A stretch of DNA of 38,578 bases. It comes from Candidatus Rokubacteria bacterium RIFCSPLOWO2_02_FULL_73_56. GTDB taxonomy: Bacteria > Methylomirabilota > Methylomirabilia > Rokubacteriales > CSP1-6. Below, piece after piece: positions 1 through 38,578 of the stretch. The number at the start of each line of letters is the position of its first letter. The stretch's first letter is position 1. The notes below the pieces were generated by a model that was not told the origin of the DNA, ran no database searches, and saw only the letters and a program-made list of their open reading frames with translations. Where the stretch lies: assembly GCA_001788495.1 (NCBI GenBank), contig MGCF01000048.1, positions 1 to 38,578 of the forward strand, given 5' to 3'. Made by a program: the position numbers and the translations under genes.

Positions 1-26
1 GGCGACGGCTGGCCCCCGGCGCGTTT

Positions 27-1904
27 CTAGCCGGCGCCGGGGGCGGCCGGCTCCGCCCCCTCGAAGATCCGCTCGTACCGGCCGTACTCGTGCGCGGCGT
101 CCATGAACCACTGCACGATCTCGGGGCTCGACCGCGGCGGGATCTCGCACGACGTGGAGAGGATGAAGCCCGAGTGCCGCGCCGCCGCGTCCACGCACCG
201 CCGGACGTCGGCGTCCATCGCCTCCCGCGTCGTCTTCTCGAACTTCGTCGCGTCGACGTTGCCGATCGCGACCGCGCGCCCGCGCGCGACCGCCATGAAC
301 CGCTCGAGCTGGTCCACGTGGAGCGTGGGATCCGCCTGCTGGTCGAGGTCGAACGAGAACGTGCTGAAGCCGCAGCCGATGACGTCCTCGAAGATCGGGT
401 ACGTCGTGCCGCAGATGTGCGTGGTCACGCCGACCTTCTTCGCCTTGAAGTGCTCGACCAGCTCCTTGTGGTAGGGCGCGACGAACTCGCGGTAGTTGTC
501 GGGCGAGATCAGGCTGATCGACGCGGTCGGCTCCGAGAACGAGAGCCCGATGCCGGTCTTGGCGATCGCGTCGCCCCAGCGCGTGCAGAAGTCGGTGGTG
601 ACCCGCATGACGTCGTGGATGAAGCGCGGGTCCTCGAACGTGTCGAGGAGCATGGTCTCGGGGTTCCGCAGCAGCATCGCGATCGTCCAGGGGCCGACCG
701 CGACCGCGCCGATCGCGGCCGGCGGCTTGGCGCGCACGAGCGCCTCGCACTGCTCGAGGAAGCCCGGGAGGCGCGCCGTCTTGTACGGATCGGGCATGGC
801 GAGGCGCGCGAGCTTCTTCTTGTCGTCCTGCAGGAGGTGGGCGTCGATCGAGGGCACCACGTAGTCGGAGTACTTGACCCGGCACCCGAAGGCCTCGGCC
901 TCCTTGGCGAGGTCGTTGTAGGCCAGCACGACGTCGGGCTGGTACCGCTCGTAGTAGTTGAGCATCGCCGTGATCGCCTTCGGGACGTTCGTGCAGTACT
1001 CCTCGATCGAGAGCCCGTCGAGGGTGCCGGCGAACGAGGCGACGATCGGGTAGACGGGCACGCGGTCGGCGAACGACCGCTTGTAGGCGGCGACGACACG
1101 GTCGCGGTTCGTGAACTGGGCGCGTCCGTGCTGCACGTCCCAGACGCGATTCGCCTCCATGTACTTCGGCGGGAGCTTGGCCTCGTACTCCATGAACTGG
1201 GTGATCGGGTAGCGGATCCCGCCGGCGTGCGTGCCCTGGAGCCCCTCGACGATCTCCTCCATCCGGCTCCAGGGGATCGTGAACGCCATCTCGTGGTCCT
1301 GGGTCTGGCCGAAGATCCGGTCGCCCGAGCAGGGCAGGATCACCTGGGGCTCCCCGGTGCGCATCGTCGTCACGACGATCTCGGAGCAGTCGATGCGGCC
1401 GCCGAACGACGACGTGAGCTTGCCGCCGCGCTTCCAGAGCGCCGCCTGCGTGAGGCGCATGACCTGCGCGGGCGTCGCGTAGATGCAGACCAGGTCGGGC
1501 TCGAACGTCGCCCGGTCGAGCGGCGCCACGAGCAGGCCCGCGTACTCGCCCGGCCGGAACGCGTCCACGGCGGCCTCGGAGCGCCGCCCCGCCTCCTTGG
1601 TCTCCGTGTACATGCCCTCGCAGAGGGTGCCGGAGTGGTGCAGGTGGGTCGGCTTCTCGAGCCCGAGCGCGGCGATGCCGAGCGAGCAGATGCTGTCCTC
1701 GCGGGTGAGCGCGATGGTCCAGCCGTAGCGCCGGGACATGTCGATGACCTGGCAGTTCATGCTGAGCTTCTTGAAGTCCCGCGCCGGGCGCTTCGCCCGC
1801 TCGGGGATCGCCTCGCCGGGCCGGAGCATGCGGATCGCCACCGGGAAGGTCTGCGGCCTCACGTAGGTCGTGAGCTCCCGGTCGGCCGTCTTGACGTCGA
1901 TCAT
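27..1904 (-). CDS. DUF169 + uroporphyrinogen decarboxylase/MtaA-type methyltransferase fusion
   Basis: A 625-aa protein in two parts. Residues about 20-255 look like DUF169 (COG2043), with the usual scattered cysteines and an SFGGRIDCSE stretch. Residues about 268-610 look like the URO-D superfamily (COG0407). A THICG motif (His496, Cys498) and a distal Cys586 in STSCEIPP match the HxC...C zinc site of corrinoid methyltransferases such as MtaA/MtbA, so methyl transfer is more likely than haem synthesis. The start at 1904 is supported by GGGAGG on the minus strand (plus 1909-1914); longer upstream readings lie over the malic enzyme. It diverges from the malic enzyme. No corrinoid protein or partner methyltransferase is in the window, so the methyl donor and acceptor are unknown. 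The family call is firm; the reaction is inferred. Confidence 0.88.
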   Translation of the reverse strand: MIDVKTADRELTTYVRPQTFPVAIRMLRPGEAIPERAKRPARDFKKLSMNCQVIDMSRRYGWTIALTREDSICSLGIAALGLEKPTHLHHSGTLCEGMYTETKEAGRRSEAAVDAFRPGEYAGLLVAPLDRATFEPDLVCIYATPAQVMRLTQAALWKRGGKLTSSFGGRIDCSEIVVTTMRTGEPQVILPCSGDRIFGQTQDHEMAFTIPWSRMEEIVEGLQGTHAGGIRYPITQFMEYEAKLPPKYMEANRVWDVQHGRAQFTNRDRVVAAYKRSFADRVPVYPIVASFAGTLDGLSIEEYCTNVPKAITAMLNYYERYQPDVVLAYNDLAKEAEAFGCRVKYSDYVVPSIDAHLLQDDKKKLARLAMPDPYKTARLPGFLEQCEALVRAKPPAAIGAVAVGPWTIAMLLRNPETMLLDTFEDPRFIHDVMRVTTDFCTRWGDAIAKTGIGLSFSEPTASISLISPDNYREFVAPYHKELVEHFKAKKVGVTTHICGTTYPIFEDVIGCGFSTFSFDLDQQADPTLHVDQLERFMAVARGRAVAIGNVDATKFEKTTREAMDADVRRCVDAAARHSGFILSTSCEIPPRSSPEIVQWFMDAAHEYGRYERIFEGAEPAAPGAG

Positions 1905-2056
1905 GGGGCCTCCCGCGGGTCGTGGGTTGGGCACGAGCGTACTCCCGCGCGCACCGCGCCGCAACGCGGCGGGCGAGGTCCTGGACGGTGCCGTCCGAGA
2001 GCTCGACCTTCGCCGCGCTCTCGGAGGTCCCGGTGCCGGTGCCGCTCGAGAAGTTG

Positions 2057-2062
2057 TAGAAT
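2057..2062 (+). promoter_or_regulatory. Candidate -10 box (TAGAAT) for the malic enzyme
   Basis: TAGAAT lies in an AT-richer patch of the 243-nt gap between the divergent DUF169/URO-D and malic enzyme genes. It would give a leader of about 80 nt before the ribosome site. No convincing TTGACA -35 is visible. The opposite strand reads TATTCT at nearly the same place, so the patch could serve both genes. Confidence 0.4.
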
Positions 2063-2147
2063 ATCGGCCACTCGCGTGACGAACGGGCGGACGTCGGGGG
2101 ACTGGGGCCGCTTCACCAGTCCGGGCGCCGCCGGAGGAGGCACCATC

Positions 2148-3570
<1,423 letters not shown>

Positions 3571-3572
<2 letters not shown>

Positions 3573-3808
3573 TGTTCCGTCCACGAACTCATGTCAACGG
3601 TCGCGGCGCGATCGGCCGCCCGGCGCGGGCGGCAGGGGTCGACAGGACCACGCGGCCCGCGTCCGCTTGGCCCGTCGCGGCGGGGCTCCCTCCGGGCGCT
3701 TGGGGCCCGCCGCCGACGTGGCGGGAACGGATCCTGTCGACCCCCCCCGCCCGCGCCGGGCGGCCCCACGCGCGACGGGGCCCAACATGACTTCGAGAAC
3801 GGAACACT
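3571..3808. repeat. Long palindromic (MITE-like) repeat, copy A
   Basis: About 238 bp with arms of roughly 77 bp: 3571-3647 and the reverse complement of 3732-3808. Both ends read AGTGTTCCGT inward. Within the arms GGCCGCCCGGCGCGGGCGG and GGGGTCGACAGGA are identical. The middle also pairs (CGTCGCGGCGGGG with its near-complement), so the whole element can fold into one long hairpin. Its first two bases are the AG of the malic enzyme TAG stop. A diverged copy lies at 22771-22942. It has no coding capacity of its own. It may be a non-autonomous mobile element and may also act as a terminator. Confidence 0.85.
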
Positions 3809-3828
3809 CGCGGATGCGATCGAATGAG

Positions 3829-4134
3829 ATGCCGGCGAGCGGCACCGCGGCCGTCGAGGTCGTCTCGTGGGTCACCAGGTTCGTCGGCGGCGACGGCACG
3901 GGGCGCCGCGTGTTCGAGGAGCCGCTCCCCGCCGGCGCCACGGTCCGCTCGGTCCTCGCCGGCCTCTCGGCGCGCTACCCCGAGCTGCACGCCGCGCTGT
4001 GGCACGGGGAGGCGCTGGGCGAGCACATCGAGGTCCTCGTGAACGACGCGGTGCTCGACCTGCACCACACGCTCGACTCGCCGCTCGCCCCCGGCGACCG
4101 TCTCACCCTGCTCGGACAGTTCATGGGAGGCTAG
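3829..4134 (+). CDS. MoaD/ThiS-family sulfur-carrier-like protein
   Basis: About 101 aa from the chosen ATG, ending in GQFMGG, the C-terminal Gly-Gly typical of ubiquitin-like sulfur carriers (MoaD, ThiS). The segment VLAGLSARYPEL, then a LVNDAVL strand and LAPGDRLTLL, fits the beta-grasp fold. In MoaD the terminal glycine is thiocarboxylated and gives sulfur to molybdopterin. The gene sits just before a molybdenum-type formate dehydrogenase, which supports a cofactor role. In-frame ATGs at 3787 and 3814 are possible; 3787 lies inside the palindromic repeat. None has a good Shine-Dalgarno, so the start is uncertain. No MoaE or MoeB is nearby, and another sulfur-carrier role is possible. Confidence 0.72.
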   Translation: MPASGTAAVEVVSWVTRFVGGDGTGRRVFEEPLPAGATVRSVLAGLSARYPELHAALWHGEALGEHIEVLVNDAVLDLHHTLDSPLAPGDRLTLLGQFMGG

Positions 4135-4144
4135 CCCCAGCCGG

Positions 4145-4150
4145 TACAAT
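4145..4150 (+). promoter_or_regulatory. -10 box (TACAAT) 9 nt before the diaphorase ATG
   Basis: TACAAT lies between the MoaD-like stop and the ATG at 4160. A transcript starting 6-8 nt downstream would begin 1-3 nt before the start codon, so it would be effectively leaderless. The G-run just before the ATG is too close to work as a Shine-Dalgarno. Confidence 0.5.
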
Positions 4151-4159
4151 CGGGGGGAC

Positions 4160-6217
4160 ATGCCACCGCCCGCCCCGGCTGCCGCGAGCCTCGTCGCCCG
4201 GTTCCCGCGCGAGCGCACGTGGCTCCTGCCCGCCCTCGACGCCGTGCAGCGCGCCGAGGGCTCGGTCTCACCCGAGGCGCTGGCCGCGCTCGCCGCCCAC
4301 CTGCGCGTGCCCGCGAGCGAGGTCTGGGGCGTCGCGACGCACTACCCCGAGATCCGCCTGGCGCCGCCCGGGCGGCGCCTCGTGCGCGTGTGCGCGGGCG
4401 TGAGCTGCCGGGTCGCCGGGGGCGCCGAGCTCCTGCGCGCGTGCGAGGCGCGCCTGGGCGTCCGCGCGGGCGGGACGACGCCGGACGGCGCGGTGACGCT
4501 CGAGGCGCTGGACTGCGCCTTCGCGTGCGGGGTGGCGCCCGTCGTCGAGGTCGGCCACCGGCGCGCGGGGCGGGTGACCCCCGCGGACCTCGAGCGCCTC
4601 CTCGGCGCGCCCGCGGCTCACGGCGCGCGCGACGCGGCCCCGCCGGCGGCCTCCACCCCGCCGCCGGCCGTCGCCGCGCGCGGGCCGCTCGCGCGCTTCG
4701 AGGCGCTGCGCGCGGAGGCCGCGGGGCGGCGCCGCGGCCTCACGCTCGCCGTGGGGCTCGGCTCGTGCGGTGAGGCGGTCGGCGCGCGCGAGACGCTCGA
4801 GGCGCTCCGGGCCGAGGCGGCGCGCCGCGGCCTCGACGCCGCCGTCGTCGCCGCGGGCTGCGACGGGATGTGCTGGGCCGCGCCCGTCGTGCAGGCGCTC
4901 GGCGACGGGCCGCCGGCGCGGGCGTGGACGGTGCCGGCGGCTCGGGTGCCCGCGTTCGTCGAGCACGTCGTCTCCGGCGCGCCCTATCCCCGGCCCGACG
5001 GCGCCGCCGACTTCCTGGCGGGCCAGCGGCGCGTGCTGCTCGAGCGCTGCGGCACGAGCGACCCCGCCGACGTTGCCGACGCGATCCGCGGCGGCGCGTA
5101 CGCGGCGCTCGCACAGGCACTCGACGCGGGCGCCCCCGAGCGCGTCCTCGCGGAGGTGCGCGGCTCGGGGCTCCAGGGGCGCGGCGGCGCGTACTTCCAG
5201 GCGGCCGTGAAGTGGGCGGCGTGCCGCGCCGCGCCCGGCGCGCCGAAGTACGTCGTCGTCAACGGCGAGGAGGGCGAGCCCGGGATCTTCAAGGACCGTC
5301 ACCTGATGGAGGGTGACCCGCACGCCCTGCTCGAGGGGATGCTGCTGGCCGCCTTCGCCGTCGGCGCCGCGCGGGCGGTCGTCTACGTCCACGGCGAGGC
5401 CGACCTCGCGGCGGCGCGCGTCGCGACGGCGCTCGCCGGGGCGCGCGCGTGGGGCCTGCTCGGCGAGCGGATCCTCGGCAGCGACTTCTCGCTCGAGGTC
5501 GAGCTCCGCCGCGGCCTCGGCGGCTTCGTGCTCGGCGAGGAGACCGCGCTGCTCGAGTCGATCGAGGGCCGGCGCGCGATGCCGCGCACGCGCCCGCCGT
5601 TCCCCGTGGAGGCGGGGCTCTGGGGGCGGCCGACCGTGGTCCAGAACGTCGAGACGCTCTGCGCGGTGCCGCGCATCGTCGGGCGCGGCGGGGCCTGGTT
5701 CGCGACGCTTGGCCGCGGCCACGGCACCAAGCTCTTCGGGCTCTCGGGCCACGTGCGCCGGCCCGGCGTCGTCGAGGTCGAGGCCGGCGCGACGCTCCGG
5801 ACGCTGCTCGAGGCGCTCGGCGGCGGCTCGCCGACCGGCCGGCCGATCCGCGCCGCCCTCGTGGGCGGGCCGTCGGGGAGCCTGGTCCACCCGCGGAGCT
5901 TCGAGGAGCCGCTCGTCCCGCGGGGGCCCGTGAGCCCGGGCACCGGGGGCGTCGTCGCGCTCGACGCCGGGGCCTCGGTCCGCGACGTGGTCCGGACGCT
6001 GCTCGCGTTCAACGCGCGCGAGTCGTGCGGCAAGTGCACGCCGTGCCGCGAGGGCACCGCGCGGCTCGCCGCGATGCTCGACGGGCCCGTGGACGCCGCG
6101 GGGGCGCGGGCGCTGGCCGAGGTCGTCCAGGTCGCCTCGCTCTGCGGGCTCGGCCAGGCGGCGCCCTTTGCGGTGCTGTCGGGGCTCGCGGAGTTCCCGG
6201 AGGAGCTCACGCGGTGA
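4160..6217 (+). CDS. NAD-linked formate dehydrogenase diaphorase subunit, NuoE-NuoF fusion (FdsG+FdsB type)
   Basis: A 685-aa fusion that would pass electrons between the formate dehydrogenase and NAD. Residues about 15-150 are a NuoE/FdsG thioredoxin-like [2Fe-2S] domain with Cys78, Cys83, Cys119, Cys123. Residues about 195-270 are a second thioredoxin-like ferredoxin domain (Cys203, Cys234, Cys238), as in HydB/HndC proteins. Residues about 285-685 are NuoF/FdsB: GRGGAYF (340-346) and VVNGEEGEPGIFKDR for FMN/NADH, GEETALLESIEG, and ESCGKCTPCREG with Cys623, 626, 629 and 662 for [4Fe-4S]. The usual GRGGAGF has Tyr for the second Gly. The stop overlaps the next start (GTGA at 6214-6217), so the subunits are translationally coupled. 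A bidirectional hydrogenase or other diaphorase is excluded only by the catalytic partner downstream. Confidence 0.93.
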   Translation: MPPPAPAAASLVARFPRERTWLLPALDAVQRAEGSVSPEALAALAAHLRVPASEVWGVATHYPEIRLAPPGRRLVRVCAGVSCRVAGGAELLRACEARLGVRAGGTTPDGAVTLEALDCAFACGVAPVVEVGHRRAGRVTPADLERLLGAPAAHGARDAAPPAASTPPPAVAARGPLARFEALRAEAAGRRRGLTLAVGLGSCGEAVGARETLEALRAEAARRGLDAAVVAAGCDGMCWAAPVVQALGDGPPARAWTVPAARVPAFVEHVVSGAPYPRPDGAADFLAGQRRVLLERCGTSDPADVADAIRGGAYAALAQALDAGAPERVLAEVRGSGLQGRGGAYFQAAVKWAACRAAPGAPKYVVVNGEEGEPGIFKDRHLMEGDPHALLEGMLLAAFAVGAARAVVYVHGEADLAAARVATALAGARAWGLLGERILGSDFSLEVELRRGLGGFVLGEETALLESIEGRRAMPRTRPPFPVEAGLWGRPTVVQNVETLCAVPRIVGRGGAWFATLGRGHGTKLFGLSGHVRRPGVVEVEAGATLRTLLEALGGGSPTGRPIRAALVGGPSGSLVHPRSFEEPLVPRGPVSPGTGGVVALDAGASVRDVVRTLLAFNARESCGKCTPCREGTARLAAMLDGPVDAAGARALAEVVQVASLCGLGQAAPFAVLSGLAEFPEELTR

Positions 6218-8907
6218 GCCTGCTCTCGCTCACGATCGACGGACGGCGGGTGGCGCTGCCGGCGGGCGCGAGCGTCCTCGACGGCGTCAACCGCCTCGGC
6301 CTGCCGCTGCCGCAGCTCTGCAAGGACCCGGACCAGGCGCCGCTCGGCGCGTGCCGCACGTGCCTCGTCCACGTCGAGGGGCTGCGCGGGCTGGCGGCCG
6401 CGTGCCACCTGCCGGCGCGCGAGGGCATGGTGGTGTCGACCGTGCACCCCGACGCGGCGCGCGTGCGCCGCGGCGTCCTCGACCTCACGCTCTCGATGCT
6501 GACGCCCGGCGCCGGGCGCGACCGGTTCGGCGAGCTCGGCGAGGCGGCGGCGCGCCACGGGCTCGCCGCACCGGGGCACGCGCCCCTCCACCGCTTCGCG
6601 CCGGACGCGAGCCAGTCGTTCTTCGTGCTCGAGCGCGACGCGTGCATCCTCTGCGGGCGCTGCGCGGTCGCCTGCGACGACGTCCAGCGGATCGGCGCGC
6701 TCGCCCTCCTGGGCCGCGGCCACGTCACGAAGGTCGGCGTCGCGGGCGACGGCCCGCTGGCGTCCTCGGTCTGCACCTCCTGCGGCCAGTGCGTCGCGAC
6801 GTGCCCGACCGGCGCGCTCCGGCCGAAGGAGGCGCCGGCGCCGCGCGTCCGCACGGTCGAGACCACGTGCCCGTACTGCGGCGTCGGCTGCGGCCTCGCG
6901 CTCGACGTGCGCGCGGACGGGCGCCTCGCGCTGATGGCCGGCGACGCGCCGCGGAACGCGTCGAGCGAGGGCATGCTCTGCGTCAAGGGCCGGTTCGGCA
7001 CCGGCTTCGTCCACGCGCCCGACCGCGTGACGACCCCGCTCGTACGCCGCGACGGCCGCTGGCAGCCGGTCTCGTGGGACGAGGCCCTGGACGCCGCCGC
7101 CGAGGGGCTCGTGCGCCACCGCGGGCGCTTCGGCAGCCTCGCCTCCGCGAAGGCGACGAACGAGGACGCGTACGTGATCCAGAAGTTCGTGCGCGTGGTG
7201 ATGGGCACGAACAACGTGGACCACTGCACGCGCCTCTGCCACTCGCCGTCGGTGGAGGCGATGCTCGTCTCGATGGGCTCGGGCGCGACCTCGAACTCGT
7301 ACGTCGACTACGAGGAGGCCGGCTGCCTCCTGATCGTCGGCTCCGACGCCTCGGCGAACCACCCGGTCATCGCCGTGCGCTTCCGCCGCGCGATGGGCCG
7401 GGGCGCGCGCGTCGTCGTCGTCAACCCCAAGCGCATCGAGCTCTGCGACCAGGCCGACCTCTGGCTCAGGCCGCGCCCCGGCACCGACGTGATGCTGTTC
7501 AACGCGATGGCCCGCGTCGTCCTCGACGAAGGGCTCGCGAACCTCGACTTCGTCCGCGCGCGGACCGAGGGCTTCGAGGCCTGGCGCGCCTCGCTCGCGG
7601 AGACCACGCTCGAGCGGGCGGCGGCCGTCACCGGCGTGCCCGCCGAGGCGATCGCACAGGCGGCGCGCTGGTACGCGCGGCCGCCGTTCGCGGGCTCGTG
7701 CCTCGTCTGGGGCATGGGGATCACCCAGCACGTCACCGGCACCGCCAACGCCCACGCGCTCCTGAACCTGGCGCTGGTGACGGGCCAGCTCGGCTTCCCG
7801 GGCAGCGGGATCTCGCCGCTGCGCGGCCAGAACAACGTGCAGGGCTGCGGCGACGCCGGCTGCATCCCGACGAACCTGCCCGGCTACCAGGCCTACGACC
7901 CGGGGACGCTCGCCCGCTTCGAGGTCGCGTGGGGCGTCCGGCCGCCCGCGGAGACGGGGATGGTCGTGACCGAGATGGTCGAGGCCTGCCTCTCGGGCGC
8001 GGTGCGGGCGATGTACGTGGTCGGGGAGAACCCGCTCCTGTCCGAGCCCGACCTCCACCACGCGGAGAAGGCGCTGGGCCAGCTCGATGTCCTCGTCGTG
8101 CAGGACCTCTTCCTGCACGAGACCGCCGAGCGCGCCCACGTCTTCCTGCCGGCCGCGGCGTTCGCGGAACAGGAGGGCACGTTCACGAACTCCGAGCGTC
8201 GCGTCCAGCGGGTGCGCCGGGCGCTCGAGCCGCCGGGCCTCGCGCGCCCCGACTGGTGGATCACGTGCGAGCTCGCCCGGCGCGTCGCCGCGCGGCTCGG
8301 CCACGACGTGCGCGGGCAGTTCGAGTACCCGGACGCGGCGGCGATCTTCGACGAGCTGGCGCGCCTCACGCCGTTCCTCGGGGGCCTGTCGCACGCGCGG
8401 CTCGACCGCGAGGGGGGCCTGCAGTGGCCGTGCCCGACCCCCGGCCACCCGGGCACACGCGTTCTCCACGCCGAGACGTTTCCGCGTGGCCGGGCGCGCT
8501 TCGTGCCCGCGCGCGCGGCGGTCGAGGCGGCCGAGCTGCCGGACGCCGACTACCCGTTCCTGCTCAACACCGGCCGGCTCCTCTACCACTGGCACGGCGG
8601 CACGCTCACGCGGCGCGTGCAGGGCCTGCTCGAGCTGGCGCCGCGGCTCGAGGTGGCGATCCACCCGAGCGACGCGCGCCGCCTCGGCATCGCGCCGGGC
8701 GCGCCGATCCGCGTCGCGTCGCGGCGGGGCGAGCTGACGGGCTTCGCCCACGTGACCGAGGCCGTGCGGGCCGGCGCGGTCTTCGTGCCGTTCGTCAGGC
8801 TCGCGGACTCGGCGGCGAACTTCCTGACCCACGCCGCGTTGGACCCCGTGTCGAAGATCCCCGAGTACAAGGTGTGCGCGGTGCGGCTCGAGCCGCTCCG
8901 CGGCTGA
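6214..8907 (+). CDS. fdhA: Formate dehydrogenase catalytic (alpha) subunit, Mo/W-bis-PGD
   Basis: 897 aa, cytoplasmic (no Tat signal). N-terminal [2Fe-2S] ferredoxin with Cys36, 47, 50, 64; two [4Fe-4S] motifs, CILCGRCAVAC (from Cys144) and CTSCGQCVATC (from Cys187); then the molybdopterin-domain cluster CPYCGVGC (Cys219, 222, 226) with Cys256. The catalytic motif is CTRLCHSPS, with Cys342 as metal ligand followed by His343. RGQNNVQG and the C-terminal MoCo-binding domain are present. These features match NAD-linked FdsA/FdhA enzymes, which interconvert formate and CO2. The metal ligand codon is TGC, so it is a cysteine rather than a selenocysteine enzyme. The GTG start overlaps the previous stop. 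Formate-THF ligase follows at once, tying formate to the folate pool. Confidence 0.94.
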   Translation: MSLLSLTIDGRRVALPAGASVLDGVNRLGLPLPQLCKDPDQAPLGACRTCLVHVEGLRGLAAACHLPAREGMVVSTVHPDAARVRRGVLDLTLSMLTPGAGRDRFGELGEAAARHGLAAPGHAPLHRFAPDASQSFFVLERDACILCGRCAVACDDVQRIGALALLGRGHVTKVGVAGDGPLASSVCTSCGQCVATCPTGALRPKEAPAPRVRTVETTCPYCGVGCGLALDVRADGRLALMAGDAPRNASSEGMLCVKGRFGTGFVHAPDRVTTPLVRRDGRWQPVSWDEALDAAAEGLVRHRGRFGSLASAKATNEDAYVIQKFVRVVMGTNNVDHCTRLCHSPSVEAMLVSMGSGATSNSYVDYEEAGCLLIVGSDASANHPVIAVRFRRAMGRGARVVVVNPKRIELCDQADLWLRPRPGTDVMLFNAMARVVLDEGLANLDFVRARTEGFEAWRASLAETTLERAAAVTGVPAEAIAQAARWYARPPFAGSCLVWGMGITQHVTGTANAHALLNLALVTGQLGFPGSGISPLRGQNNVQGCGDAGCIPTNLPGYQAYDPGTLARFEVAWGVRPPAETGMVVTEMVEACLSGAVRAMYVVGENPLLSEPDLHHAEKALGQLDVLVVQDLFLHETAERAHVFLPAAAFAEQEGTFTNSERRVQRVRRALEPPGLARPDWWITCELARRVAARLGHDVRGQFEYPDAAAIFDELARLTPFLGGLSHARLDREGGLQWPCPTPGHPGTRVLHAETFPRGRARFVPARAAVEAAELPDADYPFLLNTGRLLYHWHGGTLTRRVQGLLELAPRLEVAIHPSDARRLGIAPGAPIRVASRRGELTGFAHVTEAVRAGAVFVPFVRLADSAANFLTHAALDPVSKIPEYKVCAVRLEPLRG

Positions 8908-8911
8908 GCCG

Positions 8912-10585
8912 GTGGCCCGGGACGACCTCGCGATCGCGCGCGCGGTGACCCTCCGGCCGATCCGGGCGATCGCCGAGGGGCTCGGCCTCGGCGACGACGA
9001 CCTGGAGCCGTACGGCGCCCACAAGGCCAAGGTGCGCCTCGAGGCGCTCGAGCGCCTCGGCGCGGCGCCGGACGGCGCGCTCGTGCTCGTGACCGCGATG
9101 ACGCCGACGGCCGCGGGCGAGGGCAAGTCCGTGACGACCGTCGGGCTCGGCGACGCGCTCCGCCGGCTCGGCCGCCGCGCGGTCATCGCGCTCCGTGAGC
9201 CCTCGCTCGGCCCGTGCTTCGGCATGAAGGGCGGCGCCGCCGGCGGCGGCCGCGCCCAGGTGGCGCCGATGGAGGACATCAACCTGCACTTCACCGGCGA
9301 CTTCCACGCGCTCACGGCCGCCCACAACCTGCTCGCGGCGCTCGTGGACAACCACCTCTTCCACGGCAACCGGCTCGGGCTCGACGCGCGCCGGATCGTG
9401 TGGACGCGCGTGCTCGACGTGAACGACCGGGCGCTCCGCCGGGTCGTGCTGGGGCTCGGGGGGCCGGCCGACGGCGTGCCGCGCGAGTCGGGCTTCGAGA
9501 TCACCGCGGCGTCCGAGCTCATGGCGATCCTGTGTCTCGCGCGCGATCTCGCGGACCTCCGGGCGCGCCTGGCGCGCGTCGTCGTCGGCGCGCGGCCGGA
9601 CGGGAGCCCCGTGAGCGCCGGCGACCTGCGGGCCGCGGGCGCCCTGGCCGTGCTCCTGCGGGACGCGCTCAAGCCCAACCTCGTGCAGACGCTCGAGGGC
9701 ACGCCCGCCTTCGTGCACGGCGGCCCGTTCGGCAACATCGCCCACGGCTGCAACAGCCTCGTGGCCACGCGCCTGGCGCTCAAGCTCGGCGAGGTCGTCG
9801 TGACCGAGGCGGGCTTCGCCACCGAGCTCGGCGCCGAGAAGTTCTTCGACATCAAGTGCCGGCTCGGCGGGCTCCGGCCCGCCGCCGCCGTCGTCGTCGC
9901 CACGGTGCGGGCGCTCAAGCTGCACGGGGGCGTCGCCCGGGCGGCGCTCGACCGGGAGAACGTCGCGGCGGTCCGCGCCGGGCTCGCGAACCTCGCCCAG
10001 CACGTCGAGAACGTCGGCCGCTTCGGCGTGCCGGCGGTCGTCGCGCTCAATCACTTCACGGCCGACACCGAGGCGGAGGTGGCGGCCGTGCTCGAGGCGT
10101 GCCGCGCGCTCGGCGTCCCGGCGCGGCTCTCGCGGGTCTGGGAGCGCGGCGGGGAGGGCGGGGCGGAGCTCGCCCGGGCCGTGCTCGATGCGGCGGCGGG
10201 CGGCGGGACGACGTTCCACCCGCTGTACGCGGACGACCTGCCGCTCGCCGCCAAGCTCGAGACGATCGCGACGACGCTCTACGGCGCCGCCGGCGTGGAC
10301 GTGCTGCCGGCGGCGGCCGCCGAGCTCGCGCGGCTCGAGGCGGAGGGCTTCGGCCGCCTGCCGGTGTGCATCGCCAAGACGCAGAGCTCGCTCTCCGACG
10401 ACCCGCGGAAGCTCGGCCGGCCGCGCGGCTTCACGGTCACGGTCCGGGAGGTGCGCCTGGCGGCCGGGGCGGGTTTCGTCGTCGCGTACACGGGCGCCGT
10501 GCTGACGATGCCGGGCCTGCCGCGGACCCCGGCCGCCGAGTCGATGGACCTCGACGAGCAGGGCCGGATCGTCGGGCTCTTCTGA
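8912..10585 (+). CDS. fhs: Formate-tetrahydrofolate ligase
   Basis: 557 aa, the normal family length. It joins formate to tetrahydrofolate with ATP, giving 10-formyl-THF. The ATP loop reads PTAAGEGKSVTTVGLGDAL (usual PTPAGEGKTT) and is followed by REPSLGPCFGMKGGAAGGG and MEDINLHFTGDFHA, both diagnostic. The GTG start at 8912 is 4 nt after the formate dehydrogenase stop and there is no Shine-Dalgarno, so it is probably translated by coupling. Neighbours suggest formate made from CO2, or formate from outside, enters the folate one-carbon pool here. Other steps of the pathway (FolD, MTHFR) are not in the window. Hairpins follow at 10589-10658. Confidence 0.96.
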   Translation: MARDDLAIARAVTLRPIRAIAEGLGLGDDDLEPYGAHKAKVRLEALERLGAAPDGALVLVTAMTPTAAGEGKSVTTVGLGDALRRLGRRAVIALREPSLGPCFGMKGGAAGGGRAQVAPMEDINLHFTGDFHALTAAHNLLAALVDNHLFHGNRLGLDARRIVWTRVLDVNDRALRRVVLGLGGPADGVPRESGFEITAASELMAILCLARDLADLRARLARVVVGARPDGSPVSAGDLRAAGALAVLLRDALKPNLVQTLEGTPAFVHGGPFGNIAHGCNSLVATRLALKLGEVVVTEAGFATELGAEKFFDIKCRLGGLRPAAAVVVATVRALKLHGGVARAALDRENVAAVRAGLANLAQHVENVGRFGVPAVVALNHFTADTEAEVAAVLEACRALGVPARLSRVWERGGEGGAELARAVLDAAAGGGTTFHPLYADDLPLAAKLETIATTLYGAAGVDVLPAAAAELARLEAEGFGRLPVCIAKTQSSLSDDPRKLGRPRGFTVTVREVRLAAGAGFVVAYTGAVLTMPGLPRTPAAESMDLDEQGRIVGLF

Positions 10586-10588
10586 GAA

Positions 10589-10616
10589 CATGGGGGGCCT
10601 CGACGGGCCCCCCATG
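10589..10616 (+). terminator. Hairpin after formate-THF ligase
   Basis: A perfect 11-bp stem (CATGGGGGGCC / GGCCCCCCATG) with a 6-nt loop starts 3 nt after the fhs stop. There is no U-tract, so either intrinsic termination without U's or mRNA 3'-end protection is possible. Confidence 0.6.
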
Positions 10617-10629
10617 CCCCCCGACGCTC

Positions 10630-10658
10630 GGAGCGCCGCGGCGAAGCCGTGGCGCTCC
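10630..10658. terminator. Second strong hairpin in the convergent fhs/MFS gap
   Basis: GGAGCGCC-G-CGGC, loop GAA, GCCG-T-GGCGCTCC: a 13-bp stem with one G-U pair. It lies between the two convergent genes and could serve both. A further GGGGGC/GCCCCC dyad follows near 10694-10712, nearer the MFS end. The gap 10586-10760 holds no plausible gene. Confidence 0.5.
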
Positions 10659-10667
10659 TCGACCAGG

Positions 10668-10689
10668 CGATTCGTTCACGCCCTCTGAG
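10668..10689. repeat. 22-nt dispersed repeat, copy 1 (CGATTCGTTCACG..CTCTGAG)
   Basis: CGATTCGTTCACG, two variable bases, then CTCTGAG. The same arrangement in the same orientation occurs at 33784-33805, with 20 of 22 positions identical. Here it lies in the gap downstream of the minus-strand MFS gene; at the other site it overlaps the end of a minus-strand gene. Confidence 0.6.
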
Positions 10690-10760
10690 TCCATGGGGGC
10701 TCCGGGCGCCCCCGGCCCGGTCGCGCCATCGCCGGGCGCGCGCAATGCGCGCTGATCCGA

Positions 10761-12044
10761 CTAGCCCGGCGCGGCGCCCGCTCCGGCGGCCCGTGCGCGC
10801 CCGGCCGGCGGCACGCGCTCGAGGCCCCACGCGCACCAGGTCGCGACCAGGCCGCCGAGCCCGAGCGTCGAAAACGCCCAGCCCCAGACGGTGGGCGTCA
10901 GGTCGGGCGGGTTCGTGAGGTCGAGCACCGCCCCGAACGCGAGCGGCGCGAGCGCGCCCGCGCCGAAGCCCACCAGCGAGCGGAGCGCGAGCGCCGAGCC
11001 GAGGTACGCCGGATGCACCGCCTCGGTCAGCGCCGTCGAGAGCACGGGGGAGTCGCCGAGCGCCGTGAAGCCGTAGAGCGCGCCGACGGCGACGACCACG
11101 GCGGCGGGCCACGCGACCAGCCAGCCGAACGCGAAGGAGCACGCGGTGCTCACCGCGGCGAGCCCGAGCAGGACCGCCCGGCGTCCCAGCCGGTCCGAGA
11201 GCCCGCCCATGGACGACGAGGCGACGAGCCCCATCAGGTGGAAGCCGGCGGCGAGGTAGGCGCCGAGCTCCACGGCCCGCAGCGCGGCCGATCCCGACAC
11301 GCGGAAACTTGCCGTCAGGAACGCCGGGATCCAGGACCACATGCCGAGCAGCTCGAAGCTGTGGGCCGTGTAGCCGGCGATCAGCCGCATTGCCCGGGCG
11401 TTGCCCAGCACCTCCGTGCCGAACCGGACGCCCGCGCGGCGGGCGTGCACGACGTTCGGCGTCCCGCGCAGGGTCGGCCATGCGAGCGCGGCGCCGGCGA
11501 GCGGCCCGCCCGCCGCCGCCAGGAACGCCAGCGGGTAGCCGCCGCGCGGCAGTGCCAGGCCGGTGACGACGAGCGACAGCGCGTAGCCGAGCGAGGAGCT
11601 CGCGATGAGCCAGCCGACGGCGCGCCCGCGGCGCTCGGACGGGTAGCGGTCGGCGAGCAGCATGATCGCGGTCGTGTACGTGCCGCCCTGCGAGACCGCG
11701 ACCAGCGTCCAGAGCGCGACGCCGGAGGCGTACGAGCGGGCGCCCGCCGCGAACGCGAGCGCCGCGAGGGCCGAGAGGGCGCTCGAGCCGAGGAAGACCC
11801 GGCGCGCCCCGACGCGGTCCGCGAGCCACGAGAAGAACAGCAGCGAGAACGCGTAGCCGAGCTGGAAGGCGGTCGAGATCGAGCCGGCCGCGGTCGCGGA
11901 CATCGCCCACTCGCCGCGGAGGACCGGCAGGCACGCGGCGTACGTCATGAAGATGGACGTCATGAGCGTGCGCGAGAGGCAGAGCGACGTGAGCCAGCCG
12001 TCACCGCTCGGATCGCGGGGCATGGAGTCGACCGCGCCCATCAT
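10761..12044 (-). CDS. MFS transporter, substrate unknown
   Basis: About 427 aa with some twelve hydrophobic segments, typical of the major facilitator superfamily. The loop after TM2 reads SWLADRVGARRVFL and the second half has GGLSDRLGRRAVLL, both versions of MFS motif A. An AVS-QGGTYTT segment and a second-half duplication fit the fold. It would move a small solute across the inner membrane using an ion gradient. The start at 12044 (or ATG 12041, or ATG 12023) is chosen because the reading before it is low-quality sequence of the intergenic region; none has a clear Shine-Dalgarno. It stands alone, converging with fhs and diverging from the DksA-like gene, so the neighbours do not reveal the substrate. 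Confidence 0.88.
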   Translation of the reverse strand: MMGAVDSMPRDPSGDGWLTSLCLSRTLMTSIFMTYAACLPVLRGEWAMSATAAGSISTAFQLGYAFSLLFFSWLADRVGARRVFLGSSALSALAALAFAAGARSYASGVALWTLVAVSQGGTYTTAIMLLADRYPSERRGRAVGWLIASSSLGYALSLVVTGLALPRGGYPLAFLAAAGGPLAGAALAWPTLRGTPNVVHARRAGVRFGTEVLGNARAMRLIAGYTAHSFELLGMWSWIPAFLTASFRVSGSAALRAVELGAYLAAGFHLMGLVASSSMGGLSDRLGRRAVLLGLAAVSTACSFAFGWLVAWPAAVVVAVGALYGFTALGDSPVLSTALTEAVHPAYLGSALALRSLVGFGAGALAPLAFGAVLDLTNPPDLTPTVWGWAFSTLGLGGLVATWCAWGLERVPPAGRARAAGAGAAPG

Positions 12045-12356
12045 TTCACGCCACGCCGTAGCCGGCAACCCGGGGAGCACTGTCGACCAACGCGGGGGCG
12101 GCCCCCGGCTCGCTCTAGCTGCGCACCACCCGAGGTCGCGCTCTGGCTGGCTGAAGCTGAGCCAGCCATATGGACGGAAATGCCCCACCAGACATACCAG
12201 AAGTGTCACTTTCCGGGCATTCTGCCCGCCAGAGCGCCCAGCCACCAGAGGTCTGACCGTAGCGATTTCAATGAATTAATTGCCCCCAGGGGCCGTCTGA
12301 AGCTCGGCACAGGGGTTGCATGCCCCTGGGCGGCAGAAGAACCCGGGAGGGGTTAC
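12045..12356. promoter_or_regulatory. 312-nt divergent intergenic region, rich in dyads
   Basis: No gene is seen here. Base composition is less GC-rich than the surroundings in places. It holds several inverted repeats: TGGCTGGCT/AGCCAGCCA (12144-12168, 7-nt loop), the 11-bp palindrome AAGTGTCACTT (12201-12211), CGGGCA-TTC-TGCCCG (12214-12228), GCCCC-CA-GGGGC (12282-12293) and CAGGGG/CCCCTG (12310-12328, 7-nt loop). The last two lie just before the DksA-like gene and share a CCCC(A/T)GGG core. They could be operators or leader structures. No standard -35/-10 pair could be fixed. Confidence 0.5.
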
Positions 12357-12755
12357 ATGGACATCAGGAAGCGGCTCGAGAACGACCTGAACACGGCAGT
12401 CAGCCGGCTCCGCCAGATGGGCGGCGCCGTGGCGGTTGAGGAGCTGCCCGGGGCGATCGGCGACAACTCGCCGTTCGCCGACGAGGTGGACGGGATCCAG
12501 GCCTGCGGGGACCGCGAGATCGGGTTCGCGACGCGCGAGCTCCTGGTCGAGCGCGTCAACCGGCTCTCCGCGGCGCTCGAGCGCCTCAACGACGGCGAGT
12601 ACGGCATCTGCGTGGAGTGCGAGGAGCCCATCTCCCCGGCGCGCCTGCGCGCGATGCCCGAGGTCCAGACCTGCGTGCGCTGCCAGGACCGGATCGAGCG
12701 GCTCGGGCGCCAGTTCGAGCCGGTCGGGGTCGACGCACTCGGCGACGACGACTGA
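12357..12755 (+). CDS. DksA/TraR-family C4 zinc-finger protein
   Basis: 132 aa: an N-terminal helical part (coiled-coil-like, about 1-90) and a C4 zinc finger near the C-terminus (GICVECEEPI...TCVRCQDRIE, spacing C-x2-C-x17-C-x2-C). Proteins of this family bind RNA polymerase through the secondary channel and alter promoter response, often with ppGpp. The helical tip reads DNSPFADEVD, so acidic residues are present, though the exact DksA tip is not conserved. The start has GGGAGGGG about 6 nt upstream. A perfect intrinsic terminator follows at once, so it is a single-gene transcript. It could be a general stress or starvation regulator; its targets are unknown. Confidence 0.88.
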   Translation: MDIRKRLENDLNTAVSRLRQMGGAVAVEELPGAIGDNSPFADEVDGIQACGDREIGFATRELLVERVNRLSAALERLNDGEYGICVECEEPISPARLRAMPEVQTCVRCQDRIERLGRQFEPVGVDALGDDD

Positions 12756-12783
12756 CGCCGCGCCCACCAGCGCGGCGACCCGC

Positions 12784-12815
12784 GGGGCCGGACACCTCCG
12801 GCCCCGTGTTTTTGT
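12784..12815 (+). terminator. Rho-independent terminator of the DksA-like gene
   Basis: GGGGCCGG, 6-nt loop, CCGGCCCC, then GTGTTTTTGT: an 8-bp all-GC stem with a U-rich tail. It is the clearest intrinsic terminator in the window. The -10 box of the next gene begins 2 nt after it. Confidence 0.93.
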
Positions 12816-12816
12816 G

Positions 12817-12822
12817 TAGGCT
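12817..12822 (+). promoter_or_regulatory. -10 box (TAGGCT) 6 nt before the PlsC GTG
   Basis: TAGGCT sits between the terminator U-tract and the GTG at 12829. There is no Shine-Dalgarno. Initiation 6-7 nt downstream would fall on the start codon, giving a leaderless mRNA. Confidence 0.4.
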
Positions 12823-12828
12823 AGGGGC

Positions 12829-13476
12829 GTGCGCACGCCCGTCCTCGACGCGGTCCGGCCCGCCGTCCACGCGCTGGGCCGGGCCTGGCTCGGCCTCGAC
12901 CTGGTGGGGGTCGAGCACATCCCGCCGAGCGGCCCGCTGATCGTCACGCCCAACCACCAGACCTACGCGGATCCGCCCCTGGTCACGATCCCGATCCGCC
13001 GGCGTGTCTATTACATGGCCTGGAACCGGCTCTTCGACGTGCCAGGGCTCGCCTGGATGATCCGGCGCCTGCGGGCGTTCCCCGTCGAGATCGAGTCGAG
13101 CGACGCGCGGGCGACGCGGGAGGCGGTCCGGCTGCTCCAGGCGGGCCACGTGCTGATGATCTTCCCCGAGGGCGAGCGCAGCCGCGACGGCGCGATCGGA
13201 CGCTTCAAGCCGGGGGCCTTCCGCCTGGCGGCGTCGCTCGGCGTGCCCGTGCTCCCGGTGACGATCCGCGGCGGCCACGAGTCGTGGCCGCCGGGTCGGA
13301 TGCTGCCGCGCGCCGGGCGGGTCACGATCACCTACCACCGCCCGCTGCAGCCGGCTGCCGGCGTCGAGCCGCGCCAGGCTGCACGCGAGCTCTCCGAGCG
13401 CGCGTGGACCGTCATCCGGAGCGCGCTCGAGCAGCCGCTCGCACAGACGCGGGCGCTCCGGTCCCCGGGCCGCTAG
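12829..13476 (+). CDS. plsC: 1-acyl-sn-glycerol-3-phosphate acyltransferase (PlsC/LPLAT family)
   Basis: 215 aa. It carries the acyltransferase motifs in order: NHQTYADPP (H-x4-D catalytic pair), a basic segment, FPEGERSRDG (block III) and LPVTIRGG (block IV). The family acylates lysophosphatidic acid or related lysophospholipids at the inner face of the membrane, during phospholipid synthesis. Its short length is normal for soluble-looking bacterial PlsC-like proteins. The GTG start is chosen because it immediately follows the putative -10 box and starts a good reading frame before VGVEHIPPSGPLIV. It follows the DksA-like terminator, so it is transcribed separately. Substrate specificity is not readable; a hopanoid or lipid-A type acyltransferase is a lesser possibility. 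Confidence 0.88.
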   Translation: MRTPVLDAVRPAVHALGRAWLGLDLVGVEHIPPSGPLIVTPNHQTYADPPLVTIPIRRRVYYMAWNRLFDVPGLAWMIRRLRAFPVEIESSDARATREAVRLLQAGHVLMIFPEGERSRDGAIGRFKPGAFRLAASLGVPVLPVTIRGGHESWPPGRMLPRAGRVTITYHRPLQPAAGVEPRQAARELSERAWTVIRSALEQPLAQTRALRSPGR

Positions 13477-13587
13477 CCCGGCGCGTGCGCGGGATCGGGC
13501 CGTCCTGGCCGCGGCCCTCGCCGCGGACGACGAGCGTCGGCACGCGCGGTGGCGGCATGGGCTCGACCGTGTCACACTCGGGCCGGC

Positions 13588-14373
13588 GTGAAGAGCACCC
13601 TCGCTCGGCTCGGCGCCCGCATCGTTGCCTGCCGCGCGTGCCCACGGCTCGTCGCCCACCGCGAGGCGAGCGCGGCGGCGCCGCCGCGCCGGTACCGCGG
13701 CGAGCGCTACTGGGCGCGGCCGCTCCCCGGCTTCGGCGACCCGCGCGCGCGCCTGCTGCTCGTCGGGCTCGCGCCCGCGGCCCACGGCGGCAACCGCACG
13801 GGGCGGATGTTCACGGGCGACCGGAGCGGCGACTGGCTCTTCGACGCGCTGCACCACGCGGGCTTCGCCAACCAGCCGACCTCGCGGCACCGCGCCGACG
13901 GCCTCCGCCTGCGGGACGCCTGGATCACGGCGACGATCCGCTGCGCGCCGCCGGCCAACCGGCCGACGCGGGCCGAGCTGGCGGCGTGCGAGCCCTACCT
14001 CCTCGAGGAGCTGCGACTGCTCCGGCGCGTACGCGTCGTGGTCGGGCTCGGCCGGATCGGCTGGCAGGCGTATCTCCGCGCGCGCCGGGCGCTCGGGCGG
14101 CCGCGGCCCTCCCGCGCGCCCGCGTTCGCCCACGGCGCGCCGACGACCTTCCCCGACCGCGTGACGCTGATCGCCTCGTACCACCCGAGCCAGCAGAACA
14201 CGTTCACCGGCAAGCTGACGCGCCCGATGCTGCGCGGCGTGTTCAGGAAGGCGCGTCGGCTGCTGGACCGGCAGCCCCGTTCGCGGGTCGGGAGCGGCGG
14301 TCGCTCCCCCCGACGTCGCGTCGCCGTCAGTCGACCAGGTCGGAGGGCAGGCGCGGGCGCTCGGCGACGGTGA
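13588..14373 (+). CDS. Family 5 uracil-DNA glycosylase (UdgB-like)
   Basis: 261 aa. It removes uracil and other deaminated bases from DNA. Motif A is GLAPAAHGGNRTGRMFTGD and motif B is SYHPSQQNTFTGKL, both diagnostic of family 5, which lacks the catalytic Asp or Asn of other families. Four cysteines (Cys15, Cys18 in CRACPRL; Cys119 in RCAPP; Cys134) match the [4Fe-4S] site. The GTG at 13588 is preferred over the ATG at 13549 because conserved sequence begins right after it. The last 30 or so residues are low-complexity and read through a hairpin repeat (14291-14311) into the 3' end of the convergent protease gene, so the original C-terminus may have been nearer 14280. Family identification is firm. 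Confidence 0.93.
   Translation: MKSTLARLGARIVACRACPRLVAHREASAAAPPRRYRGERYWARPLPGFGDPRARLLLVGLAPAAHGGNRTGRMFTGDRSGDWLFDALHHAGFANQPTSRHRADGLRLRDAWITATIRCAPPANRPTRAELAACEPYLLEELRLLRRVRVVVGLGRIGWQAYLRARRALGRPRPSRAPAFAHGAPTTFPDRVTLIASYHPSQQNTFTGKLTRPMLRGVFRKARRLLDRQPRSRVGSGGRSPRRRVAVSRPGRRAGAGARRR
14291..14311. repeat. Dispersed hairpin repeat, copy 1 (GGAGCG-GCGGT-CGCTCC + C run)
   Basis: A 21-nt sequence with a 6-bp stem (GGAGCG/CGCTCC, 14291-14307) and a C-run. The same 21 nt occurs as its reverse complement at 33689-33709, and similarity continues for about 20 nt beside it. Both copies lie at convergent gene ends, next to stop codons. Confidence 0.7.
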
Positions 14374-15370
14374 GCGTGAGCTCGCGCGTGTGCCCCTCGC
14401 GCACGAGCGTGATGCGCACGCGCTGGCCGGGGCGGAGCGTCTTGAGCCGGTCCAGGTAATCCTGGTGGGTCCGGATCGGGACGCTCTGGATCGTGGTGAG
14501 GATGTCGCCGCCCAGCAGGTACTCCTCGCCCTGGACGACGACCGACAGGCTGCCCCCGCGCACCCCCGCGCGCTCGGCGGGGCTGCCGTCGTACACGACC
14601 TCGACCAGGTAGCCCGGCGGCAGCGGCAGCCTCAACAGCGCGCCCAGGCGCGCGTCCACCTCGCGCCCCTGGATGCCGAGCCACGGGCGCACGACGCGCC
14701 CGACCTCGCGCAGGTCGCGCAGCACGGCCTTCGCCGCGTTGATCGGCACCGCGAAGCCGATGCCCTGGGCGTCCTCGGAGATGAACGTGTTGATGCCGAC
14801 GACGCTGCCGCACCGGTCCACGAGCGGCCCGCCGGAGTTCCCCGGGTTGATCGGCGCGTCGGTCTGGATCATCGGCTGCTCGGCCACGCCGGGCAGCAGC
14901 CGGTTGAGCCCGCTCACGATCCCGCGCGTCATCGTGTGGTCGAGGCCGATCGGGTTGCCGATGGCCACGACCTCGTCGCCCACGCGCAGCGCCGCGGAGT
15001 CGCCGAGGCGCGCCGCGGGCAGGGGCGCCGCGGCCTCGAGGCGGACGAGCGCCAGGTCGAGCACCGTGTCCATCCCGACGAGCCGCGCGGGTGCCTTGAC
15101 GCCGGAGTCGAACGTGACCAGGAGCGAGGCGGCGCCGTCCACGACGTGCGCGTTGGTGAGCACCTGGCCGTCGCGCTCGATCACGAAGCCGGAGCCCACG
15201 ATCGTCTCGAAGCGGCGCTGGGGCCGCGCCTTGTTGATCTTCGTCGCCTGGATCGAGACCACCGCGGGCGCGACGCGGGCGAAGATCGCCGCGAACGGCT
15301 CGGCGCACGGTGCCCCGACGGCCGCCGCGGGCCACGCGAGGAGCAGGAGGAGGGCGAGCCGGAGCCGCAC
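14327..15370 (-). CDS. HtrA/DegP-like serine protease with one PDZ domain
   Basis: 347 aa. Signal peptide (LRLALLLLLAWPAAAVGAPC), then a trypsin-like domain with the triad His75 (NAHVVD), Asp105 (DTVLDLALV) and Ser179 (NPGNSGGPL), then one PDZ domain (about 245-335, with a GSPAERAGVRGG segment). It should act in the periplasm as a protein quality-control protease. A Cys right after the hydrophobic stretch might allow lipidation, but no clean lipobox is seen. The GTG start at 15370 gives the signal peptide; a TATGAT box ends 6 nt before it with no Shine-Dalgarno. It diverges from the M16 peptidase block, and the two promoters are about 50 bp apart. Its 3' end overlaps the UDG reading frame. 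Confidence 0.93.
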   Translation of the reverse strand: MRLRLALLLLLAWPAAAVGAPCAEPFAAIFARVAPAVVSIQATKINKARPQRRFETIVGSGFVIERDGQVLTNAHVVDGAASLLVTFDSGVKAPARLVGMDTVLDLALVRLEAAAPLPAARLGDSAALRVGDEVVAIGNPIGLDHTMTRGIVSGLNRLLPGVAEQPMIQTDAPINPGNSGGPLVDRCGSVVGINTFISEDAQGIGFAVPINAAKAVLRDLREVGRVVRPWLGIQGREVDARLGALLRLPLPPGYLVEVVYDGSPAERAGVRGGSLSVVVQGEEYLLGGDILTTIQSVPIRTHQDYLDRLKTLRPGQRVRITLVREGHTRELTLTVAERPRLPSDLVD

Positions 15371-15376
15371 GTCCCG

Positions 15377-15382
15377 ATCATA
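15377..15382 (-). promoter_or_regulatory. -10 box (TATGAT) 6 nt before the HtrA-like GTG
   Basis: On the minus strand TATGAT is followed by CGGGAC and then GTG. No Shine-Dalgarno is present, so the mRNA is probably leaderless. An alternative reading upstream is low-complexity. Confidence 0.55.
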
Positions 15383-15430
15383 CACCACCGCCCGGGGGCT
15401 TCCGGCGCGGGCCCGGCGTCGCGCGCGGGC

Positions 15431-15436
15431 TATAAT
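15431..15436 (+). promoter_or_regulatory. -10 box (TATAAT) 7 nt before the M16 peptidase ATG
   Basis: A perfect TATAAT, then GACGGCG, then ATG at 15444. An in-frame ATG at 15435 lies inside the box itself and so is unlikely as a start. The spacing puts the transcript start at or next to the start codon. Confidence 0.65.
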
Positions 15437-15443
15437 GACGGCG

Positions 15444-16757
15444 ATGCGCACCGTCCGCACGCTCGCGCTCCTGCTGCCGCTCCTGCTCCTGCCCGCCACG
15501 GCGGCGCGGGCGGGGGACGGGGTCCTCGCCGCGACGCTCGACAACGGCCTGCGCGTGCTCCTCCTCGAGGACCACCGGAGCCCGATCGTCTCGTTCCAGG
15601 TGTGGTACCGCGTGGGCTCGCGCAACGAGGCGCGTGGCGCGACAGGGATCGCGCACCTCCTCGAGCACATGATGTTCAAGGGCACGCCGGCCCACGGGCC
15701 CCGGCAGTTCGCCCGCATCGTCGAGCAGAACGGCGGCCACGACAACGCGTTCACGTCACAGGACGTCACCGCGTACTACGTGGACATCGCCGCCGACCGG
15801 ATCGACCTCGTGCTCGAGCTCGAGGCCGACCGGATGCACAATCTCCTGCTCGACCCCAAGGACATCGACTCCGAGCGCCAGGTGGTGATCGAGGAGCGCC
15901 GGACGCGGACCGAGGACGACCCGGGGGGCTTCCTCGGCGAGGAGGTCGGCTCGATCGCGTTCAAGGCGCACCCCTATGGCTATCCGATCATCGGGTGGGT
16001 GGAGGACCTCAAGCGGATCACGCCCGCCGAGATCCGGGCCTTCTACCGGGCGTACTACGTGCCGAACAACGCGATCGTCGTCGCGGTCGGCGACTTCCAC
16101 GCGCCGGAGCTGCTCGAGAAGATCACGCGGCGGTTCGGCCCGATCCCGCGCGGGCCCGCGCCGCCGCCGGTGCTGGCCGTCGAGCCGCCGCAGAACGGCG
16201 AGCGGCGGGTCGTCGTCCGGAAACAGGCCCAGCTGCCGATCGTCTACCTCGCCTGGCACGCGCCGAACCAGCGCTCGGCGGACGCGCCGGCGCTCGAGGT
16301 GCTCTCGACGGTCCTCTCGGGCGGCCGGGCCTCGCGCCTGTACCGCCACCTCATCTACGAGCGTCAGCTCGCGCTCGAGGCCGGCGGTGACTACAACTAC
16401 TTCTCGCTCGACCCGAACCTCTTCTGGTTCTGGGCGACCCCGATGCCGGGGAAGACGCCCGAGGAGCTCGAGCGCGCGCTGCTCGCCGAGATGGACCGGC
16501 TCAAGACGGAGCCGGTGCGCGACGAGGAGCTCGACCGGGCGAAGAACCAGACCGAGGCCTCGTTCGTGTTCCAGGCGGACTCCGTGCACCGCCGCGCGTC
16601 GCTGCTGGCGCGCTTCGAGCTGATCGGCGACCACGCGCTCATGGACTCGTTCGTCGGCCGGATCCGTACCGTGACCGCGGCGGACCTGATGCGCGTGGCG
16701 CGCACCTGGTTCCCGCCGGACCGGAAGACCGTCGGCGTCCTCCTGCCCACGCCCTGA
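15444..16757 (+). CDS. M16 family zinc metallopeptidase, catalytically complete
   Basis: 437 aa with a signal peptide (LALLLPLLLLPATAARA). The inverted zinc motif HLLEH (His71, Glu74, His75) is followed 76 residues on by Glu151 in VVIEERR, the normal pitrilysin HxxEH...E set. The C-terminal half has the family's inactive-lobe features, including GGRASRLYRHLI. It should cleave peptides in the periplasm or at the outer face. The stop overlaps the HlyD start by one base (TGATG at 16755-16759). A second M16 protein without the zinc motif lies three genes on, so the pair may form the two-subunit enzyme seen in other M16B members, such as the paired active and inactive chains of mitochondrial processing peptidase. 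Confidence 0.94.
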   Translation: MRTVRTLALLLPLLLLPATAARAGDGVLAATLDNGLRVLLLEDHRSPIVSFQVWYRVGSRNEARGATGIAHLLEHMMFKGTPAHGPRQFARIVEQNGGHDNAFTSQDVTAYYVDIAADRIDLVLELEADRMHNLLLDPKDIDSERQVVIEERRTRTEDDPGGFLGEEVGSIAFKAHPYGYPIIGWVEDLKRITPAEIRAFYRAYYVPNNAIVVAVGDFHAPELLEKITRRFGPIPRGPAPPPVLAVEPPQNGERRVVVRKQAQLPIVYLAWHAPNQRSADAPALEVLSTVLSGGRASRLYRHLIYERQLALEAGGDYNYFSLDPNLFWFWATPMPGKTPEELERALLAEMDRLKTEPVRDEELDRAKNQTEASFVFQADSVHRRASLLARFELIGDHALMDSFVGRIRTVTAADLMRVARTWFPPDRKTVGVLLPTP

Positions 16758-17914
16758 TGCCGGTCCCCCGCCTGTCGCGGAGGTCGCTGACGCTCGTCGC
16801 GGCCGGCGCGGCGATCCTGCTGGTCGGCGTCGCCGCGTCATGGCTCGTGCGCCGTCTGGACGGCGGCGGCGGGATCGCGGTCACCGGGACGATCGAGGCG
16901 CTCCAGGTGGACGTGAGCGCCAGGATCACGGGGCGGATCGTCGAGCGCACGGTGGACGAGGGACAGCCGGTCGAGCGCGGGCAGCTGCTGGTGCGCCTCG
17001 ACGCGCGCGAGCTCGAGGCCGAGGCGCGGCGCGCCGAGGCGGCCGTGGGCGCGGCGTCGGCGCGGCTCCGCGACCTGCTCGCCGGCTCGCGGCGCGAGGA
17101 GATCGACGAGGCGGAGGCCCGGGCGGCGCGGGCGAAGGCGCAGCTCGACGACCTGCTCGCCGGCTCGCGCGAGCAGGAGCTCGAGCAGGCGCGCGCCGCG
17201 CTGCGCAACGCGAGCGCGGTGCGCGAGTGGAGCCAGCGCGAGCTGGCCCGGGCGCGCGAGCTGTACGCGAAGGAGCTGATCTCCTTCCAGGAGGTCGACC
17301 GGACCCGCAACGCCTACGACGTCGCGGCCGCGAACGAGGCCGCCGCCCGCGAGAAGCTGGCCCTGCTCGAGGCGGGCGCGCGGCGGAACGAGATCGAGGC
17401 GGCCCGCGCCGAGCTCAAGGCCGCGCAGGAGCGCGTCCGGCTGCTGCGCGCGGGCCCCCGGTCCGACGCGGTCGCCGCGGCGCGGGCGCAGGTCATGGAG
17501 GCGCGGGCCGCGCTGGCGGTCGCGCAGGCGCGGCTCGCGGAGACGCGGCTCTTCTCGCCGCTCGCCGGGCTCGTGCTCCGCAAGAACCTCGAGGTCGGCG
17601 AGACCGCGAACCCCGGCGTCGCGATCCTCACGCTGCTGGACCCGAAGGACATGTGGCTCCGCGCGTACGTGTCGGAGACCGACCTCGGACGCATCCGCCT
17701 GGGGCAGCCGGCCACGATCAGCGTGGACGCGTTCCCGGGCCGCACGTTCGCCGGCACGCTCAGCGAGATCGCCTCCGAGGCGGAGTTCACCCCGAAGAAC
17801 GTGCAGACCAAGAAGGAGCGGGTGAACCTCGTGTTCCGGGTGAAGATCGCCGTGCGCGACGCCGAGGGCGTGCTGAAACCCGGCATGCCGGCCGATGCCC
17901 AGCTGGGCTCCTGA
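16757..17914 (+). CDS. HlyD-family periplasmic adaptor (YbhG-like)
   Basis: 385 aa. One N-terminal membrane anchor (TLVAAGAAILLVGVAASWLV), a lipoyl-like half (VSARITGRIVERTVDEGQPV), a long alpha-helical hairpin, the second lipoyl half and a beta-barrel with PLAGLVLRKN and VGETANPG. The hairpin has about four repeats built on L(L/E)AGxR-x2-EI-x2-A, as in YbhG/UPF0194 proteins. It would join an inner-membrane ABC pump to an outer-membrane duct. The ATG overlaps the previous stop; its own end overlaps the ATPase start by 20 nt. Coupling to the ABC proteins is strongly indicated by this packing. No TolC homologue is in the window. Confidence 0.93.
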   Translation: MPVPRLSRRSLTLVAAGAAILLVGVAASWLVRRLDGGGGIAVTGTIEALQVDVSARITGRIVERTVDEGQPVERGQLLVRLDARELEAEARRAEAAVGAASARLRDLLAGSRREEIDEAEARAARAKAQLDDLLAGSREQELEQARAALRNASAVREWSQRELARARELYAKELISFQEVDRTRNAYDVAAANEAAAREKLALLEAGARRNEIEAARAELKAAQERVRLLRAGPRSDAVAAARAQVMEARAALAVAQARLAETRLFSPLAGLVLRKNLEVGETANPGVAILTLLDPKDMWLRAYVSETDLGRIRLGQPATISVDAFPGRTFAGTLSEIASEAEFTPKNVQTKKERVNLVFRVKIAVRDAEGVLKPGMPADAQLGS

Positions 17915-18893
17915 CGCCGGCCGGCTCGCGGTCGTCACGCGGGGGCTGACCAAGCGCTTCGGGCGGCTGCTCGCCGTGGACCACCTCGACCTCGAGGTCC
18001 GGCGGGGCGAGCTGTACGGCTTCCTCGGACCGAACGGCGCCGGCAAGTCCACGACGCTGCGCATGCTGTGCGGCATCCTCGAGCCGAGCGAGGGCGACGG
18101 GCACGTGCTCGGCATCGACCTGCGGCGCCACCCCGAGCGCGTCAAATCGTCCATCGGCTACATGTCGCAACGGTTCTCGCTGTACGACGACCTCACCGTG
18201 GAGGAGAACCTCACCTTCTACGCGCGCGTGTACATGGTGCCGCGCGCGGGGCGGGCGGCGCGCCTCCAGCAGATGCTCCGCCTCGGCGACCTCGTGGGGC
18301 GCGAGCGGCAGCTCGCCGGCCAGCTGTCGGGCGGCTACCGCCAGCGCCTCGCGCTCACGTGCGCGCTCGTCCACGGCCCCGAGATGGTCTTCCTGGACGA
18401 GCCGACTGCCGGCGTGGACCCGGTCTCGCGCCGCACGTTCTGGGCGCTGGTGCGGCGCCTCGCGGACCAGGGCACGACGATCCTGATCACGACCCACTAC
18501 ATGGACGAGGCCGAGCTCTGCGACACGCTCGGCTTCATCTACCAGGGGCGGCTCATCGCCCACGGCCCGCCGGCGCGGATCAAGGCCGAGGCGTTCGCGC
18601 GCCCGGTGCTCGAGCTCCAGGCGCCGGACCCGCGCCTCGCCGCCGAGGCGCTCGCCGAGTGGGACGCGGTCGAGGAGGTGGTCCGCGCGGGCGCGCGCGT
18701 GCGCGTCATCGGCGCGCGCCAGGATCTGGACGCCGCGGCGCTCACCGCGTACCTGCGCGCCCACGGCGTCGCCGCGGAGTGGGTCACCGCGGTGGAGCCC
18801 ACCGTCGAGGACCTCTTCGTCTCGTTCGTGGACCGCGAGCGGAAGGCGCGCGTCCGCGAGCAGCTCCAGGCCCTCGGGGCGCCGCCGGCCTGA
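17895..18893 (+). CDS. ABC exporter ATPase subunit
   Basis: 332 aa, one nucleotide-binding domain and a C-terminal extension. Walker A is GPNGAGKST; Q-loop YMSQRFSLYDDLTVEEN; the signature is LSGGYRQR (Tyr in place of the usual Gln); Walker B MVFLDEPTAG; H-loop ITTHYMDEAE. It belongs to the DrrA/YbhF type that drives ABC-2 exporters. E. coli YbhF has two such domains; this has one. ATG 17895 overlaps the HlyD stop by 20 nt and no other plausible start precedes the conserved region. The C-terminal 70 residues resemble the regulatory tail of DrrA-like ATPases. Confidence 0.94.
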   Translation: MPSWAPDAGRLAVVTRGLTKRFGRLLAVDHLDLEVRRGELYGFLGPNGAGKSTTLRMLCGILEPSEGDGHVLGIDLRRHPERVKSSIGYMSQRFSLYDDLTVEENLTFYARVYMVPRAGRAARLQQMLRLGDLVGRERQLAGQLSGGYRQRLALTCALVHGPEMVFLDEPTAGVDPVSRRTFWALVRRLADQGTTILITTHYMDEAELCDTLGFIYQGRLIAHGPPARIKAEAFARPVLELQAPDPRLAAEALAEWDAVEEVVRAGARVRVIGARQDLDAAALTAYLRAHGVAAEWVTAVEPTVEDLFVSFVDRERKARVREQLQALGAPPA

Positions 18894-18897
18894 GGCG

Positions 18898-20022
18898 ATG
18901 GGCAGCCGCCTCCACGGGATCATCGCCAAGGAGTTCATCCAGCTCGGACGCGACCGCCTCGCGCTCACGCTGATGCTGTTCGTGCCGGTGGTGATGCTCT
19001 TCATCTTCGGCTGGGCGATCAACACGGACGTCAAGCACGTGCCCACCGTGGTCCTCGAGCAGTCGGGCAGCGTCGAGGCGCAGCAGCTCCTCGAGGCGCT
19101 CGAGAACAGCCAGTACTTCGACCTGCGCTACCGGGTCCGGAGCCAGCGCGAGATGACGCGGATGATCGACGACGGCACGGCGAAGGTCGGCGTCGTGATC
19201 CCGCCCGACTACGCGCGCCAGCTCGCGCGCCGCCGGGCGCGGGTGCAGGTGATCGTGGACGCGTCCGACCCGCAGGTGGCCACCTCCGCGATGAACACCG
19301 CCACGGCGCTCGCGGCCGCCCGCTCGCTCGCGGTGCTCGCGCAGACCAGCGGCGGGACCGTCGTGCGGGACGAGGCGCCGCCGCTCGACTTCCGCGTGCG
19401 CGCCTGGTACAACCCCGACCTGGTCTCCGCGATCTTCATCGTGCCGGGGCTCATCGGGGCGCTGCTGATGCAGACGACCGTGAGCGTCATGGCGATCGCG
19501 ATCGTCCGCGAGCGGGAGCGGGGGACGCTCGAGGCGCTCGTCGTGAGCCCGATCCGGCGCTGGGAGCTGCTGCTCGGCAAGATCATCCCGAACCTGCTCG
19601 TCGCGTACGGCCAGATGACGATGGCGCTGCTCGTGGCGCACTTCGTCTTCGACGTGCCGGTCCGGGGGAGCCTGCCGCTGCTGTACGGGCTGTCGGCGGT
19701 CTTCATGTGGGGCACCCTCGGCATCGGCATCTTCGTCTCGGCGGCCTCGCGGACCGTCCCGCAGGCGATGCAGCTCTCGTTCATGACGTTCCTGCCGTCC
19801 ATCTACCTGTCCGGCCTGCTGTTCCCGATCGAGGGGATGCCGCGCGGCGCGCAGTACCTCGCCGCGGTGATCCCGCTCACGTACTATCTGCGCATCGTGC
19901 GGGGCATCGTGCTCAAAGGGATCGGCTTCGAGTACCTCTGGCCGCACGTGCTCCCGCTGCTGGTTTTCGGCGCGGTGGTGTTCACCCTGTCCGTGCTGCG
20001 GTTCCGCAAGCAGCTGGACTGA
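18898..20022 (+). CDS. ABC-2 type exporter permease (YhhJ/YbhS-like)
   Basis: 374 aa. A first membrane helix (about 20-42), a large outside domain (about 43-175) and five further hydrophobic segments in the C-terminal half, the usual ABC-2 plan. The segments VRERERGTLEALVVSPIRR and YLSGLLFPIEGMP are typical of this family. The start is 4 nt after the ATPase stop. Unlike the E. coli Ybh system only one permease is encoded, so it presumably acts as a homodimer. It completes an adaptor-ATPase-permease exporter. Substrate unknown; the flanking M16 proteins suggest a peptide or a peptide-modified cargo, but this is inference. Confidence 0.93.
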   Translation: MGSRLHGIIAKEFIQLGRDRLALTLMLFVPVVMLFIFGWAINTDVKHVPTVVLEQSGSVEAQQLLEALENSQYFDLRYRVRSQREMTRMIDDGTAKVGVVIPPDYARQLARRRARVQVIVDASDPQVATSAMNTATALAAARSLAVLAQTSGGTVVRDEAPPLDFRVRAWYNPDLVSAIFIVPGLIGALLMQTTVSVMAIAIVRERERGTLEALVVSPIRRWELLLGKIIPNLLVAYGQMTMALLVAHFVFDVPVRGSLPLLYGLSAVFMWGTLGIGIFVSAASRTVPQAMQLSFMTFLPSIYLSGLLFPIEGMPRGAQYLAAVIPLTYYLRIVRGIVLKGIGFEYLWPHVLPLLVFGAVVFTLSVLRFRKQLD

Positions 20023-20026
20023 GCGA

Positions 20027-20032
20027 TACAAT
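20027..20032 (+). promoter_or_regulatory. -10 box (TACAAT) 7 nt before the second M16 ATG
   Basis: GATACAAT lies in the 17-nt gap after the permease stop. The ATG at 20031 overlaps the box and is therefore rejected; ATG 20040 gives the leaderless spacing. The GGAGG at 20033-20037 is only 2 nt from the ATG, too close for a ribosome site. It may be an internal promoter of the export block. Confidence 0.45.
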
Positions 20033-20039
20033 GGAGGCC

Positions 20040-21341
20040 ATGCCGACGAACCGCTTCCTGGTCCTGCCGCTGCTCCTGACCCTGGCCGCGCCCGCGGCGG
20101 CCGCGCCCGTCGCGCGCCGCGAGGTGCTGCCGAACGGGATCGTGCTCCTCGTCGCCGAGCGTCCCGCGATCCCGATCGTCGCCGTGCGGGTGCTCACGCG
20201 GGCGGGCGCGGCGTTCGACCCGTCCGGCCGCGCCGGGCTGGCCACCCTCACGGGCGCCGTGCTCACGCGCGGCACGGCCAAGCGCACGGGACCCGAGCTC
20301 GACGCCGCGATCGAGTTCGTGGGCGGGAGCCTGGAGGCGGGCGCCGGCCGTGACAACCTGAGCGTCTCCCTCCGCGTGCTCAAGAAGGACCTCGGGCTCG
20401 GGCTCGACCTGCTCGCGGAGGTGCTCCTCACGCCGGCCTTCTCGCAAGACGAGGTCGCGCGGAAGGTCGCCGAGATCAAGGCCGGGATCAAGCGCTCCGA
20501 GGAGGATCCGGCGACGGTCGCGTCGCGGGCGCTGGCCCGGCTGGTCTGGCCGGGCCACCCGTACGGGCTGCCCGTCGAGGGCACGCTCGAGTCCATGGAC
20601 CGGCTCACGCGCGACGACGTCGTGGGCTTCTGGCGCGCGCACGCGCGGCCGGACACGACCGTCGTCGCCGTCGTCGGCCAGGTCACGGTGGACGAGGCGC
20701 GCCGCGAGGTCCTGGCTCGCCTCGGCGGCTGGCGGCGCCCCGCGGCGGCGCCCGGACGGGTGCCGGCGGCGCACCCCGCGCCCGCGCCCCGCGAGGAGAC
20801 GGTCGCGCGCGAGCTGACCCAGGCGACGATCATGCTCGGCCGCCAGGCGATCCGCCAGACGGACCCCGACTACTTCCCGCTCGTCGTCGCCTCCTACGTG
20901 CTCGGCGGCGGCTCGACCTCCCGGCTCTACACGCGGGTGCGCGACGAGGCCGGGCTGGCGTACTCGATCTACAGCTTCGTGTCGCCGTCCCGCTACGGCG
21001 CGTCGTTCGTCGCGGCCGCGCAGACGCGCACGGCCGAGGTCCCGCGCGTGCTCGGGATGGTACGCGACGAGCTCGGGCGCATGGGCCGCGAGCCGGTGAC
21101 CGCGCGCGAGCTCGACCTGGCGAAGGCCTACCTGATCGGCAGCTTCCCGCTGCGGCTCGACACCTCGGGCAAGGTCGCCGACTTCGCCGCGGCGGTGGAG
21201 GAGCTCGGGCTCGGCCTCGACTACGCCGACCGGTACAGGGCGCGGATCGCGCGGGTGACCGCGGCCGACGTCCAGCGCGTGGCGCAGAAGTACTTCGCGC
21301 CGGGGACCCTCGACCGCGTGGTGGTCGGCCGGGTGCCGTGA
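20040..21341 (+). CDS. M16-family protein lacking the zinc motif (probable inactive partner)
   Basis: 433 aa with a signal peptide (FLVLPLLLTLAAPAAAAP). The fold is M16: LPNGIVLLVAERPAIPIVAV, then GRAGLATLTGAVLTRGTAK where active members carry HxxEH, so no zinc site is seen. The second half keeps GGGSTSRLYTRVRDEAGLAYSIYS, the R/Y substrate-binding signature of the C-terminal lobe. By analogy with M16B pairs (an active and an inactive chain), it probably pairs with the peptidase at 15444. It sits right after the ABC permease and its stop overlaps the next start (GTGA, 21338-21341). A non-peptidase binding role is the alternative. Confidence 0.9.
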   Translation: MPTNRFLVLPLLLTLAAPAAAAPVARREVLPNGIVLLVAERPAIPIVAVRVLTRAGAAFDPSGRAGLATLTGAVLTRGTAKRTGPELDAAIEFVGGSLEAGAGRDNLSVSLRVLKKDLGLGLDLLAEVLLTPAFSQDEVARKVAEIKAGIKRSEEDPATVASRALARLVWPGHPYGLPVEGTLESMDRLTRDDVVGFWRAHARPDTTVVAVVGQVTVDEARREVLARLGGWRRPAAAPGRVPAAHPAPAPREETVARELTQATIMLGRQAIRQTDPDYFPLVVASYVLGGGSTSRLYTRVRDEAGLAYSIYSFVSPSRYGASFVAAAQTRTAEVPRVLGMVRDELGRMGREPVTARELDLAKAYLIGSFPLRLDTSGKVADFAAAVEELGLGLDYADRYRARIARVTAADVQRVAQKYFAPGTLDRVVVGRVP

Positions 21342-21910
21342 GCGCGGCGCGCGCGGGCTTCCTGGCCGCGCTCCTCCTGCTCGGGCCGGCGCCGGTCCGG
21401 GCGGCGTCGCTCGCGCCCGGGGCCGCCGAGCGGGCGGAGGCGCTGCGGGTGGGCGCCCGCTCCGTGACGCAGGAGACCTTCGACCGCGAGTGGCGCGTCC
21501 GCAACGCGTCGGGCGACCGCCTGACGGTGATCACGCCCTTCCACCGCCTGGTGCTGGCCGCGCGGCACGCCGCGTTCAAGAACGAGAAGCTCAAGCCGGG
21601 CGAGCCCGACCGGATCCTGCGCGAGCAGGGCGAGCGCGTCGTGATCTGGGCGAGCCTGCACGGACCGCGCCCCGACTTCGCCCGCTACTACGCCCCCCGG
21701 CTCGTCGCGGGCGACCGCGAGATCGAGCCGAGCTTCGTCCAGAACGAGCGCACGGCGATGCGCCAGGACACCGGCCGCTACCTCGCGCGCTCCGTGTACG
21801 GCTTCCCGGTCCGCGACCTCGACGGGAAGTCACGCCTCGAGCTCGTGATTCGCGACCCCGACGGCCGCGACGTCGGCCGCTTCACGATCGACCTCGCCGC
21901 GATGCGCTGA
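21338..21910 (+). CDS. Secreted protein of unknown function
   Basis: 190 aa from a GTG that overlaps the M16 stop. An N-terminal signal (AGFLAALLLLGPAPVRA) is followed by a mature part of about 170 residues rich in charged strands, such as VTQETFDREWRVRN and SRLELVIRDPDGRDVGRFTIDL. No cysteine, no membrane helix after the signal, and no motif that I recognise. The pattern suggests a beta-sandwich-like periplasmic domain. The overlap ties it to the M16/ABC block, so it may be a cargo, an accessory or a sensor. No function is claimed. Confidence 0.8.
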   Translation: MSAARAGFLAALLLLGPAPVRAASLAPGAAERAEALRVGARSVTQETFDREWRVRNASGDRLTVITPFHRLVLAARHAAFKNEKLKPGEPDRILREQGERVVIWASLHGPRPDFARYYAPRLVAGDREIEPSFVQNERTAMRQDTGRYLARSVYGFPVRDLDGKSRLELVIRDPDGRDVGRFTIDLAAMR

Positions 21911-21920
21911 GGGCGGCGGC

Positions 21921-22772
21921 GTGAGGCGCCACGGCTGGCTGGGCCTCGGCGTCATCGCCGGCGCCGAGGCGCTGCTGCTCGCGGGGGAGCCGACGGTCGG
22001 GCGGTGGTTCACGCCCCTGGTGTGGACGGGCTACGTGCTCCTCGTGGACGCCCTCGTCGCCGGGCGCACCGGCCGCTCGTACCTCACGACCGACCGGCTC
22101 GAGGGCGTGCTCGTCGCGCTCGCCTCGGTGGGCGGCTGGTGGCTCTTCGAGTGGTACAACGCGCCGCGCTTCTGGCGCGGCGGCGACGACCTCCGGGGCC
22201 TCTGGTGGCAGTACCACGCGATGGAGCCGAGCCTCCTGCTCCGGCGCGTGGGCTACGATTGGGCCTTCGCGACGATCTTCCCCGCGCTCTTCCTGACGGC
22301 CGCGGCCCTGCGGGCGACGCTGCTCGCGCGGGTGCGCGTGCCGCCGTGGCGCCCGCCCGCCGCGCTGCTCGACGGCGCGGTCGCGACGGGCGCGGTCGCG
22401 GTCGTGCTGCCGCTCCTGATGCCCTCGGCGTGGCTGGTCCCGCTCGTCTGGACGGGCCTCGTCCTGCTCCTCGAGCCGCTCAACTACCGGCGCGGCCGCC
22501 CGTCCTGGCTCGCCGCCCTCGAGCGCGGCGACGCCTCGCTGCTCTGCGCCCTGCTCGCCGCGGGCGCGCTGTGCGGCGTGCTCTGGGAGTTCTGGAACTA
22601 CTGGGCGGTGACGCGCTGGACCTACACGGTGCCGTACGGGGGCGGTGTGAAGGTCTTCGAGATGCCGGTGCTGGGCTACCTCGGGTTCCCGCCCTTCGCG
22701 CTCGAGTGCTTCGCGCTGTACCACTGGGCGCGCGGGCTCCTGGGCGCGCGGGAGGCGCCGGTCGTGCTCTAG
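21921..22772 (+). CDS. Polytopic membrane protein with an internal duplication, unknown function
   Basis: 283 aa, about eight hydrophobic segments. Two halves repeat a pattern: PLVWTGYVLLVDALVAGRTG...GGWWLFEWYN in the first, PLVWTGLVLLLEPLNYRRG...CGVLWEFWNYW in the second. The conserved core is PLVWTGxVLL(V/E)(D/P) plus a (L/V)xWxFE(W)(Y/N) aromatic motif. Start GTG at 21921, 10 nt after the previous stop. The TAG stop at 22770-22772 overlaps the beginning of the second palindromic repeat. Family not recognised. The acidic and aromatic residues in membrane helices might line a ligand or lipid site, but this is speculation. Confidence 0.8.
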   Translation: MRRHGWLGLGVIAGAEALLLAGEPTVGRWFTPLVWTGYVLLVDALVAGRTGRSYLTTDRLEGVLVALASVGGWWLFEWYNAPRFWRGGDDLRGLWWQYHAMEPSLLLRRVGYDWAFATIFPALFLTAAALRATLLARVRVPPWRPPAALLDGAVATGAVAVVLPLLMPSAWLVPLVWTGLVLLLEPLNYRRGRPSWLAALERGDASLLCALLAAGALCGVLWEFWNYWAVTRWTYTVPYGGGVKVFEMPVLGYLGFPPFALECFALYHWARGLLGAREAPVVL

Positions 22773-22942
22773 TGCCCCGACCACGAACTCCTGTTCACGG
22801 TCGCCGCGCGACGGGCCGCCGGGCGCGCGCGGGTCCGCCGCTGCCGTGGTGGGAACAGGGTCCCGTCGACCCCTCCCGCGCGCGCCCGGCGGCCCGGACT
22901 CCACGTGCGACGGGGCTGGACATGACTTCGAGAACCGCGCAC
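22771..22942. repeat. Long palindromic (MITE-like) repeat, copy B
   Basis: About 172 bp. It starts AGTGCCCCGACCACGAACTC and ends in a matching inverted arm (ATGACTTCGAGAACCGCGCAC). GGGCCGCCGGGCGCGCGCGG is identical in both arms. It shares with copy A the CACGAACTC..TGT..CACGGTCGC left end and the CGACGGGGC...ACATGACTTCGAGAAC right end, so it is the same family with a shorter middle. As in copy A, the first bases are the AG of the upstream TAG stop. No coding capacity. Confidence 0.82.
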
Positions 22943-23023
22943 CAGGGCGCACGAGTCACGAGTGGCGAGGGCGCGAGCGGGCGGGTGCCGCAGGGGGCGA
23001 CGCCCTGCGACGCGGCGCGGTGC

Positions 23024-23029
23024 TATAAT
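23024..23029 (+). promoter_or_regulatory. -10 box (TATAAT) for the quinone oxidoreductase operon
   Basis: A perfect TATAAT 38 nt before the ATG at 23068, with a strong AGGAGGT ribosome site at 23054-23060. It therefore gives a normal leader, unlike several other promoters here. No clear -35 is seen. The gap 22773-23067 holds only this promoter and repeat copy B. Confidence 0.6.
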
Positions 23030-23067
23030 CCGCGCGCGCACGAACCGATTCCCAGGAGGTCTCGCCG

Positions 23068-24036
23068 ATGAAAGCCGTTCGCGTCCACACGCCCGGTGGC
23101 CCCGAGGTGCTCACGTACGAGGACGTCCCCGCGCCGACGCCGAAGGCCGGCGAGGCGGTCGTCAAGATCGACGCCGCCGGGCTCAACTACATCGATGTCT
23201 ACTTCCGGACCGGGCAGTACAAGGCGGAGCTGCCTGTCACGCTCGGCATGGAGGCGGGCGGCACGGTCACGGCCGTCGGCCCGAACGTCACCGAGGTCAA
23301 GGTGGGCGACAAGGTCGCCTACACGGGCGTGCCGGGCGCGTACGCGGAGCTCGCCGCGGTGCCGGCCCAGCGGCTCGTGGTGCTCCCGGCCGGTGTCGCC
23401 ACGAGGCAGGGCGCGGCGGCGATGCTCCAGGGCATGACCGCCCAGTACCTCGCGTGCTCGACCTGGCCGCTCAAGAGCGGCGACACGTGCCTGGTCCACG
23501 CGGCGGCGGGCGGCGTCGGGCTGCTCCTCTGCCAGATCGCGCGGATGCGCGGCGCGCGGGTGCTCGGCACCGTGTCCACCGAGGACAAGGCCGGGCTCGC
23601 GCGCGAGGCCGGCGCGCACGAGGTGATCCTCTACACGAAGCAGGACTTCGAGGCGGAGGTGAAGCGGCTCACGGACGGCAAGGGCGTGCAGGTCGTCTAC
23701 GACTCGGTCGGCAAGACGACGTTCGACAAGGGGTTCAACTGCCTGGCGCCGCGCGGGATGATGGTGCTCTACGGTCAGTCGAGCGGGCCCGTCGGTATGT
23801 TCGACCCCCAGGTCCTGAACCAGAAGGGCTCGGTCTTCCTCACGCGCCCGAGCCTCTTCCACTACATCGCGACGCGGGCCGACCTGCTCGCGCGCGCCGG
23901 CGAGGTGCTCGGCTGGATCCGCGACGGCAAGCTCAAGCTCCGGACCGAGTTCGAGTTCCCGCTGAAGGACGCGGCCGAGGCGCACCGGGCCCTCGAGGGG
24001 CGCCGGACGACGGGCAAGGTGCTGCTGAAGCCGTGA
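23068..24036 (+). CDS. Zinc-independent NADPH:quinone oxidoreductase (MDR family)
   Basis: 322 aa. A GroES-like N-terminal domain (GGPEVLTYEDVPAPTP; GLNYIDVYFRTGQY) and a Rossmann domain with HAAAGGVGLLLCQIARMRGA, the AAGGVG loop of QOR-type enzymes. The zinc ligands of alcohol dehydrogenases are missing. The family reduces quinones or conjugated enones with NADPH in the cytosol. Start fixed by AGGAGGT. Its stop overlaps the next start (GTGA, 24033-24036), so it is coupled to an acyl-CoA synthetase, suggesting detoxification or catabolism of an unsaturated acid. The substrate itself is not deducible. Confidence 0.92.
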   Translation: MKAVRVHTPGGPEVLTYEDVPAPTPKAGEAVVKIDAAGLNYIDVYFRTGQYKAELPVTLGMEAGGTVTAVGPNVTEVKVGDKVAYTGVPGAYAELAAVPAQRLVVLPAGVATRQGAAAMLQGMTAQYLACSTWPLKSGDTCLVHAAAGGVGLLLCQIARMRGARVLGTVSTEDKAGLAREAGAHEVILYTKQDFEAEVKRLTDGKGVQVVYDSVGKTTFDKGFNCLAPRGMMVLYGQSSGPVGMFDPQVLNQKGSVFLTRPSLFHYIATRADLLARAGEVLGWIRDGKLKLRTEFEFPLKDAAEAHRALEGRRTTGKVLLKP

Positions 24037-25499
24037 ACGTCGCGCAGCTTCTCGAGGCCTCCGCGCGCTACCACGCGGAGCGGCCGGCGGTGGTCGCCGG
24101 GGAACGCCACTTCACCTACCGCGAGCTCGACGACGCCTGCTCGGTCCTCGCGGGCCGCCTCCGGAAGCTCGGCCTCCGGCCGGGCGACCGGCTCGGCCTG
24201 CACCTGCCGAACTCGGCCGAGTTCGTGCAGGTCTACTACGCCGCGCAGAAGCTCGGCGTGGTGCCGCTCTCGCTCAACGTCACCTACGCCGCCGAGGAGA
24301 TCGCTTACATCGTCGGCGACGCGACCCCGCAGGCGATCGTCACCGCGGCGGCCGTCGCGGGGAGCCTCCCGCCGCGCGACCGGATGCCCTCCGTGCGCCA
24401 CGTCCTCCACGCCGCCGAGCTCGCGGCGCTGGCGGGCGGCGAGCCCGTCCGCGCGCTCGACCTCGACCGCGAGGCGACGGCGGCGATCCTCTACACCTCG
24501 GCGACGACCGGGCGTCCCAAGGGCGTGATGCTGAGCCACGCCAACGTCGTCTCCAACGCGTACGCCACCGTGCACCACCTCCGCATGACGCCCGACGATC
24601 GCGGGCTCTGCGCGGTGCCGATGTTCCACTGCTTCGGCCAGAACTTCGTCATGAACGCGCTCGTGTGCGGCGGCGGCGTGCTCGTCGTCCAGGAGCGGTT
24701 CGTGCCCGACGCGTTCGTCGAGGCGATCGCGCGCCACCGGATCACGCTCTTCTACGGCGTGCCGGCGATGTACATCCTGTTCCTCGCGATGGACCGGACG
24801 CTCGACTTCGGCTCGGTGCGGATCTTCTTCTCCGCGGCCGCGACGCTGCCGACCGACGTCGAGCGCCGCTGGGCCGAGCGCTACGGGCGCCCCGTCGCCC
24901 AGGGCTACGGGCTCACCGAGTGCTCGCCGTTCGCGGCGTGGAACCACGACTACGCGATCCGCCCGGGCTCGGTCGGCACGCCGATCGAGGGCGTCGAGAT
25001 GCGGGTCGTGGACGGCGAGGGGCGGGAGGTGCCCGACGGCGAGCTCGGCGAGATCCTGATCAAGGGCCCGAACGTCATGAAGGGCTACTTCGGCAACCCC
25101 GCGGCGACGGCCGAGGCGATCCGGGACGGCTGGCTCCACTCGGGCGACATCGGCTACCGCGACGCCGGCGGCTACTACTACCTGGTCGACCGCGTGAAGG
25201 ACATGATCAACGTGGCGGGCTTCAAGGTGTTCCCGCGCGAGGTCGAGGAGGTGCTCTACCGCCACGAGGCCGTCAAGGAGGCCGCGGTCGTGGGCGTGCC
25301 CGACCCGGTCCGCGGCGAGGCGGTGAAGGCCTTCGTCGTGCTCCGGGAGGGCCGCGCCGTGACCCCCGAGGCGCTCCAGGAGATCTGCCGTGGCGCCGTC
25401 GCCTCGTACAAGGTTCCGGAGAAGGTCGAGTTCATCGCCGCGCTCCCGAAGAACCCCACCGGCAAGATCTTGAAGAAGGAGCTCCGCCGCCTCGGCTAG
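24033..25499 (+). CDS. Acyl-CoA synthetase (AMP-binding, long-chain type)
   Basis: 488 aa. Adenylate-forming enzyme: ILYTSATTGRPKGVMLSH (P-loop-like motif A3), GYGLTECSP (A5), SGDIGYRDAGGYYYLVDR (A7), and C-terminal KNPTGKILKKELR with the catalytic Lys (A10). The family activates carboxylic acids to acyl-AMP and then acyl-CoA. Cargo chain length is not certain; the length and motifs fit medium or long-chain (FadD-like) enzymes. GTG start overlapping the quinone oxidoreductase stop. A GTATCCGGATAC palindrome follows 35 nt later. Probably a two-gene transcript from 23024. Confidence 0.92.
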   Translation: MNVAQLLEASARYHAERPAVVAGERHFTYRELDDACSVLAGRLRKLGLRPGDRLGLHLPNSAEFVQVYYAAQKLGVVPLSLNVTYAAEEIAYIVGDATPQAIVTAAAVAGSLPPRDRMPSVRHVLHAAELAALAGGEPVRALDLDREATAAILYTSATTGRPKGVMLSHANVVSNAYATVHHLRMTPDDRGLCAVPMFHCFGQNFVMNALVCGGGVLVVQERFVPDAFVEAIARHRITLFYGVPAMYILFLAMDRTLDFGSVRIFFSAAATLPTDVERRWAERYGRPVAQGYGLTECSPFAAWNHDYAIRPGSVGTPIEGVEMRVVDGEGREVPDGELGEILIKGPNVMKGYFGNPAATAEAIRDGWLHSGDIGYRDAGGYYYLVDRVKDMINVAGFKVFPREVEEVLYRHEAVKEAAVVGVPDPVRGEAVKAFVVLREGRAVTPEALQEICRGAVASYKVPEKVEFIAALPKNPTGKILKKELRRLG

Positions 25500-25533
25500 C
25501 TGGGAAGTTCCTGGCCAGTCCGGCGCAGCCTGC

Positions 25534-25547
25534 CGTATCCGGATACG
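25534..25547. promoter_or_regulatory. 14-bp perfect palindrome (CGTATCCGGATACG)
   Basis: Lies 35 nt after the acyl-CoA synthetase stop and about 55 nt upstream of the sigma-54-like site. It is too symmetric and loop-free to be an efficient terminator, so an activator or repressor binding site is more likely. The activator is unknown. Confidence 0.4.
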
Positions 25548-25601
25548 CCGCCGGCCGGCCGGGGACGCTCCTAAAGTTCTGTTTTCTCTGCCCTGGGATC
25601 C

Positions 25602-25617
25602 TGGCCCCGCAATTGCT
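25602..25617 (+). promoter_or_regulatory. Candidate sigma-54 promoter (-24/-12)
   Basis: TGGCCCCGCAATTGCT matches the sigma-54 pattern TGGCAC-R-N4-TTGCW except at A (C here) and R (C here); the GG and GC doublets are correctly spaced. It would start a transcript near 25629, about 40 nt before the Tim44-like ATG. AT-rich sequence (TAAAGTTCTGTTTTCTC) lies just upstream. No sigma-54 activator gene is in the window. Confidence 0.45.
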
Positions 25618-25667
25618 GCTCCCACGAGTGAGCTGTCAGGTGACGACGCCGGCTCAGGGGGTGGACC

Positions 25668-26543
25668 ATGAAGCGTGTGGCCTCGCTCGCACTCGTCGCC
25701 CTCACGATGACGGCCTGGCTCGCCGTCGAGGCCGATCCGGCCTGGGCCGCCGTCCGCGGGTCCAGCGGTGGCGGGACGGGCTCCGACTCGGCGCCCGCCC
25801 GTCCCTCGAGCTCGTCGCATCTCGACGCGTCGTCGCACTACGCCCCGCCCCCCGCCCGCCTCTGGAGCGGCGTCGGCGGGGTCGTGGCCGGCGGGCTCCT
25901 GGGCCGGATGCTCTTCGGCGAGGGCGGCACCGGCGTCGGCCTCGGCCTCGTCGAGCTCCTGCTCGGCGCCGGCGGGCTCTACCTGGTCCTGTCGTTCTTC
26001 CGCCACGCGCGGGCGACGACGCCCGAGCCCGCGTACGCGACGGCGGGCGCGCCGGCGGATGCGCGCGCGGCCGCGCCGGTCGCGCCGAGCCCGCGCGTCG
26101 CGCGCCCGGGCACGCGGCGGGAGGAGATCCCGGCGCTCGACCGTGCGGGCCTCGCCGACGCCGCGCGCGCGCTGTTCGTGGGCGTGCAGAGCGCGCTCGT
26201 GCTGAGGGACATGGGCATGTTCCGGAACCGGCTGACGCCCGAGATGCACGCGGCGCTCCAGGCGCGGTGCGACCGGCTGCGCGCCGCCCGGCAGTCGAAC
26301 CACATCGAGAAGATCGACATCACGGACGCCCGGGTGGAGGACGCGTGGCGGGAGCGGAAGCAGGAGTTCGCCACCGTGCGGCTCCGCGGCACGCTCTTCG
26401 ACTACACGCTGGAGGACGCCAGCGGCACGGTGCTCGAGGGCTCCAGGACCGACGCGCAGAGCTTCGAGGAGCGCTGGACGTTCACGCGGCCAGCCGGCAC
26501 GAGGCCGTGGCGGCTCGCGGAGATCGACGCGCCGGTGAGCTAG
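25668..26543 (+). CDS. Tim44-like domain protein, exported or membrane-anchored
   Basis: 291 aa. Signal peptide (ASLALVALTMTAWLAVEADPAWA), a Ser/Gly/Ala-rich linker, glycine-rich membrane segments (VGGVVAGGLLGRMLFG and LGLVELLLGAGGLYLVLSFF, about 65-108), and a C-terminal Tim44-like domain (about 165-290) with FRNRLTPEMHAALQ and ERWTFTRPAGTRPWRLAEID. Bacterial members of this family are often in membrane-biogenesis or envelope settings, but their function is poorly known. ATG is preceded by GGGGGTGG about 5 nt upstream. It lies behind a sigma-54-like promoter and its TAG stop is also the start of the next gene's -10 box. Confidence 0.85.
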   Translation: MKRVASLALVALTMTAWLAVEADPAWAAVRGSSGGGTGSDSAPARPSSSSHLDASSHYAPPPARLWSGVGGVVAGGLLGRMLFGEGGTGVGLGLVELLLGAGGLYLVLSFFRHARATTPEPAYATAGAPADARAAAPVAPSPRVARPGTRREEIPALDRAGLADAARALFVGVQSALVLRDMGMFRNRLTPEMHAALQARCDRLRAARQSNHIEKIDITDARVEDAWRERKQEFATVRLRGTLFDYTLEDASGTVLEGSRTDAQSFEERWTFTRPAGTRPWRLAEIDAPVS

Positions 26544-26546
26544 AAT
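26541..26546 (+). promoter_or_regulatory. -10 box (TAGAAT) 6 nt before the AsmA-like GTG
   Basis: TAGAAT uses the TAG stop of the Tim44-like gene as its first three bases, then ACCAGC, then GTG at 26553. There is no Shine-Dalgarno. This is another probable leaderless start. Confidence 0.5.
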
Positions 26547-26552
26547 ACCAGC

Positions 26553-28178
26553 GTGAAATGGCTCATCGGCGTCGCCGCGGCCCTCGTGGTCCTCGTCGTC
26601 GCCGCGGTGCTCGCGCTCCCGCTCCTCGTCGACACGCCGCGCGTCCAGGGGCTGATCGCCACCAGCGCCGCGCAGGCGCTCGGCCGCCCCGTCAGGTTCG
26701 CCTCGGTGTCGGTCGCGCTGTTGCCGCTGCCCGCCATCGAGCTCAGGGGGCTCGAGGTCGCCGAGGACCCGGCGTTCGGCACGACACCCTTCCTCAAGCT
26801 CGAGCGCGGGCGCGTGCGGCTGCGCCTGCGCGCGCTGCTCACGGGGCACGTGGAGTTCGGCGAGCTGCTCCTCGACCGGCCGGCGATCGCGCTCGTCCAG
26901 GGCGCGGACGGACGGTTCAACGTCGCGAGCCTCGGCGGCGGCGCCGCTGAGGTGCGCGGCCCCGCGCGTCCCGGGCGGGGCAACGGCGGCGCGGGCGGCC
27001 CGCAGGGCCCCGGCGCGGCGGCGCTCGGCTCGCGCCTCCGGATCACGCGCGGCGTCGTGACCTACACCTCGCGGGCGGCCCGAGGGCCGGCGGCACGCTG
27101 GCGGATCGAGGACCTCGACCTGACCCTCGCCAACGGAGGCCCTGCGCTCACCTTCGAGGGCGACGCGCGGCTCGCGCCCGGCGACGTGACGGCGAAGATC
27201 CGCGACGGCCGGCTGGCGCTCGACGGGCGGGGCCTGCTCGAGGCGCCGCTCGCCGCGCGCGTGACGCTCGCGGGCAAGGACGTGAGCGCGCTCGCCGCGG
27301 CCCTCGCGGGCCCGGCGACGGGGGTCGGGGGGCCGGTGCGGGGGACGCTCGCCGTCACGGGCACCCTCGGCGCGCCGCGCGCCACGGGCGACCTCGAGTT
27401 CGCGAGCCTGCGCGTCGCGCGCGTGAACGCCGCGTGCCCCGAGCCCAGGCGGCGCACGCTCGTGCTCGACGGCCTCACGCTCGCCGCCGCGTGGCAGGAC
27501 GGGCGGTTCACGGGCCGGCCCGTCACGGCGCGCCTCGCCGGCGGCACGCTCACCGCGAACCTCACTGCGGCCCTCGAGCGGGGCGGGCGCGTGCGGGTCG
27601 CCGCCCTCGCGATCAAGGCGCTCCCGATCGAGCGCGTGCTCGTCGACTTCCTGTGCCAGGGTTACGCGGTGGCGGGCCCGCTCGACCTCACGGGCGCGCT
27701 CGCGTTCAGCGCCGCGGACCCGTGGGGCACGCTCTCCGGGCCCGGCCAGCTCCGCGTCGGGCCCGGGCGCGTCGTCGGCGCGCAGGCGCTCCGCCTGATG
27801 GACGGCGTCGTGCGGGTGGGCGGCGCCGTGTCGGCGCTCCTCAGCGCCGACGTGCCCACGTCGCTCTTCGCCTCGCCGCTCGAGTTCGACTCGATCGCGG
27901 GCACCTACCAGATCGCGAACGGCGTGGCGACGACGCGCGACCTGCTCTACACGAGCCGCGCCATGAAGGTCGCCGTCGCGGGCGACTACGCGCTCGGCAC
28001 CGGCCGGATGAACCTCACGCTGCTCGTGAACCACGGACGCGGGGAGGTCAAGGCGATCGTCACCGGCACGGCCGCCGCGCCCTCGATCCGCGTCGTGCCC
28101 ACCTCGCTCCTCCGCGACGTCAGCCCCCAGCAGGTCGAGAGCGGACTGCAAGACCTGCTCCGCCGCTTCCGCCGCTAG
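26553..28178 (+). CDS. AsmA-family protein
   Basis: 541 aa. N-terminal membrane anchor (LIGVAAALVVLVVAAVLALPLLVD), then the AsmA N-domain signature (TSAAQALGRPVRFASVSVALLPLPAIELRGLEVAEDPAF), and a long repetitive beta-rich region ending in a C-terminal AsmA-like domain with LDFS-type AFSAADPWGTL. AsmA-like proteins sit in the inner membrane and periplasm and take part in lipid transport or outer-membrane assembly. GTG start 9 nt after the Tim44-like stop. It converges with a methyltransferase gene. Glycine- and alanine-rich stretches (about 130-155) are unusual but typical of high-GC bacteria. Confidence 0.9.
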   Translation: MKWLIGVAAALVVLVVAAVLALPLLVDTPRVQGLIATSAAQALGRPVRFASVSVALLPLPAIELRGLEVAEDPAFGTTPFLKLERGRVRLRLRALLTGHVEFGELLLDRPAIALVQGADGRFNVASLGGGAAEVRGPARPGRGNGGAGGPQGPGAAALGSRLRITRGVVTYTSRAARGPAARWRIEDLDLTLANGGPALTFEGDARLAPGDVTAKIRDGRLALDGRGLLEAPLAARVTLAGKDVSALAAALAGPATGVGGPVRGTLAVTGTLGAPRATGDLEFASLRVARVNAACPEPRRRTLVLDGLTLAAAWQDGRFTGRPVTARLAGGTLTANLTAALERGGRVRVAALAIKALPIERVLVDFLCQGYAVAGPLDLTGALAFSAADPWGTLSGPGQLRVGPGRVVGAQALRLMDGVVRVGGAVSALLSADVPTSLFASPLEFDSIAGTYQIANGVATTRDLLYTSRAMKVAVAGDYALGTGRMNLTLLVNHGRGEVKAIVTGTAAAPSIRVVPTSLLRDVSPQQVESGLQDLLRRFRR

Positions 28179-28208
28179 TCCTCCTCGGCGGAACTCGCCG
28201 GCCCCCGG

Positions 28209-28226
28209 GCCCGCCCCTCCGCGGGC
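28209..28226. terminator. Short convergent hairpin
   Basis: GCCCGC, 6-nt loop, GCGGGC, between the AsmA-like stop and the methyltransferase stop. No U-tract, so a weak call. Confidence 0.35.
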
Positions 28227-28227
28227 G

Positions 28228-29055
28228 TCAGCGGGTCGCGGTGAAGCGGCCGCCGCCCAGCTTGCCCGCCTCGACGAGGTCGACGAAGAAGGCGTAGAGC
28301 CGGTCGTACTCGCCGAAGCGCGCTTCGCCGAGCCGCGCCACGGTGTCCGCGCGCATCGCGCGGAACATCGCCAGCCGCGCGCGGAGGATGGGCCGCCACG
28401 CGTCGGACAGGTCCTCGGCCTCGACCGCGCCGAACCCGGCGCGGCCCAGCAGCGCGCGGTAGCCATCGAGCGTCTGGAGCGTGGTCGCGGCCATCCAGGC
28501 CCAGAGCTGCTCGCGCTCGCGGTCGCCGAGGCCCGGCCGGGCGACCCAGTCGGTGAACGCGAGTCGGCCGCCCGGCACGAGCACGCGGTGGCACTCCGCG
28601 AGGACCGCGAGCTTGGGCTCGACGTGCAGGAGGGCTTCCTGGCTGAGGCACGCGTCGAACGCGCCGGCGGCGAAGGGCAGGGCCGTCGCGTCGCCGCGAA
28701 TCGCCGCCACGCGCCCGGCCAGGCCCACGAGGCGGGTCAGACGGGCGCCGCCGGCGGCGCGCCCGGGGTGGAGCTCGAGGCCGACCACGCGGCAGCCGCG
28801 GCGGCTCGCGAGGAAGCGCGCGGGGCCGCCGAGGCCCGCGCACACGTCGAGCACCCGGCTGCGCGCGGTGACCCCGGCGCACCGGGCGAGCGCGTCCACC
28901 GCGTCGAGCCCGCCGTAGTGGTCCTGGTCGAAGTCGAAGAGCTCGTCGGCCGTGAGCGCGCCGTCGACGCCGCCGCGGCGCCGGGCGACGGCGGCCAGCA
29001 CCTGCGCCTCGCTGATCGGGTGGCGGTCGTAGAAGTCGACGACGCGGTCGGGCAT
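28228..29055 (-). CDS. SAM-dependent methyltransferase (class I), substrate unknown
   Basis: 275 aa. Rossmann motif I is RVLDVCAGLGGPARFLA, followed by GLELHPGRA (motif II region), RGDATALPF, EALLHVEPK and LVPGGRLAFTDW, as in UbiE/sarcosine-dimethylglycine type enzymes. The C-terminal part (about 175-275) contains AGFGAVEAEDLS. It would methylate a small molecule in the cytosol; the substrate is not deducible from neighbours. Start ATG 29055, with AAGGG just upstream; alternative upstream readings are low-complexity. It diverges from citrate synthase across a shared symmetric -10 sequence (29077-29083). Confidence 0.88.
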   Translation of the reverse strand: MPDRVVDFYDRHPISEAQVLAAVARRRGGVDGALTADELFDFDQDHYGGLDAVDALARCAGVTARSRVLDVCAGLGGPARFLASRRGCRVVGLELHPGRAAGGARLTRLVGLAGRVAAIRGDATALPFAAGAFDACLSQEALLHVEPKLAVLAECHRVLVPGGRLAFTDWVARPGLGDREREQLWAWMAATTLQTLDGYRALLGRAGFGAVEAEDLSDAWRPILRARLAMFRAMRADTVARLGEARFGEYDRLYAFFVDLVEAGKLGGGRFTATR

Positions 29056-29076
29056 CCCTTGAAGCGTCTCCCCGCG

Positions 29077-29083
29077 TATGATA
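29077..29083. promoter_or_regulatory. Symmetric TATGATA: shared -10 for divergent methyltransferase and citrate synthase genes
   Basis: Plus strand TATGAT, minus strand TATCAT, from the same seven bases. The plus transcript would reach citrate synthase (ATG 29126, with GAGGGA at 29115-29120), the minus one the methyltransferase. The in-frame ATG at 29078 lies inside it and is rejected as a start. Both genes here have leaders, unlike the leaderless group. Confidence 0.45.
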
Positions 29084-29125
29084 AAAGCAAACCCGGCCGT
29101 CACACCATCGCGGCGAGGGAAGCCC

Positions 29126-30256
29126 ATGAGCGGCGAGCACAAGGGGGGTCTCGAGGACGTCGTCGTCTCGACGTCGGACGTCTGCTTCATCGACGGCGAC
29201 GAAGGCCGCCTGGTCTACCGCGGCTACGACGTCAACGAGCTCGTCGAGCACTCGAGCTTCGAGGAGGTCGTCTACCTCCTCTGGCACGGCGGCCTGCCGA
29301 GCCGCAAGGAGCTCGACGCTCACCGGAAGGCGCTCGCGGCCACCGCCAACCGGAAGCTGCCGCCCAAGCTCCTCGGCATCCTGCGCGCGCTGCCGAAGCG
29401 GACGTCGCCGATGGAGGTGCTGCGCACCGGCGTGTCCGCGCTCTCGGCGTTCGACCCCGACGCGGCCGACAACTCGCGGGAGGCCACGCTGCGCAAGTCG
29501 ATCCGGCTGACCGCGCGGCTCCCGACGCTGGTCGCCGCCTGGGAGCGGATCCGCCGCGGCAAGGCGCCGGTGGCGCCGAACCCGCGCCTCGGGCTCGCGG
29601 CGAACTTCCTCGCCACGCTGAGCGGCACCCGGCCGAGCCCGCTCGCCGTGAAGACGTTCGACGTCGGGCTCATCCTGCACGCCGACCACGAGTTCAACGC
29701 CTCGACGTTCGCCGCACGCGTGACCGCCGCGACGATGTCCGACGTGCACTCCGCGATCACCTCCGCGATCGGCGCCCTCAAGGGCCCGCTCCACGGCGGG
29801 GCCAACGAGCAGGTCATGCGCATGGTCGAGCGGATCGGGACGCCCGCGCGGGCCGAGGGCTGGATCCGGCAGGCGCTCGCGGACAAGGCGCGCATCATGG
29901 GCTTCGGTCACCGCGTGTACCGCGTCGAGGATCCGCGCGCCAAGCACCTGCGCCGGCTGGCGACGGAGCTGGGCCGGCAGACCGGCGACACGAGCGACGT
30001 CGAGATCCTCGACATCGTCGCGCGCATCGTCTCCGGCGACAAGCGCCTCTTCCCGAACGTCGACTTCTACTCGGGCGCCGCGTACGCGTCGATGGGCATC
30101 CCGACCGACCAGTTCACGCCGGTCTTCGCCATGAGCCGGGTCGCGGGCTGGACCGCGCACGTCCTGGAGCAGCACGCGAACAACCGGCTGATCCGGCCGC
30201 GCTCGGACTACACGGGGCCGACGCACCTCGCCTACGTCCCGCTCGACCGGCGCTAG
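29126..30256 (+). CDS. gltA: Citrate synthase (or 2-methylcitrate synthase)
   Basis: 376 aa, the normal length for the type I/short citrate synthase of many bacteria. Catalytic motifs are present: LHADHEFNAST, GPLHGGANEQV (His) and MGFGHRVYR (His), plus VDFYSGAAY (Asp). It condenses oxaloacetate with acetyl-CoA (or propionyl-CoA). Short members of this family often accept propionyl-CoA, so methylcitrate synthase cannot be excluded. ATG 29126 is set by GAGGGA and begins a conserved MSGEHKGGLEDVVVSTS. GT2 starts 24 nt after the stop. Confidence 0.92.
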   Translation: MSGEHKGGLEDVVVSTSDVCFIDGDEGRLVYRGYDVNELVEHSSFEEVVYLLWHGGLPSRKELDAHRKALAATANRKLPPKLLGILRALPKRTSPMEVLRTGVSALSAFDPDAADNSREATLRKSIRLTARLPTLVAAWERIRRGKAPVAPNPRLGLAANFLATLSGTRPSPLAVKTFDVGLILHADHEFNASTFAARVTAATMSDVHSAITSAIGALKGPLHGGANEQVMRMVERIGTPARAEGWIRQALADKARIMGFGHRVYRVEDPRAKHLRRLATELGRQTGDTSDVEILDIVARIVSGDKRLFPNVDFYSGAAYASMGIPTDQFTPVFAMSRVAGWTAHVLEQHANNRLIRPRSDYTGPTHLAYVPLDRR

Positions 30257-30280
30257 GGCGGCCGGCGCGCCGCGCGGCGC

Positions 30281-31078
30281 ATGGGCGCGCGAGTCACGGT
30301 GGTGATGGTGGTGTTCGACGGGCTCGCGTTGACCCGCGCGTGCCTCGACAGCCTGCGCGCGACGGCCGAGCCGTTCCGCCTCGCCGTCGTGGACAACGGC
30401 TCGACCGACGGCACCGCCGAGCTCTTCGAGCGCTTCGCGTACCCGTTCCCGCTCGCGTTCGAGCGCCGCCCGGCGGGCGGCTCGGTCATCGCGGCGCTCA
30501 ACCGCGCCTGGCGCCTGGCGGACACCGAGGTCCTCTGTTTCCTGCACAACGACACGGAGGCGGTCGAGCCGCGCTGGCTCGCGCGGCTGCTCGCGGGGCT
30601 CGACGCGCCCGGCGCCGGCCTCGCCGGCCTCTACGGCGCCAAGCGGCTGCGGCGCGACGGCCGCGCCGTCGGCCGGACGATCGTCCACAGCCTCGCCGAG
30701 GGGCCGACCGTGCGCGCGCCGTGGGAGGAGGTGGCCTTCGTGGACTCGGTCTGCATGTGCCTGCCGCGGAGCCTCCTGGAGGACGTCGGCGGCTTCGACG
30801 AGGGCTACGGGTTCTACCACGGGCACGACCGCGACCTCTCGCTCGCCGTCCGCGAGCGGCGGCGGCGCTGCCTCGTCGTCCACGCCCCCTTCGTCCACCG
30901 CGGCGGCGGCACGCGCGCGCGGGACTTCGCGCGCGAGCCCGCACGCGAGCGCGACGACCTCCGGCTGCGCGACGCCGCGCTGGCGCGCTTCGCGGCCAAG
31001 TGGCGCCACCGGCTGCCGTGCGACGTGCGGTCCCCCGGGGCGCGCGTGCGCGAGTGGGTGAAGGCGAGGCTCGGGTGA
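30281..31078 (+). CDS. Family 2 glycosyltransferase
   Basis: 265 aa, GT-A fold. VVDNGSTDGTAELF is the typical nucleotide-sugar motif, LCFLHNDTEA is the DxD-like region, and the C-terminal FDEGYGFYHGHDRDLSLAVRE matches GT2 enzymes of the rhamnosyltransferase kind. No membrane helix, so it would act at the cytoplasmic face. Its stop overlaps the next gene's GTG (31075-31078). It begins a run of four coupled genes (GT2, Gfo/Idh, DapF-like, LOG). Acceptor and donor are unknown. Confidence 0.9.
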   Translation: MGARVTVVMVVFDGLALTRACLDSLRATAEPFRLAVVDNGSTDGTAELFERFAYPFPLAFERRPAGGSVIAALNRAWRLADTEVLCFLHNDTEAVEPRWLARLLAGLDAPGAGLAGLYGAKRLRRDGRAVGRTIVHSLAEGPTVRAPWEEVAFVDSVCMCLPRSLLEDVGGFDEGYGFYHGHDRDLSLAVRERRRRCLVVHAPFVHRGGGTRARDFAREPARERDDLRLRDAALARFAAKWRHRLPCDVRSPGARVREWVKARLG

Positions 31079-32238
31079 GGCCGCTCGGCGTCGGGCTCGT
31101 GGGCGCGCGCTTCGCCGCGGACCTGCACGCGGTCAACTACCGGCCGCTGCGGGGCGCGAAGGTGGAGCTGGCGGCCGTCTGCGCGCGAACGCGCGCCGAC
31201 GCGGAGGCCTTCGCCGCGCGCCACGGCATCCCGCGCGTCTTCACGGACTACCGGGCGCTCGTCGAGGCCCCGGACGTCGAGCTCGTGGACGTCTGCTCGA
31301 CGACCGACACGCACCACGCGATCGCCATCGCCGCGGCCCGCGCCGGCAAGCACGTGATCGTCGAGAAGCCGCTGACCGGCGCGTTCTGCGAGGGGACGGA
31401 GCCGCGGGAGGCGATGCTCGCGCAGGCGCTCGCGAACGCCGACGCCGTCCTCGAGGCCGTGGCGCGGGCCGGCGTGACGCTCTGCTATGCGGAGGACTTC
31501 GTCTACGCGCCGCCCGTCGCGAAGCTCCGGCGGCTCGTGGAGGCGAGCGACGGCGGGATCCTCGAGCTCCGGGCCGAGGAGAGCCACTCGGGCTCGCACG
31601 CCGCGTACGCCGCGCGCTGGCGGACGTCGGGCGGCGGCTCCCTGCTGCGGATGGGCTCGCACCCGGTCGGCGCGGTGCTGCACCTCAAGCACTGGGAGGG
31701 CCGGCGGCGCCACGGCCGGCCGATCCGAGCGCGCGCGGTCACCGCCGAGGTGGCGGGCCTCACGCGGCTGCCGTCGGTCGCGGGGCTGCGCCGGTACATG
31801 TCCACGCGGGCGGAGGACGTCGAGGACTGGGCGGTCGCCGTGATCACGTTCGAGGACGGCACGCTCGCGACGGTCCACTCGAACGACGTCACGCTCGGCG
31901 GCGTGCGCAACGTGGTGACCGCGTACCTCACGAACGCGGTCGTCCACGCGAACATCACCCCCAACACCACCGTCACCGCGTACGCGCCCGACGCCGCCGT
32001 GTGGGGCGACGAGTACATCAGCGAGAAGGTCGAGACGAAGGCCGGCTGGCAGTTTCCGAGCCCCGAGGAGGACTGGATGCGCGGCTACCCCCAGGAGCTG
32101 GAGGACTTCGTCGACGCCGTCCGCGAGCGGCGCGAGCCCCTGTCCGGGGCGCTGCTGGCCCGCGAGGTGGTCGAGGTGATCTACGCGGGCTACCTCTCCG
32201 CGGCGACGGGCCGGCGGATCGAGCTCGCGCGGCCATGA
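31075..32238 (+). CDS. Gfo/Idh/MocA-family NAD(P)-dependent oxidoreductase
   Basis: 387 aa. N-terminal Rossmann domain (GVGLVGARFAADLHAVNY), an IVEKPLTG motif (EKP with catalytic-region Lys), and a C-terminal alpha/beta domain with LRMGSHPVGAVLHLKHWEG. The family oxidises or reduces sugars, inositols and amino-sugars. GTG start overlaps the GT2 stop and its own stop overlaps the DapF-like start (ATGA, 32235-32238). The position next to a glycosyltransferase suggests sugar modification. No substrate can be assigned. Confidence 0.9.
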   Translation: MRPLGVGLVGARFAADLHAVNYRPLRGAKVELAAVCARTRADAEAFAARHGIPRVFTDYRALVEAPDVELVDVCSTTDTHHAIAIAAARAGKHVIVEKPLTGAFCEGTEPREAMLAQALANADAVLEAVARAGVTLCYAEDFVYAPPVAKLRRLVEASDGGILELRAEESHSGSHAAYAARWRTSGGGSLLRMGSHPVGAVLHLKHWEGRRRHGRPIRARAVTAEVAGLTRLPSVAGLRRYMSTRAEDVEDWAVAVITFEDGTLATVHSNDVTLGGVRNVVTAYLTNAVVHANITPNTTVTAYAPDAAVWGDEYISEKVETKAGWQFPSPEEDWMRGYPQELEDFVDAVRERREPLSGALLAREVVEVIYAGYLSAATGRRIELARP

Positions 32239-33098
32239 TCCCCTTCGCGAAAGGGCACGGCCTCGGCAACGACTACATCGTGCTGCGCGAGGCGGATCTG
32301 TCCGGGCCTCTGTCCACGCCGGCGATCGTGAGGATCTGCGACCGCAACCGGGGCGTCGGCTCCGACGGGATCCTGCTGCTCGTGCGGAGCGCGCGTGCGG
32401 ACTTCGGGCTCCGCATCTTCAACCCCGACGGGAGCGAGGCGGAGAAGTCCGGCAACGGCCTCCGGATCTTCGCGAAGTACCTCTGGGACCACGGCCACAC
32501 GAAGACGGCGACCTTTACGGTGGACACCAAGGGGGGCGTCGTCGAGTGCCGGTGCCACGTCCACGACGGCCGCGTCGGCTTCGTCACCGTGGAGATGGGC
32601 CGGGCGACGTTCCGCGCGCCGGAGATCCCGATGAGCGGCGCCGACCGGGAGGTCGTCGGCGTCCCGCTCCAGCTCGCCGACGGCACCGCGCTCTCGGTGA
32701 CGGCGGTCTCGGTGGGGAACCCCCACTGTGTCGTGTTCGTGGACCGGCTCGACGAGGCGGAGTGCCGCCGGCTCGGCCCGCTCGTGGAGCGCCACCCGGC
32801 GTTCCCCAACCGGACCAACGTCCAGTTCGCGCGCGTGCACGCGCGCGACGCGCTCGACATCCTCATCTGGGAGCGCGGCGCCGGGTACACGCTGGCGTCG
32901 GGCTCCTCGTCCTGCGCCGCGGCGGCGGCGGCGGTCCGGAACGGCCTGTGCGACCACGGCCGCGTCCGCGTCCGCATGCCGGGCGGCGAGCTCGTCATCG
33001 AGGTCCGCCCCGACTGGTCGCTCCGCCTCGCGGGGCCCGTCGAGGAGGTCTACCGCGGGACGCTCTCGGCGGAGTTCGTCGCGGCGCACCTGGCGTGA
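32235..33098 (+). CDS. DapF-superfamily protein with both catalytic cysteines replaced by serine
   Basis: 287 aa, normal DapF length. The fold signatures are clear: GHGLGNDYIVL, GSDGILLL, RIFNPDGSEAE, VGNPHCVVFV, and ERGAGYTLASGSSSCAA. In DapF the proton-transferring residues are Cys in CGNGLRC and ACGTGACA. Here they are Ser72 (KSGNGLRIF, codon TCC 32448-32450) and Ser222 (ASGSSSCA, codon TCG 32898-32900). So it is unlikely to racemise diaminopimelate by the standard two-cysteine route. It may be an isomerase of another substrate, a dehydratase-like relative or inactive. Start ATG overlaps the previous stop; its stop overlaps the LOG start. The genes around it are not lysine-synthesis genes. 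Confidence 0.9.
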   Translation: MIPFAKGHGLGNDYIVLREADLSGPLSTPAIVRICDRNRGVGSDGILLLVRSARADFGLRIFNPDGSEAEKSGNGLRIFAKYLWDHGHTKTATFTVDTKGGVVECRCHVHDGRVGFVTVEMGRATFRAPEIPMSGADREVVGVPLQLADGTALSVTAVSVGNPHCVVFVDRLDEAECRRLGPLVERHPAFPNRTNVQFARVHARDALDILIWERGAGYTLASGSSSCAAAAAAVRNGLCDHGRVRVRMPGGELVIEVRPDWSLRLAGPVEEVYRGTLSAEFVAAHLA

Positions 33099-33679
33099 GG
33101 CGCGTCTGCGTCTTCGCGGGCTCCTCGGCCGGCGCGCGGCCCACGTACGCCGCCGCGGCGCGCGCGCTCGGCGCGGCGCTCTGCCGGCGCGGGCTCGGCG
33201 TCGTGTACGGCGGCGGCTCGGTCGGGCTGATGGGGGTGCTGGCCGACGCGATGCTCGCCGGCGGCGGCGAGGTGATCGGTGTGATCCCCGACGGGCTGGC
33301 GACGCGCGAGCTCGCGCACCCGGGCGTCACCGAGATGCGCGTCGTCGGCTCCATGCACGAGCGCAAGGCCACGATGGCCGCGCTCGCCGACGCGTTCGTC
33401 GCGCTGCCGGGCGGGCTCGGCACGCTCGAGGAGACGCTCGAGATCCTCACGTGGGCGCAGCTCGGGATCCACGACAAGCCGATCGGCGCGCTCGACGTGG
33501 AGGGCTACTGGAACGGCCTCCAGCGCCTGCTCGCGCACGCGGTCGAGGAGGGCTTCGTGCGCCCCGAGCACGCCGCGCTCCTGCTCTTCGGCTCGGCGCC
33601 CGACGAGCTGCTGGACCGCCTCGCGGCGTGGCGCCCGCCGGGCTTCCGGCGCGCCTGGCTCGGTCCGGCTCAGACCTGA
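33095..33679 (+). CDS. LOG-family phosphoribohydrolase
   Basis: 194 aa. The LOG/TIGR00730 motif PGGLGTLEETLE is intact, with CVFAGSSAGARP at the start, YGGGSVGLMGVLADAML and GSMHERKATMA. Members split adenosine-type nucleotides (cytokinin riboside 5'-monophosphate or other NMPs) into base and ribose-5-phosphate. GTG start overlaps the DapF-like stop (GTGA). It closes the coupled GT2-Gfo/Idh-DapF-like-LOG set, which suggests a nucleotide or sugar-linked pathway, but this link is inference. It converges with a membrane protein gene across a repeat-rich gap. Confidence 0.92.
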   Translation: MRRVCVFAGSSAGARPTYAAAARALGAALCRRGLGVVYGGGSVGLMGVLADAMLAGGGEVIGVIPDGLATRELAHPGVTEMRVVGSMHERKATMAALADAFVALPGGLGTLEETLEILTWAQLGIHDKPIGALDVEGYWNGLQRLLAHAVEEGFVRPEHAALLLFGSAPDELLDRLAAWRPPGFRRAWLGPAQT

Positions 33680-33688
33680 GTGGACGGC

Positions 33689-33709
33689 GGGGGGAGCGAC
33701 CGCCGCTCC
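33689..33709. repeat. Dispersed hairpin repeat, copy 2
   Basis: Exact reverse complement of the 21 nt at 14291-14311, with a GGAGCG/CGCTCC stem (33693-33709). It begins 10 nt after the LOG stop and may end its transcript. Confidence 0.7.
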
Positions 33710-33720
33710 TGACGTGCGAA

Positions 33721-33736
33721 GGGGGCTGACGCCCCC
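33721..33736 (+). terminator. GC hairpin after the LOG gene
   Basis: GGGGGC-TGAC-GCCCCC, 42 nt after the LOG stop. No U-tract. Candidate transcript end in the convergent gap 33680-33791, which holds no gene. Confidence 0.5.
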
Positions 33737-33778
33737 CTCGCGCTCCCCCGGCCGACACCCCCCTGTACGGGATCCCGC

Positions 33779-33805
33779 GAGCCCGATTCGTTCACGGGCT
33801 CTGAG
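33779..33805. repeat. Copy 2 of the 22-nt dispersed repeat, inside a hairpin
   Basis: The repeat CGATTCGTTCACG..CTCTGAG (33784-33805) overlaps a hairpin GAGCCCG (33779-33785) / CGGGCTC (33795-33801). The stop codon of the minus-strand membrane protein (33792-33794) is in the loop. Copy 1 lies at 10668-10689. Confidence 0.6.
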
Positions 33806-34919
33806 CCGGCGTCGGGCCGGCATGCCCGAGGCGCGCGGCGAGACGCACCGCGGCCGCGCCGCCCGCGAGCGCGGCCGCGAGCGTGAGGACGAGCGCGAGC
33901 GCGGTGTCGGCCGGCGCGGGCAGCGCGTGGGCGAGCGCGGGCGCCCGGCCGAGCGCGCCGCCCGAGGCGGCGAGGAGCGTGGCGCCGAAGGCGACGGCGG
34001 CCAGGCGCCAGCGCCGCCGCGCGTCCACGAGGACCATCAGCGCCGCGGGCAGCACCGGGACGAGGCGCAGCGTGAGCGAGCGTCCGGGCACGGTGCCGTT
34101 GCGCCGCGCCATCTCGTGGGCGAGCGCGATCGGCGAACCCGGATCCGCGGCGATCGCCTCCGCGATGGCGGGCGTCGGCCGGGTCAGCGCGAAGCCCAGG
34201 TCGCCGACGACGACGATCGACCCCTGCACGAGCACGGCGCCCAGCGCGAGCACGAGCGGGGCGCTCCGCCGCCCGCCGAGCCGCGCGAGCAGCACGAGCG
34301 TGAACGTGAAGGCGAGGCCGCCCAGGATCGCGTGCGTGAAGAAGAAGACGCCGCCCCGGCGGAACGCGGTCTGCACGGCCGGATCGGCGAGGATCCCGAA
34401 CGTGCCGAGGACGAAGATGCCGCCGAGCGCCAGCGCCGTGGCACGCGCGCGCCCCGGGGGGTAGACCTCGCGCGCGATCATGAGGCCGCCGAGGCCGGCC
34501 ACCTGGGAGCCGGCGAAGCCGAGCAGGTGCGGCGGGCTCCAGAGGGTGACGTCGAGACCGAACAGCCGGTGCCAGAGGTCGTCGACGGGGGCGGCCAGGA
34601 TGATGAGCGCGGTGCCCCACCAGGCCACGTGGAAGCCCGGCGTGCCCACGAGCCCGGCCGCGCGCAGCGTGTCCGGACCGCCGGCCCCGCGCCGCGCCCG
34701 CCAGGTCTCGAGCAGGAGGACGCCGAGCGAGAGCGCGGCGCCCGCCGCGACGGAGGCGTAGGTGAGCAGGTGCGGCGCGATCCAGAACGAGTCGCGGCCG
34801 ATCAGGAGGTGCCAGCGGATGTCCCAGCCGACGCCCCAGCCGCCGGCGAGCCGCGTTGCGAGCAACGCCCAGAGCGCGGCGCGTCGCAGGGCCACCGGCG
34901 CGGGCTCGGGCGCGCTCAC
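33792..34919 (-). CDS. Polytopic membrane protein with repeated D-x-WH...W-x-PHLL motif, unknown function
   Basis: 375 aa, about ten hydrophobic segments. Two stretches resemble each other: GWDIRWHLLIGRDSFWIAPH and, 85 residues on, VDDLWHRLFGLDVTLWSPPH, each followed by LL(T/G)(Y/F). Each carries Asp, Trp-His, Gly-x-Asp, Trp and Pro-His-Leu. Repeated intramembrane His and Asp suggest a metal or cofactor site built from two halves. The GTG start has TATCAT 6 nt upstream and no Shine-Dalgarno. It diverges from the 122-aa gene at 34945 with overlapping -10 boxes. I do not recognise the family. Confidence 0.82.
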   Translation of the reverse strand: MSAPEPAPVALRRAALWALLATRLAGGWGVGWDIRWHLLIGRDSFWIAPHLLTYASVAAGAALSLGVLLLETWRARRGAGGPDTLRAAGLVGTPGFHVAWWGTALIILAAPVDDLWHRLFGLDVTLWSPPHLLGFAGSQVAGLGGLMIAREVYPPGRARATALALGGIFVLGTFGILADPAVQTAFRRGGVFFFTHAILGGLAFTFTLVLLARLGGRRSAPLVLALGAVLVQGSIVVVGDLGFALTRPTPAIAEAIAADPGSPIALAHEMARRNGTVPGRSLTLRLVPVLPAALMVLVDARRRWRLAAVAFGATLLAASGGALGRAPALAHALPAPADTALALVLTLAAALAGGAAAVRLAARLGHAGPTPAQSP

Positions 34920-34925
34920 CGGCCC

Positions 34926-34935
34926 ATGATACACT
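34926..34935. promoter_or_regulatory. Overlapping divergent -10 boxes
   Basis: ATGATACACT: the minus strand reads TATCAT (34931 to 34926), 6 nt before the GTG at 34919; the plus strand reads TACACT (34930-34935), 9 nt before the GTG at 34945. Neither gene has a Shine-Dalgarno, so both mRNAs are probably (near-)leaderless. Confidence 0.5.
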
Positions 34936-34944
34936 CGCGCCGCA

Positions 34945-35313
34945 GTGATCGCCGCCTGGTGCTGGGAGCTGATCGAGCCGTACCTCGCGCGCAACCTTTG
35001 CAACCGGGGCGTCGGGCGGCCGACGCGCCGGCAGGTCCTGGAGGAGTTCGCCCGCGTGTGGCCGGACCTCACCGCCACGATCGGGGTGCAGGCGCCGTTC
35101 GCCGGGACGATCCGCTTCAAGTGGCTCGCGCGGCTCGGCGCCGGCGAGCTGGAGCCGTTCCTCGAGGACCCGGCGGGTTGGCTCGCCGCGCGCTGGGGCG
35201 GCGGCAAGTTCAAGATGAACCTGCACCACGGCCTGCACTTCGTCAGCACGAAGAACTTCAAGCCCGAGGGCGCGCCGCGCTGGCAGGACGCGCCCGAGCT
35301 GCCGGGGGACTGA
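34945..35313 (+). CDS. Small protein of unknown function (122 aa)
   Basis: 122 aa, no signal peptide or membrane helix. It has several tryptophans and a GGGKFKMNLHHGLHFVSTK segment near the C-terminus. N-terminal Trp/Cys-containing part (VIAAWCWELIEPYLARNLC) then a helical stretch. Clean coding with third-position GC use like its neighbours, and a plausible -10 box at the GTG, so I take it as real. It is followed 11 nt later by a 60-aa protein that has a Shine-Dalgarno (GAGGAG) and then by the BtuF-like gene. No family recognised. Confidence 0.7.
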   Translation: MIAAWCWELIEPYLARNLCNRGVGRPTRRQVLEEFARVWPDLTATIGVQAPFAGTIRFKWLARLGAGELEPFLEDPAGWLAARWGGGKFKMNLHHGLHFVSTKNFKPEGAPRWQDAPELPGD

Positions 35314-35324
35314 GGAGCGACGAG

Positions 35325-35507
35325 ATGCCGAGTGACGAGACGCGGCGGGTGCTCAAGGTGTTCGGCGTGGCGGTGACGAACCTCGAGGACACCATCGAGC
35401 GGAAGGCGCCGTTCGAGGAGATCATGAAGTGGGACGCGGAGGTCGCCGAGCGCCTGCGCGAGACGATCGCGCTCGTCGACCGCCTGCGGAGCCGCCGCAT
35501 CGGGTGA
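35325..35507 (+). CDS. Small helical protein of unknown function (60 aa)
   Basis: 60 aa, charged and helix-like (DTIERKAPFEEIMKWDAEVAERL). GAGGAG at 35312-35317 lies about 7 nt before the ATG. Its TGA overlaps the next ATG (TGATG, 35505-35509), so it is coupled to the BtuF-like gene. Too short for a family call. The packing between two genes and the ribosome site argue that it is real. Confidence 0.65.
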   Translation: MPSDETRRVLKVFGVAVTNLEDTIERKAPFEEIMKWDAEVAERLRETIALVDRLRSRRIG

Positions 35508-36310
35508 TGGCCGCGAGAATCGACGCCTCCGGCGCCGCGCTCGCGCTCACCCGCCCGCCGCGGCGCATCGTCTCGCTCCTGCCCTCCACGACCGAGACCG
35601 TCTGCGCGCTCGGCCTGGCGGACGCGCTCGTCGGGATCACGAGCTACTGCGTCGAGCCGCGCGCGGCGGTGCGCGGCAAGCTCCGCGTCGGCGGCACGAA
35701 GGATCCCGACCTCGACCGGATCCGCGCGCTCGCCCCCGACCTCGTCGTCGCGAACGTCGAGGAGAACGTGCGCGAGCACGTCGAGCGCCTGCGCGCCTGG
35801 GGGATCCCGGTCTGGGTGACCTACCCGCGAACCGTCGCCGAGGGCCTCCGGATGGTCCGGGAGCTCGGCGAGCTGACCGGCACGGAGGCGCGGGCCGACG
35901 ACCTGCTGGCGGAGCTCGAACCCCTCCTCGCGCGCGTGCGCGCCGAGTGCGCGCGCCGTCCGCCCGTCGCGGTCTTCTATCCGATCTGGCGCGAGCCGTA
36001 CATGACGATCGGCGCCGACACGTACATCCATGACGTGCTGGCGGTCTGCGGGGGGCGCAACGTCTTCGGCGCCCGCCCCGGGCGCTACCCGACGGTCACG
36101 CTCGAGGAGGTCGCCGCGGCGCGGCCGGAGGTCGTCCTGCTCCCCGACGAGCCGTTCCGCTTCCGCCGGGCGCACGTGCGTGACTTCGCGGGGGTCGGCG
36201 CGCGGCGGATCGAGCTGGTGGACGGCAAGCGCTTCTCCTGGTACGGGCCGCGCGTCGGCGAGGCGCTCCGGACGGTCCCCGCGCTGCTCGGCGCGGCCGG
36301 CGGGCGCTAG
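35507..36310 (+). CDS. BtuF-like metal/cobalamin-binding protein without signal peptide
   Basis: 267 aa. Periplasmic-binding fold of the helical-backbone metal receptor class (PF01497): RIVSLLPSTTETVCALGL, VGITSYCVEP, LRVGGTKDPDLDRIRALAPDLVVAN and, further on, TIGADTYIHDVLAVCGGRNVF. Cobalamin-binding BtuF relatives share these. The N-terminus (MAARIDASGAALAL) has no hydrophobic signal and no lipobox, so the protein should be cytoplasmic. No ABC permease or ATPase is adjacent. A cytosolic corrinoid carrier or sensor is possible. Start by TGATG overlap with the 60-aa gene. The stop shares CTAG with the convergent gene. Confidence 0.88.
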   Translation: MAARIDASGAALALTRPPRRIVSLLPSTTETVCALGLADALVGITSYCVEPRAAVRGKLRVGGTKDPDLDRIRALAPDLVVANVEENVREHVERLRAWGIPVWVTYPRTVAEGLRMVRELGELTGTEARADDLLAELEPLLARVRAECARRPPVAVFYPIWREPYMTIGADTYIHDVLAVCGGRNVFGARPGRYPTVTLEEVAAARPEVVLLPDEPFRFRRAHVRDFAGVGARRIELVDGKRFSWYGPRVGEALRTVPALLGAAGGR

Positions 36311-36465
36311 CGGCGCGGCGTGCGGGCGGGCAGGATCCGGTCGAGCCAGGGCGCCGCCGCGGCCATGAACAGGCCGGGAATCGCGACGCCGCCGATGACC
36401 CCCAGGATCCCGAGGAAGACGAGGGAGACCAGCGTGATGTAGGTGTCGAAGATGAGCGTGATCAC
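36307..36465 (-). CDS. Small membrane protein (52 aa)
   Basis: 52 aa with one or two hydrophobic segments (FDTYITLVSLVFLGILGVIG and GLFMAAAAPW) and a basic C-terminus (RILPARTPRR). GTG start overlaps the RidA stop (GTGA, 36462-36465). Its stop shares the CTAG palindrome with the BtuF-like gene. Unknown function; the overlap suggests co-translation with RidA. Confidence 0.6.
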   Translation of the reverse strand: MITLIFDTYITLVSLVFLGILGVIGGVAIPGLFMAAAAPWLDRILPARTPRR

Positions 36466-36926
36466 TCGACCTCGAGCACCATCTCGATCTCCACGGGGAT
36501 GCCCATCGGCAGCTCGGCCATGCCGACGGCGGAGCGTGCGTGCTTGCCGGCGGTCTCGCCGAACACCTCGACCATCAGGTCCGAGAAGCCGTTGATGACC
36601 TTCGGCTGGTCGCCGAACCCCTCCGCCGAGTTCACCATGCCGAGCACCTTCACGACCCGCTTGACCCGGTCGAGGCTGCCGAGCGCCGCGCGCGTCGTCG
36701 CCAGCAGCGAGAGGCCGACCTCGCGCGCCACCTGGTAACCCTGCTCGACCGTGAGGTCGCGCCCGAGCTTGCCGCGGGCGGAGGGCTTGCCGTCGGTGCG
36801 CAGCGGGCCGTGGCCCGAGACGAAGAGCAGGGTGCCCGTGCGGACGGCGCCCACGTAGTTGGCCACGGGCGTCGACGGCTGCGGCAGCGTGAGGTTCTTG
36901 TCCTTGAGTCGCGCCTCTGCGCCCAT
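36462..36926 (-). CDS. RidA/YjgF/YER057c/UK114 family protein
   Basis: 154 aa. The fold motifs are present: FVSGHGPLRTDGK, GKLGRDLTVEQGYQVAR, RVVKVLGMVNSAEGF and the C-terminal ARSAVGMAELPMGIPVEIE, which includes the Arg that binds the imine substrate. RidA enzymes hydrolyse reactive enamine/imine intermediates such as 2-aminoacrylate. It is the longer (about 150-residue) subgroup, whose exact activity is less certain than that of the 130-residue RidA. Start ATG 36926 has GAGGAGG about 9 nt upstream. It diverges from the Nudix gene. Confidence 0.92.
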   Translation of the reverse strand: MGAEARLKDKNLTLPQPSTPVANYVGAVRTGTLLFVSGHGPLRTDGKPSARGKLGRDLTVEQGYQVAREVGLSLLATTRAALGSLDRVKRVVKVLGMVNSAEGFGDQPKVINGFSDLMVEVFGETAGKHARSAVGMAELPMGIPVEIEMVLEVE

Positions 36927-36984
36927 GCGGCGGTGTCCTCCTCGAGGTGGTGACAGCGGCCCGCACATCGTGTCACACTACGTC

Positions 36985-37785
36985 GTGCCCGTCAAACCAC
37001 CGCCGGCGACGCCGGCGCCCGCCGCCACGCTCGCCCTGCTCCGCGACCGCCCCGGCGCCGCCGCGTTCGAGGTCCTCCTGATCCGGCGTCACGGTGCGAG
37101 CAAGTTCGCCGCCGGCGACTTCGTGTTCCCGGGGGGCAAGATCGAGCCCGACGACAATCCGGACGACGCGGCCGCCTGGTGCGCAGGCCTCGATCCCGCG
37201 CGGGCGGCGCGGGTGCTCGGCCTCGAGACGGCGCCGCGCGCGGCGCTCGGCTACTGGATCGGCGCGATCCGCGAGACGTTCGAGGAGGTGGGCCTCCTGC
37301 TGGCGTACGGGCCCGACGGCGGCCCGGCGCGCGTCGATCCCGCGCGCCTCGGCGACCACCGGCGCGCCTGCCAGGCGGAGAACCGCGCGTTCTGGGACAT
37401 GGTGCGCGCCGAGCGGCTCACACTCGCGACCGACCGGCTCGTCCACTTCGCCCACTGGATCACGCCCGAGACCCAGCCCCTGCGCTTCGACACGCGCTTC
37501 TTCGCCACGCCAGCGCCCGCGGGGCAGGACGCGGTCGCGGACGCGCACGAGATCACCGAGGTCCGCTGGCTCGCGCCGCGCGAGGCGCTCGAGGCGAACC
37601 GGCGCGGGGAGCTGCCGCTGCGCGTCCCGACGATCAAGAACCTCGGGCTGCTCGACGGCACCGCGTCGGCCGCCGAGGCGCTCCGGCGCCTCGAGGGGCG
37701 GGCGGTGCCCACGATCATGCCGCGCGTGATCGTCGAGGGCGGGACGCGGAGGGTGCTGCTGCCGGGGGAGCCGGGCTACGCCTAG
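36985..37785 (+). CDS. Nudix hydrolase, NUDT19-like with split Nudix box
   Basis: About 266 aa from GTG 36985 (a GTG at 36970 is also possible; neither has a good Shine-Dalgarno). VFPGGKIEPDD is followed about 40 residues later by AIRETFEEVGLLL, so the two halves of the Nudix box (Gx5E and RExxEExG) are separated by an insertion. The same feature is known in NUDT19, a CoA diphosphatase. The family hydrolyses nucleoside diphosphates linked to another group; CoA or its esters are a good guess. A C-terminal HPE-type regulatory segment is not evident. Stop shares CTAG with the convergent phosphofructokinase gene. Confidence 0.88.
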   Translation: MPVKPPPATPAPAATLALLRDRPGAAAFEVLLIRRHGASKFAAGDFVFPGGKIEPDDNPDDAAAWCAGLDPARAARVLGLETAPRAALGYWIGAIRETFEEVGLLLAYGPDGGPARVDPARLGDHRRACQAENRAFWDMVRAERLTLATDRLVHFAHWITPETQPLRFDTRFFATPAPAGQDAVADAHEITEVRWLAPREALEANRRGELPLRVPTIKNLGLLDGTASAAEALRRLEGRAVPTIMPRVIVEGGTRRVLLPGEPGYA

Positions 37786-38578
37786 GCGGGGCGGCCCACG
37801 AGCGGGCCGAAGCGCTCGACGAGCTCGCGCTCGTCGAGGTTGCCCGCCCGGGCGAGCGCGGCGCGCGTCGCCGGGTCGTCGAAGTCCTCGGGCTTGAGCC
37901 GGATCATGTACGCCCAGAGCGTCTGGTACATCTCCGAGTCTACGTCCACGTAGCGCACGCGGACCTTGCCCGTCTTCGGGTCGAGCATCAGGCCGAACGG
38001 GATCGGCACGAGACGTCCGGCCTGGATCGTGACCATCGCGTTGCTCCCGCCGTCGAGCAGGAAGCGGGTGGCCCAGTAGCCGAGGCTCCGGCAGTACTGG
38101 ATGTCGTGGGCGCCCGGCGCCGCGCACCGGAGCTCGTAGCCGAGGTCCTTGGCGACGATCGTCACGTCCACCTGACGCGCGCGCAGCCGGGCGGCCACGC
38201 GGTCCTTGAGCACACGCCCGAGGTCGAGCTCGCCCAGCCGCACGTTGCCGTACTGGTCGCGCTCGACCGGCGCGAGCGGGTCGAGCTCGAGCTTCTCCGC
38301 CAGGCCCTCGGAGAGGATCGCCACGCCGTGCTCGCGCCCCTGCATCCGCCGCTTGATGATCGCGCCCTCCAGGACGTCGGCGACCCGATCGAGCGAGACC
38401 TTTGGCTCGGCGAACTCCTCGGCGATGACGGTCAGCGTCGCGCCGGCCGAGCCGCCGATGCCGAGCGCCAGGTGGCCAGCGCGGCGGCCCATGACCGTCA
38501 CGAAGAACCAGCGCTCGGTCGTGGAGGCGTCCTGCATGAGGTTGCGGACCAGCTCCTTGCCGAGGTTGCAGGCGGTCG
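37782..38578 (-). CDS. 6-phosphofructokinase family, N-terminus beyond the window
   Basis: Partial: about 265 residues to the window edge, reading TACNLGKELVRNLM then ERWFFVTVMGRRAGHLALG, the conserved PFK segment VxxMGRxAGxLA. Later parts (QYGNVRLGELDLG, RSLGYWATRFLLDGG) and length suit the larger PPi-dependent or mixed group more than the 320-aa ATP enzyme, but the nucleotide/PPi-binding residues lie outside the window. It phosphorylates fructose 6-phosphate or the reverse in glycolysis or gluconeogenesis. The stop at 37782-37784 shares CTAG with the Nudix gene. Confidence 0.85.
   Translation of the reverse strand, partial: TACNLGKELVRNLMQDASTTERWFFVTVMGRRAGHLALGIGGSAGATLTVIAEEFAEPKVSLDRVADVLEGAIIKRRMQGREHGVAILSEGLAEKLELDPLAPVERDQYGNVRLGELDLGRVLKDRVAARLRARQVDVTIVAKDLGYELRCAAPGAHDIQYCRSLGYWATRFLLDGGSNAMVTIQAGRLVPIPFGLMLDPKTGKVRVRYVDVDSEMYQTLWAYMIRLKPEDFDDPATRAALARAGNLDERELVERFGPLVGRPA

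Follow-up and report, generated by a model that had tools for sequence, protein, structure and literature searches.

The genome of Candidatus Rokubacteria bacterium RIFCSPLOWO2_02_FULL_73_56 encodes a homologue of the diaminopimelate (DAP) epimerase DapF in which serines stand in place of both catalytic cysteines. This raises the question whether such a protein can still epimerise DAP or serves another reaction. The gene lies on a 38,578-nucleotide stretch of contig MGCF01000048.1, here called the window. We suggest that it probably encodes a working DAP epimerase, belonging to a widespread Ser/Ser clade of DapF that would have displaced the Cys/Cys enzyme in many lineages. This reading is based on sequence, conservation, the tree, gene context, single copy, completeness of the pathway and predicted fold. 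From these we infer that the enzyme acts on DAP, which groups transfer the protons and what Lys71 and Ser225 contribute.

The gene and its two catalytic serines

The gene is located at positions 32235 to 33098 of the forward strand, has an ATG start and encodes a protein of 287 amino acids. Profile searches gave 240.6 bits with TIGR00652 (cut-off 114.65) and 194.6 bits with PF01678 (cut-off 34.7). Read directly from the codons, the first catalytic position is Lys71-Ser72 (32445-32450; AAG at 32445-32447, TCC at 32448-32450) and the second is Ser222 (TCG, 32898-32900). Three residues further, where cysteine-type DapF has Gly, is Ser225 (TCG, 32907-32909); all are on the forward strand. In alignment with H. 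influenzae DapF, which serves as numbering reference, Ser72 corresponds to Cys73 and Ser222 to Cys217. The protein thus carries Ser/Ser instead of the catalytic Cys73/Cys217 pair of DapF. Codons and alignment agree on this point, as the first-pass annotation had read it, and its observation that the remaining DapF motifs are intact holds as well. Among these, Glu213-Arg214 (32871-32876, forward strand) correspond to Glu208/Arg209 of H. influenzae and are predicted to bind the distal end of DAP, the ligand roles of the residues being those described for the Anabaena DapF structure (PMC12039745).

A sequencing error as the source of the serines is ruled out by conservation, as each of the 47 distinct sequences of this type from Methylomirabilota is Ser/Ser. 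A decayed gene copy is likewise ruled out by conservation together with a dN/dS of 0.15-0.22 between the window gene and six relatives. A catalytic cysteine that has moved nearby was also rejected: the Cys found five residues past Ser222 is common in canonical DapF too, and 41 of 154 Ser/Ser rows have Ser there.

The AlphaFold2 model, built from a 62-row alignment, has a pLDDT of 96.9. Ser72 and Ser222 directly precede helices 73-85 and 223-235 in it, and their predicted placement at the N-ends of the two helices is the catalytic geometry of DapF. The closest PDB structures are DapFs (TM 0.8-0.9, 35-39% identity). Matches to PhzF are far below these (TM 0.69-0.70, rmsd >5 Å, 15-18% identity), and a close structural likeness to PhzF was rejected on TM, rmsd and identity.

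In brief, the protein resembles DapF (EC 5.1.1.7; TIGR00652, PF01678) in fold, length, DAP-binding residues, His159/Glu208, pathway context and an HMM score far over the cut-off. The window clade differs from canonical DapF in the serine pair, Lys71, Ser225, a Tyr after HGLGND, GSDG, NPDG, RI after SGNG and in forming a clade of its own.

Lysine pathway and genomic context

The source genome, of the phylum Methylomirabilota (NC10/Rokubacteria group), is a draft, 94% complete, and contains a single PF01678 gene, the one in the window. The first-pass annotation had called for a search for a second, canonical dapF; the PF01678 search of this draft found none, nor did most relatives have one. LysA, DapA, DapB and the LL-DAP aminotransferase DapL (TIGR03542) are encoded together on one contig of the source genome (C123) and MurE on another (C135). 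The MurE carries the DNPR motif, which marks MurE enzymes that add meso-DAP. DapL produces LL-DAP, and both MurE and LysA require meso-DAP. The window gene is the sole DapF candidate alongside DapA, DapB, DapL, LysA and MurE. The first-pass annotation would have given up its own reading if the gene were the only dapF of a lysine prototroph and acted on DAP; the first part, an only dapF in a genome that encodes the lysine route, is what we found, and the second is predicted here.

Ddh (TIGR01921) would bypass the epimerase. We found no ddh gene in the source genome and rejected this bypass there; across 51 genomes, most of them with the Ser/Ser type only, one had a match above cut-off. A search of the source genome for an Alr- or DapF2-like PLP racemase gave only one weaker PF01168 match and LysA, and an Alr-like DapF2 as the source of meso-DAP was therefore also rejected. 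The weaker match has 75.7 bits and is probably of the YggS type, so that the genome is without a clear alanine racemase, which may reflect a gap in the draft or another route to D-alanine.

The genes beside dapF are not lysine genes, as had been pointed out from the window alone. On the same strand there is a citrate synthase II gene (29078-30256), kept in the source family and part of its order, followed by a family-2 glycosyltransferase gene (GT2; 30281-31078), kept only within the source taxonomic family. A GFO/IDH/MocA oxidoreductase gene (31075-32238) lies immediately upstream of dapF and has no part in the proposed mechanism. Downstream, a gene for a LOG/TIGR00730 family protein (33095-33679), whose Pfam name is 'possible lysine decarboxylase', overlaps the dapF stop by four bases. 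A dedicated pathway of citrate synthase, GT2, oxidoreductase and LOG protein was considered and rejected. We judge the neighbours to be coincidental, because the source taxonomic family alone conserves the arrangement, which sister families have mostly lost.

In the Cys/Cys families of Methylomirabilota (f8-f10) the genes are organized as lysA-dapF-dapA-dapB, followed by dapL where the contig continues. Families f1 and f5-f7, of the Ser/Ser type, have lysA-dapA-dapB; lysA and dapA abut or overlap there and leave no room for dapF, and in f5-f7 dapL comes next. The Ser/Ser dapF is located elsewhere, outside the lysA-dapA slot. Since this slot is closed and the Ser/Ser gene lies elsewhere, it appears that in the Ser/Ser families of this phylum the serine enzyme took the place of the cysteine enzyme. 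In Bacteroidota (Prolixibacteraceae and relatives) the Ser/Ser dapF often adjoins lysA and/or a dapL of the TIGR03542 type. Two loci of the source family (L268, L092) encode a TIGR03542-type DapL approximately 60% identical to that of Prolixibacteraceae. Sister families (L261-L267) keep a TIGR03540-like DapL in the lysA-dapA-dapB operon, and one genome (G035) has both DapL types.

Distribution and conservation of the serine type

The PF01678 search found a DapF gene in 83 of 95 Methylomirabilota genomes, nearly always as a single copy. Among the genes read out, families f1-f7 have EKSGNG...ASG[ST]S and families f8-f10 have MCGNG. One genome of family f5 (G063) encodes a divergent Cys gene besides the Ser/Ser one. 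All 47 distinct sequences of the Ser/Ser type in this phylum, found by a search that did not require serine, have both serines. Another genome (G054) has two Ser/Ser dapF genes on different contigs (C36 and C193), one 92% and the other 75% identical to the window gene, which suggests a contaminating contig in the bin.

A pattern scan for Lys-Ser, restricted to Ser codons with A or T in the third position, covered 84,980 species genomes and gave at least 118 loci. Among the matches listed, 118 of 118 are DapF homologues, and the second site is Ser wherever it can be read, only the first site having been selected for. The matches listed come from Verrucomicrobiota, Nitrospirota, Bacteroidota, Aquificota, Cyanobacteriota, Bacillota, Pseudomonadota, Myxococcota, Chloroflexota, Dictyoglomota and Armatimonadota, among others; many are metagenome bins, for which single taxon labels may be wrong. 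Ser/Ser DapF spans at least 15 phyla.

A sample drawn with no condition on serine came from Nitrospirota, where 118 genomes were searched with the window protein. The match scores are clearly bimodal. The 90 matches that were read comprise 39 Ser/Ser, 50 Cys/Cys and one Ser/Cys protein, and Lys precedes the first serine in all Ser/Ser rows and in no Cys/Cys row. This split, with Lys only in Ser/Ser proteins, indicates that both catalytic sites change together. The natural Ser/Cys homologue (L360, genome G203) has EFSGNG at the first site and LACGTG at the second, and forms a separate divergent branch.

In a tree of 81 Ser/Ser and 24 Cys/Cys proteins, a single branch separates the Ser/Ser type from the Cys/Cys type. 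This branch has 100/100 support and recurs in every one of the 200 bootstrap trees, and the Ser/Ser stem measures 0.87 changes per site. It should be noted that a mixed Ser/Cys member could be missed by this tree, because most Ser/Ser rows from outside Methylomirabilota were obtained by the Lys-Ser pattern. Lys-Ser occupies the first site in 154 of 154 Ser/Ser rows, Lys being required in the pattern-found rows and not in the Methylomirabilota or Nitrospirota sets. It stands where the Cys type has Met, Gln or Asn. The Ser222 position is Ser in all 154 rows, and the Ser225 position is Ser in 152 of them and Gly in 24 of 24 Cys/Cys rows. In H. influenzae numbering, Asn11, Asn64, Asn157, Asn190, Glu208, Arg209 and His159 are each kept in at least 153 of 154 Ser/Ser rows. 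The changes specific to the clade are concentrated near the catalytic sites. In the same numbering, Lys replaces Met/Gln72, Ile replaces Cys79, Pro replaces Ala65, Tyr replaces Phe13, Ser replaces Gly220 (152/154) and, usually, an aromatic residue replaces Glu213. In Methylomirabilota the Ser72 codon is TCN in 36 rows and AGY in 11, from which it follows that this residue is held as serine across both codon families.

No other kind of DapF was detected in 34 of 50 Ser/Ser-bearing genomes of diverse phyla. Several bins of Nitrospira and Hydrogenothermaceae are among these, as are cultured strains of Maribellus and Sunxiuqinia. An extra DapF gene is present in the remaining 16 of the 50, most of those read being Cys/Cys, and for this reason some Ser/Ser members may do something else. 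In genomes with an extra DapF the Ser/Ser paralogue is sometimes found in unrelated gene clusters, which makes a side function possible there. In Billgrantia lactosivorans, whose genome has a second DapF, the paralogue clusters with genes for a ThiF-type protein, an aminotransferase, a semialdehyde dehydrogenase and a MauE-like membrane protein (L177, 120-5521). Rouxiella aceris has a cysteine-type dapF as well, and its Ser/Ser gene lies downstream of an operon for an oligopeptide/dipeptide ABC transporter (L150, 608-7998). A Burkholderiales bin (G111) contains a degenerate dapF approximately 4 kb from an intact one (L272, 6300-7500); we rejected a decaying Cys dapF for this gene, as it is a second Ser/Ser copy.

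Proposed function and its alternatives

We propose that LL-DAP from DapL would be converted to meso-DAP by the Ser/Ser DapF, for use by MurE and LysA. The closed, desolvated two-base mechanism of DapF is most likely kept, and Ser72 and Ser222, each at the N-end of a central helix, would remove and return the alpha-proton. Serine being less basic than cysteine, and HisR being crippled by Cys-to-Ser mutation, supporting changes are expected. The clade-specific partners, Lys71 beside Ser72 and Ser225 three residues past Ser222, probably tune them. Ser225 recalls the hydrogen-bonding Asn93, three positions past the catalytic Ser90, of a Ser/Thr dehydratase in the proline racemase superfamily (10.7554/eLife.03275).

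Several known systems bear on this proposal. Cys-to-Ser mutants of HisR, a racemase of the DapF fold, lose most of their activity (PMC11602996), which counts against a two-serine epimerase. HisR, CntK and DcsC share the fold and the two-base logic of DapF; they have other substrates, and HisR and CntK use two cysteines. Serine at one site occurs in H. influenzae DapF C73S and C217S (PDB 2q9h, 2q9j), but these are engineered single mutants, whereas the clade proteins carry both serines naturally and with accompanying changes. There is a precedent in a homologous fold, where a Ser93/Cys pair catalyses the epimerisation of 4-hydroxyproline (10.7554/eLife.03275). That 2-epimerase has one serine and another substrate, unlike the window protein with its two, and is approximately 16% identical to it in the fold search. 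In the open-licence literature that we searched, there was no account of a natural Ser/Ser DapF or of an assay of one.

One variant of the proposal keeps DAP epimerisation and assigns proton transfer at one face to Lys71 or another group rather than to both serines. Lys71 is the stronger base and is present in every Ser/Ser row, including the unconditioned samples, and cysteine-type DapF has no basic residue near its cysteines (PMC12039745). We nevertheless think this variant rather unlikely, as the positions that face the alpha-carbon in DapF, at the two helix ends, are those of Ser72 and Ser222.

The first-pass annotation had regarded a new substrate or reaction as likely. The protein would then be a racemase or a beta-elimination enzyme or dehydratase acting on another amino acid, with meso-DAP supplied by an unrecognised, non-homologous epimerase. 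The chemistry can be read this way, serine being far less effective than cysteine as a general base (PMC8142540), which also counts against two-serine epimerisation. The same is true of the Ser/Thr pair of the proline racemase superfamily (10.7554/eLife.03275). Trans-3-hydroxyproline dehydratase, which has this pair, likewise lacks a cysteine at the catalytic positions, and differs in performing a one-base dehydration of another substrate, without epimerisation. A non-homologous, PLP-dependent DAP epimerase for the same step, DapF2, of unrelated fold and cofactor, has been proposed in Staphylococcus (PMC9026213). Ser/Ser paralogues occur beside a further DapF in Cyanobacteria, Pseudomonas, Rouxiella and Billgrantia, some of them in other gene clusters. 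However, a second, unseen epimerase would be needed in many phyla, always where the Cys dapF was lost, and the source genome offers no strong Alr/DapF2 candidate. The DAP-contacting residues are all retained, and the Bacteroidota copies adjoin lysA and dapL. With a sole dapF, the rest of the pathway present, Ddh not found and the operon slot closed, the earlier view is not supported and we consider a new substrate or reaction distinctly improbable. An inactive DapF relative with a structural or regulatory role, suggested by the loss of both cysteines and by crystal structures of E. coli DapF with its partner RppH (PDB 6d13/6vck, by entry titles), is very improbable given a dN/dS unlike relaxed selection, invariant substrate-binding residues, coordinated substitutions around both serines and single copies in genomes that have the remaining genes of the route.

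For the two-serine DAP epimerase, a possible advantage may be oxidation resistance; C. glutamicum DapF is inactivated by a disulfide between its two cysteines (PMC5296763). Covalent aziridine inhibitors of DapF, which is an antibacterial target, attack the cysteines, so that the Ser/Ser clade is expected to be unaffected by them. We hold it an evenly balanced proposition that there is a DAP epimerase family free of the cysteine pair, spanning at least 15 phyla, that transfers the alpha-proton with two serines supported in Lys71-Ser72 and Ser222-Ser225 pairs, is insensitive to thiol reagents, oxidation and aziridino-DAP, and replaced the Cys enzyme in whole lineages. Annotation pipelines label these proteins DapF and do not flag the changed catalytic residues.

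A thiolate/thiol pair is the textbook route by which cofactor-free racemases take a proton of pKa ~29, Cys being said to be favoured and Ser a worse base. The genome evidence suggests that the Ser/Ser clade would challenge the assumption that DAP epimerisation requires a cysteine pair. A large natural two-serine clade, the only recognisable DapF in many genomes, makes the textbook explanation directly testable, with ready comparison pairs.

Follow-up and report, generated by a model that had tools for sequence, protein, structure and literature searches.

Gene content of the locus

The window (i.e., the whole stretch of 38,578 bp that was analysed, from a Candidatus Rokubacteria contig) carries, on its minus strand at positions 33792..34919, an open reading frame of 375 amino acids that starts with a GTG codon at 34919 and ends with a stop codon at 33792–33794. 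The predicted product is a PmoC-like membrane protein, in which two parts can be told apart. The N-terminal PmoC-like module (residues 1–160; 34440..34919, minus strand) was delimited via AF2, Foldseek and a module profile, and is predicted to consist of four helices that form two hairpins. The C-terminal helical part (residues 161–375; 33795..34439, minus strand) was delimited via AF2 helices of lower confidence and via conservation; it was less conserved than the module, revealed no metal-type motif and, in columns 200–434 of alignment A3, showed no resemblance to PmoC.

The gene is present as a single copy in the host genome, and its nearest named relatives are located on contigs of Candidatus Rokubacteria (86% identity), and homologues were found in 30 of 60 searched genomes. 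It is neighboured by a lysine-decarboxylase/LOG-type gene (33095–33676, plus strand), next to what we take to be dapF (32235–33095), and by a periplasmic binding protein gene (35504–36307). This neighbourhood is repeated in many rokubacterial loci and is uninformative on copper; no copper genes were found among the window gene's own neighbours. Divergently oriented from the PmoC-like gene lies a conserved 122-amino-acid orphan without a Pfam family (34945–35310, plus strand), the frame of which was matched in 15 other loci.

A duplicated and invariant Asp/His/His motif

An earlier reading of this DNA from its letters only (further referred to as the sequence-only reading) had pointed to a twice-repeated motif in a membrane protein, and both copies were indeed recovered in the 375-amino-acid open reading frame, i.e., DIRWHLLIGRDSFWIAPHLL (copy 1, residues 33–52) and DDLWHRLFGLDVTLWSPPHLL (copy 2, residues 113–133). 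Their central residues are spaced as D33-x3-H37-x12-H50 (residues 33–50, also including R42; 34770..34823, minus strand) and D113-x3-H117-x13-H131 (residues 113–131; 34527..34583, minus strand), and were marked out by conservation and by hhalign alignment to the CuC and CuD sites of PmoC, respectively. The distance between both copies, previously given as 85 residues, is 80 residues when measured between the Asp residues and 81 at the third His, and the D-x3-W step ascribed to both of them occurs in copy 2, whereas copy 1 reads D-x2-W.

The six Asp and His residues, on the conservation of which the proposed site had been made to depend, were all kept in 34/34 full-length homologues that were picked by sequence search and not by motif. 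Within this set, D33, H37, R42, D43, H50, Y54, D113, H117 and H131 were each present in 34/34 members. Moreover, a 37-row alignment contained zero substitutions at the six residues, with one partial row lacking the Asp and first His of copy 1. Of 6,550 ORFs obtained by six-frame translation of the fetched family loci, 58 matched the pattern D-x3-H-x12-H-x(30-120)-[DN]-x3-H-x13-H, and every one of these is a family member, while a control with residue-shuffled ORFs yielded 0/6,550 matches to the exact-spacing pattern.

When the profiles of the first and second half of the module were compared, hhalign aligned them with a probability of 97.9% (E 5e-13), from which we conclude that the unit is truly duplicated. 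The corresponding alignment between both halves of PmoC was not significant, and therefore no claim is made that a duplication is visible within PmoC itself. The notion of a metal site formed from a duplicated unit thus stands in that the halves align and the six residues adopt the order and spacing of CuC and CuD, making a metal at this site probable from the sequence correspondence. This support concerns a metal site as such and does not extend to the binuclear character proposed in the sequence-only reading.

Architectures and distribution of the superfamily

Relatives were found in Rokubacteria, Actinomycetota, Deinococcota, Chloroflexota and Bacillota, and display four architectures that were labelled types A to D for convenience (types B and D not being single clades in the tree). 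Type A is the architecture of the window protein, while type B proteins measure ~500 amino acids, occur as tandem pairs and carry an extra soluble C-terminal domain. Type C proteins measure about 330–360 amino acids, and type D proteins combine a PmoC-like module with a FixH/YtkA-like domain. The superfamily is held together by hhalign probabilities of 99.7% between types A and B and 98.6% between profile A8 and type C. In the type B tandem pairs at L044:5723-10472 and L045:5926-9387, the C-terminal soluble domain contains a conserved GPAWCA motif.

The actinobacterial and rokubacterial type D relatives share the same module and all six ligands with the window protein, but differ by their extra FixH-like domain (E ~0.01, i.e., below the cut-off, in L048 and L154) and by their copper-operon context. 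They are annotated as hypothetical protein only, or no gene is called under the match. The position of the FixH/YtkA-like domain varies, being N-terminal to the module in the rokubacterial L048:4873-6423 and C-terminal to it in the actinobacterial L154:5947-7374.

In this phylum, 47 out of 95 genomes were matched by profile A6, which comprised 29 module sequences, while PmoC, PmoA and PmoB scored over their cut-offs in 9, 11 and 12 genomes, respectively. Of the 47 genomes with a family member, 44 lacked PmoA and PmoB (G042, G043 and G075 being the exceptions), and PF04896, PF02461 and PF04744 were all absent from the host genome (94% complete). The rokubacterial genome G075 contains a divergent but genuine pmoC-pmoA-pmoB set (L089; G075:C365:5680-8747), with an alcohol-dehydrogenase-like gene (named by eye) upstream and with type B paralogues elsewhere in the genome.

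Plasmid records also carry family members, i.e., nine with type C (Deinococcus, Rhodococcus, Paenibacillus, Arthrobacter, Chlorohelix and Nonomuraea) and seven with type D (Streptomyces, Mycolicibacterium and Rubrobacter). These members are labelled hypothetical protein or have no gene listed, save one that is annotated as a histidine kinase. No relatives were found in viral contigs, nor did a phage collection, searched with PmoC only, return a match. In a domain tree, the window row grouped with type A and the eight PmoC rows were situated on one long branch of 2.28 changes per column; because long branches meet at the join between PmoC and type C, no inference is drawn on the branching order.

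Correspondence with the copper ligands of PmoC

In subunit C of pMMO, the available text of PMC12576850 gives D156/H160/H173 as the ligands of CuC and N227/H231/H245 as those of CuD, with R165 forming a hydrogen bond to the site water and F177 close by. The order and spacing of the window residues are identical to those of both ligand sets. Specifically, D33/H37/H50 take the positions of D156/H160/H173 with the D-x3-H-x12-H spacing of CuC, while D113/H117/H131 take those of N227/H231/H245 with the spacing and both His residues kept, and with the Asn of CuD changed into Asp in 34/34 homologues and in every aligned member. R42 and Y54 are located at the positions of R165 and F177.

The window protein and PmoC/AmoC/HmoC (PF04896, TIGR03078) have in common two hairpins that read D-x3-H-x12-H and [N/D]-x3-H-x13-H in the same order, an Arg five residues after the first His and perhaps the predicted fold of the module, the hairpins being 80 residues apart in the window protein vs. 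71 in PmoC. The window protein differs from PmoC in that it lacks PmoA/PmoB partners, has C-terminal helices of its own, carries Asp instead of Asn in CuD and remains below the family cut-offs. Moreover, PmoC has ~100 residues ahead of its CuC module that are missing from the window protein (the CuC Asp being residue 33 vs. residue 131 in the PmoC of L076). Because the family score, the partners and the N-terminal part all fail, we exclude the protein from PmoC/AmoC proper; judged from these comparisons, it is a distant relative with five of the six ligands exact.

Profile searches link the module to PmoC/AmoC

The sequence-only reading had been unable to place the protein in a known family. 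At curated thresholds this was upheld, as neither Pfam (PF04896) nor NCBIfam (TIGR03078) matched the window protein or reached the curated family score, and a search of the PDB with the single window sequence yielded nothing useful. On the relatives, PF04896 and TIGR03078 gave sub-threshold matches only (best E 0.006–0.13); of the nine places with PF04896 below its cut-off, two were non-members, and PF04896 also scored in two control genomes.

Profile searches, in contrast, did link the protein to PmoC/AmoC. Against 177,635 distinct PDB sequences, profile A6 matched ten sequences with E<=10 (best E 0.037), each of them PmoC/AmoC, and profile A8 (24 sequences of types A, B and D) matched 14 at the same cut-off, again all PmoC/AmoC (best E 4.7e-4), although the rows of A6 and A8 were cut by the motif pattern and the six positions are partly conserved there by selection (which does not apply to A3 or to the type B rows in A4). 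A PmoC query in the same library retrieved 14 distinct PmoC/AmoC sequences, equal to the A8 count. The type B alignment gave six PDB matches, the top three being AmoC and the rest two GPCR sequences and one protocadherin, and type C gave one irrelevant match and no PmoC. Reciprocally, a PmoC profile searched against the 6,550 ORFs had 40 matches listed, all of types A–D (best E 1.4e-4). The A8 profile missed the PmoC genes of the 11 PmoA-bearing genomes.

In direct hhalign comparisons with PmoC, type B reached 91.6% (E 8e-7), A6 46–53% and A8 66.6%, while type A alone and type C remained at only 1.1% and 19%, respectively; the link is therefore clear only once the profile is widened with types B and D. 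The A8–PmoC score was 37.1, whereas none of 300 column shuffles exceeded 28.6, reversed profiles scored 11–12 and five other segments (i.e., other parts of the same proteins) scored 11.6–16.1. Since the CuC half alone aligned to its PmoC counterpart with 87.5% vs. a non-significant 0.9% for the CuD half alone, the CuC hairpin is, by alignment, the firmly homologous part, whereas the putative CuD correspondence is based on the position and order of the residues and on the joint alignments. As a whole, homology of the module to PmoC appears well supported. It is very improbable that a common membrane helix bundle merely converged on the same Asp/His spacing, since, despite modest single-profile scores and the resemblance of helix bundles to many folds, the A8 search of the PDB retrieved PmoC/AmoC exclusively, the reciprocal search and the shuffle and segment controls agree with it, and the agreement with PmoC extends beyond the ligands to WH, RD and the second-shell Arg.

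Predicted structure of the module

The AF2 model of the full-length protein (11 sequences) had a pLDDT of 76.9 and a pTM of 0.80. Its fold placement was rejected, as ABC transporters made up most of the Foldseek list, Dcytb came out on top in VIA (Z 10.0) and PmoC appeared in neither list. The module-only model (12 sequences) had a pLDDT of 86.5 and a pTM of 0.81, with five models agreeing within 2 pLDDT units. Among 350,542 chains, Foldseek ranked PmoC/AmoC structures 1 to 5 for this model (7s4m, 9pxf, 7yzy, 7s4h and 9leg), and also 7 and 17, with probabilities of 0.80–0.98, TM scores of 0.45–0.57 and weak E-values of 0.08–1.2 (0.08–0.4 for ranks 1–5). Upon VIA re-alignment, 7s4m_C scored Z 9.1 (rmsd 3.4 over 143 aligned residues) and designed four-helix bundles scored higher (Z 12.1), which makes the re-alignment non-discriminating. 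Designed bundles, GPCR fusions, channels and chemoreceptor domains that matched in VIA were dismissed as common helix bundles.

The motif residues had been thought to lie within the membrane, but the predicted structure situates them at helix ends around short loops and not mid-helix. Specifically, helices 1 and 3 end at D33/H37 and D113/H117, respectively, while helices 2 and 4 begin at H50 and H131, model confidence being ~68–69 in the blocks with the motif loops. The Arg-rich loop of residues 73–95, as sole indicator of orientation, would place the motif loops on the periplasmic side.

Copper genes near family members

As counted by homologues of 15 reference copper proteins, copper genes were present in 4/7 type D, 3/13 type C, 0/9 type B and 1/42 type A loci, where the 42 type A loci include some places seen twice and the plasmid records may favour metal-resistance contexts. 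The rokubacterial type D gene of L048 is clustered with genes that encode a CsoR-type repressor, a PpoB2 copper chaperone and a CopA-type ATPase. Other type D genes adjoin a cupredoxin, an HMA protein and a heavy-metal ATPase in Streptomyces mirabilis, a multicopper oxidase and a cupredoxin in Streptomyces F2, and CopC and cytochrome oxidase genes in M. vanbaalenii. For type C, SCO1 was found in L136 and a multicopper oxidase near L151 and L152, while the sole type A locus with copper genes (L061) has a multicopper oxidase and SCO1 downstream. PpoB2/DUF2182 copper chaperones (PF09948), such as the one near the L048 gene, are likewise membrane proteins in copper operons, but constitute a separate family for which no sequence link to the window protein was found.

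Putative role and origin

Conservation, duplication, the PmoC link and the absence of PmoA/PmoB are computed results. Copper is the likely metal of the window protein by homology. The window protein is probably a stand-alone membrane protein, the module of which is distantly homologous to PmoC/AmoC and holds copper for handling and not for hydrocarbon oxidation. One ancestral duplication would have generated two helix-loop-helix hairpins, each with an Asp/His/His triad, of which D33/H37/H50 would represent CuC and D113/H117/H131 CuD with Asp for Asn. One copper ion at a time would then be bound where the helices reach the periplasm, R42 belonging to the second shell like Arg165 of pMMO, and be captured, held, passed on or sensed at the membrane rather than used to oxidise hydrocarbons. 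Copper handling is favoured because type D adjoins genes for copper export and copper chaperones, and because no oxidation pathway was found alongside the family in the loci read; by analogy with these sister branches it is the more likely role for the window's subfamily, itself almost without copper neighbours. That the family proteins would not be methane monooxygenases also fits with the available part of PMC8780371, which reports that Rokubacteria had no methane monooxygenase in 60 metagenomes and did not respond to methane, although some of them encode copper monooxygenases.

It is unlikely, if still credible, that the protein is instead a stand-alone copper oxidase or oxygenase, with a module that needs no PmoA/PmoB for catalysis and acts on a substrate that is small or membrane-soluble. 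The family conserves the proposed active-site residues of pMMO (CuC/CuD) as well as the second-shell Arg, albeit with Asp for Asn in CuD, some genomes hold several superfamily copies, and CuD has been put forward as the active site (available text of PMC12576850). Nevertheless, no electron-donor or oxidation-pathway gene consistently adjoined the family in the loci read, and type D adjoins copper export and resistance genes instead.

We give little credence to a PmoC homologue whose triads would serve another metal (Zn, Fe or Mn) or act as proton or quinone ligands. Asp/His/His is also suited to Zn or Fe, the window's subfamily is nearly without copper genes nearby, and the Asp that replaces the CuD Asn in every aligned member would fit such a role as well. 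However, the type D sister branch is situated in copper operons, and the closest solved relatives bind copper at these positions (as given in the available text of PMC12576850).

The best reading of the family, with copper handling as its favoured role, is that of an undescribed superfamily of stand-alone PmoC-like putative copper proteins; no earlier description of stand-alone PmoC relatives was found in the open-licence PMC literature. Quite possibly, although we hold this tentatively, PmoC/AmoC is a specialised offshoot of this much wider bacterial superfamily, which would have arisen by duplication of an Asp-His-His hairpin. The site that is currently debated as the centre of methane and ammonia oxidation would first have served copper handling or simple redox and later have been recruited by PmoA/PmoB, while window-type members may still perform copper chemistry alone.

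Both the active copper site of pMMO, which is under debate according to the available text of PMC12576850, and the origin of the enzyme are open questions. A small single-gene relative with the CuC/CuD residue sets and without PmoA/PmoB would allow copper, redox and O2 chemistry to be studied apart from the enzyme, so that the origin and purpose of the PmoC copper site become directly testable via a protein of an uncultured soil bacterium. The superfamily would also serve as an outgroup to root CuMMO trees, and offers a first functional hypothesis for proteins now labelled hypothetical in several phyla.

In Rhodococcus sp. WAY2, the gene directly downstream of the type C gene (L152:7118-7771) encodes a guanylate-cyclase catalytic domain joined to a YHS domain. 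In the annotated histidine kinase of Candidatus Chlorohelix (L145:5917-10038), the His residues of the type C module are replaced and the module is apparently split by a WD40-like propeller, followed by GAF and kinase domains; this protein is perhaps a former metal sensor.
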